Shown piece by piece: positions 1 through 64,000 of a DNA stretch of 64,000 nucleotides (the first letter of the stretch is position 1; every line of letters starts with the position of its first letter). Below the pieces are notes generated by a model. It ran no database searches, had not been told where the DNA came from, and worked only from the letters and a program-made list of their open reading frames with translations. Origin of the DNA: Nitrospira sp. (GTDB taxonomy: Bacteria; Nitrospirota; Nitrospiria; Nitrospirales; Nitrospiraceae); assembly GCA_030123605.1 (NCBI GenBank), contig CP126123.1, positions 3,997,237-4,061,236 on the forward strand. Direction: 5' to 3'. The position numbers were made by a program, and so were the translations under genes.

Positions 1-598
1 GTTGTCCGAACATCGCCAGGGTGCTGTCAGGTGCGGCCTGCCCCCAAGGAAACAGATTGCCGTCGGGGCCGCGGGCGGCTTTTTCCCACTCCGCTTCCGT
101 CGGCAGTCGTTTGCCCTGTGAGCGACAGAGGCCGTCGGCTTCCGTCCAGGTCACATAGAGGGCAGGCCATTGGGCCAGCGTCGCATCGGTGACGGCATGC
201 ACGGTGATGACGTGCCAAATGAGGTGCTGCAAGTCCGCCGACGGATGGAGTTTGCGCGTCCGGAGATAAGCCAGATATTCACCCAGGCTCACTTCGTCGC
301 GGTCGATCGCGAAGGGATCGAGCCAGACCTTATGTTGGGGGAGTTCGGTGTCGTCGTATTGTGTTCCCATGCCGTAGGGATCGTCGTCCACCCGCAGGCT
401 GCCGAGTAAGAACGGCCCTTCGGGAATGAGGATGGCCGGCGAACCTGCGGCGAGTTTCGCGATCGACGCCAGGTGTGTGGCCAGCTCAGGAGTCGGCGTG
501 GGAGTCTGTGTTCGAGCGGCCGTCGAGAGGGTCGGGCCGTACAAGGCGCAGGCCAGGAACAAGATCACGAAGCGTGCCAAGTGCGGAAGAGACGTCAT
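1..598 (-). CDS. Formylglycine-generating-enzyme-like (SUMF1/FGE-sulfatase domain) exported protein, partial
   Basis: The frame starts at the ATG at 598 and runs off the left edge without a stop, so only about 199 residues are visible. Residues 1-28 look like a signal peptide (PHLAR followed by a hydrophobic stretch ending ...STAA). The FGE-type fold follows: an early IPEGPFLLGS segment, then PFAIDRDEVSLGEYL, and the family hallmark YVTWTEADGLC...GKRLPTEAEWEKAARG. FGE-sulfatase proteins oxidise cysteine to formylglycine or, in other branches, modify or bind other substrates. The C-terminal catalytic part is outside the window, so the activity cannot be assigned. It lies 26 bp downstream of the lipoprotein gene at 625-1380 on the same strand and is probably co-transcribed with it. 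Confidence 0.8.
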   Translation of the reverse strand, partial: MTSLPHLARFVILFLACALYGPTLSTAARTQTPTPTPELATHLASIAKLAAGSPAILIPEGPFLLGSLRVDDDPYGMGTQYDDTELPQHKVWLDPFAIDRDEVSLGEYLAYLRTRKLHPSADLQHLIWHVITVHAVTDATLAQWPALYVTWTEADGLCRSQGKRLPTEAEWEKAARGPDGNLFPWGQAAPDSTLAMFGQ

Positions 599-624
599 TC
601 CCGATGGAGCCGGGCGGGGGGGCA

Positions 625-1380
625 TCACAGCTTACTCGGCGAGGAGACGGCTTTTCCGATTTCGGCGATGAGCCGCCGCTCGATTTCGGCCGTTTCTTCG
701 GCATTCACCGGCAGGACACGACCGCCTTGGATCAACTTCTCGAAGTCGGCCTTCACGCTCAATCTGGTCACGTTGGACGGCAAGGCCTGGAGGGACAATA
801 CATACTGGTTGCGGAACCCCGACATCTCCAGCGAGGTCGGAGTAGACACCTTGCGTTCGGTGACATAGATCGCTTTCTGGTCGGTCTTCACGCTGACCTT
901 CACGTGGTAGCCGTTGCGGGCCAGGGCTTCTTCGGCAGCTTTCCCGACCAGGGCCAGGGGGCGCGGGAGATCCTCCACCTGCGAGCCCTTGTCCTCCACA
1001 CGGAGATTGTCCGTGGCCTGGGCCATTTTCGCGGCGGTCCGTTGAATTTCTCCCGACAATTTTTTCGATTCGGCCAGTTGGGAATCCAGTTTCGTGCCCA
1101 ACGTCTTGGCCTCCGCCTGCAGTGCTTTCGCCTCGGACTGGGCCTGTTCGGCCTGCTTCCTGGCGTCTCGCAGTTCTTGATTGAGCAGGTCGATCTGCTG
1201 TTGCATGACCTTGTTGCCGTCTTGCAACGAGTTCATGACCGATTCCTGCTTGGCCAGTTGCTTGCGCAGGCTTTCGTTTTCCTGTCGAAAGGGAGACTCG
1301 TCCGGTGCGCATCCGACAGAGCACGAGAGCACGGCGAGGCTGAAGAGGAGAGCGAGCGATCGCTGGGGGACCTTGATCAT
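625..1380 (-). CDS. Coiled-coil lipoprotein of unknown function
   Basis: 251 residues. The N-terminus carries a lipoprotein signal peptide with lipobox (SCSVGC, Cys24), so it is probably anchored in the outer membrane. Residues about 30-125 are rich in Q, E, K and A with heptad-like spacing (a long coiled coil). The C-terminal roughly 110 residues form a compact alpha/beta-looking region (VKVSVKTDQKAIYVTE...). I do not recognise the family. It lies directly upstream of the FGE-like gene on the same strand. A weak sigma-70-like promoter sits just upstream of the start. Confidence 0.8.
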   Translation of the reverse strand: MIKVPQRSLALLFSLAVLSCSVGCAPDESPFRQENESLRKQLAKQESVMNSLQDGNKVMQQQIDLLNQELRDARKQAEQAQSEAKALQAEAKTLGTKLDSQLAESKKLSGEIQRTAAKMAQATDNLRVEDKGSQVEDLPRPLALVGKAAEEALARNGYHVKVSVKTDQKAIYVTERKVSTPTSLEMSGFRNQYVLSLQALPSNVTRLSVKADFEKLIQGGRVLPVNAEETAEIERRLIAEIGKAVSSPSKL

Positions 1381-1403
1381 AGTTTGGGTAGCACATTCAG
1401 ACC

Positions 1404-1431
1404 ATTATCAGAGTCGGGCCCCCCTTGTCCA
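1404..1431 (-). promoter_or_regulatory. Possible sigma-70 promoter for the coiled-coil lipoprotein
   Basis: On the minus strand TGGACA (1431-1426) and GATAAT (1409-1404) are separated by 16 bp and lie 24 bp upstream of the ATG at 1380. The match is fair rather than strong. Confidence 0.35.
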
Positions 1432-1489
1432 TCTTCATTCGCGTTTAGACGGTTTGACCGGCAGTGAAACAAGCGGCTATTCTGTCTCC

Positions 1490-2140
1490 ATGTCTGTATG
1501 GAGCGAAGGGCTGTTGCTGCTGTGCCTGATGCTGCTTCAACCGGCGGCGACGGTGCAGGCCGTCGTGTTGCCGGAGCAGTCCGAGTCCGTGCCGGCCGAC
1601 GAGTATACGTTCTATGATCTGGCGGTCGATGCGAAGTTTCTCACCTCGCAGACGAGGCTGGTCGTCCTCGAACGGATGACGACTACGCAACTCGATCCCG
1701 ACAAGCCGCAGCCGCCGACGGTCGCCTGGTTTGCCGAACAACCGTTGTTCGACAGCCGGTTGCCGCAGGATTTGATCCGGGATTTCGTCGCAAAAAACCA
1801 ACGTTCCGCGCGGCTGGAGGCCCGTTTTTCCTTCGGGGTTCGTTACCGTTTCGTGTCCGGCGCCGGCGAGCCGGAGAACGAGACCGCTGTTCCGGCCGTC
1901 CCCGCCGCATGGCCGGTGCAGGACCTCGATCTCGACACGATCGATCGGTTGGCATTTTCCCGCGTGGGGCTGACCGTACGCGGTGATCAGGCATTGCTGT
2001 ATGTCGCCAACAATCGTCCTGATCATACCGGCGCCGGTTTTCTCATCTGGTTCGTGCGTCGCCAAGGGGCCTGGGCGCCGTACGATACCGAAGTCATTTG
2101 GGTGGCGAAGATCGATCGTGGAGCAGCGGATGGTTCGTAA
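1490..2140 (+). CDS. Secreted hypothetical protein
   Basis: 216 residues from the ATG at 1490. I chose this start because the following residues (SVWSEGLLLLCLMLLQPAA) form a signal peptide ending near TVQA, whereas the longer frame upstream lies over the divergent lipoprotein gene. The mature part has no family I recognise. It contains FAEQPLFDSRLPQDLIRDF and FSFGVRYRF segments and ends with a beta-rich stretch (ALLYVANN...GFLIWFVRRQGAW). It is followed 54 bp later by the MBL hydrolase gene, perhaps in the same transcript. Confidence 0.65.
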   Translation: MSVWSEGLLLLCLMLLQPAATVQAVVLPEQSESVPADEYTFYDLAVDAKFLTSQTRLVVLERMTTTQLDPDKPQPPTVAWFAEQPLFDSRLPQDLIRDFVAKNQRSARLEARFSFGVRYRFVSGAGEPENETAVPAVPAAWPVQDLDLDTIDRLAFSRVGLTVRGDQALLYVANNRPDHTGAGFLIWFVRRQGAWAPYDTEVIWVAKIDRGAADGS

Positions 2141-2194
2141 GAGGCTGGCTGTTTCGTGGACGTCGATCCGGTTCGTTCCATTGGGGGAGCCTGC

Positions 2195-2824
2195 ATGATT
2201 CGCAAAACCTTCTCGGTTCCTCCGCTCGGGTGCAACTGTTCGATCATCGGCGATCCGGTCACCAAGCAGGCGATCGTGGTCGATCCCGGCGGCGCGCCGG
2301 AACGTATTCTGCACGAAGTGCGGATGTTGGGCCTTACGGTGGTCAGTATCCTCCACACCCATGCGCACTTCGATCATTTTCTCGCTTCGGGAGCGATGAA
2401 ACAGGCGACCGGTGCCGCGCTCTGCCTGCATCCGGATGACCGACCACTCTGGGATATACTGGAAACGCAATGTCGCTTGTTCGACGTGCCCTATGTCCCG
2501 GCTCCTCCGCCTGACCATTGGCTGAAGGACGAAGAGTCGTTGTCGATCGGCGAAGTGGAAGGGGTCGCATTACACACGCCTGGCCACACACCCGGGTCCA
2601 TGTGTTTTCATTTTCCTGCCGCGAAGGTGGTATTGGCGGGAGACACGCTGTTTCGCGGGGGGATCGGCCGCACCGATCTCTGGGGCGGTGATTTCGACGC
2701 GATCGAGCGATCCATCCGGGAGCGTCTCTACAAGCTGGACGAACGGACCGCCGTGGTGGCCGGGCATGGACCGGAAACCGAGATCGGCAGGGAACGGACG
2801 ACGAACTCTTTTGTTCGGGCGTAG
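2195..2824 (+). CDS. Metallo-beta-lactamase-fold hydrolase, glyoxalase II-like
   Basis: 209 residues from the ATG at 2195, preceded by GGGGGAG; an upstream in-frame ATG at 2156 lacks such a site. The metal-binding signature HTHAHFDH is complete, followed by the later ligands in HTPGHTPGS, LAGDTLF and AGHGPET. This is the HxHxDH-H-D-H set of the cytosolic hydroxyacylglutathione hydrolase / MBL family. The length fits stand-alone MBL hydrolases, shorter than classical GloB because the C-terminal glutathione-binding helices are missing. The substrate is therefore unknown, but a thioester hydrolase is the usual role. Confidence 0.85.
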   Translation: MIRKTFSVPPLGCNCSIIGDPVTKQAIVVDPGGAPERILHEVRMLGLTVVSILHTHAHFDHFLASGAMKQATGAALCLHPDDRPLWDILETQCRLFDVPYVPAPPPDHWLKDEESLSIGEVEGVALHTPGHTPGSMCFHFPAAKVVLAGDTLFRGGIGRTDLWGGDFDAIERSIRERLYKLDERTAVVAGHGPETEIGRERTTNSFVRA

Positions 2825-2871
2825 TCGAGCGGCCTGAAGACAGGCCTGGACGCCAATCACAGGAGGGACCC

Positions 2872-3387
2872 ATGAGCGTGACGACAAGGTGCTGGTCGGT
2901 GCTTCCGCTCCTCTCACTCGTGCTGGCGCTGTCCGCATCCGGGCCTCAAGCCCTGGCCGACGAAGCCGGGCCCTCACCTCAGGTAGCGATCGGCGAGGTG
3001 CGCGTCCGGCTCTCCGACCATGGTCCGGTGGTACTGCTCTCGGCGGAGGGCAAAACCATTCCCATCTTTGTCGACCATACGGTGGCCGGATCGATTCAAG
3101 GCGCCTTGACCGGCGAGAAACTGTCTCGTCCCCTCACGCATGACTTGATGCATACGATTCTCGAGGCCTTCGGTGGTCGTGTCGTGAAAACGGTGATCAC
3201 GCTCAAAGCGGGGACTTACTACGGCTCGTTGACGGTCGTGGTTCAGGGACAGGAAAAGGTCTTCGACAGCCGTTCCTCGGACTCCATTGCCTTGGCGGTT
3301 CATTTCAAAGCGCCCATCCTTGTGGGGCGGGATTTGTTGGATGCGGTCGGCAAGAGGCTTCCAGAATCCAAGCCGGAGACCTTGTAA
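2872..3387 (+). CDS. Exported bifunctional nuclease (DUF151/BFN) domain protein
   Basis: 171 residues. Residues 1-29 form a signal peptide (LLSLVLALSASGPQALA). The rest is a DUF151/BFN domain: IPIFVDHTVAGSIQGAL, then RPLTHDLMHTILEAFGG, the strand KTVITLKAGTYYGSL, and the diagnostic FDSRSSDSIALAVHFKAPI near the C-terminus. Members of this family have been reported to have DNase/RNase activity and are normally cytosolic, so the clear export signal is odd. GGAGGGACCC lies before the ATG. It is 47 bp downstream of the MBL gene and may share its transcript. Confidence 0.8.
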   Translation: MSVTTRCWSVLPLLSLVLALSASGPQALADEAGPSPQVAIGEVRVRLSDHGPVVLLSAEGKTIPIFVDHTVAGSIQGALTGEKLSRPLTHDLMHTILEAFGGRVVKTVITLKAGTYYGSLTVVVQGQEKVFDSRSSDSIALAVHFKAPILVGRDLLDAVGKRLPESKPETL

Positions 3388-3556
3388 GGGGCGCTGCAGC
3401 GGCGCGTCCGTACAGCGGCGGATTCTCATCCCCTCACTGTTGTCCAGGGAATATGCGTGCCGAGAAACGGCGATCGCTGGTGTTTTGACGGGTTCCGGCC
3501 TATCGTACGAATGATCGGCAGGAGCGGGACATCGGCCATGACGGAGATCGGTTACG

Positions 3557-3880
3557 ATGATGAATAAACGTAAGCATGAGCGGGTCCGCGTGCAGTTTCG
3601 CAGCCATTTCTCCATGAAAGGCAAGATGCTGGCCGGTGACGGGGATCTGACCGACTTGTCTCCTGGCGGCTGCCGCATCCTCAGCTCCGTCTCGGTTCAG
3701 GCCGGAGCTGAATTGGAACTGTGTATTTTCCCCGGCGACGAGGCCAATCCGATTCTGATCGATGTCGCCACGGTGCGCTGGTGCCAACCCGATGCATTCG
3801 GCCTCTCGTTCACCAAGGTCCGCACGCCGGTCCTACGCCGCCTGACCGATGTCTGGCGCAAGCTCGCCACGCCTGCCTGA
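3557..3880 (+). CDS. PilZ domain protein
   Basis: 107 residues, a single PilZ domain. The c-di-GMP-binding motifs are both visible: a basic RxxxR-type segment (KRKHERVRVQF) and the DLSPGGCRI loop, followed by the beta-barrel strands ending GLSFTKV. PilZ proteins bind cyclic di-GMP and relay it to motility, polysaccharide or secretion machinery. No partner gene is adjacent. Two tandem ATGs (3557 and 3560) are possible starts. Confidence 0.85.
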   Translation: MMNKRKHERVRVQFRSHFSMKGKMLAGDGDLTDLSPGGCRILSSVSVQAGAELELCIFPGDEANPILIDVATVRWCQPDAFGLSFTKVRTPVLRRLTDVWRKLATPA

Positions 3881-3969
3881 TCGCTTTCGATTCGATTGCC
3901 GCCGTTCTCGTTTGTGCGATCGTTCCGTCTTCCCGAATCCCTCGCCTCTCAGCGGACGAATCTGATCGG

Positions 3970-4386
3970 TTATTGGGGAGGGGCGGAGTCCGTCGCGACA
4001 CGTTGATCCATCGACAGGTAGACTTCATCGTCGAAGGCGTAGAACCCGCCGTCGTGGACATCTTTGTAGAGGCAGAACGGCGAGAACAGGATGAGGCAGC
4101 CGAAGACATCGCCCAGTACCCACCAGGACCAGGAGCGCCTGATCTTCAACTCGGTGGGTTCGTAGCCTTCCTTGTAGGCCACGGCAACGTGATCGGATTT
4201 TCGACTCAGCGAGACGGTGCCGGGGGCGGTCACATGCAGGTAGCTGTCGACCGTGACCTTCGCGCCGGGCGGAAGCGAAAAGATCGTGACGGATTGCCTG
4301 TCGGAATGCATGTTGGTGCCGCATCCGGACAACCAGAGCATCACTGCCGGGACTGCCAACCACCTCCGTTGCGACAAGGGCTTCAT
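3970..4386 (-). CDS. PEGA-like small lipoprotein
   Basis: 138 residues with a lipobox (LWLSGC) after a short hydrophobic leader. Residues about 30-75 (FSLPPGAKVTVD...GTVSLSRKSDHVAVAYKEGYEP) resemble a PEGA domain, a surface beta-fold often found in lipoproteins. A hydrophobic segment (VLGDVFGCLILFSPFCLY) follows, which could be a membrane hairpin. The ribosome-binding site AAGGAG lies 6 bp before the ATG. It sits 33 bp downstream of trpS on the same strand. Confidence 0.7.
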   Translation of the reverse strand: MKPLSQRRWLAVPAVMLWLSGCGTNMHSDRQSVTIFSLPPGAKVTVDSYLHVTAPGTVSLSRKSDHVAVAYKEGYEPTELKIRRSWSWWVLGDVFGCLILFSPFCLYKDVHDGGFYAFDDEVYLSMDQRVATDSAPPQ

Positions 4387-4419
4387 GAGCGACTCCTTCG
4401 ACTGTCCGCACTGCCGGAG

Positions 4420-5409
4420 CTAGATGTTCATGGCGTCCCGTACTTCGTCCATCGTGCGGGATGTGACGGCGGTGGCCTTGCGGCGACCGTCTTCGAGGAT
4501 CTCGTCCAACTGTTCCGGGTGCTGGGTGAGTGAGGCGCGGCCTTCCCAGATGGGCGCGAGACGTTCGACCACCCGGTCGGCCACCAGTTTCTTGCAGTCG
4601 ATGCAGCCGATGGCCGCGGTCCGGCAGTCCCGATCGATCTGCTGGATCACCGGGAGCGGCGAAAAGATCTTGTGAAAGTCGTAGACGGGGCAGATATCGG
4701 GATTGCCGGGATCGGTGCGGCGCACGCGGGCCGGGTCCGTGATCATGGTCTTCAGTTTCTGCCGCACCACCGATTCCGTGTCCGACAGGTTGATGGTGTT
4801 GCCGTAGCTCTTGCTCATTTTGCGCCCGTCGGTGCCCAGGACTTTCGGGAACTTGGTGAGGTGTTCCTGCGGTTCGGGGAACACCGGGCGATAGAGGCCA
4901 TTGAAGCGGCGCGCGAGTTCTCGGGTGAGTTCGAGATGCGGCAATTGGTCTTTGCCGACCGGAACGAAATCCGGTTTGTAGATCAAAATGTCCGCCGCCT
5001 GCAGGACCGGGTAGCCGAGAAAGCCGTAGGTACTGAGGTCCCGCTCCTTGATCTCCTCCTGTTTTTCCTTATAGGTCGGATTGCGTTCGAGCCAGGAGAC
5101 CGGAATGATCATCGAAAAGAGCAGATGCAGAATCGCATGGTCCGGCACCTGTGATTGAATGAAGACGGTGGCTCGCTTCGGATCAATGCCGGCCGCCAGC
5201 CAATCGATGAGCATTTCCCGTACGTATTCGCGTATACGGCTGGTGTCGGCGTAATTGGACGACAAGGCATGCCAGTCCGCCACGAAGAAGAAACATTCAT
5301 GGTGCTCCTGCAGCGCTTTCCAGTTGTCCAGCGCGCCCAGCCAATTGCCGAGATGGAGCAAGCCGCTCGGCTGCATTCCGCTGAGTACCCGCTTCTGGCC
5401 CGTCGTCAT
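4420..5409 (-). CDS. trpS: Tryptophanyl-tRNA synthetase
   Basis: 329 residues, the usual length for bacterial TrpRS. It is a class Ic synthetase that charges tRNA-Trp. The ATP-binding signatures are both present: HLGNW near the N-terminus (HIGH equivalent, in SGLLHLGNWLGAL) and KMSKSYGN in the second half. The intervening VPVGKDQLPHLELTRELARRFN is typical of the family. AGGAG lies 8 bp before the ATG. Confidence 0.97.
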   Translation of the reverse strand: MTTGQKRVLSGMQPSGLLHLGNWLGALDNWKALQEHHECFFFVADWHALSSNYADTSRIREYVREMLIDWLAAGIDPKRATVFIQSQVPDHAILHLLFSMIIPVSWLERNPTYKEKQEEIKERDLSTYGFLGYPVLQAADILIYKPDFVPVGKDQLPHLELTRELARRFNGLYRPVFPEPQEHLTKFPKVLGTDGRKMSKSYGNTINLSDTESVVRQKLKTMITDPARVRRTDPGNPDICPVYDFHKIFSPLPVIQQIDRDCRTAAIGCIDCKKLVADRVVERLAPIWEGRASLTQHPEQLDEILEDGRRKATAVTSRTMDEVRDAMNI

Positions 5410-5490
5410 GCGATCACTCCTGCTTCATCGAAACGACCTCGCTGTCGGGGTCATCATGAATCGGTTTTCTGCCTGTCTCTGCCATCACCA

Positions 5491-7485
5491 TCAGTCCAGT
5501 GGGACGAACTTTCCTTGTTTCACTTGAATGAGAAAGACATGGCGATTGAGGGTGCCGTCGGGGCTGAACCCGCTGGGGCCGCTCAGGGTCGGGAGATCAT
5601 GCTGCATCAACAGGTAGTCGCGGACGGCTTCGCCGGTCGTCGCTCCTCGCTTGACCGCTTCCACGGCCAACCGCGCGGCATCATAGCCCTGGGCGGCGAA
5701 CAGTGAGGGGGTGCTTTGAAATCGCTTGCGATACCGCTCGACGAAATCCTGCACCACCGGACTGCTGCTGTCGGCAAAGAACCCGTCGACGAACACGCTG
5801 CCCTCGACACTACGATCCGCGACGCGCGCGAAGTCGGGGGTGTTCCATCCATTGGTGCCGAGCAACGGGACGGCGATATCGTGAAAGGTCAACTGGGTCG
5901 CCAAGAGTCCCACGTCGAGCGAACGTCCCGGGATGAAGACGGCGTCGAACCCCGGCGAATAGAGAATGCGCTTGTTCTTTTTTCCGTTCGGTTTGACGGC
6001 GGCCTTCGCGGGATCGTTTTCGATCGGCACTTCGAGGCCGTATTTTTTGAGGTCTTCCGCCTTGAGCTTGGCGATCACCGCTCGGAAGTCCGTCTCACCT
6101 TCCTTGTAGGCTTCGCTCGCGATGAGTTCTCCTTCTTGCTGTCGGATTTCTTGCGCAAATAGGTGCGCCAGTTCGCGTCCGTAGACGGTGTCGGGGTAGA
6201 GAATCGCCAGCCGCTTGTAGTGCTGGTCTCGGATCGCATAGTCCGCCACGCGTTTGGCCTGGTGCCCGTAGGTGAGCGCCGTGCTGAAGACGTACGTGCC
6301 GAGCCGGCGAAGATTCGTCACGGTCGCACTGGGCGTGATCAGAGGAATGCGCGTCCGTTCGGCCATCTCGGCCATGACCGGGAGATTTTTCGAGAGCAAC
6401 GGACCGATGACGGCGAGGGGATGATCGTCCGCCAGCACGTTGGACAGTTCGTCGAGAAAGGCCGCGCGGTCCGCCTCCGTATCCTTCACGATCAAGCCGA
6501 TCGATGTTGCGTCGGTGCCGTCCTTCGCCAGTTCCAGCGCGAGTTGAATGCCGTTCAGGACTTCGGTGCCGAAGGGGGCCAGCTTGCCGGACATAGGAAA
6601 GATGGCGGCGATGGAGTAGGGGTGCGATTTGAATTTCGTCCGCACGGACGTCTGCAGCTCGGTTGCCTTTGCGGCGTAGGGATGGTGGGGAAAACGGCTC
6701 AAAAACAGTCGAAGGTCCCGCTCCACCAAATGGTCGTCTCCGGCCGCCGTATGGAGGTCGATGAGTTTGATGGAGGCCAAGTCGCCCGGGAATGTTTTGG
6801 GATAGTCGTCACGCACCCGCATGAGCGTCGGGATGTCCAACTTGTCGTTGACCAGTTCTCTGATCTGCTCTTCGGTTTCATGCGCCTGGTCCCCGACATC
6901 CAGCGGCATCTCATCGAGCCAGGCCTGAATGGCCCGCAGGTAATCTTTCTTCTGCGCTTGGAATTCACCGATGAGGCGTAACGTATCTCGTTTCGTATTG
7001 GGATCGGTGGACAGACTGCGGACTTCGGAGAGCAGCGGAAGGGCCAGGTCGAGATTGCCGGCTCTGGCATGGACTCTGGCGAGCAGGAGCTTGGCTCGAT
7101 CGACCAACTCCGAAGTCGGGAATTCGCCGAGCAGTTGATTCACGTAGCGGATCGTTTCCGTCTGTTCCTTCATGCCGAACATGGCGGCGGCCATCAGCAG
7201 ATAGGCGTCGTCGAGGAGGTCCGGAGCGGGGTTGCTTTCCATGAAACGGCGCAGCGTGACCGCCGCAGCTTCCGGTTGTTCCGAGTCGATCAACCGTTTG
7301 GCCTGGTCTAAGGTGGATTGGCCGGTGCCGGCCGGCGATTTCGATTCTTTGGCGCGGGGTGCCGCAGGAGCCTTGGGGGTGGGGGACGCTTCGACGAACG
7401 TGACGAGGCCTGCGAGGACCGCCACCGCGAAGGTGACGCCGCATGCGCGGAGATGCGGGGCGCGGGATACTGATCGAGAAACCAT
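5491..7485 (-). CDS. TPR plus periplasmic-binding-protein (LpoA / branched amino-acid receptor-like) protein
   Basis: 664 residues. A signal sequence (FAVAVLAGLVTFVEAS) is followed by TPR-like helices at about 55-275, then a type I periplasmic binding domain from about 285 to the end (IAAIFPMSGKLAPFGTEVLNGIQLALE...TPSATVTNL...YGRELAHLFAQE). This order matches the LpoA-like and YraM/Peripla_BP_6 architecture of penicillin-binding-protein activators. Ligand-binding receptors of ABC importers normally lack the TPR part, and no transporter genes are adjacent, so a cell-wall-synthesis cofactor role is inferred. AGGAG precedes the ATG. A near-consensus promoter is at 7528-7556. Confidence 0.8.
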   Translation of the reverse strand: MVSRSVSRAPHLRACGVTFAVAVLAGLVTFVEASPTPKAPAAPRAKESKSPAGTGQSTLDQAKRLIDSEQPEAAAVTLRRFMESNPAPDLLDDAYLLMAAAMFGMKEQTETIRYVNQLLGEFPTSELVDRAKLLLARVHARAGNLDLALPLLSEVRSLSTDPNTKRDTLRLIGEFQAQKKDYLRAIQAWLDEMPLDVGDQAHETEEQIRELVNDKLDIPTLMRVRDDYPKTFPGDLASIKLIDLHTAAGDDHLVERDLRLFLSRFPHHPYAAKATELQTSVRTKFKSHPYSIAAIFPMSGKLAPFGTEVLNGIQLALELAKDGTDATSIGLIVKDTEADRAAFLDELSNVLADDHPLAVIGPLLSKNLPVMAEMAERTRIPLITPSATVTNLRRLGTYVFSTALTYGHQAKRVADYAIRDQHYKRLAILYPDTVYGRELAHLFAQEIRQQEGELIASEAYKEGETDFRAVIAKLKAEDLKKYGLEVPIENDPAKAAVKPNGKKNKRILYSPGFDAVFIPGRSLDVGLLATQLTFHDIAVPLLGTNGWNTPDFARVADRSVEGSVFVDGFFADSSSPVVQDFVERYRKRFQSTPSLFAAQGYDAARLAVEAVKRGATTGEAVRDYLLMQHDLPTLSGPSGFSPDGTLNRHVFLIQVKQGKFVPLD

Positions 7486-7527
7486 TGACTCCTATGCATG
7501 GCGAATGCTCTCGCCGCGATCAAAACT

Positions 7528-7556
7528 ACTATAGGAAACAGGTGCAGGGGTGTCAA
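7528..7556 (-). promoter_or_regulatory. Near-consensus sigma-70 promoter
   Basis: On the minus strand TTGACA (7556-7551) and TATAGT (7533-7528) are separated by exactly 17 bp and lie about 42 bp upstream of the ATG at 7485. Confidence 0.75.
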
Positions 7557-7654
7557 GGTAAGTCGGGGACGATGCGTTGTGTTGGGAGCGGGGCTTGGCT
7601 ATAGTCGAGTCCGTGTGGCGACAGCGTCGGACAGCGAAGGTGTAAGGTGTAAAG

Positions 7655-8605
7655 ATGAATGGTGACCGCGCGCGATCGGCTCCGCATGGATCGGACCGAC
7701 TCCCGCTGGATCCGCTCGTCGAGCGGTATTGGGACCATGGGCGGGTCGTACGGGGTTTGTCGCACAACACCCTGTCGGCCTACCGGCGAGATGTCGGTAG
7801 CTTTCAGCGGTACCTTCGCGACGAAGGCATCCATGACGTGCGACAGGTGTCTCCGCCGTTCCTCTCCGGATTTCTGGAACATTTGCATCGATCGGGACTC
7901 GCTCCTTCGTCACGCGCCCGATCGCTCGCCGCTGTTCGCAGTTTCTTCCGCTTCCTGAAGCAAGAGGGCCTGGTTCCTGCCGATCCGACGGTAAGTCTGC
8001 GCAGTACCGCGCGCGCCAGGCGGCTGCCGAAGACGCTCAGTTTGGAAGAGGTGACGCGTCTCTTGGATCTCCCGAGCCGCTTGTCTCCGGAAGATCGCCG
8101 TGATCGCGCGATGGTGGAAGTGCTCTACGCCGCCGGTCTGCGGGTCTCCGAGTTGGTCGCATTGCGGGTCGACCAGTGCAATCTGGACGTGGGGTACGTC
8201 GGTGTGACCGGCAAGGGTGACAAGCAGCGGGTAGTGCCGATCGGACGTCCGGCAGTCGAACGACTGCAGGAGTATGTGCTGGCCGCGCGACCGGCCTTGC
8301 TGAAGCAGCGGTCTTCACCCGTCGTCTTCGTCACCCGTCGCGGGATGCCGCTCACCCGTCAAGCCTTTTGGAAACTGCTCCGCATCCGCGCACAACGGGC
8401 CGGGATCGTCAGGCTTCCGTCGCCTCACATGCTCCGCCATTCGTTCGCCACGCACCTGTTGCAAGGGGGGGCTGACTTGCGATCCGTGCAAGCGATGCTG
8501 GGCCATGCGGACATTGCGACGACACAAATTTATACGCATGTGGATTCTTCGCAGTTGAAAAAAATCCACAATACGTGTTTTCCACGCCACAGATCTCGCC
8601 GTTGA
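7655..8605 (+). CDS. xerD: Site-specific tyrosine recombinase XerC/XerD family
   Basis: 316 residues. An N-terminal SAM-like core-binding domain (GLSHNTLSAYRRDVGSFQRYL) precedes the catalytic domain. The catalytic residues are visible: Arg in YAAGLRVSELVAL, Lys in TGKGDKQR, HMLRHSFATHLL, His in MLGHADIATTQ, and the nucleophile Tyr in IYTHVD. The length and THV-containing C-terminus fit chromosomal XerC/D, which resolve chromosome dimers at dif. The C-terminal tail (FPRHRSRR) is short and basic. AAGGTGT lies before the ATG. tRNA genes follow, but nothing suggests an integrated element. Confidence 0.88.
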   Translation: MNGDRARSAPHGSDRLPLDPLVERYWDHGRVVRGLSHNTLSAYRRDVGSFQRYLRDEGIHDVRQVSPPFLSGFLEHLHRSGLAPSSRARSLAAVRSFFRFLKQEGLVPADPTVSLRSTARARRLPKTLSLEEVTRLLDLPSRLSPEDRRDRAMVEVLYAAGLRVSELVALRVDQCNLDVGYVGVTGKGDKQRVVPIGRPAVERLQEYVLAARPALLKQRSSPVVFVTRRGMPLTRQAFWKLLRIRAQRAGIVRLPSPHMLRHSFATHLLQGGADLRSVQAMLGHADIATTQIYTHVDSSQLKKIHNTCFPRHRSRR

Positions 8606-8701
8606 GACACGATCCATCGTGCATGACCGATGGACCTGCGGCCTGCTCGCCGTAATTCAAAAAAATATAGGAATCCTGCAAGAACAATGCAAGATTCTGT
8701 G

Positions 8702-8730
8702 TTGACACAGGTTTATGGAGTTGATAGCAT
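8702..8730 (+). promoter_or_regulatory. Consensus-like sigma-70 promoter for the tRNA genes
   Basis: TTGACA (8702-8707) and TAGCAT (8725-8730) are separated by 17 bp, ending 29 bp before the first base of tRNA-Val. The stretch 8606-8701 otherwise shows no gene. Confidence 0.75.
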
Positions 8731-8759
8731 CCCGCGAATCTGCCGGGGCAAGAAAAATC

Positions 8760-8835
8760 GGGCGGATAGCTCAATTGGGAGAGCGCTGCCCTTACAAGGC
8801 AGAGGTCACAGGTTCGATCCCTGTTCCGCCTACCA
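8760..8835 (+). tRNA. tRNA-Val (anticodon TAC)
   Basis: 76 nt including an encoded CCA. The acceptor arm GGGCGGA pairs with TCCGCCT (the first pair is G-T). The D arm is GCTC/GAGC. The anticodon stem is CTGCC/GGCAG around the loop CTTACAA. The T arm ACAGG/CCTGT encloses TTCGATC. Confidence 0.97.
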
Positions 8836-8968
8836 ACGAGAAAGACGAGATTTACACGGAAACCATTGCCATTACCATTAGTAGTGATGTACAAGAGAGT
8901 ACTCTACTGTATTTAGCCGGTTAGATTCTTGAAAGCCGGATCTTCTTCCGCCATCTATTGGGTTGTGT

Positions 8969-9047
8969 GGGGCCGTCGTTCAGCCTGGTTTAGGACGCCA
9001 GATTGTCAATCTGGAGGTCGCGGGTTCAAATCCCGTCGGCCCCGCCA
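8969..9047 (+). tRNA. tRNA-Asp (anticodon GTC)
   Basis: 79 nt including an encoded CCA. The acceptor GGGGCCG pairs with CGGCCCC. The anticodon stem CCAGA/TCTGG holds the loop TTGTCAA. The T arm GCGGG/CCCGT encloses TTCAAAT. It is 133 bp downstream of tRNA-Val and 71 bp upstream of tolQ. Confidence 0.97.
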
Positions 9048-9118
9048 TTCCCCCAGCGCTTGGTACAATCCATGCTACCGCTTCCATGCGACGCCATGTG
9101 AAAGGACGGGTCTAGCTC

Positions 9119-9835
9119 ATGTTCCAATCAGGAATGATGGGGTTGGTGGGATCGCTGGGAGCGGTCTCGAAGATCGTGCTGCTATTGCTCTTGATCGCCT
9201 CGATCATCTCGTGGGGTGTGATCCTCTACAAGTGGCGAAGTTTCAAGGCTGCCGACCGTGAGGATCAACGGTTCTTCAACGCCTTTACGAAGATCCGCGA
9301 TCTCGATGAATTGTACCGGCAATCGAAACGGGCCGAAGGCAGCCCGAGTGCGAAAGTCTTCCAAGGCATCATGGATCGCGTCTGGACTGTGTCGGGGGAC
9401 GGCGCGTTGAGTTCGCATCAGTCGATCGGCGCTTCGAAAGAGCCGGCGGCTCCTATCGATCACCACTATATGGATAAGACCGTCGCCTATCTGGTGCAAA
9501 ATCAAATCTCGCAGCTGGAATCCTATTTGCCGATTCTCGCCACCACGGGAAACATCACTCCCTTCATCGGACTCTTGGGCACCGTGCTGGGCATCATCGA
9601 CTCATTCCGTGAGATCGGGCTGCAAGGGACTGCCAGCATCGCGGCGGTGGCACCCGGTGTTTCGGAAGCGTTGGTGGCGACGGCGGCCGGCCTGTTCACC
9701 GCGATTCCTGCCGTCATTTTCTACAATTATTATCTGACGCGTATTAGGAAAACTGTGTTTCGAATTGAATCATTCACGGTCGAGGCCATGCGCTCGTTGC
9801 AGACTAGGCTGAAGCAGACGGCGGTTGGGGTGTAG
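9119..9835 (+). CDS. tolQ: TolQ/ExbB-type proton channel subunit
   Basis: 238 residues. Three membrane segments are apparent: one near the N-terminus (IVLLLLLIASIISWGVILY) and two in the MotA/TolQ/ExbB domain (ITPFIGLLGTVLGIIDSF and ALVATAAGLFTAIPAVIFYNYY). TolQ forms with TolR the proton-driven motor that energises TolA for outer-membrane constriction at division. It is the first gene of the tol operon, 2 bp before tolR. Confidence 0.95.
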   Translation: MFQSGMMGLVGSLGAVSKIVLLLLLIASIISWGVILYKWRSFKAADREDQRFFNAFTKIRDLDELYRQSKRAEGSPSAKVFQGIMDRVWTVSGDGALSSHQSIGASKEPAAPIDHHYMDKTVAYLVQNQISQLESYLPILATTGNITPFIGLLGTVLGIIDSFREIGLQGTASIAAVAPGVSEALVATAAGLFTAIPAVIFYNYYLTRIRKTVFRIESFTVEAMRSLQTRLKQTAVGV

Positions 9836-9837
9836 GG

Positions 9838-10290
9838 ATGATGTCGGAAACCCGCCACCGGCGGTTCATGGCGGAGATCAATGTGATTCCGCTGGTGGAT
9901 GTGGTCTTGGTGCTCCTCGTCATTTTCATGGTGACTGCCCCCATGTTGTATCGAGGGATGGATATCAATCTCCCCAAATCCGCCAGTAATACGATTAAGC
10001 CGGAAGCGAGAGCGGTTTTGTCCATTGAGCGGGATCAACGATTGTATTTGGATAAGGATCAGGTAAGCGTTGTTCAACTCGAACGGAAACTCCGGACGTT
10101 GAAAGATCAGAGCCCGGAGGTGGCGCTCTACCTGCGAGCGGATCGGGACGTACCCTACGGCATCGTGGTGCAGGTGATGGATAGTGTGAAGAAAGCCGGA
10201 ATCGAAAAGCTCGGCATGGTGACGGAGCCCACGGGTGCCGAGCGTGTGAGTGAGTCGGTCCCGTCCCCTGCGCAACCACGCAAGAAGTAG
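9838..10290 (+). CDS. tolR: TolR/ExbD-type proton channel subunit
   Basis: 150 residues with a single N-terminal membrane helix preceded by AEINVIPLVDVVLVLLVIFMV. The Asp in PLVDV is the conserved proton-carrying residue of TolR/ExbD. The periplasmic domain (ALYLRADRDVPYGIVVQVMDSVKKAGIEK in outline) is typical. ATG codons at 9838 and 9841 are both usable. It lies 2 bp after tolQ and 41 bp before tolA. Confidence 0.95.
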   Translation: MMSETRHRRFMAEINVIPLVDVVLVLLVIFMVTAPMLYRGMDINLPKSASNTIKPEARAVLSIERDQRLYLDKDQVSVVQLERKLRTLKDQSPEVALYLRADRDVPYGIVVQVMDSVKKAGIEKLGMVTEPTGAERVSESVPSPAQPRKK

Positions 10291-10331
10291 CGGCGCCACA
10301 ACTCGCGCGCCGCAGGGTCGTATCGCAAGTC

Positions 10332-11597
10332 ATGACGTTCCATACCCTGCCAAGACATCCCTCGCTGACTCTGATCGGGGATTTCGGTGAAGCCGGGGGC
10401 AGCCGTCTGCGCAAGACGGTAGTCCTGTCACTGGTGCTGCATCTCTGTCTGTTGGCGGTGATCATGGGCGCCAAGTTGTTCAAGAAAACGGAACGTCCGC
10501 TGTCGGCGATGGAAGTCACCCTGGTCAGCTTGCCAGCCGTAGAGACGAAGCCTGAGCCCACGATGGAGAAAGTCGAAAAGGTTGAGAAGCCGGCTCCGCG
10601 GCCGATACCCAAGCCGGTCCAGTCCGCTCCCATTCCCGTTCCTCCCAAACCCGCGCCGGCTCCGGCTCCACCTCCGGTTCAGGTCGCTCCGGTCGTCAAG
10701 GCGCCCCCGCCGACTCCGCCCCCTGCGGTGGCTCCGGCCCCCGCGCCTGTCCCGATTCCCGTGCCTCGGTTGCCCGTTCCGACCTTGACCGCGCCACAGC
10801 CGATTCCGCAGGCGGCGAAGTCGCCCTCATCCGCGCCCCTCACGAACCGGACGGATGTCCTGCGGGATGTCATGAAGGATATCGAGTTGCCGCCGAACGC
10901 ACCGAAGTACGGCGATCTCGCTCCTGCGAAGCCGGCGGAAGTGAAGAAGGCCGTTCAACCGAAACCCGAACGGGCTCCCGAGCGATCCGACGTGGACGCC
11001 ATATTGAGTAAATTGAAGGTTCCTGAGATGGCTTCGGCTCCGGCCGATGCACCGAAAGAGCCGCCGAGGCCGGCGGTCGCTCCGCCGAAACGCGCGTCCC
11101 TGTCGGAAGAGATCAACAGCGATCTTGATCGCGAATTGCAGGATCTGAAAAAGTTGCAAGCGCCTCCGCCGGTGAAGGTTTCGGAACCGGTGCGGGAGGT
11201 CAAGCCCATGTTCCGTGAACTGCAACCGATCGCGAGTGCGCCGCCGGCTCCTGCTGCCCTTACGCGGACGAAGCCCGACACTAAATTGAAAGTGGCGGGA
11301 GTAGCCGGGTCGAATCCGTACCTGGCCCGTGTTCAAGCGCGAATCAGCGGCTTTTGGACGGCGCCGCCGGTCGATTTGTCGGGGAAAGCCATGACGGTCG
11401 TGGTGCGGTTTCGTTTGGAGCGGGACGGTCGGGTCGGTACGGTGGTCATCGAGCAGTCTTCAGGGAACGACTATTATGACCTGTCTGCCCAGCGGGCCGT
11501 ACAAAGCGCAGTGCCGTTGCCGCCCTTTCCTCCCGATTTGACGGACTCCTATTTCGACGCCCACTTTACTTTTGTCGTAGGCGAGGCAGCAGGATGA
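10332..11597 (+). CDS. tolA: TolA/TonB-like periplasm-spanning protein
   Basis: 421 residues. One membrane helix lies near residue 35 (TVVLSLVLHLCLLAVIMGA). A long Pro/Ala/Lys-rich linker follows, about 70-190 and beyond, then a charged helical segment. The C-terminal roughly 95 residues are the TonB/TolA C domain (NPYLARVQARISGFW...VVVRFRLERDGRVGTVV...PLPPFPPDL). The linker is Pro-rich rather than the Ala/Lys helix of E. coli TolA. Position between tolR and tolB decides for TolA rather than TonB. Its stop overlaps the tolB start (ATGA). Confidence 0.9.
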   Translation: MTFHTLPRHPSLTLIGDFGEAGGSRLRKTVVLSLVLHLCLLAVIMGAKLFKKTERPLSAMEVTLVSLPAVETKPEPTMEKVEKVEKPAPRPIPKPVQSAPIPVPPKPAPAPAPPPVQVAPVVKAPPPTPPPAVAPAPAPVPIPVPRLPVPTLTAPQPIPQAAKSPSSAPLTNRTDVLRDVMKDIELPPNAPKYGDLAPAKPAEVKKAVQPKPERAPERSDVDAILSKLKVPEMASAPADAPKEPPRPAVAPPKRASLSEEINSDLDRELQDLKKLQAPPPVKVSEPVREVKPMFRELQPIASAPPAPAALTRTKPDTKLKVAGVAGSNPYLARVQARISGFWTAPPVDLSGKAMTVVVRFRLERDGRVGTVVIEQSSGNDYYDLSAQRAVQSAVPLPPFPPDLTDSYFDAHFTFVVGEAAG

Positions 11598-12925
11598 ATC
11601 GGACGATCATCGGTTTCATGGTTGTGCTCTGTGTCGTCGTGGGGGCCGGGCTGTTCGGGATTCTGGATTCCCGCGCCACCGACGTGTTTCTCGAAGCGAC
11701 CAGGCCGGACTTTCAGAAAATCCCCATCGGGGTCTTCGGTTTTCAGAACGGCGGCGGCCCCGAGTGGTTGGGCGGTCGCATCGAGGAAGTGTTGAAGGCC
11801 GATCTCCAACGGTCGCTGGTCTTCTCGCTCGTGGATTTGCCAGGAATCGGGGTGAAGGTGCGTGAGGTGACGACCGCCGACAAGGCCGTCTTCAAGCAGG
11901 CCTCGGAAAACGGCGTCTCGGTGTTGGTGTGGGGGAAATCCGGTCCGAAAAACGGCAGCAGCGACAGTGAATTGTTGATGGACGGCTTCGTCTACGACAG
12001 CGGCAGCGAGGAGATCGTCGGTGGAAAGCGTTATGTCGGATCGACCTCTGTCGTGCGTTTGATGGCGCATCGGTTTGCCGACGAATTGGTGTTTCGCTAT
12101 ACGGGAGAGCCCGGTATCGCTAGAACGAAGATCGTCTATGTGGCCGAGCACGGCAACGCGCGCGAACTGTTCGTGATGGACTACGACGGGTATGAGCCCA
12201 AACAGATCACGGCGGACGGGTTTCTCAATCTGATGCCGCGCTGGTCGCCCGATCGCCGCTTCATCGTGTTCACGGCCTATCGGAGTCGGAACGCGCAGGA
12301 CATCGACATTCTGGAGCTTGCGACGGGCAAACGGTGGACATTGGTTTCGATGGGGGGACTGAACATCACTCCCGCCTTGTCGCCGGACGGGAACTTCTTG
12401 GCCTTCGCCAGCAGTCAGGACGGCAACTCGGAGATTTATAAGCTCGATACCAGGACCAAAGCATCGCACCGATTGACGGTGAATCAAGGCGGCGACCTCT
12501 CGCCGACCTGGTCGCCCACGGGTCGTGAAATCGCCTTTACGTCCGACCGGGGCGGCGCCCCGCAGGTGTTTATCATGAGCGCGGACGGGTCCAACGTCCG
12601 TCGGTTGACCTATGACGGTGATTACAATGCCGCGCCGGCCTGGTCGCCGCGCGGAAATTGGATCGCCTATGTCTGCCGGACGGCGCAGCGTTTGTACAAA
12701 CTCTGTCTCATATCACCGGATGGACAGAAGCGGGTCCAGATCACGAATGGGAATGGGATCGACGACTCGCCTTCCTGGTCTCCCGACGGTCGGCATATCA
12801 CCTTCAGTTCGACCGTCGATGGAAAAAGCCATATTTACATGGTGAATACGGACGGAAAGGATTTGGAGCGCATCACATTCGGCGGGACTCACAACAGTTC
12901 CCCGTCATGGTCTCCCGCGTTGTAG
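11594..12925 (+). CDS. tolB: Tol-Pal system beta-propeller TolB
   Basis: 443 residues. Signal peptide (MVVLCVVVGAGLFGIL...RA), then the TolB N-terminal domain (about 30-165), then a beta-propeller with at least five W-SP-G-IAF repeats (for example RWSPDRRFIVFTAYR and TWSPTGREIAFTSDR). Periplasmic TolB binds Pal and TolA. Translationally coupled to tolA by ATGA. Confidence 0.96.
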   Translation: MNRTIIGFMVVLCVVVGAGLFGILDSRATDVFLEATRPDFQKIPIGVFGFQNGGGPEWLGGRIEEVLKADLQRSLVFSLVDLPGIGVKVREVTTADKAVFKQASENGVSVLVWGKSGPKNGSSDSELLMDGFVYDSGSEEIVGGKRYVGSTSVVRLMAHRFADELVFRYTGEPGIARTKIVYVAEHGNARELFVMDYDGYEPKQITADGFLNLMPRWSPDRRFIVFTAYRSRNAQDIDILELATGKRWTLVSMGGLNITPALSPDGNFLAFASSQDGNSEIYKLDTRTKASHRLTVNQGGDLSPTWSPTGREIAFTSDRGGAPQVFIMSADGSNVRRLTYDGDYNAAPAWSPRGNWIAYVCRTAQRLYKLCLISPDGQKRVQITNGNGIDDSPSWSPDGRHITFSSTVDGKSHIYMVNTDGKDLERITFGGTHNSSPSWSPAL

Positions 12926-12995
12926 GGATGACCGGCACATCATTGATTCTGTATACGACGCAGTAACCATTTCACCAGCCATGAGGAGTAACGAT

Positions 12996-13784
12996 ATGAC
13001 GATACGGGTAGCGACAATGGGCCTGACGGTCGCAGTCGGGATGCTGTTGGTCATTCAAGGGGGCTGTTCGAAGAAATCGATTCAGTCCGGTGGCGATGCG
13101 CAATCGTCGGAACGCGGTATGGCGAAGTCGGGGGGGCCTGCTCCGAGTGCGATGGGTTCCATGGGATCGATGGGGTCGCAGGGCGGTTCGGCGGGTGGCC
13201 CAGCCGGTGGGTTCGATAGCGCCAGTTCCACGTTCCCGGATTTGTCCCTGTCGAGCAAGCCGCAGGACGAGCCTGAAAGCGGCGGATTGCGTGGATTCGA
13301 GTCGGTGTCCGGGGGCAAGGCTCCGTCCGAAGAACGATTGGGCGGCGGCGGCACCATGTTGGCCAAGGTGGAACCGTCGGAGAGCACGGCGCGTCAGATC
13401 GAAGATATCCGTCGGGAGCAGGCCAAGGAACAGGCCGCGTCGGCGGAGGCGGGATTGCGAGACGTGTTTTTCGGCTACGATAGCTGGACCATTACCGAGG
13501 AGGGCAGGCAATCGTTGATGCAGGATGCCCAGTGGATCAGGGGCAATCCCTCGGCGCTGGTCAAGATCGAGGGGCACTGTGACGAGCGCGGTACGTTGGC
13601 CTACAATCTGGTGTTGGGAGAGAAGCGCGCGAAAGCCGTGCGGAACTACCTGGTCGAGCTCGGCATAGGGGCCAACCGGTTGGCCGTGGTTTCTTATGGA
13701 AAGGAACGTCCCTTCTGCAACGAACGAAGTGAAACTTGCTACCAGCAGAACCGCCGCGGCCACGTGGTGGTCCGGTCGAAATGA
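12996..13784 (+). CDS. pal: Peptidoglycan-associated lipoprotein Pal
   Basis: 262 residues from the ATG at 12996, which has GAGGAG 7 bp upstream; an in-frame ATG at 12981 overlaps that site and is less likely. Lipobox VIQGGC. A low-complexity Gly/Ser/Met linker (AMGSMGSMGSQGGSAGG) and a charged region precede the OmpA-like domain (FGYDSWTITEEG...VKIEGHCDERGTLAYNLVLGEKRAKAVRNYL in outline). That domain contains the diaminopimelate-binding residues of peptidoglycan-associated OmpA domains. The protein is longer than E. coli Pal because of the extended linker. Confidence 0.95.
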   Translation: MTIRVATMGLTVAVGMLLVIQGGCSKKSIQSGGDAQSSERGMAKSGGPAPSAMGSMGSMGSQGGSAGGPAGGFDSASSTFPDLSLSSKPQDEPESGGLRGFESVSGGKAPSEERLGGGGTMLAKVEPSESTARQIEDIRREQAKEQAASAEAGLRDVFFGYDSWTITEEGRQSLMQDAQWIRGNPSALVKIEGHCDERGTLAYNLVLGEKRAKAVRNYLVELGIGANRLAVVSYGKERPFCNERSETCYQQNRRGHVVVRSK

Positions 13785-13849
13785 CTGTTCGGATCATGGA
13801 CGATGTGACATGATTCTCCGGAACAGACGCCGGTCAAGGGAGACTTGTC

Positions 13850-15526
13850 ATGGATGATGGATGGCTTCATCGAAATGAGACGGTGAGCGGACGATCGGCC
13901 GAAGACGTGGGTGTTTCTGGCCGTCGGAGTGAACAGTGCGGGCTCGGGGTCTGTGTACTCGTGACGGCGGGGCTTTCCCTGTTGTCCGGCTGTGTGGCGC
14001 AACAGGCCGATCTCAAACAGACCGAACGGGAACTTCAACGTCGGATCAAACAGACGACGGAAGAACAGGCCCAGACCAGGGCTCGGCAAAATCAGGAGAT
14101 CGTGTCGTTGCGCGAGCAGGACATTCCGTCCTTACGAGGCGACGTCGATAAGGCCATTCACCGCGCCCAGACATTGGAAGCGCGGCAAGACGATGTGTTG
14201 GCAAAACTGGCTTCTCAGGACTCGCGGGTCAACCAACGGTTGGGCGAGAGCGAAAAACGCGTCGCCGAGGAGAGCAAACGATTGGGGTGGGTCGAAAAGC
14301 AGTTGGTGGATCAGGATGCTTCGCTCAAAGGAGAGCGGGACCGGAGTCGGTCTGAACTCACGGCTGTGACGGCGCGGGTGGATCAAGTTTCGGCCCATAT
14401 CGACGCGATTCAAAAAAACATGCTCGACGCCGTTCAGAAGTCCACGACGGCGCTGGCACAGAAAGTCGATTCGCGGTTGGACGAACAGCAGAAATTGTTG
14501 CAGGCTCTTGAGGGCCGGTCGCATAACATGACGCAACTCGACGCCCAGAACAAGGTCTTGGCGGATCAGGTCGCGAAGTTCAACCAAGCGCTGATTGAGT
14601 TCAAACAAGCCTTGAGCGGCTTGGGCGAACGTGTCGTGCAGCAAGACCAGGCGGTGAAGCATCTCGTTGCATCGACGACGTCGGTAGAGCAAGAGGCGGC
14701 CGCATTGAGCAAGCGGACGGATGGGCTCGCGGGAAAAATCGATGCGGACAACAAGGCTACGACCGATCACTTGAATGAAGTCAACCGGAGCGTCGCGTCG
14801 TTGAAGAATGCTCTGGAAAATGCCGGAGGCAAGCTCGCATCACGTGGAGACGAGCAGGAACGCCGCATCGAAGAGACGGCGCGCGGCTTGGCGCATGTTC
14901 AAGCTCAGATCCAGACTCTGGACAAGAATCTGGAAAATCAACATGCGTTTTTGAAGCAGGTCGAACAGCATCTGTCGGCGTTGCGCACGATCGCTTCCCA
15001 ACGGGCCGAGCAGGCGTCGGCTGTCGCAGAAGTGGCGTCGCTTCCGCAAGCGCAGGCGATGCCGGTACCGGAAGCCGCACCGCCCGCTCAGACCAACGGC
15101 TCTGCCGCCCATTCGGAAAACCGAAGCGTCGTTTTGGTGGCGGATCGGGAATCCTATGAGCGGACCCTCACTCGTTTCAAAGACGGAGACCTGGACGGCG
15201 CCCGACAAGGGTTCGCGGAGTTTCTTGTCCATTATCCGCATTCGGACCTCGCGCCCAACGCCCGGTTTTGGTTGGGCGAGTCCTACTACGGCAAGAAGGA
15301 TTATACGCGCGCGATCGATGCGTACGATCAGGTGCAGTTGAACCATCCATCGAGTGAAAAGGTGCCGGCGGCTTTGTTGAAAAAAGGATACGCCTATCTG
15401 GCATTGAAGGACCGGAAACGTGCCGCTTCGGCGTTGAAACAGGTCATCGATCTCTATCCGAGGTCGCCCGAAGCCAATAAAGCTGTCGACAAGCTGAACC
15501 AACTAAAGGAGTTACACGAACGATGA
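13850..15526 (+). CDS. CpoB/YbgF-like lipoprotein with long coiled coil (first copy)
   Basis: 558 residues. A polar N-terminal stretch of about 30 residues precedes the hydrophobic leader and lipobox (LSLLSGC). A very long coiled coil follows, about 50-380, with repeated QD and LA patterns. The C-terminal roughly 125 residues carry TPR/YbgF repeats (FKDGDLDGARQGFAEFLVHYP...ARFWLGESYYGKKDY). CpoB coordinates PBP1B and Tol during constriction; typical CpoB is about 260 residues, so this is roughly doubled by coiled coil. GGGAG precedes the start. Its stop overlaps the next gene by ATGA. Confidence 0.85.
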   Translation: MDDGWLHRNETVSGRSAEDVGVSGRRSEQCGLGVCVLVTAGLSLLSGCVAQQADLKQTERELQRRIKQTTEEQAQTRARQNQEIVSLREQDIPSLRGDVDKAIHRAQTLEARQDDVLAKLASQDSRVNQRLGESEKRVAEESKRLGWVEKQLVDQDASLKGERDRSRSELTAVTARVDQVSAHIDAIQKNMLDAVQKSTTALAQKVDSRLDEQQKLLQALEGRSHNMTQLDAQNKVLADQVAKFNQALIEFKQALSGLGERVVQQDQAVKHLVASTTSVEQEAAALSKRTDGLAGKIDADNKATTDHLNEVNRSVASLKNALENAGGKLASRGDEQERRIEETARGLAHVQAQIQTLDKNLENQHAFLKQVEQHLSALRTIASQRAEQASAVAEVASLPQAQAMPVPEAAPPAQTNGSAAHSENRSVVLVADRESYERTLTRFKDGDLDGARQGFAEFLVHYPHSDLAPNARFWLGESYYGKKDYTRAIDAYDQVQLNHPSSEKVPAALLKKGYAYLALKDRKRAASALKQVIDLYPRSPEANKAVDKLNQLKELHER

Positions 15527-16302
15527 GGGGCCGACTCATGGTGGCATTGCAGGTGGGGGCAGGGTTCGTCTGCAGCTTTTTCTTGGTGGGCTGTGCGAAG
15601 CATGCCGATTTTTTGGAGATCCGGGAGCAAGTCACGATCATCGCCAAGACTCAAGATCAGGAGCAGAAGCGTTTCGAGGCGATGCAGCGGAGACTGGAAT
15701 CGCTCGAACGGGTCCGTGAGCCGGAGGGAGGAAAGTTGCGGCTCGATGACGCGTTGGCCCGGCTCCAAAAAATAGAGGGGCGATTGGCGAAAATCGAAGA
15801 GACGCAACTCGCCCAGGCGGCCTCCATCAGATCGGACTTGGCGATGGCCGAAGCCACTCGTCAGGCGCGCGTGGCGAAGCCGTCCGGGCCGCTCGATCCA
15901 CCATCGATCGTTCCCGGGGTGCCCTCCATTACGCCGACTTCGGCCTTCAACCTGGCCTACAATGATTATCTCAACGGCAAATTCGATCTTGCGGTCAGCG
16001 GTTTCCAGCGTTTCATCAAGGACTTTCCTTCGACCTCGCTGACTCCCAATGCCCATTATTGGCTCGGGGAGTCCTACTACGGTCAGAAGGACTATATCCG
16101 GGCGATACAGTCTTTTGAGCATGTGGTGAACGAGTATGCGGGGAATGAAAAGGTGCCTGCCTCCCTCTTCAAGCTTGGTCTGTCGGCTGCGGAAACCGGG
16201 GATACGGCCAAATCGCGCAAGTATCTCAAGCGGGTCATCGAGGAATATTCCACGTCTGAGGAAGCGAAACTTGCGAAGGCGAAGATGGCCGAGATTCGAT
16301 GA
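15523..16302 (+). CDS. cpoB: CpoB/YbgF-like lipoprotein (second copy)
   Basis: 259 residues, the standard CpoB length. Lipobox FLVGC near residue 25, a coiled coil to about residue 110, then TPR repeats (YNDYLNGKFDLAVSGFQRFI...AHYWLGESYYGQKDYIRAIQSFEHV). It shares the WLGESYYG(K/Q)KDY motif and the same repeat layout with the preceding gene, suggesting duplication. It is translationally coupled to the first copy by ATGA and lies just before mutL. Confidence 0.88.
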   Translation: MRGRLMVALQVGAGFVCSFFLVGCAKHADFLEIREQVTIIAKTQDQEQKRFEAMQRRLESLERVREPEGGKLRLDDALARLQKIEGRLAKIEETQLAQAASIRSDLAMAEATRQARVAKPSGPLDPPSIVPGVPSITPTSAFNLAYNDYLNGKFDLAVSGFQRFIKDFPSTSLTPNAHYWLGESYYGQKDYIRAIQSFEHVVNEYAGNEKVPASLFKLGLSAAETGDTAKSRKYLKRVIEEYSTSEEAKLAKAKMAEIR

Positions 16303-16373
16303 TCTCCGGTCGGCCGCACGATCTCCTCTCCACCGCTCCTTCCTCAATCCAAACCTCAGGAGCGTCTCATCCC

Positions 16374-18179
16374 ATGACCATAGCCAGTAGCTCCCGAAAG
16401 ATCCAGGTATTGCCGAACGATGTAATCGGCCGGATTGCGGCGGGCGAGGTGGTGGAGCGCCCGGCTGCGGTGGTGAAGGAGTTGATCGAAAACAGCCTGG
16501 ATGCCGGTAGCAGCACCATTACAGTCGAGATCAAGGACGGGGGCCTCGGACTGATTCGCGTCACGGACGACGGCGAAGGTATGTCGCGGGCCGATGCCGG
16601 CCTGGCCTTTGAGCGGCATGCCACAAGCAAATTGCAATCCGACCGGCAACTCAGCGCCATTCGCACGATGGGCTTTCGTGGTGAGGCACTGCCAAGCATC
16701 GCGGCCGTATCGAAAGTCCGATTGACGACGATGGCTCGGAACGATCAGGTGGGGACGCAACTCCGGCTGACGGGAGGAGGGATCGATCAGGTGGAGGATG
16801 CCGCCGCCGTTCCCGGGACCTCCATCGAGGTGGCGGACCTCTTCTACAATACACCGGCCCGCAAGAAGTTTCTCAAGTCCACGACGACCGAGTTTTCCCA
16901 CATCAGTCATGCGGTGCAGCAGGCCGGGTTGGCTTGGCCGCAGGTGCATGTGCGCTTGGTCCACAACGGATACGAGGTATGCAATCTTCCCGCTGTGTCC
17001 TCCCATCGCGATCGTGTTCTGCAGATCTATCGTGCGTCCTTCGGCGACCGAGCATTGATCGTGGAAGCAGAGCGAAACGGTCTCTCCGTCAAGGGGTTCA
17101 TCATCGACCCGGTGCGGGCGCGCGCCGGACGAACCCCGCAGGAATTGTTCGTGAACCGTCGGCCGGTCAAGAACGGCACCGTGCACCATGCCGTCATCGA
17201 CGGATACAGCTCGTTCCTCGCCAAGGGCCATAGTCCACTTTTCGTACTCTTTCTCGAGGTCGAGCCCCACCTGGTCGACGTCAACGTGCATCCGACCAAG
17301 CGGGAGGTGCGGTTCGTCGAGACGGAATCCGTGCACCAATTGGTCCGTTCGGCGGTGCGTCATGCACTCGGGCGCGCCCAGGTCGAAGCATCGACAGCTG
17401 GTGCTGCCCATGCTCATGTCAGCGGCCTTGTTTCATCGATCGGTCCTTCTCGTATCGAGGGTCGCCCTGCTTTCGAATCAGAATCGGATTACGGTCATGC
17501 CTTCATCGGGTCGAAGGAGCCCCTTGCGCCAATCGCATCGGCGGTCGGCCAAACGTCCCTTGTCGGGGAAGGGGCACTCACATATGACTCGACCGGATCG
17601 CCGGACATTCTTCCGCTGGGCCAGATGTGCCGTACGTTTCTGATCGTACAGGTAGGAACCGAACTCCAGGTGATCGATCAACATACGGCGCACGAGAGGG
17701 TCTTGTTCGAGCGCTTGTGGCGATCCTGGCAAGACAGCAGCCTGCCGTCACAACCGCTGTTGCTGCCGGAGCCTTTGGAGTTGCCGCTTCAGCAGGCTCT
17801 GGTGCTCCAACGCCGGTTGCCTGAATTGGAACGGCTCGGATTGTTGATCGAGCCCTTCGGGTCTTCGTCGTTTCTGATCCGCAGTCTGCCGGTGCTGTTG
17901 GGCCATCCCGATCTGGCCGCGCTGGTGCAAGATCTGATCGAGGATCTCGAACGATGGGAGTCGATTTCCTCGCTGGAAACGAAGGTGAAGCCCATCCTCG
18001 CATCGCTGGCCTGTCACGGGGCGGTGCGTGCGGGTCGGGCCATGGCGCTTCCGGAGATCAAGCAATTGGTCCAAGACTGGGTTGCAGAGGGGCTGATCAT
18101 GACCTGTCCGCACGGCCGACGGGTTGCGCTTCGTCTATCGGCAGACGAACTGGCGCGTTTGTTCGACCGCGCGTCGTGA
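16374..18179 (+). CDS. mutL: DNA mismatch repair protein MutL
   Basis: 601 residues from the ATG at 16374, with CAGGAG 11 bp upstream. An ATG at 16299 would add 25 residues not seen in the family. The GHKL ATPase motifs are intact: RIAAGEVVERPAAVVKEL, NSLDAG, DDGEGM and GFRGEALPSIAAVSKV. The C-terminal domain carries DQHTAHERVLFE, fitting the DQHA(X)2E(X)4E metal-binding endonuclease motif, plus ACHGAVRAG and CPHGRR. This predicts nicking activity, as in methyl-independent mismatch repair. No mutS is in the window. It is followed 10 bp later by miaA. Confidence 0.97.
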   Translation: MTIASSSRKIQVLPNDVIGRIAAGEVVERPAAVVKELIENSLDAGSSTITVEIKDGGLGLIRVTDDGEGMSRADAGLAFERHATSKLQSDRQLSAIRTMGFRGEALPSIAAVSKVRLTTMARNDQVGTQLRLTGGGIDQVEDAAAVPGTSIEVADLFYNTPARKKFLKSTTTEFSHISHAVQQAGLAWPQVHVRLVHNGYEVCNLPAVSSHRDRVLQIYRASFGDRALIVEAERNGLSVKGFIIDPVRARAGRTPQELFVNRRPVKNGTVHHAVIDGYSSFLAKGHSPLFVLFLEVEPHLVDVNVHPTKREVRFVETESVHQLVRSAVRHALGRAQVEASTAGAAHAHVSGLVSSIGPSRIEGRPAFESESDYGHAFIGSKEPLAPIASAVGQTSLVGEGALTYDSTGSPDILPLGQMCRTFLIVQVGTELQVIDQHTAHERVLFERLWRSWQDSSLPSQPLLLPEPLELPLQQALVLQRRLPELERLGLLIEPFGSSSFLIRSLPVLLGHPDLAALVQDLIEDLERWESISSLETKVKPILASLACHGAVRAGRAMALPEIKQLVQDWVAEGLIMTCPHGRRVALRLSADELARLFDRAS

Positions 18180-18189
18180 AAGGGGATGC

Positions 18190-19224
18190 ATGGGGCGGCT
18201 GTCGGAATCGATCGTACGGTCGCGGCCGCTGGTGGTGTTGGTCGGACCGACGGCGGTGGGAAAAAGCGAGATCGCGGTGCGACTGGCGCAGGTGTTGGAA
18301 ACAGAAGTTTTGACGGCGGACTCTCGCCAGGTCTACCGGGGAATGGACATCGCGACCGACAAGCCCACGGTTGAACAGCGACGAGGGGTGCCGCACCGGC
18401 TCATCGATCTGGTCGATCCCCACGAGTCCTTCAACGCCGGCCAATATCGCAAACACGCGATGCAAGAAATCGAGCGGCTCTATGGAGAACGACGGCTTCC
18501 GCTGGTAGTCGGCGGCACGGGGCTGTACGTCCGGACGCTGATCCGCGGTCTGTGCGATGCTCCCCCGGCGGATCAGGCGTTCCGTTCGGCTTTGGCGCAG
18601 GTGGTCCGTGTTGAGGGACGACAGGTGCTTCATGATGAATTGACACGGATCGATCCAGAATTGGCCGGACAGCTCCATCCCCATGACGAGGTCAAGATCG
18701 TGCGGGCGCTCGAAGTGCATCATGTGTCGGGGCGTCGGCTGTCGGAACTTCATCGGCAACATCGTGGTTCCGAGCCACCGTTTTCGGTCTTGATGATCGG
18801 TCTGAATCGCGATCGCGAACAGTTGTATCGCCGCATCGACCGGCGGGTGGACGCGATGTTTGCCGGGGGACTGGTGCAAGAAACCGAGCGCCTTCTTGCC
18901 GGCGGGTATTATGGGCGAGGGTTGGGTGCGATGAAGGGGTTGGGATATCGGCAGGTTGCCGGGTATCTGGCTGGCGAATATGACCAGGCGGAGGCGATCC
19001 GTCTGGTCAAGCGCGATACCAGGCACTTCGCGAAACGCCAGCTGACTTGGTTTCGGAGGGAATCGGACCTGCGCTGGTGGTCTCTCGATGCGCGAGACGG
19101 TCCGGAAATCGTGGCCGAGCGCCTGCTCGGGGCCATTCAGACTTTCGTGCAGGAGACGGTCAATCGACAACCGGCGGTCGCGTCGCGAACGCCCCTCACC
19201 ATGGAAACGGAATCGACCTTATGA
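18190..19224 (+). CDS. miaA: tRNA dimethylallyltransferase
   Basis: 344 residues from the ATG at 18190, preceded by GAAAGGGG. P-loop VGPTAVGKSEIA, then TADSRQVYRGMDIATDKP and VGGTGLYVRTL are the MiaA hallmarks. The enzyme transfers dimethylallyl to A37 of tRNAs reading UNN codons. The mutL-miaA order is common in bacteria. The stop overlaps the start of mtnP (ATGA). Confidence 0.97.
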   Translation: MGRLSESIVRSRPLVVLVGPTAVGKSEIAVRLAQVLETEVLTADSRQVYRGMDIATDKPTVEQRRGVPHRLIDLVDPHESFNAGQYRKHAMQEIERLYGERRLPLVVGGTGLYVRTLIRGLCDAPPADQAFRSALAQVVRVEGRQVLHDELTRIDPELAGQLHPHDEVKIVRALEVHHVSGRRLSELHRQHRGSEPPFSVLMIGLNRDREQLYRRIDRRVDAMFAGGLVQETERLLAGGYYGRGLGAMKGLGYRQVAGYLAGEYDQAEAIRLVKRDTRHFAKRQLTWFRRESDLRWWSLDARDGPEIVAERLLGAIQTFVQETVNRQPAVASRTPLTMETESTL

Positions 19225-20120
19225 CAGGATCGAAACAGGCGGGTCAGACCGCCATCGGCATTATCGGCGGCAGCGGGTTGTACGACATCGAAGGATTGGA
19301 AAAGGTTCGTGAGGTGCGCGTCCGTACTCCGTTCGGTGCTCCTTCGGATGCCGTTGTCGTCGGCATGCTCGGCGGAATCCGAGTAGCGTTTCTTTCCCGG
19401 CACGGTCGAGGCCATTGCATCAATCCCGGCGGCATCAACTATCGCGCCAATATCTATGCGTTGAAGTCGCTGGGCGTCACGCAAGTGATTTCTGTCAGTG
19501 CCGTCGGCAGCATGAAGGAATCGATCCATCCCGGAGTCGTGGTATTGCCGGATCAGTTCATCGATCTCACCAAACGACGCGCCTCGACGTTTTTCGATGA
19601 AGGGATCGTGGCGCATGTGGGGTTCGGGGAACCGGTCTGTCGGTCCTTGGCCGATGCATTGGAGCAAGGGGGGCGTTCCATGAGAGCGAGTCTCCAGCGG
19701 GGCGGGACCTATGTCTGTATGGAAGGGCCGCAGTTTTCGACCAAGGCCGAGTCGCGATTGTATCGTCAGTGGGGAGTGGACGTGATCGGCATGACCAACA
19801 TGCCGGAAGCCAAGCTGGCCCGTGAGGCCGAACTCTGCTATGCCACGGTCGCGCTGGTCACGGATTACGATTGCTGGCATGAGACGGAAGAGGCGGTCAC
19901 CGTCGAGGCTATTCTGGCGACCCTTCATAAGAACGTCGTGCTCGCGAAACAATTGTTGAAGACCGTGGTGCCGGGACTGAAGCCCGATCGCTTCTGCGAG
20001 TGCCGCCAGGCGCTGAGAAACGCCATCGTCACCGCGCCGGATCGCATTTCGGCTTCGACGAAGCGACGGTTGAATCTCTTGATCGCTCCCTCTGTGGCGA
20101 AGCGGAAAGGAAAACGGTGA
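19221..20120 (+). CDS. mtnP: S-methyl-5'-thioadenosine phosphorylase
   Basis: 299 residues from the ATG at 19221 that overlaps the miaA stop. Longer in-frame starts lie inside miaA. The purine nucleoside phosphorylase family 2 signatures are present: IGIIGGSGLYD, LSRHGRGHCINP, CMEGPQFSTKAESRLYR, and IGMTNMPEAKLAREAELCYA in outline. It cleaves methylthioadenosine to adenine and methylthioribose-1-phosphate. The usual SRHG and MTNMPE signatures support MTAP over inosine phosphorylase. pfkB follows 3 bp later. Confidence 0.92.
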   Translation: MTGSKQAGQTAIGIIGGSGLYDIEGLEKVREVRVRTPFGAPSDAVVVGMLGGIRVAFLSRHGRGHCINPGGINYRANIYALKSLGVTQVISVSAVGSMKESIHPGVVVLPDQFIDLTKRRASTFFDEGIVAHVGFGEPVCRSLADALEQGGRSMRASLQRGGTYVCMEGPQFSTKAESRLYRQWGVDVIGMTNMPEAKLAREAELCYATVALVTDYDCWHETEEAVTVEAILATLHKNVVLAKQLLKTVVPGLKPDRFCECRQALRNAIVTAPDRISASTKRRLNLLIAPSVAKRKGKR

Positions 20121-20123
20121 GGC

Positions 20124-21041
20124 ATGGGTAAGTTGTTGGTGGTCGGATCGGTGGCGTTGGATACGGTGAAAACACCCTTCGGCGAGGTGACGGAGGTGCT
20201 CGGTGGGTCGGCGACTTACTTCTCGACGGCAGCCAGCTATTTCACCACGGTCGATCTCATTGCGGTCGTCGGGGAAGATTTTCCCGACCGGCATGTGGCG
20301 TTTCTCAAGAGTCGGAAGATCGATTTGACCGGACTCGAACGGCGGCCCGGCGCCACCTTCCGCTGGAAGGGGGCCTATTCGCATCAATTGAACGAGGCGC
20401 AGACACTCGACACAAGGCTGAATGTGTTCGAGACCTTTCGTCCGAAGATTCCCGCCCAGTACGGTTCGCCGGAGGTCCTCTTCCTGGGGAACATCGATCC
20501 GGGGTTGCAACTCGATGTGCTGCAGCAGGTGAAACGGCCGGCCCTGGTGGCTTGCGACACGATGAATTTCTGGATCAACGGCAAGCGGGACGCGCTGTGG
20601 AAGGTGCTGGAACATATCGACATTCTTATCATCAACGACGGCGAAGCGCGGGCCTTGGGCGAGGATCCGAATCTCGTGAAAGTGGCAAAAAAAATTCTCT
20701 CGCGAGGGCCCAAACACCTGATTGTCAAGCGCGGCGAATACGGCGTGCTGATGTTCAATGAGAAGCAGGTGTTCGGGGCACCGGCCTTTCCATTGGATGA
20801 AGTGCGCGATCCGACCGGTGCCGGCGATACGTTCGCCGGAGGATTCCTGGGCTATTTGGCGGCGACGGGAAACCGGTCGCCGGAGGCGATGCGGCAAGCC
20901 ATCATCTTCGGCAGCGTCATGGCCTCATTCACCGTAGAAGCCTTTAGCCTTGACCGATTACGGATCCTGGATTACAAAGAGATCGAGGCACGCTTCAAAG
21001 AGTTCAAGCGGTTGACCCACTTTGAGGACATCGGTTCATGA
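20124..21041 (+). CDS. PfkB family sugar/nucleoside kinase
   Basis: 305 residues. The ribokinase-family fold shows an N-terminal GGSATYFSTAASYF substrate loop and the C-terminal DPTGAGDTFAGGFLGYLA motif, with the catalytic Asp in GAGD. The substrate is not fixed by sequence alone. Linkage to mtnP suggests a nucleoside or methylthioribose-related sugar. Its start is 3 bp after mtnP and its stop overlaps the next gene (ATGA). Confidence 0.85.
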   Translation: MGKLLVVGSVALDTVKTPFGEVTEVLGGSATYFSTAASYFTTVDLIAVVGEDFPDRHVAFLKSRKIDLTGLERRPGATFRWKGAYSHQLNEAQTLDTRLNVFETFRPKIPAQYGSPEVLFLGNIDPGLQLDVLQQVKRPALVACDTMNFWINGKRDALWKVLEHIDILIINDGEARALGEDPNLVKVAKKILSRGPKHLIVKRGEYGVLMFNEKQVFGAPAFPLDEVRDPTGAGDTFAGGFLGYLAATGNRSPEAMRQAIIFGSVMASFTVEAFSLDRLRILDYKEIEARFKEFKRLTHFEDIGS

Positions 21042-21739
21042 CGGTGAGTGATCGAGAACGCAGTCGATCAAAACGAACGGTGCGCCGGGGTGCAGGTGAC
21101 CGTTGCCTGGTCCTGCTGTTGGGGCTCTGTGTGCTTACGGGTTGTGCCGACGAAGAGAACCTGCGGAAGTCGAAGGGGTTTTACCAGGAAGGAGTCGCCC
21201 GACTGAGTTCCGATCAACAGCAGGCCTTCGTCTCGTTTCAGAAGGCCGTGAAGTTGAATCCCGACAACAAGGAAGCGCAATATGGGTTGGGCCACATCTA
21301 TGCCTCACAGGGACGATTCAAGCTGGCCGAAGAATCCCTCCGCGAAGCCATCCGCATCGACAATGATTATGCGGAGGCGCATACCTACCTCGGCCAGGTG
21401 CTGGCGCGCCAGGACCGTTGGCAAGAGGCGATTGCGGCATACCGCCAGGCCCTCAGCAATCCCCTGTACCCGACACCCGACTTGGCCCGATTTCATCTGG
21501 GGAAAGCCTTGATGCATGAAGGGGATCTGCCAGGGGCGATGGAAGCCTTGGAAGATGCCGCGACGGTGATGCCTCCGAATGTGCCGCCGGCGATGCTGCA
21601 ATTGGAATTGGGGCGTGTTTACCACAAACTTGGGTTCGATGTGCGGGCGCGTGAGGCGCTTTCCAAGGTCTCGGCGGCTGATAAGGGCGGCGAACAGGCG
21701 GCTGCGGCACAGGAACTGCTCGGCAAGCTCAAACCATAG
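21038..21739 (+). CDS. TPR-repeat lipoprotein
   Basis: 233 residues. Lipoprotein signal with lipobox (GLCVLTGC). Four or more tetratricopeptide repeats cover about 50-225 (FQKAVKLNPDNKEAQYGLGHIY, LREAIRIDNDYAEAHTYLGQVL). PilF/PilW-like pilotins have this layout, but the length and context do not prove that role. It is translationally coupled to the kinase and is followed by the RodZ-like gene. Confidence 0.8.
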   Translation: MTVSDRERSRSKRTVRRGAGDRCLVLLLGLCVLTGCADEENLRKSKGFYQEGVARLSSDQQQAFVSFQKAVKLNPDNKEAQYGLGHIYASQGRFKLAEESLREAIRIDNDYAEAHTYLGQVLARQDRWQEAIAAYRQALSNPLYPTPDLARFHLGKALMHEGDLPGAMEALEDAATVMPPNVPPAMLQLELGRVYHKLGFDVRAREALSKVSAADKGGEQAAAAQELLGKLKP

Positions 21740-21748
21740 GCGGAGACC

Positions 21749-22684
21749 ATGGAATCAGTGGGTGAATTTTTTCGACAGGTTCGCGAGACGAAAGGCCTGA
21801 CGGTCGATGAGGTCGCCTCTAAGACCCGCATCCGGACGGATTTCGTCAAGGCGCTCGAAGAGGGGAATTTCGCCAAACTGCCCGATCAGGTGTTCGCGCG
21901 TGGGTTTGTGCGGTCCTACGCGCGCTCACTGGGACTGGATGAGGAGGACGCGATTCACCGATTCATTCAGTCCGCCGGGGCCTTTTATGAAAAGCAGGGC
22001 GAACGGGAACGGCTGAGACAGCGGCAGGTGGAAGAGGAGCGGCGTCGCAAGGCCAATCGCAAGGCGGTAGGGATCGCCATTGCCGTCGCCATCGTCACCC
22101 TGATCTTCCTGCTGAGCCGGGAACAATCCTCGACGCTCGTGCGTCGATCCAATTCGGATGCCCCGCCGCCCAATAAGAAAAGCGCACCGTTCGCTAAGGA
22201 TGCGCGCGAATCGGCACCGCGCCAGGAATCGGAACTTCCGCCTCCCGTTGCACCGGTTGCGAAACAACCCGAGCCGATGGCGACTCCTCCGAAGACCCTG
22301 CAAGAAAAAGCGACCGTTTCCGTACCGGCGACGGTCGCCAAGGTGCCGATACAAACGGAACCGGTCCCCGCTCAATCCGTTCCTTCACTCGGATCTGACG
22401 GCCCCTTGGCAGGGCTGTCGGTTGACGGTCCGGTCGGGTTCGATGGCCCGCTGGTCCTGGATCTCGATGCGACTGAGTTGAGTTGGGTGGTGGTTCAGGT
22501 CGACGGAGGAAGCCCGCAGGAAGCCTTGCTGCGCCCTGGTGAAAAGGCTCAGTGGAAAGCCCAGGATCAGTTTACGGTGACACTGGGTAATGCGGGGGGA
22601 GTCCGTGCCGAATTGAACGGCAAGCCGCAAAAACCTTTCGGTCCGAGCGGAAAGGTCGTCCGCGACGTTGTCCTTAAGCGTTGA
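21749..22684 (+). CDS. rodZ: RodZ-like HTH membrane protein
   Basis: 311 residues. N-terminal cytoplasmic HTH_25 domain (LRxT-like GLTVDEVASKTRIRTDFVKALEEG...FARGFVRSYARSLGLD). Then a charged segment, one membrane helix at about 108-128 (VGIAIAVAIVTLIFLL), a Pro-rich linker, and a C-terminal DUF4115 domain (VVQVDGGSPQEALLRPGE...). RodZ links MreB to the cell-wall elongasome. The architecture matches, though mreB is not in the window. Confidence 0.82.
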   Translation: MESVGEFFRQVRETKGLTVDEVASKTRIRTDFVKALEEGNFAKLPDQVFARGFVRSYARSLGLDEEDAIHRFIQSAGAFYEKQGERERLRQRQVEEERRRKANRKAVGIAIAVAIVTLIFLLSREQSSTLVRRSNSDAPPPNKKSAPFAKDARESAPRQESELPPPVAPVAKQPEPMATPPKTLQEKATVSVPATVAKVPIQTEPVPAQSVPSLGSDGPLAGLSVDGPVGFDGPLVLDLDATELSWVVVQVDGGSPQEALLRPGEKAQWKAQDQFTVTLGNAGGVRAELNGKPQKPFGPSGKVVRDVVLKR

Positions 22685-23000
22685 TCTATCCATTTGTGAA
22701 CGTGTATTCCTCCGCAAGCCGCGATGTGTGTCCCTGCCGAGCCGAGTTCCTCGCATCCCTTCCAGCGCACCTATAGTCAAGAGGCGAGGATCCCATGTTC
22801 AGGCTCGCCTGAGGCGAATGGGGCAATGCCTGAGGCGCAAAGGTGTCACGGTCGCAGACGATTACGTAGTTGCCGCGTGAAAACGGCCTCCAAACCGCTC
22901 GAAATCACGCCGTTTCCTCTGTCCACTTCCTGGCACGGCCTTTGAGTTCTCACTGACACGGCAGGGGAGAAAAGGGGAACGTAAAGGCCGGTCGTTCCCT
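22685..23000. other. Gene-free stretch between rodZ and the cytochrome c gene
   Basis: No credible gene. It contains the structured element at 22812-22877 and just upstream an inverted repeat AGGCGAG/CTCGCCT (about 22781-22810). Downstream another pair AAACGGC/GCCGTTT spans about 22879-22917, with no U-tract. The promoter of the cytochrome lies at its right end. Confidence 0.6.
22812..22877 (+). promoter_or_regulatory. Possible small structured RNA, GEMM (cyclic di-GMP-I)-like
   Basis: GGCAA (22822-22826) can pair with TTGCC (22870-22874), enclosing a short hairpin GCCTGAGGC followed by CGCAAAG (22836-22842). The order GGGGCAA - hairpin - CGCAAAG - ... - GTTGCCG is reminiscent of the GEMM class I riboswitch core. 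However, the internal stems are much shorter than in known GEMM RNAs and the GAAA tetraloop is not seen. It lies 250 bp upstream of a c-type cytochrome gene but also upstream of that gene's own promoter. Low confidence. Confidence 0.25.
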
Positions 23001-23030
23001 TGACAAGACGGAAAATGCGTTGCTATAGTT
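23001..23030 (+). promoter_or_regulatory. Sigma-70 promoter for the cytochrome c gene
   Basis: TTGACA at 23001-23006, then CTATAG/TATAGT at 23024-23030 with 17-18 bp spacing. The 5' leader to the ATG at 23131 would be about 95 nt. Confidence 0.7.
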
Positions 23031-23130
23031 CGCCTGTTTTATCGGCTTGGTGTGCGATTTATTTTCGGAATGGTCTCGTACAACAGAGTGGTTGTTCGCG
23101 CAGTGGATTCAACACAAAGGAGGAGTTGTG

Positions 23131-23583
23131 ATGGGGTATCTTTCTAAGTTTTTTGGAGTGTGTGCGGCCGTCACCTTGTTGTCCGTGACGGTGGTGGGAG
23201 CGGAAGAAAAGGATCCGTTGAAGCCGCGCGTTCCGCCGGATCAGATGGCGGATGCCAAGGCGATGAAGAATCCGGTGGCCATGAGCCCCGAGAGCATTGC
23301 AAAGGGCAAGGCACTGTTCGAGGGCAAGGGCACCTGCTTCAATTGCCATGGGAAGGAAGGGAAGGGCGACGGTCCTGCCGGTGCGATCCTGAATCCGAGC
23401 CCGCGAAATTTCACCAACTGCAAATTCCACAAGAAGCGGAAAGACGGCGAGCTCTTCTGGGTGATCAAGAACGGCAGCCCCGGCACCGGCATGGTGTCCT
23501 TGGTTCCTGCGGCGATTACGGAAGAAGAAGCCTGGACCATCATCAATTACGAGCGCAGCTTCTGCAAGGGCGGAGAAGAGTAG
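23131..23583 (+). CDS. Periplasmic monohaem cytochrome c
   Basis: 150 residues from the ATG at 23131, which has the strong site AAAGGAGGAG 5 bp upstream. Signal peptide with cleavage near VVGA-EEKD. Haem c attachment motif CFNCH with the class I surroundings (SIAKGKALFEGKGTC...GKEGKGDGPAG). A candidate distal Met ligand lies in PGTGMVSL. It is a soluble electron carrier, probably in periplasmic respiration. It has its own promoter and a strong terminator, so it is a single-gene unit. Confidence 0.92.
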   Translation: MGYLSKFFGVCAAVTLLSVTVVGAEEKDPLKPRVPPDQMADAKAMKNPVAMSPESIAKGKALFEGKGTCFNCHGKEGKGDGPAGAILNPSPRNFTNCKFHKKRKDGELFWVIKNGSPGTGMVSLVPAAITEEEAWTIINYERSFCKGGEE

Positions 23584-23612
23584 ACGGTTTCGTTCAGCCT
23601 GCAGGTTGAATC

Positions 23613-23653
23613 AAAAGGGGCGGCGAGGGGGTCCTCGCCGCCCCTTTTCTTTT
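23613..23653 (+). terminator. Strong intrinsic terminator (bidirectional)
   Basis: A 12-bp G+C-rich stem (GGGGCGGCGAGG / CCTCGCCGCCCC) with a 4-nt loop is flanked by AAAA on the left and TTTT on the right. It can act after the cytochrome gene and, in the other direction, after the minus-strand gene ending at 23742. Confidence 0.92.
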
Positions 23654-23741
23654 ATGTCCCGGTTTCGGCGTGCGAGGCCTGTGGGAGATGAAGTCTTCTG
23701 TGCGTGGGGTGCACCTAGCCGGTAGAACGAGCCCTGCAGTG

Positions 23742-25604
23742 CTACGGTTGCATGATGATCGGGACGATGGCGGCCTTGGTCAGCATCAGGTCAAGACCCC
23801 TATCAGAGGAGCGCAACGCAGGCAGCGCTTGCGGTTGTTGCTCCTGCTTGAAGTCACCCCGTGCCACCGCCGGCACCTTCTGGCTGACATAGGTCGTCAA
23901 CTCGCCGATCGTCACTTCCCCGTTACGGTTGAGGTCGGCGTCACCGCGGAGGCCTCGCAATAAGTAATAGGTGAACAGCCCGTGGCGCCATGTATCCGAT
24001 TCCAAGCTTTTTCCGAAGCCGGTAGTGGAAATCAGTTGGAGGATCGATCCGCCCGTTCCCGTCCATTTCGGCAGCGGGGCCTTCGCTCGTCCCTCGTTTC
24101 CGTTTTTGAGCACGGTTCCGTCGAACAGGAACAGAACCTGTTTGGCCTTGAGTCTGCCCAAGGCTGTCTCCAGGTCTTTGAGCGGATAGAGGCGTGTGGT
24201 CGCTCCCAGGGAACCGTCATAGGGAATCAGAAAGGTGTCGCCGGTCGGTGAAACCGTCGCCTGGCCGGCGAAATAAACGACGACGAGCGAGTCCTTCGTG
24301 ATTTTTGACGGCAGCCAATCGAGCAAGGCCTCTTCAATATCGGGCCGTAACGCACTCCGGTCTTGCATCAATCGAACGTTGCTCCGCGGCAATCCACCCA
24401 ACGATTGAAAATAGGCGGCGACCATTTCTGCATCGAGGGCCGCATATTTGCGCGCCGGAATATGCTGTTCACGGTAGCTGCTGAGGCCGATCGAGAGCAG
24501 GTAGTCTCCCGGCCGCTGGATCCCCGGGGGCACGGCGGGAATCTGATCCACGTCGTCGGTCTTCATGCCTGCCGGCCGTACCGAGGCGAGCAACGTCTGC
24601 GGAGGAGGGGCGCTTTGGCCGAGTCCGCTTGTGACAGACACCTGGAATTCGGCCTGTTGCGGAGGCAGCGATTGGGGTAGGGTGGCGATGAATTCGAGGG
24701 ATTTGGAGCCGCCTGCCTCGATGCCGCCGACGGACAGTTTCGTCGCCGGAAACTGGGTCATCAACGTCGGCGGGCCTGCCAGTTCGACGACGACGTCCTG
24801 TAAGGCCAGAGGACCGGCGTTGACGACATCGACCCGCACGCGCAGGCGTTCGCCACCTTCCAGAATCATGTTGCCGTTCTCATCCAACAGCGTGGCCTTG
24901 AAGGAGAGGGCTTGAGCCTGTGGGGCTTGCGGCGCGGTTTGCGGTCCCGCCGGTTTCGAGGCGGCTCCGGCAGCGGCAATGGGTGGTTCACCGGCCGATG
25001 TCTTGGCGGTCGGGTCGAAGAGCACTCGCGCTTCTTGCATGAACTGTGAGGCCAGCATGGCCGAGGCGTCCTGGACGAAAGGATCGATGACATAGTCGCA
25101 TCGCTGCTGGGTCAGTTCGACATGCAGTCGTTCTTTCCTGGTGGCTTGCAGCGGCCGTTCGGCCAACAGTGTGCCGGAGGGATCGAAAAATTCTGCGATG
25201 GCGTCCAGACTCAGCTCTGCGGGGGCGCGATCGTAGAGGCCGTCGGCTTGAATTTTCAGCCTGGGATCCAACAGGCGTATCCGTACGGTCACGTCCGGTT
25301 TCGCACCGGTGACATGACCGCCTTGAATCACGACGGTGCGAAAGGTTTGATGGGCGGCTTGGATCAACAGGTCTTCGACCGTCGGACCGATCGAGAGCGG
25401 TTGGAAACGGCTGCAACTGTCGAGGTACTGGGTCTTGGCTTGGACCAGCGACGGGTCGAGATCCATTTGGATGGTGAGGGGAACCGGCGGGCCGAGGTCC
25501 GGCAATGTCGGGCGGGCAAAGCGTGATTTGATGCTGTCGCAGCCCGTAACGGTCAGCGCGTTGGCCAGCAGCATTCCGAGGATGAGTAGGTGGTGCGTTT
25601 TCAA
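23742..25604 (-). CDS. Lipoprotein with a degenerate caspase (peptidase C14) domain
   Basis: 620 residues. Lipobox LTVTGC near residue 22. Residues about 30-190 are an unrecognised N-terminal domain. A beta-sandwich/CARDB-like segment (LLDENGNMILEGGERLRVRVDVVNAGPL in outline) spans about 220-345. A caspase-fold domain (YLLSIGLSSYREQHI...SLVVVYFAGQATV...LIPYDG) follows to the C-terminus. The catalytic His (YFSGHG in active members) is replaced in YFAGQA, and the Cys (DACHSG) is replaced in FDGTVLKN, so it should not be proteolytic. An EF-hand-like DADLNRNGEVTIGEL loop remains, as in bacterial caspase-like proteins. A scaffold or binding role is inferred. Confidence 0.78.
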   Translation of the reverse strand: MKTHHLLILGMLLANALTVTGCDSIKSRFARPTLPDLGPPVPLTIQMDLDPSLVQAKTQYLDSCSRFQPLSIGPTVEDLLIQAAHQTFRTVVIQGGHVTGAKPDVTVRIRLLDPRLKIQADGLYDRAPAELSLDAIAEFFDPSGTLLAERPLQATRKERLHVELTQQRCDYVIDPFVQDASAMLASQFMQEARVLFDPTAKTSAGEPPIAAAGAASKPAGPQTAPQAPQAQALSFKATLLDENGNMILEGGERLRVRVDVVNAGPLALQDVVVELAGPPTLMTQFPATKLSVGGIEAGGSKSLEFIATLPQSLPPQQAEFQVSVTSGLGQSAPPPQTLLASVRPAGMKTDDVDQIPAVPPGIQRPGDYLLSIGLSSYREQHIPARKYAALDAEMVAAYFQSLGGLPRSNVRLMQDRSALRPDIEEALLDWLPSKITKDSLVVVYFAGQATVSPTGDTFLIPYDGSLGATTRLYPLKDLETALGRLKAKQVLFLFDGTVLKNGNEGRAKAPLPKWTGTGGSILQLISTTGFGKSLESDTWRHGLFTYYLLRGLRGDADLNRNGEVTIGELTTYVSQKVPAVARGDFKQEQQPQALPALRSSDRGLDLMLTKAAIVPIIMQP

Positions 25605-25767
25605 GCAGAGGCCTCCTCAACGGCGTACGCCGGAAAAGGAACCGTACAGGAAAGGAATGGGCATTGCAACCAAGTGTCTTGGCGGCTTGCGACCCCCAGG
25701 GAGCTCGGTTATCCTACCCGCCGCATGGTTTTATGGTGATGATGAAGAAGGAGGATGCTGAACCATC

Positions 25768-27501
25768 GTGTTGGTGCTGGGTCTTTCCAATATGCGGGAT
25801 GCGGCGGCGGCGCTCGTCTCCGACGGACGAATCGTGGCGGCGGCCGAAGAAGAACGATTCGTGCGGCAGAAACATGTGACGGCGTTGCCGGTCCACGCGA
25901 TCCGGTATTGCCTACGCGAGGCCGGGATCACCCTTCGCGACGTCGGGGCCATCGCCGTACCGTGGAAGTATTGGCTGGTCGGACGGCGCGCCCGGCTTGC
26001 CCTGGAGGCGATGGCGCGATCCCCGCAATTGTTTCGAGTGAAGAGCACGCGGTCTCTCGAACGGGTCGGAGGGGAGTGGAAAGAATTGTTCCGGCTCCGC
26101 CGGGAATTGACGCAACGGGTCGGTTCGGTCGGCAGTCGCCCGATGTTTCTCGACCACCACCTGTGCCACGCCGCCAGTTCGTTTCTGGTTTCCCCTTTCG
26201 AGCGCTCGGCCATCCTGGTCGTGGACGGCGCGTCGGAAGCCGATACGACGTTGACGGCGATAGGCGAAGGTCAACACATCACCCCCCTCGACCGTACTCC
26301 GCTCCCCCATTCGCTCGGTCAGTTTTATGCGGCGATGACGGCCTTTCTCGGGTTTCGGCCGGATCAGGACGAATACATTGTGATGGGGTTGGCGGCTTCC
26401 GGTGAGCCGACCTTTGCGGCAACTTTGCGTCGAGAGGTCCTGCGGCTGCTTCCACAGGGTCGCTTCGAGATGAACACCGGCCTGCTGGATTTTCACCTCG
26501 CCAGGGTCGGGCTGTTCGGGGAGGAATTCGTTCGCCTGTTCGGCCCCCCACGGCCTTCGGCGGACGAGCTGACGCAACGTCATCGGGATCTGGCGGCGAG
26601 TGCTCAATTGGTTTTGGAGGAGGTCCTGTTGCATCTCGGCCGCCGGCTGCGATCCCAGACGGATGCGGATTCGCTCTGCCTGGCAGGAGGGGTTGCGTAC
26701 AACTGCGTGGCCAACAGCCGGCTGCGAGCCGAACTCGGATTCCAGCATGTCTATGTGCCGCCTGCTGCGGGAGATTCCGGCGCCGCCCTCGGGGCGGCTC
26801 TTTGGTGGACTGTCAGGCGCGGAGGGTTCGCCTCAAGGCCACCCATGCCGTCCGCCTATTTGGGGCCTCAGTTCGACGAGCAGGTGTGTCGAACAGTGTT
26901 GGCGCGTGAAGGGTTGACCGCCGAGCCGGTCACCGACGCGCGGTTGTACGAGTTGGTCGCGGCGGAATTGGCAGGGGGTCGTCTGGTGTTTTGGTATCAA
27001 GGACGGATGGAGTGGGGGCCTCGTGCCCTGGGCAATCGCAGTCTGCTGGCGGATCCGCGACGGGAAGACATGCGGGAGTTGATCAACAGCAAAGTGAAAC
27101 ATCGGGAGCCCTTTCGACCCTTTGCGCCGTCGGTGCTCGACGACCGAGCCAAGGAGTTTTTCGACCTGCCGGCCGCCTCGCCCTTCATGCAGTTCACGGT
27201 GCGGGTGAAGGCGTCCGCCAGAGGGATCATTCCGGCCGTCATCCATGTCGATGGGTCGGCGCGCGTCCAGACCGTCACGCGCGACATGAATCCACGGTTC
27301 TATCATCTCCTGTCCGCTTTTGAACGCCTTACCGGAGTTCCGGTCCTGCTCAACACCTCCTTCAATGTCCAGGAGCCGATCGTCTGTAGCCCCGACGATG
27401 CCGTGCACTGTTTTCTTCGGACCCAGGTCGATTGGTTGGTCCTCGGTAACCTGCTGGTGAGGCATCCCTCCCAAGGGGCTGTCCGGACCCATGAACGCTG
27501 A
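25768..27501 (+). CDS. Carbamoyltransferase, NodU/CmcH family
   Basis: 577 residues from a GTG at 25768 with AAGGAGG 13 bp upstream. The N-terminal ASKHA/TsaD-like domain has FLDHHLCHAASSF (metal-binding His residues) and VVDGASE. Then come LAGGVAYNCVANSR and GDSGAALGAALWW. The C-terminal domain holds WGPRALGNRSLLADPR and LLNTSFNVQEPIV. The family moves a carbamoyl group from carbamoyl phosphate to hydroxyls of sugars or natural products. The next genes encode a membrane GT-C-like protein and a GT2, so the acceptor is probably a surface glycan. Confidence 0.9.
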   Translation: MLVLGLSNMRDAAAALVSDGRIVAAAEEERFVRQKHVTALPVHAIRYCLREAGITLRDVGAIAVPWKYWLVGRRARLALEAMARSPQLFRVKSTRSLERVGGEWKELFRLRRELTQRVGSVGSRPMFLDHHLCHAASSFLVSPFERSAILVVDGASEADTTLTAIGEGQHITPLDRTPLPHSLGQFYAAMTAFLGFRPDQDEYIVMGLAASGEPTFAATLRREVLRLLPQGRFEMNTGLLDFHLARVGLFGEEFVRLFGPPRPSADELTQRHRDLAASAQLVLEEVLLHLGRRLRSQTDADSLCLAGGVAYNCVANSRLRAELGFQHVYVPPAAGDSGAALGAALWWTVRRGGFASRPPMPSAYLGPQFDEQVCRTVLAREGLTAEPVTDARLYELVAAELAGGRLVFWYQGRMEWGPRALGNRSLLADPRREDMRELINSKVKHREPFRPFAPSVLDDRAKEFFDLPAASPFMQFTVRVKASARGIIPAVIHVDGSARVQTVTRDMNPRFYHLLSAFERLTGVPVLLNTSFNVQEPIVCSPDDAVHCFLRTQVDWLVLGNLLVRHPSQGAVRTHER

Positions 27502-29035
27502 TCCTGTTCGGTGCTCTGGCCCTCGCTCTCAGCGGTTCATCAGCCTATTGCTCGACATGCTCCTGTTCGGCTTCGTGATGAACCTGACGCTCCAACCGCT
27601 TGTGGAGCCGGATCTGGGCTGGCATCTCCGAGCCGGACTTGATCTGATTGCCCAGGGATGGACCTTGCCGGAGACCGATCCCTACTCCCACACGATGCCT
27701 GATTGGCGTTGGGTCGAACATGCCTGGCTGACCGACGGACTGTTGGCGCTTCTGTTTCGTGGGTTGGGATCCCTCGGCGGGTTGGCGTTGATCCTGTTTT
27801 TTGGAGGGGTGACGGCCCTGGGTTGGTGGCTGGCGGCGGGACTTGCTTCGGTGGGTCGGACCTATCGACTGGTAGCCATGGTGGCCAGTCTGTGGGTCGC
27901 GTTGCCCTTTCTCGGCGCCCGTACTCAACTGCTCAGTCTCCTCGGTGTGGCGGTGCTGTTACAGTTGTGGAGCCGTATTCAGCACGGGCATCGTCGATGG
28001 TTGTGGATCTTGCCGCCGTTGTTCTTATTATGGGCCAACTTGCACGGGGGCTTTACGGCAGGACTCTTTCTGCTGACTCTGCTGCTCTGCCTGTCTCTCG
28101 TCGTGAGGATCGGTGTGGACCGGCGGCCGGCCCTTGCAACGTGGCTGGATGAGCCGGTCCTGAGCTGGGAAGATCTTCGCCGTTGCATGTTCGCGCTCGG
28201 GATCGCCGCGGCGGTGACCTGTCTCAATCCATACGGCTGGCGACTCTACGTCGAGATCTATGAATCTCTCACCGACCGCTTCATGATCGAGACCCTGCGG
28301 GAATGGCAACCTGTGTCCTTCCACGGGTGGGCCGGCAGGGCCTACGGTCTGTACCTCGCGGGCTTCTTCTGCCTTGTGGCCGGATGGTATCGGCGGGTGG
28401 AGCCGGTCCGTTGGATGGTGCTCGTCATCGTGCTGCTGTTGTCGCTCCTGCATTGGCGCAATGTCTCGCTGTTTCTGATCGTCAGCCTCGCCCCAGCGGC
28501 GGAGTTGCTTGCGCGTGCGACGGCGTCTTGTCTGCAATGGGTGCCGGTCCTGAGGGTTTACACGGGTGCCGGTCTGTTGATGCTCGCAGTGGCAGCGGCC
28601 GGTATCCTTTATGATTTAGGGAGCGGCCATCTGCTGCATGTGTGGCGATCAGGCACTGCCCCTGAGGACTATTTCGAGCAGACGGAATATCCGATCGAAG
28701 CGGTGCGCTGGATCCGCGGCCATCGCGACGAAACGGGAACCAGGCTCTACAATGATTATGGCTACGGCGGTTTTCTGCTGTGGCAACTCCCCGGCGAGAA
28801 AATTTTCATCGACGGCCGGATGCCGGCCTGGCGGATCGGGCATCGCCGCATTTTTCAGGACTATGTGGAACTGAATCGCGAGGCGTCGCCGTCGTTGGAG
28901 GTGTTGGATCGCTATCGGGTCGATTGGGCGGTGATTCAAAAGGGGAGCGCATTGGCCCAGGCGCTTGAGGTGCGTCCGGAATGGAACACCCTCTATGGTG
29001 ATGCCAAGGTGTTGATCCTGCGCCGGCAATCGTGA
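27491..29035 (+). CDS. Polytopic membrane protein, GT-C glycosyltransferase-like
   Basis: 514 residues with about ten hydrophobic segments. The first extramembrane loop shows EPDLGWHLRAGLDLIAQG, a W-H and D pattern like the first loop of GT-C glycosyltransferases, followed by DPYSHTMPDWRWVEHAWL. The soluble C-terminal part (from about 395) contains YNDYGYGGFLLWQLPGEKIF and ends in a globular tail. I do not know the acceptor. The start overlaps the carbamoyltransferase end by 11 bp, so the two are translationally coupled. Confidence 0.7.
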   Translation: MNADPVRCSGPRSQRFISLLLDMLLFGFVMNLTLQPLVEPDLGWHLRAGLDLIAQGWTLPETDPYSHTMPDWRWVEHAWLTDGLLALLFRGLGSLGGLALILFFGGVTALGWWLAAGLASVGRTYRLVAMVASLWVALPFLGARTQLLSLLGVAVLLQLWSRIQHGHRRWLWILPPLFLLWANLHGGFTAGLFLLTLLLCLSLVVRIGVDRRPALATWLDEPVLSWEDLRRCMFALGIAAAVTCLNPYGWRLYVEIYESLTDRFMIETLREWQPVSFHGWAGRAYGLYLAGFFCLVAGWYRRVEPVRWMVLVIVLLLSLLHWRNVSLFLIVSLAPAAELLARATASCLQWVPVLRVYTGAGLLMLAVAAAGILYDLGSGHLLHVWRSGTAPEDYFEQTEYPIEAVRWIRGHRDETGTRLYNDYGYGGFLLWQLPGEKIFIDGRMPAWRIGHRRIFQDYVELNREASPSLEVLDRYRVDWAVIQKGSALAQALEVRPEWNTLYGDAKVLILRRQS

Positions 29036-29092
29036 GCGGCCGGATGGTAGTTGCGAATGTTCTGCCAGACCCAATGATGAATGTTCCTCAGA

Positions 29093-29208
29093 CTGCTCAA
29101 CAAGGCCGTCCGGCAAGGCCGCAGGAAGCGCGATGACTGAGGCGTACGCTTGGGTACGTCGCAGGGAGGCGTGCGACCGAGAACGCCTCCGGTGGATTTG
29201 TTCAGCAG
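29093..29208. repeat. Palindromic MITE-like/REP element
   Basis: A 116-bp segment bounded by imperfect terminal inverted repeats. The left end CTGCTCAACAAGGCC matches the reverse complement of the right end, CTGCTGAACAAATCC, at 12 of 15 positions. An inner inverted pair CGTAC/GTACG sits near the centre. It lies between two convergent genes and ends 5 bp from the GT2 stop. I believe this is a dispersed intergenic repeat, but no second copy is in the window. Confidence 0.5.
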
Positions 29209-29212
29209 CCTG

Positions 29213-30127
29213 CTAGAAATGGGGGGATTCGACGGAGGCAAGGGCCGGCTCGATCGTGTTGGGCGCCGGTCGGCAGCGGGGCCTATACAGCCCCTCGGCT
29301 TCACGCTTGCGGATGGCCAGGAGTTCGCGCAGCATGACGGCGCCGTCGCGCCAGAGACGGACTTTCGAGCCGGGCTGATCGGTCCAATTGACGGGAACCT
29401 CGGTGATCCGATAGCCGCGTTGCCGGGCGATGTAGAGCAACTCGAGGTCGAACGCATAGCCGTCGACGCAGGCGACCGAAAACAGGTCCTGAGCGACGGA
29501 CCGGCGGAACAGCTTGAAACCACACTGAGTATCGGCGATGTGTCGAACACCCAGGCGTTGCACCAAGGCGTTGAAGATGGTGCCCAGAACGCTCCGATGC
29601 CACCGCGCACGGACGGTATAGTCGGGATGTTGAGAGGCGAGGGCCCGTGATCCGATGGCGATGTCCGCTCCGGTCGCCAGCGAGGACTCCAAGCGTGCTA
29701 ATTCCTCGATCGGCGTCGCGCCGTCCGCATCCGTGAACAATTGCAGCGTTCCCCGCGCCGCTTGCATGCCGCGGCGGATCGCCGCGCCTTTCCCCATGTT
29801 GCACGTCAATCGAATGAGTCGTACGTGGAGCGACTGTGGTGCGGCCGTCTCGACGACCTGCACGGTCCGATCGTGACTGCCGTCGTCCACGATGAGGATT
29901 TCATACGACGTACGACGCCATTCCAGATAGGCCACCATGCGCTGCAAGAAGGGGGGGAGACGGAGGGCCTCGTTGTACGCAGGAACGATGATCGAAAGAT
30001 AGGGCGTCTGGGGCGAGGGCGTTGTCACGTCGAGACAGCCTCGGATCGGGGTGAGACGCTGCCGATGACTCGTGTCGATGACGATCGGTGGGTAACGGTA
30101 GCTGAGCCGCAGACGAAATGCAAGCAT
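29213..30127 (-). CDS. GT2 family glycosyltransferase, dolichyl-phosphate glucosyltransferase-like
   Basis: 304 residues from the ATG at 30127; a GTG at 30028 with GAGG upstream is an alternative start nearer to the domain. GT2 motifs: LSIIVPAYNEALRLPPFL, ILIVDDGSHDRT, NMGKGAAIRRGM and TDADGATPIEE (metal-binding DxD region), then QCGFKLFRR. These fit the Alg5/DPM1 branch that loads sugars onto polyprenyl phosphate. No membrane helices follow the domain. It is convergent with the GT-C-like gene, which would fit a lipid-linked sugar donor. Confidence 0.88.
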   Translation of the reverse strand: MLAFRLRLSYRYPPIVIDTSHRQRLTPIRGCLDVTTPSPQTPYLSIIVPAYNEALRLPPFLQRMVAYLEWRRTSYEILIVDDGSHDRTVQVVETAAPQSLHVRLIRLTCNMGKGAAIRRGMQAARGTLQLFTDADGATPIEELARLESSLATGADIAIGSRALASQHPDYTVRARWHRSVLGTIFNALVQRLGVRHIADTQCGFKLFRRSVAQDLFSVACVDGYAFDLELLYIARQRGYRITEVPVNWTDQPGSKVRLWRDGAVMLRELLAIRKREAEGLYRPRCRPAPNTIEPALASVESPHF

Positions 30128-30227
30128 TCGGTGCCGGACCTTGACAGGACCTGCGAGCGGAGGCGATCGTTAGGGTGAGGAGCGGTCAGTGCCTTCGTCT
30201 TGTTCCTGAGCGGGAGGTTTGTGCGTG

Positions 30228-31001
30228 ATGCGACGAAGGGGAATCGCGGTTCTGCTGTTGGTCGGTGGATTGCTGTCGATGGGTTGCGCGACGGCTACTC
30301 CCCCGAGCCGGTTGAGTCAATTTGTCGCGTTGCCGTCTTCTGCCGAATCGACAGGTCCTGTGCTTCCGAGCCGGCGGCCCGTGCGAACCGCTCTGGTTGT
30401 CTTGGCAGATCGGTCGACATCGGACGCGGCACCCGGTCTGCCAGAGGAGGCCCTGGAGCGATTGACCGAAACCCTTCGTGAGCAGATCAACCGAGGGTTC
30501 CCCATCCTCATCGAGCGCGTGGTGAATCTGGGCGTGATGTCGGCAGGGGCGGCGGTAACGAATTGGATCGAGGTCGCCAGGCAACAAGGGGTGGACTATG
30601 TGCTGGTCGTCGTCCTGTCGAGTGCCGAGCAAGAATATCCTGTGTCGTTGTTCCTGGGGTGGACGACTCACCGGCAACCGGGATTCCAACGCGATAATTG
30701 GTCTCTGGCCGAGGCGGCCCTGATCGAGGGACAGACCGGCACGCCGCTCCTCCGTGCCGAGGGGCGAGCCATGGCGACGTTGGACAGCCCCACGGCGCCG
30801 GGGATCTCTCAGTGGTATCCGGTGATTTATCTGCGACCGCAAGATCCGGAGCGTCGCATCTGGCCGCCATCCTACGAAGCGGCTCCCACCACTCTCCGTA
30901 TCGTCTCGATGGACCAGGCTGCCAAGCGACTGGCAGAGAATCTGCAACGAGCATGGCTCGAACGGCGGGATCTCGAACTGGCCTCGATGACGACGCCCTG
31001 A
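30228..31001 (+). CDS. Lipoprotein of unknown function
   Basis: 257 residues from the ATG at 30228, with CGGGAGG 10 bp upstream. Lipobox LLSMGC at about residue 21. A globular domain follows, with RTALVVLADRST and GVDYVLVVVLSSAEQEYPVSLFLGW segments suggesting an alpha/beta fold, and TLRIVSMDQAAKRLAENL at the C-terminal end. The family is not recognised. Confidence 0.7.
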   Translation: MRRRGIAVLLLVGGLLSMGCATATPPSRLSQFVALPSSAESTGPVLPSRRPVRTALVVLADRSTSDAAPGLPEEALERLTETLREQINRGFPILIERVVNLGVMSAGAAVTNWIEVARQQGVDYVLVVVLSSAEQEYPVSLFLGWTTHRQPGFQRDNWSLAEAALIEGQTGTPLLRAEGRAMATLDSPTAPGISQWYPVIYLRPQDPERRIWPPSYEAAPTTLRIVSMDQAAKRLAENLQRAWLERRDLELASMTTP

Positions 31002-31026
31002 TTTCTGCCCGACTCGTTTTTCCTCT

Positions 31027-31056
31027 TTGAAGGCGATTCTGCGAATAGTGTAGAAT
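31027..31056 (+). promoter_or_regulatory. Probable promoter of degP
   Basis: TTGAAG (31027-31032), 18 bp, TAGAAT (31051-31056), about 61 bp before the ATG of the HtrA gene. Confidence 0.5.
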
Positions 31057-31117
31057 AATTCGTTCATCATCGACGGAGAGTCAGTTCCCTCATTCTCAGG
31101 CTTCCGGAGGAGTACAC

Positions 31118-32662
31118 ATGGTGTATCGACATCAGCGCAGGAAGGTACTGTCCGTACTCGCAGTGATCACGATGGTTGCTGCCGTGTTCTTAATCGGCGG
31201 GATGCAGACGGGCTATCAAGCTGAGGCGGCCGGTGTGCCCCCGGCGTTTGCTCAGGGGTTCGCGGAAATCGTCAAATCGGTCACGCCTGCAGTCGTCAAT
31301 ATCGCGGTGACCGGCGGAGGAGAAGGCCGTCGCGAGGGCCGTCGTCAGCTTCCTCCCGGTCCCTTCGGCGGACCGCCTCCGGGCGAAGAACCACCAGGCA
31401 TGGAACCTCCAGGACCTCCGGGACCTCCTGGCCCTCCTGGCGCACCGCCCGGACCTCCTGGTGGAGGCCCCCATCGGCCTGACCAGAGTGCCGGATCCGG
31501 AGTGATCCTCGATCCCAACGGGTACATCGTCACCAACAACCATGTCGTCGAAGGCGCCACCCAAATCACGGTGACCCTGTCGGATCGTCGTGAGTTTCCC
31601 GCGAAAATCATCGGAACGGATCCCAAGACGGATTTAGCCATCATCAAGATTGAAGCGAAGGATCTCAGTTCCCTCAAGTGGGCGGATTATGATGAGTTAC
31701 AGGTCGGGGACCTGGTACTGGCGGTGGGGAGTCCGTTCGGACTCAGTTCGACCGTCACCCTCGGCATCATCAGTGCGTTAGGCAGAGGCAATGTGGGTAT
31801 CGCCGATTATGAAGACTTCATCCAGACCGATGCCGCCATCAATCCCGGCAATTCGGGCGGCGCCTTGGTCAACATGCAGGGAAAGTTGATCGGCATCAAT
31901 ACGGCCATCTTCTCCCGCACCGGCGGGTCCGAAGGGATCGGTTTTGCGATTCCGAGCAGTATCGCCACGGACATCGTCGAGAGTTTGACGAAGACCGGCA
32001 AAGTAGTGCGCGGTTGGATGGGCGTGGCGATTCAGGAAATCACCCCGGCCCTGGCCAAGTCCTTCAAGCTGCCGGAGCAGCGCAAAGGGGTTTTGATCAG
32101 CGATGTGAATGAGAACGGCCCGTCCCACACGGCGGGGATGAAACGCGGCGATGTGGTCGTCGCGTTCAACGGCAAGGAGGTGCAAAGCGTCAGCCAGTTG
32201 CGCAACCTGGTGGCTCGCACGGCGGTCGGGAAGGACGCCGACATCAAGATTTTGCGTGATGGAAAAGAGCAGGTTTTGAAGGTCAAGGTCGCTGAACGGC
32301 CGTCCGATGAAGTGCTCGCCAAACGAGAACCCGGTCCCGCCAGCGCCCCGGCCGAGACGGTGAAGCCGCCCGACAATGTCCTGGCGTCATTGCGCGTGCA
32401 GATGCTGGATGCGGCGATGCAGAGCCAGCTCAATATTCCCGCGAAGACCAGCGGGGTGGTCGTCAGTTCCGTCGAGGCCGGCAGTGCGGCGGAGTCGGCG
32501 GGTTTGCAGCGCGGCGACGTAATCCAGGAGGTCAACCACGAGGTGATCAAGAGCCTGGAGGATTACCAGAAGGCGTCAGCCAAGGTGAAGAAGGACGAAA
32601 TGGTGGTGCTTTTGCTCAGTCGGCAAGGGAACAATCTGTTCGTCGCTGTGAATCCGAAATAG
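31118..32662 (+). CDS. degP: DegP/HtrA periplasmic serine protease with collagen-like insert
   Basis: 514 residues. N-terminal membrane/signal segment (VLAVITMVAAVFLIGG). Chymotrypsin-like domain with triad His142 (VTNNHVVEG), Asp172 (PKTDLAI) and Ser246 (NPGNSGGAL). Two PDZ domains follow, at about 285-375 and 400-500. Residues about 79-118 are an unusual Pro/Gly segment with GPPGPPGPPG triplets inserted before the protease core. Do-type HtrA proteins chaperone or degrade misfolded periplasmic proteins. AGGAG precedes the ATG. tatC is 82 bp downstream. Confidence 0.94.
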   Translation: MVYRHQRRKVLSVLAVITMVAAVFLIGGMQTGYQAEAAGVPPAFAQGFAEIVKSVTPAVVNIAVTGGGEGRREGRRQLPPGPFGGPPPGEEPPGMEPPGPPGPPGPPGAPPGPPGGGPHRPDQSAGSGVILDPNGYIVTNNHVVEGATQITVTLSDRREFPAKIIGTDPKTDLAIIKIEAKDLSSLKWADYDELQVGDLVLAVGSPFGLSSTVTLGIISALGRGNVGIADYEDFIQTDAAINPGNSGGALVNMQGKLIGINTAIFSRTGGSEGIGFAIPSSIATDIVESLTKTGKVVRGWMGVAIQEITPALAKSFKLPEQRKGVLISDVNENGPSHTAGMKRGDVVVAFNGKEVQSVSQLRNLVARTAVGKDADIKILRDGKEQVLKVKVAERPSDEVLAKREPGPASAPAETVKPPDNVLASLRVQMLDAAMQSQLNIPAKTSGVVVSSVEAGSAAESAGLQRGDVIQEVNHEVIKSLEDYQKASAKVKKDEMVVLLLSRQGNNLFVAVNPK

Positions 32663-32684
32663 GCAGCAACCAGCGGACAAGCTT

Positions 32685-32718
32685 TCAGCTATCAGCCTGC
32701 ATGCCGGCTGATAGCTGA
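32685..32718. repeat. Perfect 13-bp hairpin, possible REP element
   Basis: TCAGCTATCAGCC and GGCTGATAGCTGA flank an 8-nt loop between degP and tatC. No T-run follows, so it is not a classical terminator. Its A+T-balanced palindrome suggests a repetitive extragenic palindrome or an mRNA-stabilising hairpin. Confidence 0.55.
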
Positions 32719-32744
32719 GGGCCGACGGCTGAAGGCGATTCTGA

Positions 32745-33692
32745 ATGGCTGACGGGTTTAAGTTTCAAGAGTGGCTGCAAGATACGATCTTCAAGCCGCT
32801 TGAAGATAAGAAAATGCCGGTCATGGAGCATCTGGTGGAGCTCCAGGTCCGGCTGACCAGGGCTGTCATCGTGACGGCCGTGATCTTCGTCGGCACCTTC
32901 TTTTATGCCGATACGTTGGTGAAGTGGATCCGGGTGCCGCTGCAGAACATGTTCGTCCCCGGCTCTCTTTCCTGGATGCCGACGGATCTTCCGACGGTGC
33001 CTTTCGTCTTTCTCGCGCCGGCCGAAGCGCTGTGGCAAAACGTCAAGGTCTCGGGGCTGTTCGCCTTGGTCCTGGGGACTCCCTACATCCTGGTGGAGTT
33101 TTGGCACTTCGTGGTGCCGGGACTCCATGTCCAGGAGCGAAGGTTCGTCGGTCCGTTCGTGATTTTGAGTACCCTGGCCTTTTATCTCGGATTATTATTC
33201 TCGTTTTTCTTCGTCCTGCCCTTTGCATTGAACTTCTTGATCTCATACGGCGTGAATGCGGGTTTCATCCCGCAACTGTCGATCGCGCAGTATGTCGGGT
33301 TCGCCCTGTGGTTCCTGTTGGTGTTCGGCCTCATTTTTGAAGTGCCTTTGGCGATTACCCTGCTGGCCAAACTGGGCTGGGTGGATGCTCCGCTGTTGAA
33401 ACGGTATCGGAAGTGGGCCTTCCTCACGGCCTTCATCTTCGCGGCCATTCTGACGCCGACTCCTGATCCCTTCAATCAATGTTTGATGGCGCTGCCCATG
33501 TATATCTTTTATGAAGTCGGGATCGTGAGCGCGGGAATTTTCAACAAGAAGAAGACCGCGGCTCCGGAGGGGGCGCTCGCCCCGGTCGTAGCCGCGACGG
33601 GACCGACGGTCTCCAAGGTCGCCTCTTCAGCATCGTCCGGTGCCGGTGATGGTGAGTATGTCGGTGTGCCGATGGGAGGGCGTCGAGGATAA
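32745..33692 (+). CDS. tatC: Twin-arginine translocase subunit TatC
   Basis: 315 residues, multispanning. N-terminal MEHLVELQVRLTRAVIVTAV is the TatC amphipathic start with the conserved E of HLxEL. Helices such as ILSTLAFYLGLLFSFFFVLPFALNF (in outline) and FLLVFGLIFEVPLAITLL carry the family FEVP motif. AILTPTPDPFNQCLMALPMY is the conserved end. The protein is about 55 residues longer than E. coli TatC because of a low-complexity Ala/Val/Ser/Gly tail. No tatA/tatB gene lies nearby. Confidence 0.94.
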   Translation: MADGFKFQEWLQDTIFKPLEDKKMPVMEHLVELQVRLTRAVIVTAVIFVGTFFYADTLVKWIRVPLQNMFVPGSLSWMPTDLPTVPFVFLAPAEALWQNVKVSGLFALVLGTPYILVEFWHFVVPGLHVQERRFVGPFVILSTLAFYLGLLFSFFFVLPFALNFLISYGVNAGFIPQLSIAQYVGFALWFLLVFGLIFEVPLAITLLAKLGWVDAPLLKRYRKWAFLTAFIFAAILTPTPDPFNQCLMALPMYIFYEVGIVSAGIFNKKKTAAPEGALAPVVAATGPTVSKVASSASSGAGDGEYVGVPMGGRRG

Positions 33693-33772
33693 CGCATTGC
33701 GGGTTCTAGAGCGTGGGCGAGAGGAGCTTTCCGACTCACGCATCACAACTGACGTTTCACCAGGAGTCTACG

Positions 33773-34729
33773 ATGCCACGCGAGTTACATGTGATTTCAC
33801 AGCCCAGTTCCAGCAACGGCGGAGATGCCTGTACCTATATGTGGGCCTGCGCCATTTGCGATGAAAATGAAACCTGTCAGAAAGACAAGGAAGGCCACAG
33901 CCGGTGGCTCGTCGCCAAACGCATGGAACGGATCGAATACAAAGTGCTGGTGATGAGCAACAAGGGCGGTGTGGGCAAGAGCACCTGCACCACCAATTTG
34001 GCGGTGAGCTTGGCGCTCAAAGGGTGGCATGTGGGGATTTGCGACATGGATATCCACGGCCCCAATATTCCGAAGATGGTGGGGGCGGAAGGGCAGAAAC
34101 TGAAGATCAGCACGTCGGGCGGGATCATTCCGTTTCAGGCCTATAACATGAAGATCGCCTCGATGTCGTTCTTGTTGCAGAATTCCGACGATCCGATCAT
34201 CTGGCGGGACGCGTACAAGTATGAGTTCATCAACCAATTGCTGGGCGGAGTGGAATGGCAGGACCTGAATTTCCTGCTGATCGATCTCCCGCCCGGGACC
34301 GGGAACGAGTCGGTCACGACCATCGATCTCCTGGGCAATGTCAGCGGGGCCGTGATCATCACGACGCCGCAGGAAGTGGCTCTGCTCGATTCGCGCAAAT
34401 CCGTCACCTTTTGCAAGGACAGCGAAGTGCCGATCATCGGGATCGTAGAAAACATGAGCGGCCTGGAATGTCCCCATTGCCACAAACCTGTGGATGTCTT
34501 CCGCAAGGGCGGCGGTGAGGCCTCGGCGGCGGATATGGGTGTCCCGTTCCTGGGCCGGATTCCGCTGGATCCCGACGTGGTGATGCAAAGCGATGCGGGG
34601 GAGCCGTTCGCCCTCTTCAACTCCGATACGGCGACGGCCCAGGCTTACCACGACATCGCCAATCAGGTCGAAACCTTTTGCAAGAAGAGCGGATCGCTGG
34701 TCAAACCGGCGCCGCGCCACCAACATTGA
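33773..34729 (+). CDS. Mrp/NBP35 family Fe-S carrier ATPase
   Basis: 318 residues from the ATG at 33773 with AGGAG upstream. Deviant Walker A SNKGGVGKSTCTTNLA, then DMDIHGPNIPKM and LLIDLPPGTGNE, and the C-terminal CPHC in GLECPHCHKP that binds the bridging 4Fe-4S cluster. The N-terminus carries a C-X5-C-X2-C-X5-C set (CTYMWACAICDENETC), like the end of the eukaryotic NBP35 N-terminal cluster motif. It probably assembles and delivers Fe-S clusters. It lies upstream of molybdenum-cofactor genes. Confidence 0.9.
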   Translation: MPRELHVISQPSSSNGGDACTYMWACAICDENETCQKDKEGHSRWLVAKRMERIEYKVLVMSNKGGVGKSTCTTNLAVSLALKGWHVGICDMDIHGPNIPKMVGAEGQKLKISTSGGIIPFQAYNMKIASMSFLLQNSDDPIIWRDAYKYEFINQLLGGVEWQDLNFLLIDLPPGTGNESVTTIDLLGNVSGAVIITTPQEVALLDSRKSVTFCKDSEVPIIGIVENMSGLECPHCHKPVDVFRKGGGEASAADMGVPFLGRIPLDPDVVMQSDAGEPFALFNSDTATAQAYHDIANQVETFCKKSGSLVKPAPRHQH

Positions 34730-34743
34730 GGGGAGTGTGATCG

Positions 34744-36042
34744 GTGAAAGCCGCTGATGCGACAACCGGGTTGACCCCCCTTCACGAAGCGCAGCGCATC
34801 GTGCTCGAAGCCGCTTCTCCGTTGGGGCTTGAAAAGGTCTCGATCCTGGATACTCTGGGCCGCGTGCTCGGGGAGGACATCGTGGCGGAACGTCATAATC
34901 CGCCCTGGGACAATTCCGCGATGGACGGCTTTGCGGTTCGCGCGGAGGATATCAAGCAGGACTATGCGATTTCGAAACCGGTCACGTTGACGATCATCGA
35001 AGATGTGCCGGCCGGAAAGATGCCGACCAAGTCCGTCGGGCGGGGGCAGGCCATCCGGATCATGACGGGCGCGCCGATCCCCAACGGCGCCGATACCGTC
35101 GTCAAGGTCGAAGATACCGAACATACGCCCGATTCGGTGCGTGTCTTCAAACCGGAGCCCCGCGGGTCCAATGTCAGGCCGCAGGGAGAGGATGTGAAGA
35201 AGGGCGATTGCATCATGTCCAAAGGAACGCCGATCCGTTCCGGCGAAACGGGGATGCTGGCGATCTTGGCGAAATCGTTCGTGCTGGTCTATCAACGGCC
35301 CAGGGTCGCCATTTTGTCGACCGGCGACGAACTCGCGGATCTCGACGAACGATTCAGCGACGAGAAGATCATCAATTCGAACAGTTATGGCATCGCGACA
35401 GCCGTGCAAGAGGCCGGCGGGGTGCCGATCCTGCTGGGAATCGCGCGCGACAATCCCGCCGCGTTGAAAGAAAAAATTTCACATGGGTTGAACGCCGACA
35501 TCCTCGTGTTGTCCGGCGGGGTGTCGATGGGGGACTACGATTTCACGAAGGCGGTCTTCCGGGATCTGGGGGCCGAGATGAATTTCTGGAAGCTGGCCAT
35601 TCGACCGGGGCAACCGCTCGCCTTCGGAAAGATTCAGGGCAAGTTGGCGTTCGGGCTGCCGGGCAATCCCGTTTCATCCATGGTGACCTTCGAACAATTG
35701 GTCAGACCCGCCATGTTGAAGTTGTCCGGGGCCCGGAGCTACGGCCGGCCGCTCGTGGAGGCGTTGTTTCAGGAGACATTCTCCAAGCGGTCCGATCGCC
35801 GCCATTTTCTCCGCGGGGTCCTGTGGCGGGAAGGTGGCGTCTTCAAAGTGCGGACGACCGGTGACCAAGGGTCCGGCATCTTGACCTCCATGGTGAAGGC
35901 CAACTGCCTGATCGATATTCCGGTCGAAGCCGAGCGCGTGAACCCCGGCGATCCGGTGACGGTGCAATTGTTGAGCGGTTCGGCATGGATGGAGCAGGCG
36001 GCACCGCTTCCGTCGACAGGGCATCGTCAGTCTTGCTGTTGA
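34744..36042 (+). CDS. moeA: Molybdopterin molybdenumtransferase MoeA
   Basis: 432 residues from a GTG at 34744. Domain order and motifs fit MoeA: DNSAMDGFAVR near residue 57, IRIMTGAPIPNGADTVVKVE, STGDEL, VLSGGVSMGDYDF, and GLPGNPVSSMVTFEQLV. The enzyme inserts molybdate into adenylylated molybdopterin. A short C-terminal tail with Cys residues (HRQSCC) is unusual. mobB follows 19 bp later. Confidence 0.95.
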   Translation: MKAADATTGLTPLHEAQRIVLEAASPLGLEKVSILDTLGRVLGEDIVAERHNPPWDNSAMDGFAVRAEDIKQDYAISKPVTLTIIEDVPAGKMPTKSVGRGQAIRIMTGAPIPNGADTVVKVEDTEHTPDSVRVFKPEPRGSNVRPQGEDVKKGDCIMSKGTPIRSGETGMLAILAKSFVLVYQRPRVAILSTGDELADLDERFSDEKIINSNSYGIATAVQEAGGVPILLGIARDNPAALKEKISHGLNADILVLSGGVSMGDYDFTKAVFRDLGAEMNFWKLAIRPGQPLAFGKIQGKLAFGLPGNPVSSMVTFEQLVRPAMLKLSGARSYGRPLVEALFQETFSKRSDRRHFLRGVLWREGGVFKVRTTGDQGSGILTSMVKANCLIDIPVEAERVNPGDPVTVQLLSGSAWMEQAAPLPSTGHRQSCC

Positions 36043-36061
36043 ACCGCGAAAGGAACTCTCC

Positions 36062-36571
36062 ATGGCCGTCCCCATTCTTTGTTTCGTCGGACGATCGAAC
36101 AGCGGCAAGACGACCCTGATTGAGCGTGTGATCCCTGAATTGGTGCGGGCAGGATATAAGGTGGCGACCGTCAAACATGCCGGCCATGGGTTCGATTTGG
36201 ACACCGAAGGGAAAGACAGTTGGCGCCATAAGCAAGCGGGGGCGAGTGCGGTCGTCATCATCTCGAAGAGCAGCCTGGCGATGTTTGCCGATGTGTCGGA
36301 CCACATGAATGTCGAGGATGTGCGCGAGCGGTACCTGGATACTTCCTATGATTTGATCCTTGCCGAAGGCTGGCGTAGTGAAGGGTACCCCAAAATCGTG
36401 GTCGTGCGCGACCAGATCGGCGAGGTTCCGGTGTCGCACGACGGTCTCCTGGCCGTCGTGTCCAACAAGCCCATCGAGACGTCGGTCCCGCTGATCGATC
36501 CGGATGATGTGTCCGCCGTGGCGGCCTTGATCATCCGGCATTTCCCCAAAGCTCAAGGGGATGATGCGTAG
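36062..36571 (+). CDS. mobB: Molybdopterin-guanine dinucleotide biosynthesis adaptor MobB
   Basis: 169 residues. P-loop VGRSNSGKTTLIERV, then KVATVKHAGHGFDLDTEGKDSW, and DLILAEGWRSEGYPKIVV, all standard MobB features. It binds GTP and helps MobA form the MGD cofactor. Its end overlaps the cytochrome gene by 11 bp. Confidence 0.94.
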   Translation: MAVPILCFVGRSNSGKTTLIERVIPELVRAGYKVATVKHAGHGFDLDTEGKDSWRHKQAGASAVVIISKSSLAMFADVSDHMNVEDVRERYLDTSYDLILAEGWRSEGYPKIVVVRDQIGEVPVSHDGLLAVVSNKPIETSVPLIDPDDVSAVAALIIRHFPKAQGDDA

Positions 36572-37268
36572 GGTTTCGGCCATTGTGATCGGAGCGGTCG
36601 TGGCCGGCGCAGTGGCGGTGGGAGGAGTTGCGGTTCCGCTCACCAACCATCCGAAGTTCTGCGCCACCTGCCATACCATCAAACCGGCTTACGAGAGCTG
36701 GCTGCAATCGTCCCATAAAGAGGTGGAGTGCGTAGCCTGCCATGTCAGGCCCGGCGTCGTCGGGTGGTTGCACGACAAGGCCTGGCACGGAACCAGGGAT
36801 GTGGCCATCTATCTGTTCGGCACACCGACGGAGCCTCACAATCTGCAGGCGCAGGTCGATTCAGGCGTTTGTCTCGGTTGCCATCGCAATATTCTCCGCG
36901 TGTCGGAAATTGCGACGCGAGATCTGCCGACACCGGTGAAAGATGTGGGATTGATCATGAGCCACCGCAAACATATGGAGGCGTTCGGCCGGCGCGGGCA
37001 AGGCGAAGGTTGCACGACCTGTCATGCGGCGGTCGTCCATGAACGGCCGATCAAGGGGTATCCCATCGTGATTCCCCGTGGGCACGTGGCGGCGGACAAC
37101 AAATCCTGGAAGCCCGAGCATCCTGAGGGGTCCGTGCTGCACAAGCGTGCGCTGTCGGACTGCTTTCGTTGCCACGACAACAAAACCGAGTACGACGGCA
37201 GGGTACTGAGCCGGAAGTGCGAAACGTGTCATCTGCCCGAGAAGCTCACTGAGTTCCTGTCGTTTTAA
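36561..37268 (+). CDS. Hexahaem NapC/NirT-like cytochrome c
   Basis: 235 residues. N-terminal membrane anchor (AIVIGAVVAGAVAVGGVAV), then six CXXCH motifs: CATCH, CVACH, CLGCH, CTTCH, CFRCH and CETCH. The first two fit the NapC/NirT N-terminal pattern (HPKFCATCHTIKPAYESW). Proteins of this kind take electrons from quinol to periplasmic oxidoreductases. Its coupling to MoeA and MobB genes suggests a molybdoenzyme partner, which is not in the window. It starts at ATG 36561 or 36564. Confidence 0.88.
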   Translation: MMRRVSAIVIGAVVAGAVAVGGVAVPLTNHPKFCATCHTIKPAYESWLQSSHKEVECVACHVRPGVVGWLHDKAWHGTRDVAIYLFGTPTEPHNLQAQVDSGVCLGCHRNILRVSEIATRDLPTPVKDVGLIMSHRKHMEAFGRRGQGEGCTTCHAAVVHERPIKGYPIVIPRGHVAADNKSWKPEHPEGSVLHKRALSDCFRCHDNKTEYDGRVLSRKCETCHLPEKLTEFLSF

Positions 37269-37288
37269 TCCACGGGAAAGAGCGCGTC

Positions 37289-38023
37289 ATGCCATCTGCG
37301 GTGGTCGAAGTCCGCAACCTGACCAAACACTTCGGGGAGTTCACGGCGGTTGACGGCATCTCGTTCGATATCCGTCATGGAGAGATTCTCGGCCTGCTGG
37401 GGCCCAACGGTGCCGGGAAAACGACTACGTTCCAGATGATGTTGGGATTGGTGACGCCGAGCTCCGGATCGATCCACATGTTCGGGCTCGATTTGCAGCA
37501 ACATCGGGAGGCAATCCTCCAGCAGGTCAATTTTTCATCCACCTACATTTCCATGCCCTATTCTCTGACGGTGGAGGAGAATCTCACCGTCGTCGGCCGC
37601 CTGTACGGACTGTCCGATATTCCCAGGCGGATCAACGACATGGTCAAAAAGCTGGAAATGGAAGAGTGGCGTCACAAACTCACCCGCAAACTCTCCTCGG
37701 GGCAAATGACGAGGTTGACCTTGGCCAAGGCGTTTCTCACGGAACCGAAGGTCCTGTTTCTGGACGAGCCTACCGCGAGCCTCGACCCGGATATCGCGCA
37801 CAAAATCCGCGCGCTTCTGTTGGAGGAACGGCGGGCGAGCGGGCTCAGTATTCTCTACACATCGCACAACATGCGTGAAATGGAAGCGATGTCGGACCGC
37901 ATTATTTTTCTACAGCGGGGCAAGATCGTGGCTGAAGGCACGCCCCCTGAGATCGTCACTCGGTTCGGACAGGCGGACCTGGAAGACGTGTTTCTGAAGT
38001 TGGCCCGCGAACAGTATCGATAG
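37289..38023 (+). CDS. ABC transporter ATP-binding protein (ABC-2 type)
   Basis: 244 residues. Walker A GPNGAGKTT, signature KLSSGQMTRLTLAKAFL (a variant of LSGGQ), Walker B VLFLDEPTASLD, and the switch His in YTSHNMREMEAM. Pairs with the permease at 38495-39286. The substrate is unknown. It starts 20 bp after the hexahaem cytochrome gene. Confidence 0.9.
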   Translation: MPSAVVEVRNLTKHFGEFTAVDGISFDIRHGEILGLLGPNGAGKTTTFQMMLGLVTPSSGSIHMFGLDLQQHREAILQQVNFSSTYISMPYSLTVEENLTVVGRLYGLSDIPRRINDMVKKLEMEEWRHKLTRKLSSGQMTRLTLAKAFLTEPKVLFLDEPTASLDPDIAHKIRALLLEERRASGLSILYTSHNMREMEAMSDRIIFLQRGKIVAEGTPPEIVTRFGQADLEDVFLKLAREQYR

Positions 38024-38063
38024 AGTGAGGTCGTCTCGATGGGGAACGGGAGTGCAGATCGTC

Positions 38064-38489
38064 ATGGTTGACGCAGGATTGTCGTTCGGAGCCGGTCTGC
38101 TCATCGGTGGATTCGGCCTCATGCTGGCTTGGGGGCTGTTGTGGCTGGTCGTTGGAACTGTCGGATTGATGAGGCAGACCTGCGGGTGGGCGATTGTGCT
38201 CAGTAGCGTTAGCAGCAGCGCCATTGCGGCCCTGTCGATAACGGGGGTTCTGTGGGCCGCTGGTGCTGCCGGATCGAGCGGGCCCGCCTTTCACATCGGG
38301 CTCATGACGCTGCCGCTGGCCCTGCTCGTGACGGCATTCTTCCGATTAAAGGATGGGCGGCGAATCGGTCCGGCCTTCGTCGAAGGCAGCCGGGTGATGT
38401 TGCATCAACTCCTCGGGATTCATCAGGAGGGGTGCGGGCATTGTCACGAGCAGCCCTCTCAAGTCAGCCCCTGTCAGGAGAAGTCGTAG
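38064..38489 (+). CDS. Small membrane protein with C-terminal CXXCH
   Basis: 141 residues from the ATG at 38064 (GGAG 11 bp upstream); an in-frame GTG at 38025 is possible. Three hydrophobic helices: FGAGLLIGGFGLMLAWGLLW, AIVLSSVSSSAIAALSITGV and LMTLPLALLVTAFF. Basic loops (LMRQ, RLKDGRR) suggest a cytoplasmic C-terminus. The tail ends EGCGHCHEQ. CGHCH has the haem c pattern, but the predicted cytoplasmic side argues for a metal site. It lies between the ATPase and permease of the exporter, so it is probably an accessory subunit. Confidence 0.7.
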   Translation: MVDAGLSFGAGLLIGGFGLMLAWGLLWLVVGTVGLMRQTCGWAIVLSSVSSSAIAALSITGVLWAAGAAGSSGPAFHIGLMTLPLALLVTAFFRLKDGRRIGPAFVEGSRVMLHQLLGIHQEGCGHCHEQPSQVSPCQEKS

Positions 38490-38494
38490 CGGAG

Positions 38495-39286
38495 ATGGCC
38501 TATCACCGTATCGCAGCCCTGGTGCTCCGTCACCTCTATCTCTACCGGCGCAGTTTGCCGAGAATGATGGAGATCATCTATTGGCCGTTCCTGGATCTGG
38601 TCATCTGGGGGTTCATCACGGTCTATCTGGCGACCTTTCAAGGTCAGATGCCGGCGGTCGTGACTTTTCTCCTGGGAGCGCTCATTCTTTGGGATGTGTT
38701 GTTTCGCTCGCAACAGGGCATCACCATTTCGTTTCTGGAAGAAATCTGGGCGCGTAACTTGATGAATCTGTTCGCCAGCCCGCTCACGCCGAGCGAGTTC
38801 CTGGCGGCCACCATGGTCATGAGCCTGTTCAAGGTGGCGGCGGTGTCGATCGTGATGTCCGTCTGCGCCTGGTTGTTTTACGACTACAACGTCTTCATCA
38901 TCGGTCTGTGGCTCATGCCATTCGTCTTGAACCTAGTCTTGACCGGGTGGATCATCGGCGTGTTGACGACGTCGCTCATCATGCGGTTCGGACAGGAGGC
39001 CGAAGTGTTGGCCTGGAGTATGGTTTTTTTGTTTCAACCGATTTCCTGCGTGTTTTATCCTATGGAGGTGTTGCCGGTCTGGTTGAAAGGGGTGGCCTGG
39101 CTCAATCCGGCCGCGCATGTGTTCGAGGGAATGCGGGGGCTCCTCGCCGGTCATACAACTCCTCTGCCCAGCCTCGGCTGGGCCTCCGGGTTGAATCTCT
39201 TGTCTCTCGGCGTCGTCATTGCCTGGTTTCATCACACCTTCAATGTATGCAAGGAACGGGGATCCTTGGTGCGGGTGGGCGAGTAG
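38495..39286 (+). CDS. ABC-2 type transporter permease
   Basis: 263 residues from the ATG at 38495 with GCGGAG upstream; a longer frame overlaps the previous gene. Six hydrophobic helices, with FQPISCVFYPMEVLP followed by WLNPAAHVFEGMR matching the conserved ABC-2 membrane region (FPLS..FYP...LP...NP). It works with the ATPase at 37289-38023. The cargo is unknown; placement after c-type cytochrome genes is notable, but the haem exporter CcmB/C families look different. Confidence 0.88.
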   Translation: MAYHRIAALVLRHLYLYRRSLPRMMEIIYWPFLDLVIWGFITVYLATFQGQMPAVVTFLLGALILWDVLFRSQQGITISFLEEIWARNLMNLFASPLTPSEFLAATMVMSLFKVAAVSIVMSVCAWLFYDYNVFIIGLWLMPFVLNLVLTGWIIGVLTTSLIMRFGQEAEVLAWSMVFLFQPISCVFYPMEVLPVWLKGVAWLNPAAHVFEGMRGLLAGHTTPLPSLGWASGLNLLSLGVVIAWFHHTFNVCKERGSLVRVGE

Positions 39287-39323
39287 CATCACAGGAATAT
39301 CATGGTTGGGTGAGGGGGGAGGC

Positions 39324-39998
39324 ATGAAGATCACATCAGGGCAAGTCCGGCCGGCACAGCCGTCGGCCGATCTCGACGACTTTTCATTCCACCAGACTCC
39401 GGTCCTCGTCCTCGAGAATTTTTGGTCCGCCGACGATCGCAGCCTGTTTCGAGAGGCCATGCAACGGGCCAACTGGAACCGATTGCAGGATATGCCTTCT
39501 GTGCGACAGAACTTCCCGAACAGCGGCAACTGGGCGAAGGCCGAAATCGCCCAACCGCAGGGCCAACTGCTCCTGAGCCGCTTGCAGTTGTCCTGCATCC
39601 AGCGGTACGTCGAGTCGTTCCCCAACATCACCCGCCGGCATCTAGGGTTCAGTTATTATTCATACGGCGCCGGTGACTGTCTGCTCACTCACGATGATAC
39701 GGACCAGGGCCATCCGATCGGTGGGAAACCGGCTCCGCTCAGGCGTCTCGCGCTCGTCACCTACTTCCATGAACGATGGGAATGTGATTGGGGAGGTGAA
39801 CTGATGATCTACTCAGCGGTGGGAGGGCAACAGGATGAAAAGCCGGACCTGACCGTGACCCACTGCATTGCGCCCAAGCCGGGATCGCTGGTCATGTTCA
39901 CGGTGCCGCGCTACCATCGAGTCTGTCGCGTCGATCAGGCGGCGGGGGACCACAAGCGTCTCTCGATTGCCGGCTGGTTCATGACCGAACACTGGTAG
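39324..39998 (+). CDS. 2-oxoglutarate/Fe(II)-dependent oxygenase (prolyl-hydroxylase-like)
   Basis: 224 residues from the ATG at 39324 with GAGGGGGGAGG just upstream. The iron-binding HxD is in LLTHDDTD. A distal His is in PRYHRVCRV, and an Arg for 2-oxoglutarate is in KRLSIAGWF. The pattern resembles the Tpa1/P4H C-terminal domain (2OG-FeII_Oxy). No substrate is suggested by neighbours. Confidence 0.8.
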   Translation: MKITSGQVRPAQPSADLDDFSFHQTPVLVLENFWSADDRSLFREAMQRANWNRLQDMPSVRQNFPNSGNWAKAEIAQPQGQLLLSRLQLSCIQRYVESFPNITRRHLGFSYYSYGAGDCLLTHDDTDQGHPIGGKPAPLRRLALVTYFHERWECDWGGELMIYSAVGGQQDEKPDLTVTHCIAPKPGSLVMFTVPRYHRVCRVDQAAGDHKRLSIAGWFMTEHW

Positions 39999-40353
39999 GG
40001 GTTGAATCGTCGGGTGGACAGCGGTACCGATTCGAGTCGGTCCCTGAGGGGAGCGGCTCTTGCGTCTCGTCTTCAGACGGAATCGTACCTGGTTCTCCAC
40101 TTCAACCACGGACGGATGACACGGTATTTGATGGCTTGTATGGTAAGGGGACCCATGGTACTATTCCTTGTCTCTCGCTGGGGCCTGGTGAGGGATTCGT
40201 TGAAATGGTTCAGGCCTGATCTCGATGTTGCCTTGCCCGGGAATCTAATCGAAAGCCAGACCCAAGCCGCTCCACCACGTCGCGTCTTCGGCCCGTCCTT
40301 TCCCTTTCTTTCCTTCGTTCAAGACAATGTCACTACCCAAGAGGAGGACCCAC
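39999..40353. other. 355-bp gene-free region upstream of the RRM gene
   Basis: Short frames here have no start site or family likeness. It holds a promoter at 40136-40164 and hence a long untranslated leader (about 180 nt) to the RRM gene. I see no recognised riboswitch. Confidence 0.6.
40136..40164 (+). promoter_or_regulatory. Promoter of the RRM gene
   Basis: TTGTAT (40136-40141), 17 bp, TACTAT (40159-40164). The transcript would start near 40171. Confidence 0.5.
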
Positions 40354-40686
40354 ATGGGTTCTAAAATTTATGTTGGCGGGTTGCCCTATGCGGCGACCGA
40401 GCAGCAGTTGAGCGATCTGTTCGCGGTACATGGGGCGGTTGAATCGGCCCGCGTCATCACGGACAAGTTTACCGGCCAATCGAGAGGATTCGGATTCGTC
40501 GAAATGGCCTCTTCCGAAGAGGCGCAGAAGGCGATTGCCGCTCTCAATGGGACGGACATGGGTGGCCGGACATTGACGGTCAATGAAGCGCGTCCTCAGG
40601 AGCCTCGAACCGGCGGCGGACCGGGACGGAGCGGAGGAGGAGGCGGGGGATTCAACGGTCGTGGGGGCAAGCGCGATCGCTGGTAA
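40354..40686 (+). CDS. RNA-binding RRM protein with Gly/Arg-rich tail
   Basis: 110 residues from the ATG at 40354 with GAGGAGG 6 bp upstream. One RRM: RNP2 KIYVGGLPY and RNP1 RGFGFVEM are intact. A short RGG-like tail ends GFNGRGGKRDRW. Small bacterial RRM proteins of this kind are often cold-induced, and the long leader would fit. It is followed by a strong terminator. Confidence 0.92.
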   Translation: MGSKIYVGGLPYAATEQQLSDLFAVHGAVESARVITDKFTGQSRGFGFVEMASSEEAQKAIAALNGTDMGGRTLTVNEARPQEPRTGGGPGRSGGGGGGFNGRGGKRDRW

Positions 40687-40709
40687 TCACTACGTCTGAC
40701 TATATGAAT

Positions 40710-40745
40710 GGGGCAGCCATCTTGTGGTGGCTGCCCCTTTTTTTT
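40710..40745 (+). terminator. Intrinsic terminator of the RRM gene
   Basis: Stem GGGGCAGCCA / TGGCTGCCCC, 8-nt loop, followed by eight T. Confidence 0.93.
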
Positions 40746-40801
40746 ATGGGGAGTTGGGTGACGACGGTCTGCGATGGCGAGGAAGATTCGCCGTTCGAAG
40801 C

Positions 40802-41512
40802 TTACTCAAGGAGACGGAGTCCAAGGTCGTCGAAGTAGGTCACGGCGTCGGCCTTCGTCCAGAGCCCGATCCTGCCGCCGGAGAAGGTGTTGTCGCAGAC
40901 GCGAAAGAGCGGAGCCTCGTCGTACTGAGCCTTGATCTCGCAACCCCGTTGCATGATGCGCAGCCTGTGCCAGCCGGCGGCCGAGAGCGGGTGATCGATC
41001 TGTTTCACGACCTGCTGCACGCCTTTTACGACCCGATAGAGACGAATCTTTTGTTCGACGAGGCTGGCTCGCAGCAGGTAGTAGTTACGGTCATCCGTCG
41101 CACGCCAAATCAGCCCGCCGCCAAGGTCGGCTTTTCCCCCCACGGCTAAGTAGGACACGGTCACATCGACATTATGACTCTCGGTTCCTTCCACGAGGAG
41201 GAGTTTGTGCGCTTGGTCCGTTCCCTTCGGCAGCACCTGTGCGAGCACTTGCGACGCGCTCTGGGCTCGATCGGTGATCAGGATTTTCCACTCGCCGGCC
41301 GGCCGGCCGTCGAACAAGGTTCCGACGGTGAATGAGCCCGGCAGCGAACCAGGCGGTGCATTGTCGAAGGTCCACTGACGTCCGGGAGTTGTTTCCGGCT
41401 CGGCCGACAGGGATGGGCTACCGAGGAGACCTGTCACACAGAGAACGGTCGGCACCATGCATCCGAGGCAGATGAAAGGGTTGAATGCCGCAAAGGTTCC
41501 CAGGATCGTCAT
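40802..41512 (-). CDS. Secreted LamG/DUF1080-like protein
   Basis: 236 residues. Hydrophobic leader (ICLGCMVPTVLCVTGLLG...SLSA). The mature part is a jelly-roll-like fold: QWTFDNAPPGSLPGSF, then WKILITDRAQSASQVL, GGGLIWRATDDRNYYLLRAS, and C-terminal FSGGRIGLWTKADAVTYFDDL. This pattern is typical of 3-keto-disaccharide hydrolase (DUF1080)/LamG domains. Carbohydrate binding is likely; catalysis is not shown. Confidence 0.72.
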   Translation of the reverse strand: MTILGTFAAFNPFICLGCMVPTVLCVTGLLGSPSLSAEPETTPGRQWTFDNAPPGSLPGSFTVGTLFDGRPAGEWKILITDRAQSASQVLAQVLPKGTDQAHKLLLVEGTESHNVDVTVSYLAVGGKADLGGGLIWRATDDRNYYLLRASLVEQKIRLYRVVKGVQQVVKQIDHPLSAAGWHRLRIMQRGCEIKAQYDEAPLFRVCDNTFSGGRIGLWTKADAVTYFDDLGLRLLE

Positions 41513-41636
41513 CGTCGAGATTCCCAGTCCAATCCGGAGCGTTGAGGACTGTACACTAAATCCGGTACGGTCGGCGAGTGTGTTCGAGGGAATCGAGCCG
41601 GATCGGCGACGGTGATCGGCGGAAGTTGACGGACTT

Positions 41637-42533
41637 CTAAGGCATTTCCAGTTCGCGGAGCTTCGCTTCGGCCTGTTCGAGCCACCGTCGATTGGCGGGG
41701 GTGTCCAGCTCCAGGCGGAGATATTGTCTCAGCTCCTGGGCCGCTTCCGTGCGCCGCCCCATGCCGGCCAGGGCATTCCCGAGGTTGAAGCGGATTTTCG
41801 CGTCGTTCGGACGCAGATGCAGGGCCGCGCGGAATTCGCCGACCGCCGCTTCCGGATTCTTTTTTTCCATCAAGGCCAGGCCCAAGTTGAAGTGCGCGTT
41901 GACATCGTTCGGCTGGAGGCTGGCGGCGGTTCGATATTCTGCAATGGCTCCGTCGAGATCGCCCATGGCCTTCAGGGTCACCCCCAAGTTGTTGTGGGCA
42001 TGCACATCATGGGGACGGTGATGCAGGACGGTCCTGAATTCTGCAATGGCGCCTCCCAGGTCTCCCATTTCCTTGAGGGCGACACCCAGGTCGTTGTGGG
42101 CCTTCAGATCGTCCGGTTTGAGCCGCAGGGCTTCCCTGAATTCAGCGATCGCCTCGTCATGTTTCCCGACGTCCAAGAGGGTATTCGCTAAATTGAGGTG
42201 CGCGGCGAAATAATTTGTCTGGAGTCGAAGGGCATGCCGGAATTCATCGATGGCCTGCCCCAGGTCTCCCTTGAAGACAAAGGCTACGCCGAGATCGTTA
42301 TGGCGCATCGCTTCCGCGTCGGCGTCGAGCGGTTTGGTGATCTTGTCGGTGGGCGACACAATCTGTTCTTCCGCCAACGGACTGGTTTCGAGCGGGACAG
42401 GCTGCGGCACCCGTTTGTCCTGGGGCGCGGCAAGCGAGTGGACCGTGAAGAACGGCGCGAGCACGAGTGCAAGGAAGATCAACAGACGGTCGATCCGACG
42501 GACCCTGTTGCGGTCGCTGACACCGTCCGACAT
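41637..42533 (-). CDS. Secreted TPR-repeat protein
   Basis: 298 residues from the ATG at 42533, which has AAAGGAG 7 bp upstream; a longer frame has no such site. Signal peptide (LLIFLALVLAPFFTVHSLA). About six TPR units from residue 75 to 285 (AEFREALRLKPDDLKAHNDLG, AEYRTAASLQPNDVNAHFNLG). It is a periplasmic scaffold of unknown partner. The adjacent region 42534-42775 shows no gene. Confidence 0.8.
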   Translation of the reverse strand: MSDGVSDRNRVRRIDRLLIFLALVLAPFFTVHSLAAPQDKRVPQPVPLETSPLAEEQIVSPTDKITKPLDADAEAMRHNDLGVAFVFKGDLGQAIDEFRHALRLQTNYFAAHLNLANTLLDVGKHDEAIAEFREALRLKPDDLKAHNDLGVALKEMGDLGGAIAEFRTVLHHRPHDVHAHNNLGVTLKAMGDLDGAIAEYRTAASLQPNDVNAHFNLGLALMEKKNPEAAVGEFRAALHLRPNDAKIRFNLGNALAGMGRRTEAAQELRQYLRLELDTPANRRWLEQAEAKLRELEMP

Positions 42534-42775
42534 GCACACTCCTTTTGCAAAGACTCCGGGGTAATGACACAAACCGGCGTAACCGTATCCTGGTCGGACG
42601 CCCGTAGGATCCCGCCGGATCGCATCATGCCAAATAGCCCGATCCATGCTGAAAATTCAAGTTGAAAGTCCATTGAAAATCCGTGGTGCCGAGGCTCGTT
42701 TCCTTGACACAAGGCAATGGAGCCCGTGCTGTCCATGCCGACTCGTATCCGAGAACGCAAGGTGAGATCGGCTGC

Positions 42776-44290
42776 TCAGTGTACCGCCGAACCGCCGGTG
42801 GGAGCGACGACGGCGCCGGTCTGAACGTTCCACCCGCCTCCGAGGGCCTTGTAGAGGCTTACCATGTCGGTGAGACGGGCCCGTTCCGTCTGGGCGAGTT
42901 GTGTTTCCGCCGCGAGCATCGTGCGCTGAGCGTCGAGGACATCGAGGTAATTTACCAACCCCTTGCGGTACCGCACCTCCGCCAGTCCGACGGCGGCGCC
43001 GGCCGCAGTGGCCTGTTCACGTTGGCGTGCCAGTTGTTCCGTGCGCGCCTGGATCGATACCAGGAGGTCCGCCACTTCTCGAAAGGCGAGCAGGATGGTT
43101 TGCTGGTAACTCTCCATCATTTGTTGATAGCGTGACTCTGCCGCATCCAGCCTGGCGACGTTGGTGCCGCCCATGAAAATGGGCAGGGTGACCGAGGGGC
43201 CGATGCTATAGTTGGTGCTGTTTCCCGAGAACCAATTGACGAACTCGACGCTTTGCAAGCCGCCCTGCCCGGTGATGGAGAGGGTGGGGAAGAAATAGGC
43301 GCGGGCCTGACCGATCCTGGCATTGGCGGCTACCAACGTGGCTTCTGCCTGCAGGATATCCGGTCGTCGTTCCAACAGCTGCGACGGCAGGCCTACGGGA
43401 ATCTCCGGCTGTACGATCACCTGGCGCAACGATTTCGGTTGCAAGGTCAGTTTGCCGGGGGGCGATCCCGTCAAGACTTCCAGTCGGTGCAACTCGACGG
43501 CGCGGAGGCGGGTGAGGTCGGGAATTTGTCCGGCACTCTCTGCGACCAAGACTTCCGTCCGTCTCACGTCCAGGTCCGAGGCTAACCCAACCGAGGCCCG
43601 CTTGGTGATGATATCGAGCGAGTCCCGCCGCAACGTGAGGGCGCGTTGGGCGATCTCGATCTGCTCGTCCAGTTCGCGGATGCGAAAGTAGGATTGCCCG
43701 ACGTCACCGACCAACGTCAGCGCAATCGCGCGGGCGTCTTGCTCGATGGCCTGAGCCTCCGCCGAGGCTGCCTCCAGCCCGCGCCGAATGCGCCCCCAGA
43801 CGTCCAATTCCCACCGGAGGTCAGCGGCCCCGTTCCAGAGGTCGAACCCGCTGCCGGGAGCCGCGAAGACCTGAGGCCCCGGCTGCTTGCCGGTGGCCAG
43901 CCCGATCCCTGCCAACGTGTTTTTCGAAATCGCGAGGTTGGTATAGCTGCCTTGCACATTGAGCTGGGGATAGAGTCCTGTGCCGGCCGTCATGACAGAG
44001 GCCCGTCCTTCCAGTACGCGGGAGACGGCGCGGCGTACGTCGTGGTTCTGGGCGAGCGCCTGTTCGATGAATTGAGTCAACTCCTGATTGTGGAATGCCC
44101 GCCACCAGTCGGCCTCCGGCATCTTGTCGGAGGCGGCCGGCGGTCCCGAGGTCATACGGCTCCAGTCTGCCGGGGTCTCGACCGGCGGTCGATGGTAGTC
44201 GGGTCCTTGCAGGCAGCCGGTCGATGCGAACGCCAGGATACCGAGGAAGGCGGAAACCACCTTGCTTGAAACGGGGACGGATCGGTTCAT
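42776..44290 (-). CDS. NodT-type outer membrane factor lipoprotein (TolC-like)
   Basis: 504 residues. Lipobox FASTGC. Two OEP domains: TNLAISKNTLAGIG...ELDVWGRIRRGLEAASAEAQ and PDILQAEATLVAANARIGQARAYFFP (in outline). NodT motifs RRDSLDIITKRASVGLASDLDVRRTEVL are present in outline. It forms the outer-membrane duct of a tripartite exporter. It is the last gene of the operon permease-ATPase-fusion-protein-OMF, and its start overlaps the fusion protein stop (ATGA). Confidence 0.92.
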   Translation of the reverse strand: MNRSVPVSSKVVSAFLGILAFASTGCLQGPDYHRPPVETPADWSRMTSGPPAASDKMPEADWWRAFHNQELTQFIEQALAQNHDVRRAVSRVLEGRASVMTAGTGLYPQLNVQGSYTNLAISKNTLAGIGLATGKQPGPQVFAAPGSGFDLWNGAADLRWELDVWGRIRRGLEAASAEAQAIEQDARAIALTLVGDVGQSYFRIRELDEQIEIAQRALTLRRDSLDIITKRASVGLASDLDVRRTEVLVAESAGQIPDLTRLRAVELHRLEVLTGSPPGKLTLQPKSLRQVIVQPEIPVGLPSQLLERRPDILQAEATLVAANARIGQARAYFFPTLSITGQGGLQSVEFVNWFSGNSTNYSIGPSVTLPIFMGGTNVARLDAAESRYQQMMESYQQTILLAFREVADLLVSIQARTEQLARQREQATAAGAAVGLAEVRYRKGLVNYLDVLDAQRTMLAAETQLAQTERARLTDMVSLYKALGGGWNVQTGAVVAPTGGSAVH

Positions 44291-45279
44291 TTCGCCGGCA
44301 CCTCGGCGGACCGTTCTCCGGCCGACGGTTGCGCAGGTTTCTGCGTCGGCGTCCGATCGATGAACACATCCACTTGCTGTCCGGCATAGAGAGGAAAGGG
44401 CGGCGGTTCGAACCGGTAGATGATCTGGAGGACACGCGTGTCCACTCGCTCGCTGTTGTCTCCCGTCAGGGATTTTTTCGGAACGATATAGGGCTCGATG
44501 CGGACGAAGGTCAGCGGAATGGCCTGAGTCGTATTGCCTTTCAGGTAGGCGACGCCGGGCCGATTGGGAATCACCAAGGGGGCATTGACCTCATCCACGT
44601 CCGCACGCACTTGCAACTGTTGTGTGTCTCCCAGCAACATGAGCGGCTCGCTTGCGCCGGTCGTCAGGGCATACTCGCCGGCCCTCACGTTAACCTGCAA
44701 AATGGTGCCGGCGCGAGGCGCCCGGACCGTCAGCCGGTCCAGGAGTAATTGCGTTTCATCGCGCTGAGCCGTGACCTGTTTCAGCGCCGCTTCGAAACGG
44801 CTCAAGGCGCGCTTGGCCATTTCCCAGGCGTACCAGGTGCGTTTGACGTCGTCCTCACTGACGGCCCGACTGTCGCGCACGGCTTGCAAGCGTTTGAGTT
44901 GCGTGTCGAGATCACCGGCCCGGTATTTCTGTTCTTCGACTTGGGCCTGGGCCGGTGGAATCGCCGCTTGGCGGGCGATCAATTGCGCCCGCAGGTCTCG
45001 ATCATCCAGTTGGAGGAGCGGGTCTCCTTCACGGACCTGGTCGCCGACCGTGACGAAGACTTTCGTCACGAGCCCCGCCGTCGGGGGACCGACGCGGACG
45101 TTTTCGTTGACGGCTTCGATGATGCCGGTGGCGGCGACGGTGTTGTCATAGGGGGAACGAGGCGGTTCCACGAGCGGTGTCGGCATGGGAGTATCCTTGC
45201 CGGCGGTCAGGACCGTCCAGGCGGCCAGCGCCGCTCCGGCAACGGCGAGCCAGACGCTGACCCGATTGAGAATCGTCAT
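44287..45279 (-). CDS. DevB/HlyD-type membrane fusion protein
   Basis: 330 residues from the ATG at 45279, overlapping the ATPase stop (ATGA). N-terminal membrane helix (VWLAVAGAALAAWTVLTAG). Biotinyl-lipoyl halves VRVGPPTAGLVTKVFVTVGD and VRAPRAGTILQVNVRAGE flank a coiled-coil hairpin (QAQVEEQKYRAGDLDTQLKRL). It links inner-membrane ABC permease to the outer-membrane factor. Confidence 0.9.
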   Translation of the reverse strand: MTILNRVSVWLAVAGAALAAWTVLTAGKDTPMPTPLVEPPRSPYDNTVAATGIIEAVNENVRVGPPTAGLVTKVFVTVGDQVREGDPLLQLDDRDLRAQLIARQAAIPPAQAQVEEQKYRAGDLDTQLKRLQAVRDSRAVSEDDVKRTWYAWEMAKRALSRFEAALKQVTAQRDETQLLLDRLTVRAPRAGTILQVNVRAGEYALTTGASEPLMLLGDTQQLQVRADVDEVNAPLVIPNRPGVAYLKGNTTQAIPLTFVRIEPYIVPKKSLTGDNSERVDTRVLQIIYRFEPPPFPLYAGQQVDVFIDRTPTQKPAQPSAGERSAEVPAK

Positions 45280-46034
45280 GCGGTAGCCTCTTTCTGAATC
45301 GGGTGAATGCCGACGATGCGCCCGTCGGTCAACTCCGCCATCCGGTCGCCGAACTTGAAAATGCGACTGTCGTGGGTGACGACGATCACGCAACGATCGG
45401 AGGCCCGTCCCACGTCTCGAATCAGCTCCATGATCTTTTGGCCGTTGGGTCCGTCGAGGGCGGCGGTCGGTTCGTCGCACACGAGGAGTTTCGGTTCATT
45501 GACCAGCGCCCGGGCGACGGCCACCCGTTGCTGTTGGCCGCCGGAAAGGTTCTTCGGGAGAAATTCCGTCCGATCGGCCAGACCGACCCGTTCGAGCATC
45601 CGTCGCGCCCTGGCGAGGGCGTCGTGTTTGGCCATCCTCTGGATCAGCAACGGAATAGCGACATTCTCCGCGGCAGTCAGGGCTGGCAGAAGGTTGAACT
45701 GTTGATAGATGAATCCCATCGTTCGCCCACGAAAGCTGGTCCTCGTGCCGGCCGACATCGTCGTGAGGGACGCTCCCAAGACCGCGAGGTCGCCCGCATC
45801 GACATCCAGGATACCGGCGATCGCGGACAGCAACGTGGTCTTTCCTCCTCCCGACTCCCCGACGAGGAGCAACAACTCGCCGAAATAGACGTCGAGGTCG
45901 ATGCCCTTGAGGACCGTCACCGCGGTGTCGCCGTTGCCGAACGACTTCACGAGCCCCCGGACCTGGACGGCCACGGAGACCTGCTGCCGGTCCGGCTCCT
46001 GCGCATGATCCTGTGGCTGTGAAGAACCCTCCAT
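45276..46034 (-). CDS. DevA/LolD-type ABC exporter ATPase
   Basis: 252 residues. Walker A VGESGGGKTTL, signature LSGGQQQRVAVARAL, Walker B LLVCDEPTAALD, switch His in VTHDSRIF. A DevA/MacB-like ATPase that drives the FtsX-type permease next to it. It overlaps the fusion-protein start by ATGA. Confidence 0.92.
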   Translation of the reverse strand: MEGSSQPQDHAQEPDRQQVSVAVQVRGLVKSFGNGDTAVTVLKGIDLDVYFGELLLLVGESGGGKTTLLSAIAGILDVDAGDLAVLGASLTTMSAGTRTSFRGRTMGFIYQQFNLLPALTAAENVAIPLLIQRMAKHDALARARRMLERVGLADRTEFLPKNLSGGQQQRVAVARALVNEPKLLVCDEPTAALDGPNGQKIMELIRDVGRASDRCVIVVTHDSRIFKFGDRMAELTDGRIVGIHPIQKEATA

Positions 46035-46039
46035 AGGCC

Positions 46040-47170
46040 TCAGCGAAACACGATGGCCGGTTCAAGCCGAGCCAGCTTCAAGATACTGATCAGGGCTGAC
46101 AGGCTACAGATCATGAGCAAGGCGACCAAGACCAGCAGGAGCAACGGCCAGGTTTCGATGAACGGCAGCTGACCTTCCTGGGCGGTCAACAGTCCGAAGC
46201 CGGTGGCCAGGCCGATGCCTACCCCATAGCCGGTGAGGCCCACGGTGAAGGCCTGCAGCAAAATCATGCGCGCCAAGGTCGCCGTGGAGGCCCCCATCGC
46301 CTTCAACGCGCCGAACTGCCTGAGGTTCTCGACCGTGAAGAGGTAGAACGTCTGCCCTGCGATGGCCATGCCGACGACGAAACCGAGGAGGATTGTGGTG
46401 CCGAAGTTGATCCCGATCCCGGTGTTCTTAAGCACCCAACCGATGGTTTTCCAACCGAAGGCCTCGCCGGTGAAGGCCCCGAGTCCGGTCTGATTGCGGA
46501 TGCGCTGAATGACCTCCTCGATCGGTGCATCGTCCTTGGCCTTGGCCAGGACGTAGGAGAGGGTCCGCCGTTCCCTCGGCACATAACGCAGGGCGCGTTC
46601 GTAGGTGGTGTAGACCACCGGGATATTGGTGAAGGTTTTCTGAATTTTGGCGATGGCCACGACGCGGGCCAGCTTGTCGTTGAGTTCGAAGACCGTGCCG
46701 ATCTTGATGACCCCCGGCCCTCCCATTCGTTCCACGGCCCACTGATCCACGGCGACGGCATCGGGCTGCCGCAGGTCTTCGAAACGCCCGGCCAAGACTT
46801 CGGCAGGACGGCCGATCAAGGTGGCGCTGTCCAAGCCGGTCAAGGTGATCTGATGGTACTCTCCGTTCGACAGCCTGGCCCGCAACAGACCCTTATAGAG
46901 GGGCACAGCCCATTCCACACCAGGGATGCTGCGGACACGGTCCACCGTGGTATCGGCGATCGGCTTGACCTCATCGACCTGCGAGATGCCGGGATCGGTC
47001 ACCCAAATCGGCACATTGACATTGCTGATGCTCGATTGCGACCAAATCATGAGTCCCCAGAAGATGGAGCCCTGTTGCACGATCAACATCACGGCAAAGG
47101 TCAAACCGCAGAGGAGCATGAGGTACTTCGCGCGGTCCCCGAAGAGCATCCTGAGCGCGATGTAGTTCAT
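46040..47170 (-). CDS. DevC/FtsX-type ABC permease
   Basis: 376 residues from the ATG at 47170, with GAGG 7 bp upstream; a longer frame is shadowed by other sequence. One N-terminal helix (YLMLLCGLTFAVMLIVQQ), a large periplasmic domain, and three C-terminal helices (TILLGFVVGMAIAGQTFYLF, MILLQAFTVGLTGYGVG, LLLLVLVALLMICSLSALI). FGALKAMGAS is the FtsX-family loop. First gene of the exporter operon, whose substrate is unknown. Confidence 0.9.
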   Translation of the reverse strand: MNYIALRMLFGDRAKYLMLLCGLTFAVMLIVQQGSIFWGLMIWSQSSISNVNVPIWVTDPGISQVDEVKPIADTTVDRVRSIPGVEWAVPLYKGLLRARLSNGEYHQITLTGLDSATLIGRPAEVLAGRFEDLRQPDAVAVDQWAVERMGGPGVIKIGTVFELNDKLARVVAIAKIQKTFTNIPVVYTTYERALRYVPRERRTLSYVLAKAKDDAPIEEVIQRIRNQTGLGAFTGEAFGWKTIGWVLKNTGIGINFGTTILLGFVVGMAIAGQTFYLFTVENLRQFGALKAMGASTATLARMILLQAFTVGLTGYGVGIGLATGFGLLTAQEGQLPFIETWPLLLLVLVALLMICSLSALISILKLARLEPAIVFR

Positions 47171-47338
47171 GCGGCAACCTCGGTCTGCAGGGCGGGCAGC
47201 GAATCGCCCCGGTCCCGGGGCGACGGCGGCGGCGAGATCGAATGGCGCGTGCGTGGAAACACCATACCAGGTTGCGGTTGTCGATGGTCGAACGCGCGAT
47301 CCCATGACCCGCTTCCGACATGATCTGACGAGCTTGGA

Positions 47339-48793
47339 TTATCCCTTCCCATGGGAACGTTCCTTGAGGGCGTCGAGGCGGCGCCGGTCGAGCGTGACGT
47401 ACAGGGCCTTTTCCTGCGTGACCGTCACGGCGCCGGGTGCTTGACCTTTGGATTTGCGCACCCATTTCCGGCGCGTGTAGATGACCTCGCCCTTGCCGCT
47501 TTTTTTCAAGTCGCTATAGAGCAAGGCCAAGGTCGCGGCGTCGGTCAGCGTGTCAGGCGGCGGATCGGTTCCCTTTTCCAAACGGACGACGACATGGGAG
47601 CCGGGGACCCCGCGGGCATGTAGCCAGAGGTCCTCGCTCTTGGCGAGGTCGAACGTCAGGTCGTCGTTTTCACGGGCGTTGCGTCCGACGAAAATGTGAT
47701 GGCCGTCCGACGAGAGGAACCGTCGAAACGGACCGCGGCGTTCATCGGTTGCCGCCCGTCCACGCTCGATACGTCCCGTCGATCGTGTGGCGGTCCGCCC
47801 CTCATTGACCGGTGCCTGCCAGGTTCCGTTTTTGATGGCATCGAGTTCTGCCTGGACCTGCCGAGCCTCCGTTTCGATCGCCGCGAGGCGGGGAGTCACC
47901 TCACGTTGGGCCGTCACGAACTTTCGATACTTGGCGAAGTAGGCATCCATATTGGCCTGAGGTGTTTTCATGGGGTCGAGCGGAATCGTCAATTCGGGGA
48001 GTCGGTCGTCGTAATAATCCACCACCGTCACGGTCGTGAGTCCCTTCTTCAGCGATCCGAGACCTGCCTTCAACAGTTCGCCGTATCGTGCATAGGGCTC
48101 GTATCGTCCGGCCTGTTCGAGGTCTCGGCGGAGCGCTTCCATGCGGCGAAGGTGTCTCTTGAGGGTTTTTCGCAAGGCCGATTCCCGTTCCCGGAGTTGC
48201 GTCAGGTGAGACAGTTCCGCTTCGCGCTCACGGTACAGGTCCTCCAATTCGGCCGAGAAGGGAAAGGGATCGACGCCGGAGGGGGAATCCGCTGGAATGC
48301 CGGCCAGGTCTTTGGGGGCCGACCGTCCTGGTGCCGGAGTCGGCGCACGATACGGCTGGCCGATCCGTTCTTTATTGTGGCGAAGCGTGGCGAGTACCAG
48401 CGCTTCTCCGTCGAGAAACAGCAGGTCGGCTTTTCGTCCGAACAGTTCCGCAACCAGAGAAACCGGGCCGTCACGACTCGTGAGGTCCAGATGAACGATC
48501 CGGTCGCCTGTCACATGTCGAATCCCGTCGATGCGCGCACCTTGGATCCTCGCCCGTAACAATTGGCAGAAAGAGGGCGGGGTCGGTGGATTGACAAGGC
48601 TTCGGCGTACAAAGTGCAACCGGGCGGTCTCGTCGTGGACGGAACAGAGCAGCCGACGGGTATGGCCGGGGACACGAACCTCGAAGAGCACGACATCGGG
48701 AAGCGGCTGGAATATTTTTTGTATCCACCCTTCGGTCAGGGCCGGAGCCAGTTCCTGAACAATGGAACCAATTTCTGTCGCAGTCAGAGACAT
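47339..48793 (-). CDS. rqcH: NFACT/RqcH family protein
   Basis: 484 residues from the ATG at 48793. N-terminal NFACT-N (LTATEIGSIVQELAPAL...GRKADLLFLDGEALVLATLR in outline), a long helical coiled coil about 190-340, and the C-terminal NFACT-R/DUF814 domain (FLSSDGHHIFVGRNARENDDLTF...LWLHARGVPGSHVVVR in outline). RqcH binds stalled 50S subunits and adds C-terminal Ala tails. The protein is shorter than Bacillus RqcH (about 570). Confidence 0.9.
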   Translation of the reverse strand: MSLTATEIGSIVQELAPALTEGWIQKIFQPLPDVVLFEVRVPGHTRRLLCSVHDETARLHFVRRSLVNPPTPPSFCQLLRARIQGARIDGIRHVTGDRIVHLDLTSRDGPVSLVAELFGRKADLLFLDGEALVLATLRHNKERIGQPYRAPTPAPGRSAPKDLAGIPADSPSGVDPFPFSAELEDLYREREAELSHLTQLRERESALRKTLKRHLRRMEALRRDLEQAGRYEPYARYGELLKAGLGSLKKGLTTVTVVDYYDDRLPELTIPLDPMKTPQANMDAYFAKYRKFVTAQREVTPRLAAIETEARQVQAELDAIKNGTWQAPVNEGRTATRSTGRIERGRAATDERRGPFRRFLSSDGHHIFVGRNARENDDLTFDLAKSEDLWLHARGVPGSHVVVRLEKGTDPPPDTLTDAATLALLYSDLKKSGKGEVIYTRRKWVRKSKGQAPGAVTVTQEKALYVTLDRRRLDALKERSHGKG

Positions 48794-49078
48794 GTGGATG
48801 CCTGCCGCCCTCAGTCGGTTGGAACAGCCCGGCACCAAGATTCGGCCTGTCGGCCAGACCCAGGCTGATTTTTAGCAGAGATAGACGATTGTACCCATTT
48901 TTGTCGCATGAGACCAAGAAGCCCACAACCGGTCAATTTGCCGCGAGAGGATGTAGTTTGGTTCGGTTCATGCCGAGGCAAGGCAAGGGAACCGTATCGG
49001 CGTATCGGTGGCATCTACATTGCTTATTCCCAAACCCAGGCAGCCGATGAGTCGGCCACAGGGAAAGGGAGGCACTCC

Positions 49079-49306
49079 ATGACATGCACGCGATGTGAAG
49101 GACTGATGGTTTCGGACGATCTGATCGACCTTGAGGAGAGTTACCATCCTATGTGGCTGCGCGGGTATCGATGTATGAGTTGCGGCAACATCGTGGATAT
49201 GCTGATCCAGCGGCATCGGATGGTTCAGCACTCGCATCTCCGTCCGGTTGCCGCGGCTCCTCCGGAGAAGCCGGTTCTTTTCGATCTCATCAAATTGACA
49301 GCCTAG
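49079..49306 (+). CDS. Small zinc-ribbon protein
   Basis: 75 residues from the ATG at 49079, with GGGAGG 8 bp upstream; longer upstream frames look spurious. Two CXXC pairs (CTRCEG and CMSCGN) about 30 residues apart form a zinc ribbon. A basic segment (QRHRMVQHSHLRP) follows. The family is unknown; nucleic-acid or protein binding is plausible. A perfect GC hairpin follows immediately. Confidence 0.65.
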   Translation: MTCTRCEGLMVSDDLIDLEESYHPMWLRGYRCMSCGNIVDMLIQRHRMVQHSHLRPVAAAPPEKPVLFDLIKLTA

Positions 49307-49310
49307 GCAT

Positions 49311-49344
49311 GGCCCCGCGCAGCCGATACCGGTTGCGCGGGGCC
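49311..49344 (+). terminator. Hairpin after the zinc-ribbon gene
   Basis: 11-bp perfect stem GGCCCCGCGCA / TGCGCGGGGCC with a 12-nt loop, right after the stop codon. No clear T-run follows, so termination is uncertain. Bases 49345-49598 show nothing else. Confidence 0.5.
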
Positions 49345-49598
49345 CACCTGCAGAAGACGGACATCGTCGCGGGCGATCCTCCGGCCAGGTTCGCCCGCTC
49401 CGTCACGACCCCTGCTGTCACGTTCTGCCATAGCCTAACAAATATGTGACGCGATCCTCCAGCCTTTCTTCTCGGTCCTTCCGTTGATCACGTACTCACG
49501 TAGGTCGCCCTATTCACCCTGCTGCTCGCGCCTTGTCAGCCACAGGGCAGTCGCGTACAGTGCGCATGCGTCTGGTGAGCCTAAAAGGGAATGGGACG

Positions 49599-51146
49599 AT
49601 GACATTGCTTGATGCTCTGGTTCTCGACCGGCTGATGGGGGATTTTCGCCGATCCATGCGGGGGCTGCTGAGAGATCTCTGCCGGGATTTTGAGCGAAAC
49701 TATGTGGAAGCCGCCAGGGCCTTTGGGTTGCCGATCGAGTGGTTTCGCACGGTCGAGCGCTCGTTGGCAGCGGCCGACTATGCCCACTGGAAGGTCGTCG
49801 GCTGGATCGAATCGTTGAATGATCTGTTGTACTTCGTCGATCTTCTGGCCCAGGTGCGGCAGGAACGATCTCGTCGAAACATCGCCGAGCAACTCCAGGC
49901 GGAGTTCAAGGAGAAGTTCTATGAACATGGGTACGCCGATGACCTGTTTCCCAACGGCACGCCCGAACCTCGTCTGCTCCTGTCACGCCTCAGCGGACTC
50001 TGCCGCCGGTTGGCGCGGGAGGTGACGCAGGAATCTCTCTGCCTTGCCCCTCGACAGGCCTGTGAGTGGGTGACGACACAGGAGAGGAAGGCTTGGTCGG
50101 TGCCTTGCGACCTGAACGCGAATGTTGAGCGGGTCGAACTGCCGTATGTGTGCTCAGTGGGAACAGCCGATGTGTCCTACCGGGCGCCACATCCTGTTCG
50201 AGCCCTGCTCAAACAAACGGCGGGGCAGGCGACATTCCTGATCAAGGAATCAGGCATCGATCTGCTGGTCGGCGGACAGATTCACAGGATGGTCGAGTAC
50301 GGCGATCGGGAGGTGTGGCACTGGCGTCGTGTGGAACCGCTCTGTCTGCGGGAGACCCGATATGGAACCCTTCATCTTGGGCCGACCCTAATCTATGGAA
50401 AGGACAGGGCTCCGGTGGCAGTGCGGCAGACGAAGCCGGAGGTCGCAACACGCATGCGGCGCGCTCTGGCGGTCATTGCTGCCGCATGGCCGGAGGGCGA
50501 TCGACTCCTGGCGTTGCTGACCTCCCGGATCGTTCCGCTCAAAGCCTCCGGGGTGGTGAGCTTCAGCTATCGGCATCGTCCCGGCTTGTCCGTCATCAAT
50601 TGCTTCGACCGCGACCGGCTCGACCTGATCGACGATCTCATCCATGAGAACAGCCACCACCACCTCAATCTGCTGCTGCGGAAGGATGTACTGTATCGAC
50701 ACGATCATAACCAGGAGATCTTCTATTCACCATGGCGGCGTAGCCTGCGGCCGCTGAGGGGCATTCTCCATGCGACCTTCACGTTCACCATGGGAGCGTT
50801 GTTGTTCGAGCGGTTATCCGCATGGGGCGGTGGTCGAACAGGGCAGGGGCGATGGCGAAAGGCCGGTCTCAGCCTGCGCGATCTTCGCCGCGCCCGGTAC
50901 CGTTGTCTCGAAGAAATCGACTCGGTGCGCTATTCCCTCCAGGATCTCGACTACGCCGGTGGACATCTGAAATGGCTGACTCCCATGGGCAAGCAGGTGG
51001 TGGGGCAATTGGCTGAGGCGCTGGCGCAGGTCGAGGGCAGGATGCGGACGCATGAAACGGAGGTGAGCCGGTCGTCGTTCGGACCGGCTCTTCGCCGTCA
51101 CCGTGCTGAACTGGCGCGTGCCAGACAGACGTACGGCTTGATGTGA
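49599..51146 (+). CDS. HExxH-motif peptide beta-hydroxylase-like protein (aKG-HExxH family)
   Basis: 515 residues from the ATG at 49599 with AAAAGGGA 8 bp upstream; an ATG at 49533 is also in frame. The first 170 residues are helical. The C-terminal half carries IHENSHHHLNLLL, an HExxH with extra His, followed by EIFYSPWRRSLRPLRGILHATFTF. This HExxH...SPWR...RPL.G.LH layout is the hallmark of HExxH-domain proteins associated with RiPP modification (FxsB-type C-terminal domains and relatives). Some of these are 2OG-dependent peptide beta-hydroxylases. No YcaO, radical-SAM or precursor peptide is seen nearby. Function is inferred from the motif. Confidence 0.72.
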   Translation: MTLLDALVLDRLMGDFRRSMRGLLRDLCRDFERNYVEAARAFGLPIEWFRTVERSLAAADYAHWKVVGWIESLNDLLYFVDLLAQVRQERSRRNIAEQLQAEFKEKFYEHGYADDLFPNGTPEPRLLLSRLSGLCRRLAREVTQESLCLAPRQACEWVTTQERKAWSVPCDLNANVERVELPYVCSVGTADVSYRAPHPVRALLKQTAGQATFLIKESGIDLLVGGQIHRMVEYGDREVWHWRRVEPLCLRETRYGTLHLGPTLIYGKDRAPVAVRQTKPEVATRMRRALAVIAAAWPEGDRLLALLTSRIVPLKASGVVSFSYRHRPGLSVINCFDRDRLDLIDDLIHENSHHHLNLLLRKDVLYRHDHNQEIFYSPWRRSLRPLRGILHATFTFTMGALLFERLSAWGGGRTGQGRWRKAGLSLRDLRRARYRCLEEIDSVRYSLQDLDYAGGHLKWLTPMGKQVVGQLAEALAQVEGRMRTHETEVSRSSFGPALRRHRAELARARQTYGLM

Positions 51147-51186
51147 CCTGCGTCCCATCCCCATCCGGTTTTTCAACCCGTCCGAC

Positions 51187-51798
51187 CTATCGAGTTCTGC
51201 CGGCCTTCCTGGTTTTCCTGACCGTCTTGACCCGTTGAGCTGCTCGTCTCGTTGGCGGCTTTCTTGCGCTCGCGACCGGTTTGACCCTGACCAGGTAGGA
51301 ACCGATCTCCGGATCACCCATTTGAGGGCTGGCCGTGGGTCCTTCACTCTCGGTGTGTGATCCGGTGATAGTGAGGAGGCTGAGGAAGAGACGGATCGTC
51401 CCTAAGATTCTGGTCGGGACATCCGGTGGCGGCGCAGGCGGTTTCATGATGCCGCGGGTATTCACCACGGACGTCGAGGCGTGAAACGTCTTGCCGTTCA
51501 TGAGGTCTTGCAGGGTTTGAATCCCCTGGTGATTCTTGGCGTCGTTCGGAGAAGGCGTGTGGGCTGGCTCCGTCAATCCCTTCGTAATGTTGGCGTGGAG
51601 GCGCAGGTCGCTGATCTGCGCGCCGTCGGCATAGTGAAAACCGTGGGTAGTCGTGAATCCGCCGAATCCACCCATGACTTCGTTGTATGAGCGGCCGGCG
51701 GTCGCCGTGAGGTTCAACCATTGCAAGTTGGTGTCGGTATCGTAGGTGAGGAGTTGGTCTCCGCTGCCGGGAATGAGGTCTTGTTGAATCAGTGCCAC
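51187..51798 (-). CDS. Leaderless PEP-CTERM-style domain protein with basic tail
   Basis: 203 residues from a GTG at 51798, chosen because AAAGGAGGG lies 8 bp upstream. Residues about 9-66 (SGDQLLTYDTDTNLQWLNLT, then SYNEVMGGFGGF and GFHYADGAQISDL) match the conserved first domain of many exported PEP-CTERM proteins. Here no signal peptide and no C-terminal anchor exist. The tail (about 175-203) is Lys/Arg-rich. It is convergent with the HExxH gene, ending 40 bp from it. Confidence 0.6.
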   Translation of the reverse strand: MALIQQDLIPGSGDQLLTYDTDTNLQWLNLTATAGRSYNEVMGGFGGFTTTHGFHYADGAQISDLRLHANITKGLTEPAHTPSPNDAKNHQGIQTLQDLMNGKTFHASTSVVNTRGIMKPPAPPPDVPTRILGTIRLFLSLLTITGSHTESEGPTASPQMGDPEIGSYLVRVKPVASARKPPTRRAAQRVKTVRKTRKAGRTR

Positions 51799-52321
51799 GA
51801 GAACCCTCCTTTGTTGGCGGTGCCGGTAGATATTCAGCAAAAACTGCGCCGAATAGTAGCACAGGTGTGTGAGCAGGGAAGCAGTCGTGGACTGATACGG
51901 TCATGCTGTAGTTTGCCTGCCGATGCACGAGCAACCGGAGGTGAACAGCAGACACAGGCCCGGGTCACCGTATCCAACAAGATACGATGAGTATCTAAGC
52001 GGATACGATCTGTCTGGGCCGGTGTCGGAGTGTTCCATCCGTAAGACCGGCGGCAAGCGAGAATCACCTATGCGATACCCGTTTCAGTTTCTGATCGCAC
52101 ATTCACACATGAGTGATCTCGCGACAGGTCCGCGCTATCACCGTGAATCGCTGATTGAAGCGGCTGATCAGGTCGAACGGCCTCTGCCGTAGGTTCCCAC
52201 GCCCTTCCGGGCGAGGACCTCTCGGTCAGGGGGAGGGGAGCAATGTGTTCCGAAAAGCAAACTTTTCAGCCCTCAACCTCTGTCCCGAATCAGCGCACAA
52301 TTAGGCGACTGTTACAGGCCG
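51799..52321. other. 523-bp gene-free region with operator-like repeats
   Basis: No credible gene. It carries a TACTAT -10-like box on the minus strand before the gene ending at 51187, and several GTATC/GATAC copies, with the dense set at 51970-52009. Confidence 0.55.
51970..52009. repeat. GTATC/GATAC array at helical spacing, possible operator
   Basis: GTATC at 51970, GATAC at 51981, GTATC at 51991 and GATAC at 52002 alternate in orientation with starts 11, 10 and 11 bp apart. The 8-mer GATACGAT repeats exactly 21 bp apart (51981 and 52002). Further GATAC copies are at 51894 and 52074. This helical phasing suggests a regulator bound on one DNA face. Confidence 0.4.
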
Positions 52322-53155
52322 CTAACGCCACAGCCGGATATCTCGTGCAAGGCTTCCCTTCCCTCCAAAGTAAATAATGGTCTTGAAAATCACCTCATCG
52401 GAATTGGGCGTGAGGCCGAACCCCAACCCAAAATTCGCAGGAACCTCTCCGGGCAGCATCGTATGTACGACAGGCATAATATACTGCTGCTGGTCCGGCA
52501 GCGGGTGCGGATCCTGTAGTTGGCCGCTCGTCCCATAGGCCTGGAGTCCTAGAGTCAGGTTTTTGCTGACCCAATACCGAACCTCGGTCCGATAGCCCAA
52601 CGAAAACCACTTGCCTACGTCGGCTCCGACGAAGCCGTGGTCCAGGTCCGGGGCGTTAATGATAAACGTCCAGCGTCCGATGTCCTTTTGAGCGATGAGC
52701 ATGATCTCTCCCTCCACGAGGTTATCCTCGAACCGCTTGCCCCACCATTCGATCTCCGAATACCACCCCAAGTTGATGGGTAGCGTGTCTTTTTCAAAAA
52801 ACTGGCCGCGGAGCCGAAACTTCGAGCCGGCATATTGAGGAGCCATCAGCGGAGACCCTGGAATGGCAAAGTTCGCATAATAAGCGAAGTCAATCTTTCT
52901 GGTGAGGCCATATTCGAATTCAGCAGCCATCCGCGTCATGTATTGACTGGCGAGCGTGCTGTCCGATGAGGTACCGCGGCCGGCGTCCCGAAACCCGGAC
53001 GGCACAAAACTGGACAGAAACTGAGGGTCGAGCTTTCCTTTGCCACCGGTTTGATAGGGGTAGATCTGAAACTCGAAGGGATCGAGATCGGCGTGTGCCT
53101 CGCTCACAAGCAGCACGGAGCACAGTATCATGGCAAGCCATGTCCAGAGCCTCAT
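52322..53155 (-). CDS. Exported beta-barrel-like outer membrane protein
   Basis: 277 residues from the ATG at 53155, with GGGAGG 6 bp upstream. Signal peptide MRLWTWLAMILCSVLLVSEAHA. The mature part has alternating aromatic/polar strands (KIDFAYYANFAIPG, INLGWYSEIEWWGKRF, TEVRYWVSKNLTLGLQAYG), consistent with an outer-membrane barrel. The last residues RDIRLWR do not show the usual terminal Phe. The family is not recognised. Confidence 0.75.
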   Translation of the reverse strand: MRLWTWLAMILCSVLLVSEAHADLDPFEFQIYPYQTGGKGKLDPQFLSSFVPSGFRDAGRGTSSDSTLASQYMTRMAAEFEYGLTRKIDFAYYANFAIPGSPLMAPQYAGSKFRLRGQFFEKDTLPINLGWYSEIEWWGKRFEDNLVEGEIMLIAQKDIGRWTFIINAPDLDHGFVGADVGKWFSLGYRTEVRYWVSKNLTLGLQAYGTSGQLQDPHPLPDQQQYIMPVVHTMLPGEVPANFGLGFGLTPNSDEVIFKTIIYFGGKGSLARDIRLWR

Positions 53156-54075
53156 GGTATCCTCCCTTTCCTTGAGGAAACAGACGGACAACAACAGGCT
53201 CTGGACTCTGAAGTTCTCTGGCCTCGACGGTAGGGTCAATACAGAATTTCTTCGATCGACACCTCTTTTGTTCGATTCTGCCTGCCTTGCCTCAGGCGTC
53301 CCGGTCGTCTATCCCGAGAGCGGCCGGAAAACTATTCAACCTGAAACCTGCGGCACGTGTGAGCGAGCAATGTGCTTCACGATAGACCGTATCCGATTAG
53401 GATGTGGGTTGGTCGCCGGCAGTGAAGGCTTCTCCGGGAATAGGGTTCGCTGCGATGCCGAAGGGACTGCGGAATTCTGCGATCGCGTTTGACGCCGAGA
53501 CACTGGCCCATTCCGAGGCTGTCTCTCAGCGCCACAAGATTCTCCTGACGTCTGCGCAGCTACGCGGCATCCACTACCGCTTCTGTTCAGTCATGTCTGC
53601 CAGCAGTCCGCTGGAGGGCGGTGGCGTGGATGGAACATTTTCTCCGGATAAAACGGACGCAAGTTTTGGTCCGCTTTGGATCGGCATACAACATTTTCGA
53701 GATTGCCTGGAAGGGTATTGAAGGCTCAACGAGTTAGGAAAACATTGCAGGTCGAAGTTCAGGCTGCCGGTTGAATTTTTGAAATACAGTTCGAATTTCG
53801 CACGGTGCGCAATGGGCGAGAATGATCGATCCTGGAAAAAGATCTTGTATGTCTTCGAACCCTGTCGGTCTCTCTTCCTCTTTCCGATGTAAGACATGAG
53901 GGCGCGGCATGTGCGGCGCTGGACGTCGGAGACGAAATGGGGGGCCGGCCTGTCCCCGTTTACTTGTTCTTGCGGTTGCGTTCGCACACGTCACTCCTGT
54001 TGCCGAGTTTGACGAAGTCGCTCGCCGGACAACCGGTCCAGCATGTTCTAACGTCGTTCATACGAGAGGTGCGTC
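53156..54075. other. 920-bp region with no confident gene
   Basis: Overlapping frames on both strands (about 53404-53721 plus and 53574-53987 minus) lack ribosome-binding sites and family likeness. The stretch may be decayed sequence at the border of the defence island. GAGAGG for the antitoxin gene lies at its right end. Confidence 0.5.
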
Positions 54076-54303
54076 GTGATTAAAACGTTGAAGCGACATG
54101 GAAATGGCATGGTCCTGGTCATCGAAAAGCCGATGACGGAAGCGCTCGGTATCACGGAAGAGATGCCGCTCCAAGTGACGGTGAATGGAAATGCGCTGGT
54201 CGTCACACTGGCGAATGTGGGCGTCGGTCCTGAGCGCATGAAAGGTGCCGTCAAAGAATTGCGCAAACGCTACGGGCCGATGTTAAAGCGGCTGGCGGAT
54301 TGA
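54076..54303 (+). CDS. AbrB/MazE-type antitoxin
   Basis: 75 residues from a GTG at 54076 with GAGAGG upstream. The swapped-hairpin AbrB pattern is visible: KTLKRHGNGMVLVIEKPMTEALGI in outline, followed by LQVTVNGNALVV. The C-terminal half (ERMKGAVKELRKRYGPMLKRL) would be the toxin-binding tail. It pairs with the Doc-type toxin 3 bp downstream, in place of the Phd antitoxin found beside phage P1 Doc. Confidence 0.82.
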   Translation: MIKTLKRHGNGMVLVIEKPMTEALGITEEMPLQVTVNGNALVVTLANVGVGPERMKGAVKELRKRYGPMLKRLAD

Positions 54304-54306
54304 CCG

Positions 54307-54702
54307 GTGAAAGAATGCATCTTTCTCAGTGTGAAAGATGTGCTGTTTCTCCAAGGCGATACGATTGGAGTCGACGGAGGCTTGCCCGGAATAAGAGACC
54401 ATGGTTTGTTGGACGCGGCGGTTGCGATGCCTCGCCAGCAATTCGGCGGTGACTATCTCCATAAAGAGATCGCCGCGATGGGCGCGGCGGATCTCTTCCA
54501 TCTCGCGCAGAATCATCCCTTCGTGGACGGGAATAAACGGACTGCAGTGCTGGCGGCGCTGGTGTTCCTTCATGTCAACGGCGTCGAGACATTGCCCCCT
54601 CCTCAGGCGCTGGAGGTCGTGACTCGCCAGGTTGCCGGAGGGGAATTGAGCAAGGACGCCTTGACGCAGTGGCTACGGAGGGAGATCGGGAAGAAACGGT
54701 GA
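54307..54702 (+). CDS. doc: Doc/Fic-type toxin
   Basis: 131 residues from a GTG at 54307. The Fic motif HPFVDGNKRTA is complete (HxFxxGNKRT). The N-terminal LSVKDVLFLQGDTIGVDGGLPG and IRDHGLLDAAVAMP match Doc proteins. Doc phosphorylates EF-Tu with ATP. The gene ends 9 bp before the distal CRISPR repeat, so the two units abut. Confidence 0.93.
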   Translation: MKECIFLSVKDVLFLQGDTIGVDGGLPGIRDHGLLDAAVAMPRQQFGGDYLHKEIAAMGAADLFHLAQNHPFVDGNKRTAVLAALVFLHVNGVETLPPPQALEVVTRQVAGGELSKDALTQWLRREIGKKR

Positions 54703-54711
54703 ACGTGGGAT

Positions 54712-57472
54712 GTTTCAATCCTCGCCCTTCCCGAAGGAAGGGCGCTACTATGAGTTGTCGAGGGAGAGGGAGTATATACCAATGTTTCAATCCTCGCCCT
54801 TCCCGAAGGAAGGGCGCTACGGAACACCACTCGGGCGAGGAGGGATGAGACATGTTTCAATCCTCGCCCTTCCCGAAGGAAGGGCGCTACTTGCCAGCGG
54901 TCGGAGCCCACTCGAAGTCATGATGTTTCAATCCTCGCCCTTCCCGAAGGAAGGGCGCTACTAAAACGCTCAAACCTCGCTCCTATCAACCAATTGTTTC
55001 AATCCTCGCCCTTCCCGAAGGAAGGGCGCTACAGCGCCGGACATGCGAGAAAGCAACCCGTAATGGCGTTTCAATCCTCGCCCTTCCCGAAGGAAGGGCG
55101 CTACCGCAGCCAACAAACTGCCTGCCGAAAAATCGGCGGTTTCAATCCTCGCCCTTCCCGAAGGAAGGGCGCTACGCAGCACCGGGCGACTTGTGACCCC
55201 GGCGATCAGCGTTTCAATCCTCGCCCTTCCCGAAGGAAGGGCGCTACGAAACGGCGGAGGTGCAGGACCGTGCCTTGTGGACGTTTCAATCCTCGCCCTT
55301 CCCGAAGGAAGGGCGCTACTGCACGCCGCGTGGGCAGTCGGCGATCTGGTATGTGTTTCAATCCTCGCCCTTCCCGAAGGAAGGGCGCTACCGCCGGCGG
55401 CGTCGACATTCAGAACGATCTGTCGGTTTCAATCCTCGCCCTTCCCGAAGGAAGGGCGCTACTAGGTGCCAGCCTGCGCGGTGAGGCGGCTCGATCGTTT
55501 CAATCCTCGCCCTTCCCGAAGGAAGGGCGCTACGCACAGGAGTTACAGCCATGATCAGGACGGCGATGGTTTCAATCCTCGCCCTTCCCGAAGGAAGGGC
55601 GCTACCCGCAGCACGCGGCCATCGGCCAGATAATTCGCCGGTTTCAATCCTCGCCCTTCCCGAAGGAAGGGCGCTACGGAAGAGTCATAGCTCGATCGAC
55701 GAGCCGGCGGTGTTTCAATCCTCGCCCTTCCCGAAGGAAGGGCGCTACGGACACGTCCGTGAAACGCTCACCTGGTCCTATGCGGTTTCAATCCTCGCCC
55801 TTCCCGAAGGAAGGGCGCTACACTGCCGCCATCACCACCCTCGATGGCACCGCCCGTTTCAATCCTCGCCCTTCCCGAAGGAAGGGCGCTACTTGCCAGC
55901 GGTCGGAGCCCACTCGAAGTCATGATGTTTCAATCCTCGCCCTTCCCGAAGGAAGGGCGCTACTGTCGCGATTGCCACCTCGCCAACAGCCAGTTGAGGT
56001 TTCAATCCTCGCCCTTCCCGAAGGAAGGGCGCTACGTTGGGTACTCCGACCGCTCCCACGTGGAACAATGTGTTTCAATCCTCGCCCTTCCCGAAGGAAG
56101 GGCGCTACTTCGGGCAGCGCGGCTATGCCGGCGCCAAGTGGTGGTTTCAATCCTCGCCCTTCCCGAAGGAAGGGCGCTACGCCTGGATCGACATTCAATC
56201 GCTGCATCAAGACTGGTTTCAATCCTCGCCCTTCCCGAAGGAAGGGCGCTACATCCGGCGGGGCGAAACTCTGCCGGGAGATAGTCGAGTTTCAATCCTC
56301 GCCCTTCCCGAAGGAAGGGCGCTACATCCGGCGGGGCGAAACTCTGCCGGGAGATAGTCGAGTTTCAATCCTCGCCCTTCCCGAAGGAAGGGCGCTACGA
56401 CGAGCTGGGAGCCGAGGCCGCCGAACGCGACCTGTTTCAATCCTCGCCCTTCCCGAAGGAAGGGCGCTACGAGTGATTCAGGCGTCAACGAGAACCAGCG
56501 CATAGTTTCAATCCTCGCCCTTCCCGAAGGAAGGGCGCTACCGGTCGGATTGGTGGTGCTGCCATCGCGAAACGCGTTTCAATCCTCGCCCTTCCCGAAG
56601 GAAGGGCGCTACGAGAGGTTCAGGGCGGCATGGGCGCCGCGATTGAGTTTCAATCCTCGCCCTTCCCGAAGGAAGGGCGCTACCCCGGCGCGACCGTTGC
56701 TGAGACGAACCGATCCGGTTTCAATCCTCGCCCTTCCCGAAGGAAGGGCGCTACAGAGGACAGGCGATTAGCTCAGCGCGCTGTGGATGTTTCAATCCTC
56801 GCCCTTCCCGAAGGAAGGGCGCTACGATTAAACCCCTCCGGGCCGTAATCGACTTTCAACGTTTCAATCCTCGCCCTTCCCGAAGGAAGGGCGCTACGTT
56901 GGGACGGGATCAACTGGGACCGATGCACAAAGGGTTTCAATCCTCGCCCTTCCCGAAGGAAGGGCGCTACGTCACGCTCTCGCTCGAACAGCATGCCCAA
57001 TACCTGTTTCAATCCTCGCCCTTCCCGAAGGAAGGGCGCTACGGGGCGAACACTCGGGCGAGATAGAGGACATCATGTTTCAATCCTCGCCCTTCCCGAA
57101 GGAAGGGCGCTACTTGCCAGCGGTCGGAGCCCACTCGAAGTCATGATGTTTCAATCCTCGCCCTTCCCGAAGGAAGGGCGCTACCGCCGCCATTGGGCGG
57201 GCGCACGATGGTGCTCGCGTTTCAATCCTCGCCCTTCCCGAAGGAAGGGCGCTACTACTGCCCACCGTCGGCGTGTTGATCAACATGGGTGTGTTTCAAT
57301 CCTCGCCCTTCCCGAAGGAAGGGCGCTACCGCGCGGCGTGCAGCAGACCACGAGTGCGGCCAAGTTTCAATCCTCGCCCTTCCCGAAGGAAGGGCGCTAC
57401 GCCGCAATTTGTGGATGCGTGTCGAGGATGGCACTGTTTCAATCCTCGCCCTTCCCGAAGGAAGGGCGCTAC
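54712..57472 (-). CRISPR. Type I-C CRISPR array, 39 repeats and 38 spacers
   Basis: Repeats are 37 nt. On the plus strand each starts GTTTCAATCC and ends GGGCGCTAC, the reverse of the usual ...ATTGAAAC end. Transcription is therefore leftward, from the leader beside cas2. All 39 copies look identical by eye, including the distal one at 54712-54748. The crRNA strand has a 9-bp stem CGCCCTTCC/GGAAGGGCG capped by TTCG, then an 11-nt handle AGGATTGAAAC, as expected for Cas5c processing. Spacers are 33-37 nt. One spacer occurs three times (54891-54924, 55893-55926, 57114-57147). Another is tandem (56253-56288 and 56326-56361). Confidence 0.99.
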
Positions 57473-57570
57473 CGCGTGAGGAAAACCTCACGCTTTTCCC
57501 AGTGGTTCGCCCGTCGCCGACGCGAACCGCCGATCATCATAAAAGACTTCTGGCGATTGACGATCGCCAT
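57469..57570 (-). CDS. Possible 33-residue leader peptide in the CRISPR leader
   Basis: ATG at 57570 follows GAAAGGAGGT (core AAAGGAGG at 57587-57580) by 9 bp, the best Shine-Dalgarno in this locus. The frame gives MAIVNRQKS...EKREVFLTR, basic (SRRRR run), and stops with TAG at 57471-57469 inside the first repeat. The final codons overlap the leader inverted repeat. No homologue is known to me, so expression is unproven. Confidence 0.4.
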   Translation of the reverse strand: MAIVNRQKSFMMIGGSRRRRANHWEKREVFLTR

Positions 57571-57650
57571 CGCTCGAAACCTCCTTTCAGTTCAGCTGGT
57601 TGCACCCCGCGCGATCCCTAGCGCTTTTCGTCAGCGCTTGGGGTTCGCGC
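57473..57650 (-). promoter_or_regulatory. CRISPR leader
   Basis: 178 bp between the cas2 stop and the first (newest) repeat. It contains an 8-bp perfect inverted repeat GCGTGAGG/CCTCACGC around AAAA at 57474-57493, touching the first repeat. It also has an inverted pair GGCGAT/ATCGCC near 57552-57568 and direct repeats AGCGCTT at 57620 and 57633. A strong Shine-Dalgarno and 33-codon frame lie at 57469-57570. TATGAT is a weak -10 candidate. Confidence 0.8.
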
Positions 57651-57941
57651 TCACAACACCAGCGGCTCGTTAAAGTCCACGGAGGTGTCTACACCGAATA
57701 TCTGCACATACTTTTCTTTCGGTTCCACCAACCGATAGACTCGAAGACTGTCTTCCTTCTCATCGATCAGTTCAACCAAGCGCCGTACGAGTTCTTCAAA
57801 TTGCATCTCGTTCACCGAACATTCAAACACCGACTTCTGGACCCGCTGGCCGAAATCCTGGCAGGCTTGCGCGACTTTCCGCAACCGCCGCCGACCTCCC
57901 GCTGATTCCGTTGCGACATCATAGGCGACCAGCACATGCAT
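57651..57941 (-). CDS. cas2: CRISPR-associated endonuclease Cas2
   Basis: 96 residues from the ATG at 57941; TAGGAGG lies 5 bp upstream and includes the cas1 stop codon. MHVLVAYDV contains the conserved Asp after strand 1. QKSVFECSV and YRLVEP follow the Cas2 ferredoxin fold. With Cas1 it forms the spacer integration complex. The cas genes run cas3-5-8c-7-4-1-2. Confidence 0.95.
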   Translation of the reverse strand: MHVLVAYDVATESAGGRRRLRKVAQACQDFGQRVQKSVFECSVNEMQFEELVRRLVELIDEKEDSLRVYRLVEPKEKYVQIFGVDTSVDFNEPLVL

Positions 57942-57950
57942 CACGGCCTC

Positions 57951-58982
57951 CTAACGAGCGAGAAAGGGCGGATAGGCTGCCAAGTCACCGCGCAAGACAC
58001 GCGCCAACAATCGGGCCTGCACGTGCGGGACCAATCCCAGCGGCATTTTTTGATCCAGCACCGGATGGGTGATTTCTTCCTGCTTACGTTTCTGATAGGC
58101 CACGATCACTTCTTTACGCGCCGCCTCTTCCAGCTGCACGGCCCCGCCGGGTCGCGCATGAAATTGATTGGCTGTCACCTGGCGTCGATTGATCAATGTA
58201 AGGGCTAAGCGATCGGCGAATGGGCTCCGCAACTCTTCCATGAGATCCAGCGCCAAAGCCGCCCGCCCTGGACGCAACGCATGCAGAAACCCCATTTGGG
58301 GGTCCAGGCCTACTCCCTCCAATGCCGCCACACAGTCGTTCATCAGCAAGGCATACAGAAACGACAGCAGCGCGTTCACGGGATCGGTCGGCGGGCGGCG
58401 GTTTCGCCCGTTCAAGGTAAACGTGGCGCGATCTTCGCGGACCATCCGATCGAACGTCGCAAAGTATTTTCGCGCGGCCTCGCCCTCCAAGCCACGGAGG
58501 TGTTCGAGGTCCGGAGACAGGGGGATGCGTCCCAGCACGTTGGCCAGCGCTTCCGCGGTCTGTCGCAAGGCCTCCCCGTCATCGGGCCGATCGGTCTCCC
58601 GCGCCGCCCGCAAGACGATCTGCCGGCTGTTCTGAATTTTTCCGCCGACGAGATGGCGGGCGATTGTCAACGTGGTGTCCGGTTCACGCATGGCTGCATG
58701 TTGGGCGCAGCGCAGCAATACATTGCCTGAGATCGGCCCCTCCACCCGCGCTTGAAATCGCCCGTTCCGATCGAGGAATACGACGAACCGTCCGTCTTGC
58801 GCACATCGCGCCAAGGCAGCCGGGCTCACCAGCACATCGCCGAAGCAGACGATGCCGCCCAGATGGTGGATCGGCACCTGGAGCTTCGTCTCCCGCTCGA
58901 CCTCCACTCGTAACGTATCGTGATCCAGGCGGAGATACGCACCTTCGGTCGTCAGGTAGAGCGTGTTGAGTAACTGATGCAT
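57951..58982 (-). CDS. cas1: CRISPR-associated endonuclease Cas1 (type I-C)
   Basis: 343 residues from the ATG at 58982; MHQLLNTLYL is the normal I-C Cas1 start, whereas a TTG at 59009 would overlap cas4. The N-terminal beta-domain has HHLGGIVCFGDVLVSPAAL. The C-terminal helical domain has NALLSFLYALLMNDCVAALEGVGLDPQMGFLH (in outline), with the catalytic Glu in AALE, and DLMEELRSPFADRLAL. It is the integrase for new spacers. It lies 7 bp after cas4. Confidence 0.96.
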   Translation of the reverse strand: MHQLLNTLYLTTEGAYLRLDHDTLRVEVERETKLQVPIHHLGGIVCFGDVLVSPAALARCAQDGRFVVFLDRNGRFQARVEGPISGNVLLRCAQHAAMREPDTTLTIARHLVGGKIQNSRQIVLRAARETDRPDDGEALRQTAEALANVLGRIPLSPDLEHLRGLEGEAARKYFATFDRMVREDRATFTLNGRNRRPPTDPVNALLSFLYALLMNDCVAALEGVGLDPQMGFLHALRPGRAALALDLMEELRSPFADRLALTLINRRQVTANQFHARPGGAVQLEEAARKEVIVAYQKRKQEEITHPVLDQKMPLGLVPHVQARLLARVLRGDLAAYPPFLAR

Positions 58983-58989
58983 CGGGAGT

Positions 58990-59625
58990 TCAACTCGGGT
59001 CCTGTACAATGAACAGGGTGCGGACCAGGGCCTCCGCCCGTTGCCGCTCGCCGATCACCGAGGGCATGCAGGCTTCGCTCAAGGAACAATGTGCACAGCG
59101 ATGATCGTTCACCGGTGGGGGAATCGTCTTGGCCTCTACCATGCTCCGGATCTGTGTCACGACCTCGGCGACTCGGTCGCGTAAGACCCTCGTGAACATG
59201 ACTTCTCTCCGCCGTCGGGAACTATGGTGATAAATCGCGCCGCGTGGGACCGGTTTTCCGGTCATCTCTTCCAAACAGAGCGCCTGGGCACAGAGCTGGA
59301 GATCATCGTGCTCCTTCTCTCGGTGTGGCCCATGTTTGTATTCGACGGGATAGGGCATCTCACCGTGAAACTCGACCACGTCAGCCTTTCCGATCAACCC
59401 CAGGACCTTAGACCATAGGGGTAACGCCCGTTCAATCCGTACCCCGGCCTGCTCCTCTGTCTCCGGCTCATCCACCCGCTTATGGACTGCTTGGCCGCGC
59501 AGTGTGTAGAGATTCTCATCGAACGTCTGCTCGACATGAATCAACGCACACTGACGCGGGCAGTAGCTCCAGTGCTCAAGCGCGGAGATCATGACGGGGT
59601 CGTGTTCTTCTGCCACAACGGTCAT
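58990..59625 (-). CDS. cas4: Cas4 nuclease (type I-C)
   Basis: 211 residues. [21 protein letters not shown] has the N-terminal Cys, and [10 protein letters not shown] the three C-terminal Cys that hold the 4Fe-4S cluster. The RecB nuclease core shows GKADVVEF and VEYKHG (catalytic D, E and K). Cas4 trims prespacers and selects PAM orientation. It overlaps cas7 by ATGA. Confidence 0.95.
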
Positions 59626-60722
59626 ACTTTCTTGATAAAGGTGACACCGGTGAAACCGTTGATTGGACCTTCATCAGGCAGAGTTACCGAATAATCACTG
59701 AAGCTTCTTGGTGGACCATCGCTCCCATTCGATCGTTTGACTTGTATGAGATCGAACAGTTTATGCGCTGGAGCGTTACCGAGTTCGGAATCATGCTTAA
59801 AGATGCAGAGCCCTCGCGTTGTCATCTCGCCACGAGCCGCAGAACGGTCATGCTCAAACATTGAGCCGAGAGCCTCCCAGAGCAGATCAAGATCCGTATC
59901 GGAAAATTTGGTCTGCTTGGCGAGGAAAGAGGAGACAAAACCATGTGCCATGTAGAGCCCATAGGGAACGGTGAACTTTCTTCCCATGGTTCGGTTGTCC
60001 CCCTGTTGTTTTTCCGCTTCTGCCTCCGTAGCAACGGCCATCCGCGTGATCGAATGTTCTGAAGCCACTATAGGATCGACGGAACGTGCGAATGTGAGCT
60101 GCACAGGGCCGCGCACCTGACCGCAGTTTGGAGCTGACTTGAGAGAAAGCACGGCCCCGAATGTTCTGATATCAAAGAACGTTTCGCACATTTTGTCTCT
60201 TCCTTGATCTGATTCTTCGCGCGTCGGCTTCCTGGCTTTTGCTTCTTTGAGAGTTTTGTTCAAGAATGTCTTGACCTTGTTTGACAACTCATTCTCTTTG
60301 ATCCACTGCTGGACTTCTTTCTTATCGAGGACCCCGGACACTATTAGGGAAGCGCTCCCATCTTCCTCAGTGGCCACTTCCAATCCTTCTGGCAGGGTCA
60401 GCTCGCCGAACTGTTCAACCACATCAGATGGAATAGGCACGGCTATGTCCTCACCGAGGGCTATGTCGAGTTCCTTAAACGCCTGCACGTGTGACCTACC
60501 AAGAACAGCGCGCTCTTTGATGTAGATGTCGAATGGCCGTGTGTAAGCGTGTTTCATCGCTACATAGTTTCTCACCTTCCGCTTCAAGCTCACATCTGTA
60601 ACCAAGCCACGACCAGTTTCAGCGTCTAAGCGTGGGAGGTTGCCGGCATCAGGATCACCGTTCGGATTGCCGTCCTTGACATCAAACAAAAGGACAAAGT
60701 CGTAGCGATTTGAGATGCTCAT
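59622..60722 (-). CDS. cas7: Cas7/Csd2 Cascade backbone
   Basis: 366 residues from the ATG at 60722; AAGGAG is 7 bp upstream and includes part of the cas8c stop. An ATG at 60728 is too close to that site. The N-terminus [21 protein letters not shown] is the Csd2 signature. The RAMP-like core ends [11 protein letters not shown]. Copies coat the crRNA spacer. This gene looks less G+C-rich than the flanking chromosome. Confidence 0.96.
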
Positions 60723-60733
60723 GTTCATTCTCC

Positions 60734-62497
60734 TTAGGCGGATTGGTTTGACGAAAAGAAGTCATGACGTTGATGGTAATAGCCCACAGCGAATCGGCCT
60801 TGCTCAGAGACGGCCATGTATGAAGGAAACGGATTCTTAGCAGGCAACTTGGTCGTGATGCCATCCACAAGTTTTTCAAGGCACACCGCAATACCCTTTC
60901 TTCCCGATTTGGCTGCCTTGGAGATGTGGTGTGGGTAAAGCCGCAACAGTTGAGGGAACACCGTTATAGGCGTCGCTGATGCTGCACCATAGAAGCGATC
61001 ACGAATCGTCGAATTGGTGCCAGGATTAGTTTTGGTCGAATGCGCCGCCCACTGTGCTTCTTCAAGCACGAAGAACAATCTTCCAAGAAGGTACGCCACA
61101 TCCGTGTTGTCTTCATCAAGCGACATTGTTAGCTCCTTTTCATGAATCTGTCTGATTCTATTCAAGCAAGCCTTTACTATGGCAGCACGCGGGTAACTTA
61201 CCTCCTGTTCAGCGCGAATACGTCGAACCGCACCCTGGAGTAACGTGACGGGATACGGAAGGCACTCCAAAATCGCGCGCATCACTTCGCCACCCAGATT
61301 CGGCGGGATGTTTTCGCGCTTGCCCTGAGCGGCTGTGGCGAGGAGCAACCGAAAGAGCGACAGATGTGGTTTCTCGAACGAGGGTCGGACAATTGCGAGA
61401 TCGTCAAAGTGTTTCAGAATGTTCTTCGCAAGCTCTGCTACCGTTCCCACATGCCAGAAGCGGATGGCGATTCGTGCGGCGTTGGGACCAAGGCCCAAGA
61501 CATAAAACCGAGTCTGATTGTCTTTGATCGGTGCAACGCCATGTCGGGGTGCTTCATACAGGGCTTTGATCGCGCGAGCGTTGAGGTCTGGATCATCTTT
61601 CGAAGGCTCATCGAAGATGTCTGCACAATTATCTTCCAGGGCACTCGATCTATCAGCCCAGAAAACGGCAGAGGCATCTCCTACGCGAAGATATTGCTTA
61701 TGGTTCTGCCTGTTTCGTGTCCCCAGCAGATAATTCAACGCTGAAGTGTATGCAAAGGAGGCACGCTTGCCAACAGGAGCATTTGCACCTTGTTCTTTGC
61801 CGTAGGAGTTAAAAGCCGGGAGATTAAACGAATGGATCTTCGCCGTCGACTTTGAATCTGGAATCGGCGTTGCAGGGTGAAGTCTTTCGATGGTCTCAGG
61901 ATGACCGCTTATTAGACATTGTCGCACGCCAACACCGGAGTCCATTTTGAACTCTCCTGCAAGAGTCTCCCGCACCTTTGTGCTTTGGCATACGAGCTCT
62001 GTTGAGTCACGAAGCCGAAAACTAACATTCCCATTTCCTTCTTCGACCTGAGGCCACAGAGCACTCTCATGAAGTTGGCTGAAAGCATCCGTCCGATCAT
62101 AAAAGCGAACAACAGCGTTAACTCCATTGTCTACCGAAGGATCAGGAAAGCTCTGCTTGATTCTTCGCCTGAAAGTTTCTAGCCGACTCTGGGAAGTCTC
62201 CCTGTCCTCACCATCTTTCGGAACTCCAAAAACATAGCGAGGGTGGTCCCAAAGGAGGAATGCAGTTTTCCATGAGTCCTTGCCCGTTCTATCTTTGCTC
62301 TGGGGTACGAACTGTGCCTTCCCGTGCTTGCGCTTGCCTTCACCCTCTCGCCAGTCCTCAAGATTAACAAGCCTTCCGTCTAGATCGAGCACAACGACAA
62401 AGGAAATAGCATTCTCCTCGTACCCAGGTGGCGGTAGCTCATGTGGGTCGAGCTCGCGCTTGCGGTCGTAATAACTGGCTAGCGATTGCAGAATCAT
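60734..62497 (-). CDS. cas8c: Cas8c/Csd1 large Cascade subunit
   Basis: 587 residues. N-terminal [24 protein letters not shown] is typical of Csd1, and [16 protein letters not shown] plus ...[21 protein letters not shown] follow in outline. It recognises the PAM and starts target DNA unwinding. It overlaps cas5 by ATGA and is followed 11 bp later by cas7. Base composition is more A+T-rich than the flanking housekeeping genes. Confidence 0.95.
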
Positions 62498-63231
62498 CCC
62501 CGCACCTCCTCGCTCTCCCAGGCTGGGATATTGACGACACCGCGATCCAAGCGGGCCTGGAAGAATCGCGGTTTTGGATCGGCAGCGTTACTGTAGTCCA
62601 AGTCGTACAGCATCCAGCCAAGGTCTCGCGTTTCTCCGATAGGCGTCGGCTCGGTCTTCATGTCATCGACTAATCTGAATGCGCAGGCAAACTCGCGGCA
62701 GCCCAGGTAGGGCTGGTTGACGCACTGACCGCGTGAGACGCGCCGTTCAAACATGCTCATGAACTTGGCAGGGTTATTGTCGGGCAATGTCAGTAAGTCA
62801 TTCTCGCCGCTATTGATTGGGCTCTTGGATAGATGTGGGAAGTGCGGCTTGTGAAAGCTGGGATCACGGAGTTCAAAGTAGGCGTGCAGACGATAGGCTA
62901 CATCGCGGAGGAATAGTCCCGCGCGTTGTTGACGCTCATCCTCGACGTAGAGCCCTAGGTCGCCGGAGCCAGCACTCATCGCAGCCTGAACATTCCTCGT
63001 CGAGGCCACAGCCCCGACTTCGTTGCGTCGGACGCTGATCCATTTGATGGGCTTCAGGACCTCGATCTTGGTCACTCGCCATCGGATAGCCGGTTTCCAC
63101 ACGATGGTCTCAAACACCGCTCGGGCGGCTGATGGTGTCATCACGTCGTATGAGACGCGTTCGACCTTCATCTCTGGCCTCGTAAAGCAGGCGAAGTCGC
63201 CGGAAACTTCAAGACAGTAGGATTTGGTCAT
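62494..63231 (-). CDS. cas5c: Cas5c/Cas5d crRNA-processing nuclease
   Basis: 245 residues from the ATG at 63231, which has GAGGG 7 bp upstream; an ATG at 63243 overlaps the cas3 stop (ATGA) and is also possible. SYCLEVSGDFACFTRPEMKVERVSYDVMTPS is the Cas5d start in outline. KPAIRWRV and the QPYLGCREFACAF segment follow the RAMP fold. In type I-C it cuts the repeat and stays on the 11-nt handle. Confidence 0.95.
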   Translation of the reverse strand: MTKSYCLEVSGDFACFTRPEMKVERVSYDVMTPSAARAVFETIVWKPAIRWRVTKIEVLKPIKWISVRRNEVGAVASTRNVQAAMSAGSGDLGLYVEDERQQRAGLFLRDVAYRLHAYFELRDPSFHKPHFPHLSKSPINSGENDLLTLPDNNPAKFMSMFERRVSRGQCVNQPYLGCREFACAFRLVDDMKTEPTPIGETRDLGWMLYDLDYSNAADPKPRFFQARLDRGVVNIPAWESEEVRG

Positions 63232-63239
63232 AGAGTCCC

Positions 63240-64000
63240 TCATCCAATTAGTTGTTCAGCAGTGAGTGCGCCCCCCACGGTTACACCGAGGCTGTCATCG
63301 TATAAGGTGCTTACCGCCTGTGCGAAGATACCCGGCCAGATCTCTTCGACTTCTCCAGTCTCGACCAGATGATCTACTACTCGGCGTGGTATATTGACGC
63401 TGTATCGTTGCAGCTTACGCATGAGCCACCGTTCCGGCCCATCCTTCCGGAGCTTTCCAATCAGGACTGGGCTTTCTCCGTACCACACAAGGATGGATTG
63501 GCTTTCAACATCGTCAATGAGCTTGAACTTTTCGGCAGCGGTGCGGAATTGAACTTTCAGCTCTCGGGCGTCCCTTGTCAGCAAGTCGTTGATGCCGAGC
63601 TTATCGAGCGAGTCGGCCTTCACATAGAATTGCTCAAAGTAACGGGTGAACAATTCTCTCGCCATTGGATCGTTCGTACTGCCGCTCAGAAGGCTGATGG
63701 TGGTTTGTTCGGCTCGGCGGAGCATGCCGGGCGGTGAAGCTTTGGGAGGAACAAACACGACAACCTTGCCGCGTTTCGCCTCTCCTTCTCGGTTGCAGCG
63801 ACCGGCCGCCTGTGCGATGGAATCTAGGCCAGACAGTGCCCGGTAGACGACTGGAAAATCGATGTCCACCCCTGCCTCAACGAGCTGGGTGCTGATGACG
63901 CGAGTAGGGAGCTTCTGTTTCAGCCTTTCCCGAATGCCTTCAATGACCTGCGATCGATGCTCTCCGCACATGGCGGCGGATAAGTGGATCGTCCCCTCCG
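63240..64000 (-). CDS. cas3: Cas3 helicase-nuclease, C-terminal part only
   Basis: Only the last 253 residues are in the window; the frame stays open to the right edge. The first visible residues EGTIHLSAAMCGEHRSQVI are the helicase segment before motif V. STQLVEAGVDIDFPVVYRALSGLDSIAQAAGRCNREG (in outline) contains helicase motifs V and VI. The HD nuclease and Walker motifs lie outside. Cas3 degrades target DNA after Cascade binding. Confidence 0.95.
   Translation of the reverse strand, partial: EGTIHLSAAMCGEHRSQVIEGIRERLKQKLPTRVISTQLVEAGVDIDFPVVYRALSGLDSIAQAAGRCNREGEAKRGKVVVFVPPKASPPGMLRRAEQTTISLLSGSTNDPMARELFTRYFEQFYVKADSLDKLGINDLLTRDARELKVQFRTAAEKFKLIDDVESQSILVWYGESPVLIGKLRKDGPERWLMRKLQRYSVNIPRRVVDHLVETGEVEEIWPGIFAQAVSTLYDDSLGVTVGGALTAEQLIG

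Follow-up and report, generated by a model that had tools for sequence, protein, structure and literature searches.

Genes and features of the locus

The window analysed here is a stretch of 64,000 nucleotides from Nitrospira sp. (GenBank assembly GCA_030123605.1, contig CP126123.1), and the host genome is a single contig of 4.3 Mb that contains only one HExxH gene. This gene, together with a convergent gene that faces it and the features upstream, makes up the locus under study (Table 1). A preliminary description of the window had pointed to two converging open reading frames here, and both were found to be intact. The start codon of the HExxH gene was checked, and its product carries all three stretches of the signature attributed to it earlier (HENSHH...YSPWR...RPLRGILH). 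The HExxH motif occupies residues 349-353 counted from the ATG, or 348-352 when numbering begins at codon 2, as in the rest of this text. Ahead of the start codon of the facing gene, a AAAGGAGGG-like ribosome-binding site could be read by eye.

Table 1. Positions of the genes and regulatory features around the HExxH gene in the window
Feature	Position	Strand	Remarks
RqcH/NFACT-type gene	47339..48799	-	PF05833, E 2.2e-55; divergent conserved neighbour
Zinc-ribbon protein gene	49079..49306	+	75 aa; conserved gene upstream of HExxH, with rqcH on its other side
G+C-rich inverted repeat CCCCGCGCA...TGCGCGGGG	49313..49342	+	Terminator-like stem without T-run, just 3' of the zinc-ribbon gene
Sigma-70-like promoter of the HExxH gene	49533..49561	+	TTGTCA-17 nt-TACAGT; 37 nt from promoter end to ATG
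HExxH gene, aKG-HExxH-type peptide/protein hydroxylase-like	49599..51146	+	515 aa; ATG at 49599, stop ends 51146
Facing gene, leaderless, PEP-CTERM-protein-like N-terminal domain and basic tail	51187..51798	-	203 aa; GTG start at 51798, stop at 51187; part-time neighbour

Compared pairwise with the window copy (NG86), the HExxH gene of 10 relatives had dN/dS values of 0.10-0.17, and the facing gene of 8 relatives had values of 0.06-0.12. Since the ratio is low in each, both genes are real and under purifying selection. Searches of plasmid records returned no match to either protein, and no paper on the Nitrospira HExxH gene appeared among those listed by literature searches.

The HExxH protein belongs to the aKG-HExxH family

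The HExxH protein matches the NCBIfam model of aKG-HExxH-type peptide beta-hydroxylases (TIGR04267) with 74.1 bits (E 1.3e-20; cut-off 40), and no Pfam family matches it over the cut-off. A sequence search of the PDB retrieved only ChlH (8s5f) and SjiH (22nu/22ob). An AlphaFold2 model built from the window protein and 22 natural relatives reached a pLDDT of 87.5 and a pTM of 0.86, with values below 50 in the loop 369-380, which bears part of the SPWR motif. When this model was submitted to Foldseek, 22ob ranked at the top (E 2.6e-8) and 8s5f second (1e-6), and the next, unrelated match had an E value of 0.48. VIA-align gave a Z score of 22.1 against ChlH (291 residues, 3.6 A, 20% identity) and 20.6 against SjiH (366 residues, 4.7 A); the third row, at Z 10.3, consisted of helical bundles. 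Among the matches listed no further 2OG-oxygenase fold was seen, which does not imply its absence. The profile score over the curated cut-off, the PW..RP..G pattern following HExxH and the ChlH fold of the predicted model all indicate membership, and the protein thus belongs to the aKG-HExxH domain family and has a predicted ChlH/SjiH-like fold. The link to peptide modification proposed from the signature is borne out at this level by the family model and by ChlH and SjiH as best matches, and the fold, whose lack had been named in advance as evidence against the pair, is found in the predicted model.

The residues of the signature are strongly conserved. H348, E349, H352, P377, W378, R379, R383, P384 and G387 are invariant in all 23 aligned sequences, the tyrosine of YSPWR is replaced by F in one sequence (22/23 conserved), and the histidine of ILH by Q in one (22/23). 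When four shorter members from the same phylum (L051, L052, L053 and L055) were added, HExxH, PW, RP and G were still invariant, and R379 varied among the four, two of which have PWQ. Because the position of the ILH histidine is occupied by Q in SjiH and by D in L053, this residue is not a safe choice for the third metal ligand. Another candidate is E403, which is invariant in the 23 aligned sequences and lost in the four shorter members.

ChlH, the HExxH domain of ChlBH from Chlorogloeopsis, shares domain family and fold with the window protein, and HExxH, SPWR, LRP and G(I/L)LHA align between the two. According to the available text of the source, ChlH forms part of a fusion with a radical SAM cyclophane synthase and has a RiPP precursor as its substrate (PMC12636437), whereas the window protein is solitary. 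The window protein is also longer: it has additional helices at the C-terminus and a stretch at about residues 198-234 that some relatives lack. SjiH, the best Foldseek match, gives the longest alignment; it was deposited under the molecule name "radical SAM core domain-containing protein", and a literature search found no paper on it. PflC/PosC, PesO and BpmH/BipH are further hydroxylases of the same domain family, and in the accessible parts of the reports each has its place in a RiPP cluster that includes a precursor gene (PMC12636437, PMC13060819, PMC12707348), while no such genes were recognised near the window HExxH gene. Within the phylum, the shorter mod_HExxH proteins share the PW..RP..G motif and differ in length (about 300 aa vs 515 aa). 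TIGR04267 matches the three that were scanned (L051, L052 and L053) over the cut-off, and L055 was aligned only. L051, L052 and L055 lie in families of the phylum other than that of the host.

A near-universal gene of the host family

The host family, taken as Nitrospiraceae by inference, was sampled with 175 genomes from 22 genera, 114 of them of high quality. With the window protein as query, the HExxH gene was detected in 160 of the 175 genomes, in 112 of the 114 high-quality ones and in all 22 genera. Among genomes at least 95% complete, the TIGR04267 model matched 87 of 90, and 85 of these 87 had one match. In a draw of 395 genomes from the host's own phylum, the range covered by the alignment-based search, 112 matched: 108 belong to the family, and the other four, from the order or class, match weakly and in the domain only. 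Two family genomes in this draw were without the gene (counted from the ordered list). By these sequence comparisons, the full-length HExxH form is confined to the host family within its phylum. A search of genome contigs with short peptide patterns from the window protein gave 33 loci, all from records labelled Nitrospira, Nitrospirae or Nitrospiraceae. One of the related loci is that of Candidatus Nitrospira defluvii.

Protein distances of HExxH and RqcH were correlated over 26 loci (Mantel rho 0.82, with none of 2000 permutations as high) and among the 13 closest loci (rho 0.70), which agrees with the expectation of vertical descent. As judged from distribution and distances, the HExxH gene is vertically inherited, near-universal and nearly always single-copy in this family of Nitrospira relatives.

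Transcription and conserved neighbourhood

The promoter-like sequence upstream of the HExxH gene was found by a scan that is not significant by itself (1 found vs 1.3 expected), and its support comes from conservation in two lineages. In the ~70% clade, TTGTCA-17-TACAGT is kept in 11 of 11 aligned loci, with TAGAGT as the second hexamer in some. In the ~55% identical clade, 10 of 11 aligned loci have TTGCAG and then TACAGT or TAGAGT, the exception (L015) missing two bases of the second hexamer; in one locus of this clade (L013) the spacer is 17 nt and the distance to the ATG 36 nt. The inverted repeat that parts the zinc-ribbon gene from the HExxH gene is likewise conserved in the locus alignment, and a terminator scan that requires a T-run did not call it. 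With a conserved hairpin and a conserved promoter in front of it, the HExxH gene most likely forms its own transcription unit.

Several candidates for a transcriptional partner or a shared control were set aside. The zinc-ribbon gene is separated from the HExxH gene by the hairpin and the promoter, and the same genome has at least four more zinc-ribbon paralogues at E <1e-4. A lipoprotein-like gene that directly precedes the HExxH gene in the ~55% clade is not upstream in the window's clade, and in L013 the promoter intervenes. A regulon with a common promoter motif was rejected too, as the motif has a single site in the host genome at up to 3 mismatches (reversed control, 0).

RqcH is the most frequent neighbour of the HExxH gene, lying within 6 kb in 26 of the 37 loci that have 4 kb or more of upstream sequence and near the gene in 26 of 34 loci of a second set. 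Besides RqcH, the recurrent neighbours comprise zinc-ribbon, amino-acid permease, PKD-domain and multicopper-oxidase-like genes, plus the lipoprotein-like gene in one clade, and further neighbours in the window are of ABC/MacB type. NCBIfam TIGR03479, used to look for a link to nitrite oxidoreductase, matched in 90 of 90 genomes, never over the cut-off, and in 11 of 14 controls, so that its matches are not specific.

Among the conserved neighbours and the scanned ORFs near the HExxH gene, no RiPP precursor or maturation gene was recognised, in line with what had been said of the locus before. Such partners can be recognised when present: in L051, from another family of the same order, the short HExxH gene adjoins a gene with a 245-bit match to NCBIfam YhhC, a type of cyclophane-peptide oxygenase.

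The short mod_HExxH genes have neighbours of their own. Those of L051 and L052 adjoin PtuB-like HNH genes (best PADLOC E values 2.1e-89 and 4.2e-74), and a similar-looking ORF stands beside that of L055. The YhhC-type 2OG oxygenase gene of L051 lies in the same region (366-2577), and it is possible that a locus of this type represents a RiPP cluster adjoining a defence-type nuclease.

The facing gene

The protein encoded by the facing gene had been described as PEP-CTERM-style, with neither signal nor anchor, and the second part of this description agrees with our results. It has no hydrophobic N-terminus (Kyte-Doolittle means over 19 residues peak at 0.39 within the first 40 residues), so that on hydropathy the signal peptide of PEP-CTERM exported proteins is not seen. 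At its C-terminus, where no NCBIfam match to a PEP-CTERM anchor was obtained at E values up to 1, there is a basic tail in place of the anchor. The label itself is reasonable but based on resemblance: one relative (L056) has a similar motif of ~60 residues towards the C-terminus of a 584-aa ORF. No NCBIfam or Pfam family matches the protein at or above the cut-off, there is no PDB or Pfam relative at a useful sequence score, and a predicted model reached a pLDDT of only 61.7.

The gene is present in 32 of the 175 family genomes (vs 160 for the HExxH gene), in 27 of the 114 high-quality ones and in 6 of the 22 genera; in a phylum sample, it was found in 18 of 295 genomes, all within the host family. 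Of nine aligned copies, four have a long basic tail, one has a partial tail and four have none. The host genome contains a second copy of this type (L035), which is 47% identical, leaderless and basic-tailed, and which has no HExxH neighbour because the genome has a single HExxH gene. Further paralogues, too, are built in this way and have no HExxH gene next to them.

Do the two genes form a modification pair?

The preliminary description suggested that the HExxH enzyme and its convergent neighbour might be a new modification pair, the facing protein being the substrate, and it asked for a check of co-occurrence across genomes, in which genes that are not neighbours elsewhere would count against the pair. 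By coordinate comparison, the two genes are convergent and adjacent in 14 of the 160 genomes with the HExxH gene. All of these belong to the window's genus (14 of 27 HExxH-bearing genomes), with none among 133 in other genera, so the two genes are largely not neighbours elsewhere. Among 34 loci, the window included, nine have the facing gene next to the HExxH gene, although some contigs end early. The idea that the enzyme hydroxylates this leaderless protein, perhaps on its basic tail, can draw on the retention of adjacency within one genus at a synonymous divergence around or above 1, on the strong purifying selection on the facing gene and on its orientation, which is always convergent where the two are adjacent. 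The RqcH neighbourhood is kept over the same distances as well, which suggests regional synteny. Moreover, the two genes share no operon because they converge, one adjacent copy (G022) shares only about 42% identity and is interrupted by an in-frame stop, and with a variable tail, found also in non-adjacent paralogues, and with paralogues lying away from any HExxH gene, the facing-protein family is not tied to the enzyme. We therefore dropped the facing gene as the source of the substrate, in view of the rare adjacency, the unconserved tail and the lone paralogues, and leave this reading only a very slight probability. The locus is also a caution that adjacency is a poor guide to substrate.

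Proposed function of the HExxH protein

In the available text of the published work, members of the aKG-HExxH family hydroxylate the side chains of peptides with O2, 2-oxoglutarate and Fe(II) held on the HExxH motif (PMC12636437, PMC13060819, PMC12707348), and the residues hydroxylated by the characterised Fe/2OG relatives include His, Asp, Gln and Pro (PMC12636437, PMC13060819). By homology with them, we infer the metal, the cosubstrate, the reaction and the substrate class of the window enzyme. The reading that we prefer, and consider probable with some reserve, is that of a solitary, vertically inherited Fe(II)/2-oxoglutarate-dependent aKG-HExxH hydroxylase of a peptide or protein, with its substrate encoded elsewhere in the genome. 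In such an enzyme, the HExxH histidines would hold one Fe(II), 2-oxoglutarate would sit beside it, and the conserved PWR...RP segment would belong to the same pocket; O2 would be split and a hydroxyl placed on an amino-acid side chain of the peptide or protein, probably on the beta carbon. The substrate would most likely be an endogenous protein or peptide from elsewhere in the genome rather than the product of the facing gene, since near-universality and lone transcription favour such a target; no candidate for it emerged from the analysis.

A small RiPP-like peptide from another place in the genome seems to us an unlikely target, even though the family members with published activities act, in the accessible parts of the sources, in RiPP pathways (PMC12636437, PMC13060819, PMC12707348). 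One MNIO-family match over the cut-off does exist at another place in the host genome (G000:C1:3343080), but a search of this genome for NHLP leaders, run without a positive control, gave no match. The HExxH gene is near-universal, single-copy and vertically inherited, a pattern that is unusual for a RiPP tailoring enzyme. Still less probable is a zincin-type metallopeptidase or other peptide-cleaving enzyme in place of an oxygenase. HExxH and an invariant downstream glutamate (E403) are both present, M1 aminopeptidases and LTA4 hydrolase match the model weakly (Z about 6-7), and PflC, from the same family, is described as also hydrolysing peptides that are without its leader (PMC12636437), which makes proteolysis by the HExxH protein possible. 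However, ChlH, a 2OG oxygenase, and SjiH rank far above the peptidases in both sequence and fold, and the family-typical PW..RP..G motif is in place. A role in ribosome quality control or translation, in which the enzyme would work alongside the divergent RqcH or act on RqcH tails, has hardly any likelihood in our judgement. It would account for RqcH as the commonest neighbour, but RqcH is divergent, the HExxH gene has its own promoter, 11 of the 37 loci with enough upstream sequence are without RqcH nearby (4 of them from genomes chosen as distant genera), and neighbourhood by itself is weak evidence in a syntenic region.

The preferred reading of a solitary hydroxylase can be carried one step further, tentatively and with more doubt than conviction: the protein may be a housekeeping aKG-HExxH oxygenase, outside RiPP biosynthesis, which hydroxylates a core cellular protein throughout the nitrifier family. 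The aKG-HExxH enzymes treated in the accessible text of the reports are all inside RiPP clusters (PMC12636437, PMC13060819, PMC12707348). If the proposal is true, this would be a bacterial protein hydroxylase of a fold otherwise described there in peptide natural-product pathways, and a solitary, vertically inherited and near-universal copy in a major nitrifying lineage suggests a cellular role for the fold.

Other features of the window and of related loci

In one related locus (L025, 7508-9022), the C-terminal end of the HExxH gene is partly duplicated downstream of a 382-aa ATPase-like ORF, an arrangement that resembles an insertion with target duplication. Downstream in the window (54076-54702), a small gene of 75 aa precedes a toxin gene of the death-on-curing (Doc) family (TIGR01550, 49.9 bits), and relatives of this pair occur as variable cargo near some HExxH loci. 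A CRISPR-type array extends over 54712-57400 and beyond, with a 37-nt repeat (GTTTCAATCCTCGCCC...GCGCTAC), spacers of about 34-36 nt and 39 copies in one repeat family. Two repeat-spacer units in it (56216-56288 and 56289-56361) are exact copies of each other, and a single spacer sequence occurs at 54854, 55856 and 57077.

Follow-up and report, generated by a model that had tools for sequence, protein, structure and literature searches.

A type I-C locus with an open reading frame across the leader-repeat junction

The stretch of Nitrospira DNA analysed here (64 kb, hereafter the window; the genome is a single contig of 4.32 Mb) contains a type I-C CRISPR-Cas locus with genes for Cas1c, Cas2, Cas4, Cas7/Csd2, Cas8c/Csd1 and Cas5c, as identified with NCBIfam and Pfam. 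All cas genes lie on the minus strand in the usual I-C order, including cas1 (positions 57951-59009) and cas2 (57651-57944), and the array follows cas2. The CRISPR array (54712-57472, minus strand) consists of 39 identical 37-nt repeats and 38 spacers. Its repeats match Rfam CRISPR-DR9 on the same strand as the cas operon and, as is characteristic of type I-C, the cas set adjoins an array whose repeat ends in GGATTGAAAC. The spacer ATCATGACTTCGAGTGGGCTCCGACCGCTGGCAA is present three times at non-adjacent places (57114-57147, 55893-55926 and 54891-54924, i.e. spacers 5, 22 and 36), and spacers 16 and 17 form an identical adjacent pair. A Fic/DOC-family gene (Pfam PF02661; 54307-54702, plus strand) is convergent with the array and ends about 10 nt from its leader-distal end.

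The leader comprises the 178 nt between the stop codon of cas2, which ends at 57651, and the leader-proximal repeat 1 (57472-57436), all on the minus strand. On this strand the Shine-Dalgarno (SD) sequence AAAGGAGG (57580-57587) is separated by a 9-nt spacer (TTTCGAGCG) from an ATG (57568-57570) that opens a mini-ORF of 33 codons with the product MAIVNRQKSFMMIGGSRRRRANHWEKREVFLTR. The mini-ORF (57469-57570, 102 nt) is closed by a TAG (57469-57471) that coincides with bases 2-4 of repeat 1, and all these elements were found where the initial annotation had placed them. Its further proposal that the stop is preserved as spacers are added also holds: GTAG opens all 39 repeats, the oldest one included, so each newly made leader-proximal repeat retains the stop codon.

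In the window, AAAGGAGG was found only five times on both strands together, and on the minus strand just two AAGGAGG sites lie 4-12 nt before a start codon. The SD duplex was calculated at -12.5 kcal/mol in the window leader vs. -8.2 to -8.7 kcal/mol in relatives. A promoter scan gave one weak match, located inside the mini-ORF and too weak to place the transcription start.

Start, frame and stop in the leaders of the genus

With Cas1 as a probe, we collected 35 loci within the class, as well as 80 in a species-level genome collection, and the leaders were obtained as the sequence cut from cas2 to the first repeat. Cas1 of the Nitrospira relatives was 91-93% identical. A search of the genus with leader DNA returned no leaders besides the cas-linked ones, and among Nitrospinota relatives just two further loci were found, both distant. 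The motif GGTTCGCG (57521-57528, minus strand), which lies at a constant distance of some 56 nt from repeat 1 in the I-C leaders of many phyla, served as phase reference; frame 0, read as GGT TCG CGN, is the frame of the mini-ORF.

All 12 same-genus I-C leaders contained an invariant AAAGGAG, a start codon in the same place (ATG or GTG, the TG being invariant) and an open frame free of indels, and in each of them the TAG was supplied by repeat 1 (GTAG or ATAG). No invariant runs in the genus leader were longer than AAAGGAG and GTTCGCG. Start, frame and stop-in-repeat were kept in the genus and also in the family despite a divergence that leaves 55-95% pairwise nucleotide identity within the genus, which supports translation as the initial annotation had supposed. 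When openness of the frame was tested within the genus alone, the result was modest, with P 0.03 from simulation and 0.004 from column shuffling.

Openness of the frame across Nitrospiraceae

Across the 99 nt common to the 27 Nitrospiraceae leaders, frame 0 was open in 26 of them, frame 1 in none and frame 2 in nine. Leaders were then simulated along the cas1-cas2 tree from an open ancestor, with the observed count of changes in each column. The mean number of open leaders was 10.1 under a global substitution model and 13.5 under a column-specific one, with maxima of 21 and 25, and 26 was never reached in 600 runs each, nor was the openness of frame 0 reached in 300 further simulations. Column shuffles left 5.1 leaders open on average and 21 at most; none of 3000 reached 26. 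The controls were not significant, with P 0.52 for frame 2 and P 0.92 for the upstream stretch. Analyzed by clade, openness gave P 0.03, <1/1500 and 0.013, the last value referring to g15B without L020 and L024, and for g1 and g15A taken together it was modest (P 0.023).

Because the frame had been fixed by the initial annotation before the sister genus was examined, the sister-genus part is an independent test. In eight leaders of the sister genus (subgroup g15A) the SD sequence is mostly absent at that place, and an ATG follows directly after GGATCGCG at -81, a motif of which the window leader carries an upstream copy (57609-57616, minus strand). From this ATG the same frame is kept for 46 codons and reaches the repeat TAG in seven of the eight leaders, the exception being L028 with a 2-nt insertion before its repeat. 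In a second subgroup, g15B together with one further genus, the start is mostly an ATG at -57 that has no clear SD; L024 carries a stop and L020 lacks the ATG.

Judged from these sequences, the mini-ORF is more than a product of chance, and the decisive points are the conservation of start, SD and frame in the genus and an openness in the family that goes beyond the phylogenetic simulation. As only translation reads a frame, the avoidance of stops in one specific frame implies translation.

The encoded peptide

In the family leaders, substitutions were spread equally over the three codon positions (194/193/212), and pooled dN/dS values were 0.91, 0.64 and 0.80, i.e. near 1. By these codon-position and dN/dS tests we found neither synonymous bias nor purifying selection on the peptide. 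The synonymous bias that had been suggested as a check thus came out negative, and the idea that a small basic peptide is the product of interest is left unsupported. The peptides differ greatly between clades, and no match was obtained in Pfam or NCBIfam.

In g15A the residues M-L-T, KRFGECEG and GSRRK are shared, and the substitution score beats column permutation (P 0.005), a score to which stop avoidance contributes. Overlapping DNA motifs likely suppress dS somewhat, and a weak constraint on the g15A peptide is conceivable. Equal changes over codon positions together with dN/dS of 0.64-0.91 indicate that the frame was kept and not the peptide; the simplest reading of the alignments would be an avoidance of stops with hardly any restriction on the amino acids.

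RNA structure and other leader motifs

Two inverted repeats with compensatory changes in the genus were detected on the minus strand: hairpin H1 (TGGCGAT-N5-ATCGCCA, 57551-57569), with the start codon's TG in its 5' arm, and H2 (57503-57529) around GGTTCGCG. For H1 and H2 together, 13 cells were changed on both sides compared with 4.0 in shuffles, a value that none of 500 shuffles reached, and sliding of the pairing partners abolished the signal. Within H1, the two paired start-codon letters, U and G, are invariant while their partners vary (G to A, C to U), as is expected if those letters also serve as start codon. A covarying counterpart of H1 is absent in the sister genus g15A. The window leader folds better than 200 of 200 shuffles (z -4.8). 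H1 was also considered as a terminator and rejected: it is terminator-like in the window, but the T-run is missing in relatives. The covariation of H1 over the start codon suggests a control of initiation; at the same time, a stem pairing the start codon would lower initiation and counts against the translation reading.

In many phyla, cas2 and repeat 1 lie about 180 nt apart. At 57609-57649 (minus strand) the leader carries several copies of (G)GTTCGCG / CGCGAACC, direct as well as inverted. They are located at -121, -87 and 0 relative to the motif, keep a fixed spacing across phyla and are likely integrase or regulator sites. A perfect 8-bp inverted repeat, GCGTGAGG-TTTT-CCTCACGC (57473-57492, minus strand), abuts repeat 1; it occurs only in the leader of the window genome and is missing from the aligned relatives.

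Leaders beyond Nitrospiraceae

When I-C leaders were compared more widely, an SD-like patch (-62 to -27 from the motif) was present in 51% of 85 nonredundant leaders vs. 25% of shuffles and 1% on the other strand. A start codon followed the patch in 28 of 43 cases, with 18 +/- 3 expected, largely due to Nitrospira. Among 46 distant leaders, frame 0 was open in 20, as compared with 14 and 15 for the other frames, and a general I-C rule of a kept frame was rejected on these counts. The whole design is shared by single distant leaders, namely L055 from Nitrospinaceae (AGGAGG, GTG, 31 codons, TAG in the repeat) and L053, and L093 from an actinobacterial MAG has an SD and an ATG reading into the repeat.

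The pattern that would speak against the initial annotation, nucleotides kept while the frame is broken, does occur outside Nitrospiraceae, namely in Desulfuromonadia and Brocadiales. In both groups SD-like patches are common, and the start or the frame drifts. In Desulfuromonadia an ATG after GTTCGCG at -71 was tried as a second conserved ORF and discarded, as the frame shifts by one base among close relatives (L074 vs. L080, L085, L092 and L100) and L081 has lost the start. Brocadiales keep AAGGAGGTGAT, and the start position reads TTG, TAG or ATT. In L103, L125, L126 and L128 of this group (A)AGGAGGTGAT is kept, a near-perfect complement of the 16S rRNA 3' end, and the codon after the patch is not kept (TTG, TTG, TTG and TAG, respectively; ATT in L101). 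Perhaps the Brocadiales patch binds the 30S subunit without a fixed ORF. As far as these leaders go, the kept frame is a trait of the Nitrospiraceae lineage on top of a wider SD-like element and no I-C rule.

boxA was also searched for in the leaders. Of 113 nonredundant leaders, seven carried a boxA (TGCTCTTTGACA-like), positioned some 80-122 nt ahead of the repeat, at a null rate of 0.2%; the 21 nonredundant Nitrospiraceae leaders had none. The seven leaders (L122, L123, L137, L140, L146, L147 and L148) are distant I-C-like ones from class searches around L101 and L055. None of them has an SD-like patch, and the one-sided probability of this exclusion is ~0.01 for seven leaders whose relatedness was left uncorrected.

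Interpretation

Selection appears to have kept the start signal and the openness of the frame and not the protein sequence, a pattern suggesting that ribosome passage over the leader is what matters; the lack of peptide constraint combined with the need for openness up to repeat 1 points to such passage. Ribosomes at the leader-repeat junction, as put forward in the initial annotation, fit these results well, and the leader is likely translated as far as the junction. In the type I-F system of P. aeruginosa, Rho has been shown to terminate transcription within CRISPR leaders, and the authors state that the phenomenon applies to I-C and I-E as well (PMC6700203).

In the mechanism that we propose, a ribosome would initiate in the leader (here at AAAGGAGG and the ATG), traverse the 99-nt frame and be released at the TAG that opens repeat 1. 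Ribosomes would shield the naked leader RNA from Rho until the first structured, Cas-bound repeat emerges, and in the genus the hairpin H1 over the start codon probably tunes initiation. We infer all three components, i.e. the translation of the leader, Rho as the target and H1 as the regulator. The leader is G-rich and not C-rich, which is atypical of strong Rho-loading sites. Our preferred reading, that the Nitrospiraceae I-C leader is translated, that ribosome passage to the array and not the peptide has been kept and that this passage likely serves as a shield against Rho, is held tentatively, as a proposal that falls just short of being probable.

In CRISPR arrays boxA acts through boxA/Nus antitermination, and it may do the same anti-Rho job in other I-C leaders. 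Ribosome traffic would then be an anti-termination device for a non-coding array, evolutionarily interchangeable with boxA and with its stop built into the repeat, an extension that we consider possible and advance with more reserve.

The leader could also be untranslated, with the SD-like patch and the open frame as by-products of integration or transcription motifs (the GGTTCGCG repeats and the inverted repeats) and with openness a matter of chance shared by descent. Such an explanation draws on the conservation of length and motifs well outside the ORF, on SD-like patches without a kept frame in I-C leaders of many phyla, on the covariation of the inverted repeats and on dN/dS near 1. However, openness is specific to a single frame and goes beyond simulations in which the per-column changes and the ancestry were retained, the start-codon letters are fixed while their pairing partners change, and the sister genus has another start in the same frame; all in all we regard an untranslated leader as rather unlikely. 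Unlikely, too, is a regulated leader-ORF switch, in which H1 or the position of the ribosome would set array transcription or processing according to temperature, a protein or the amino-acid supply. The covariation of H1 in the genus, its place over the start codon and the strong folding of the window leader agree with a switch, but neither a conserved terminator/antiterminator pair nor a run of one regulatory codon is present, and the sister genus lacks a counterpart of H1.

That the ORF yields a small basic peptide with a function in the CRISPR system would agree with the shared residues of g15A and with its substitution score, in part a matter of stop avoidance. We judge it improbable, given that the peptides of the clades differ so strongly, that codon positions change equally, that the protein family databases returned no match and that the DNA motif accounts for the invariant GSR. 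The initial annotation had further suggested that acquisition could be coupled to translation, and in this way leader translation might tie spacer acquisition to growth. The ORF does end exactly at the integration site, but integration acts on DNA, no link was found and no obvious mechanism offers itself, which leaves this idea unsupported and very improbable. Finally, the RNA toxin CreT of CRISPR-regulated toxin-antitoxin systems combines an SD, an AUG or GUG and a stem-loop (PMC8501985), all of which recur in the leader. The mini-ORF, however, lies in an array leader and has 33 codons; there is no degenerate CreA repeat (no match of at least 22/37 outside the array in the window), and the start is not followed by a conserved pair of identical rare codons, codons 2 and 3 being different and variable. 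On the missing CreA and the missing tandem rare codons CreTA was ruled out, and a CreT-like element is barely credible here.

Relation to known systems

CRISPR leaders are regarded as non-coding DNA with roles in setting integration and promoting transcription. If a selected open frame in the leader is real, leader translation belongs to array expression in some bacteria, and two questions would be joined, namely the way in which long, untranslated pre-crRNAs evade Rho and the reason for the differences in leader type from lineage to lineage. In a search of largely open-access literature, no paper on a translated CRISPR leader ORF was found.

In boxA/Nus antitermination and in the relief of Rho by PhrS (PMC6700203), as here, an element of the leader is thought to keep transcription going to the array. 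The boxA/Nus elements and the SD/ORF of Nitrospiraceae occupy a similar place upstream of repeat 1; unlike in boxA systems, the Nitrospiraceae element consists of an SD and an open reading frame, without boxA in the leaders tested. CreTA (PMC8501985) resembles the mini-ORF in its SD, AUG/GUG, short ORF, stem-loop and link to CRISPR, whereas the mini-ORF has neither a CreA pseudo-repeat nor tandem rare codons and sits in the leader of the array. Other type I-C leaders with integration motifs share the conserved GGTTCGCG and its constant spacing from repeat 1, but here a kept reading frame crosses the motif. Leader peptides and upstream ORFs of bacterial operons act in attenuation and polarity control, and their peptide sequence is often unimportant. 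Like the operon leader peptides, the mini-ORF is short, preceded by an SD and located in a hairpin-bearing 5' leader; unlike them, it precedes a non-coding CRISPR array and has its stop codon within the first repeat.
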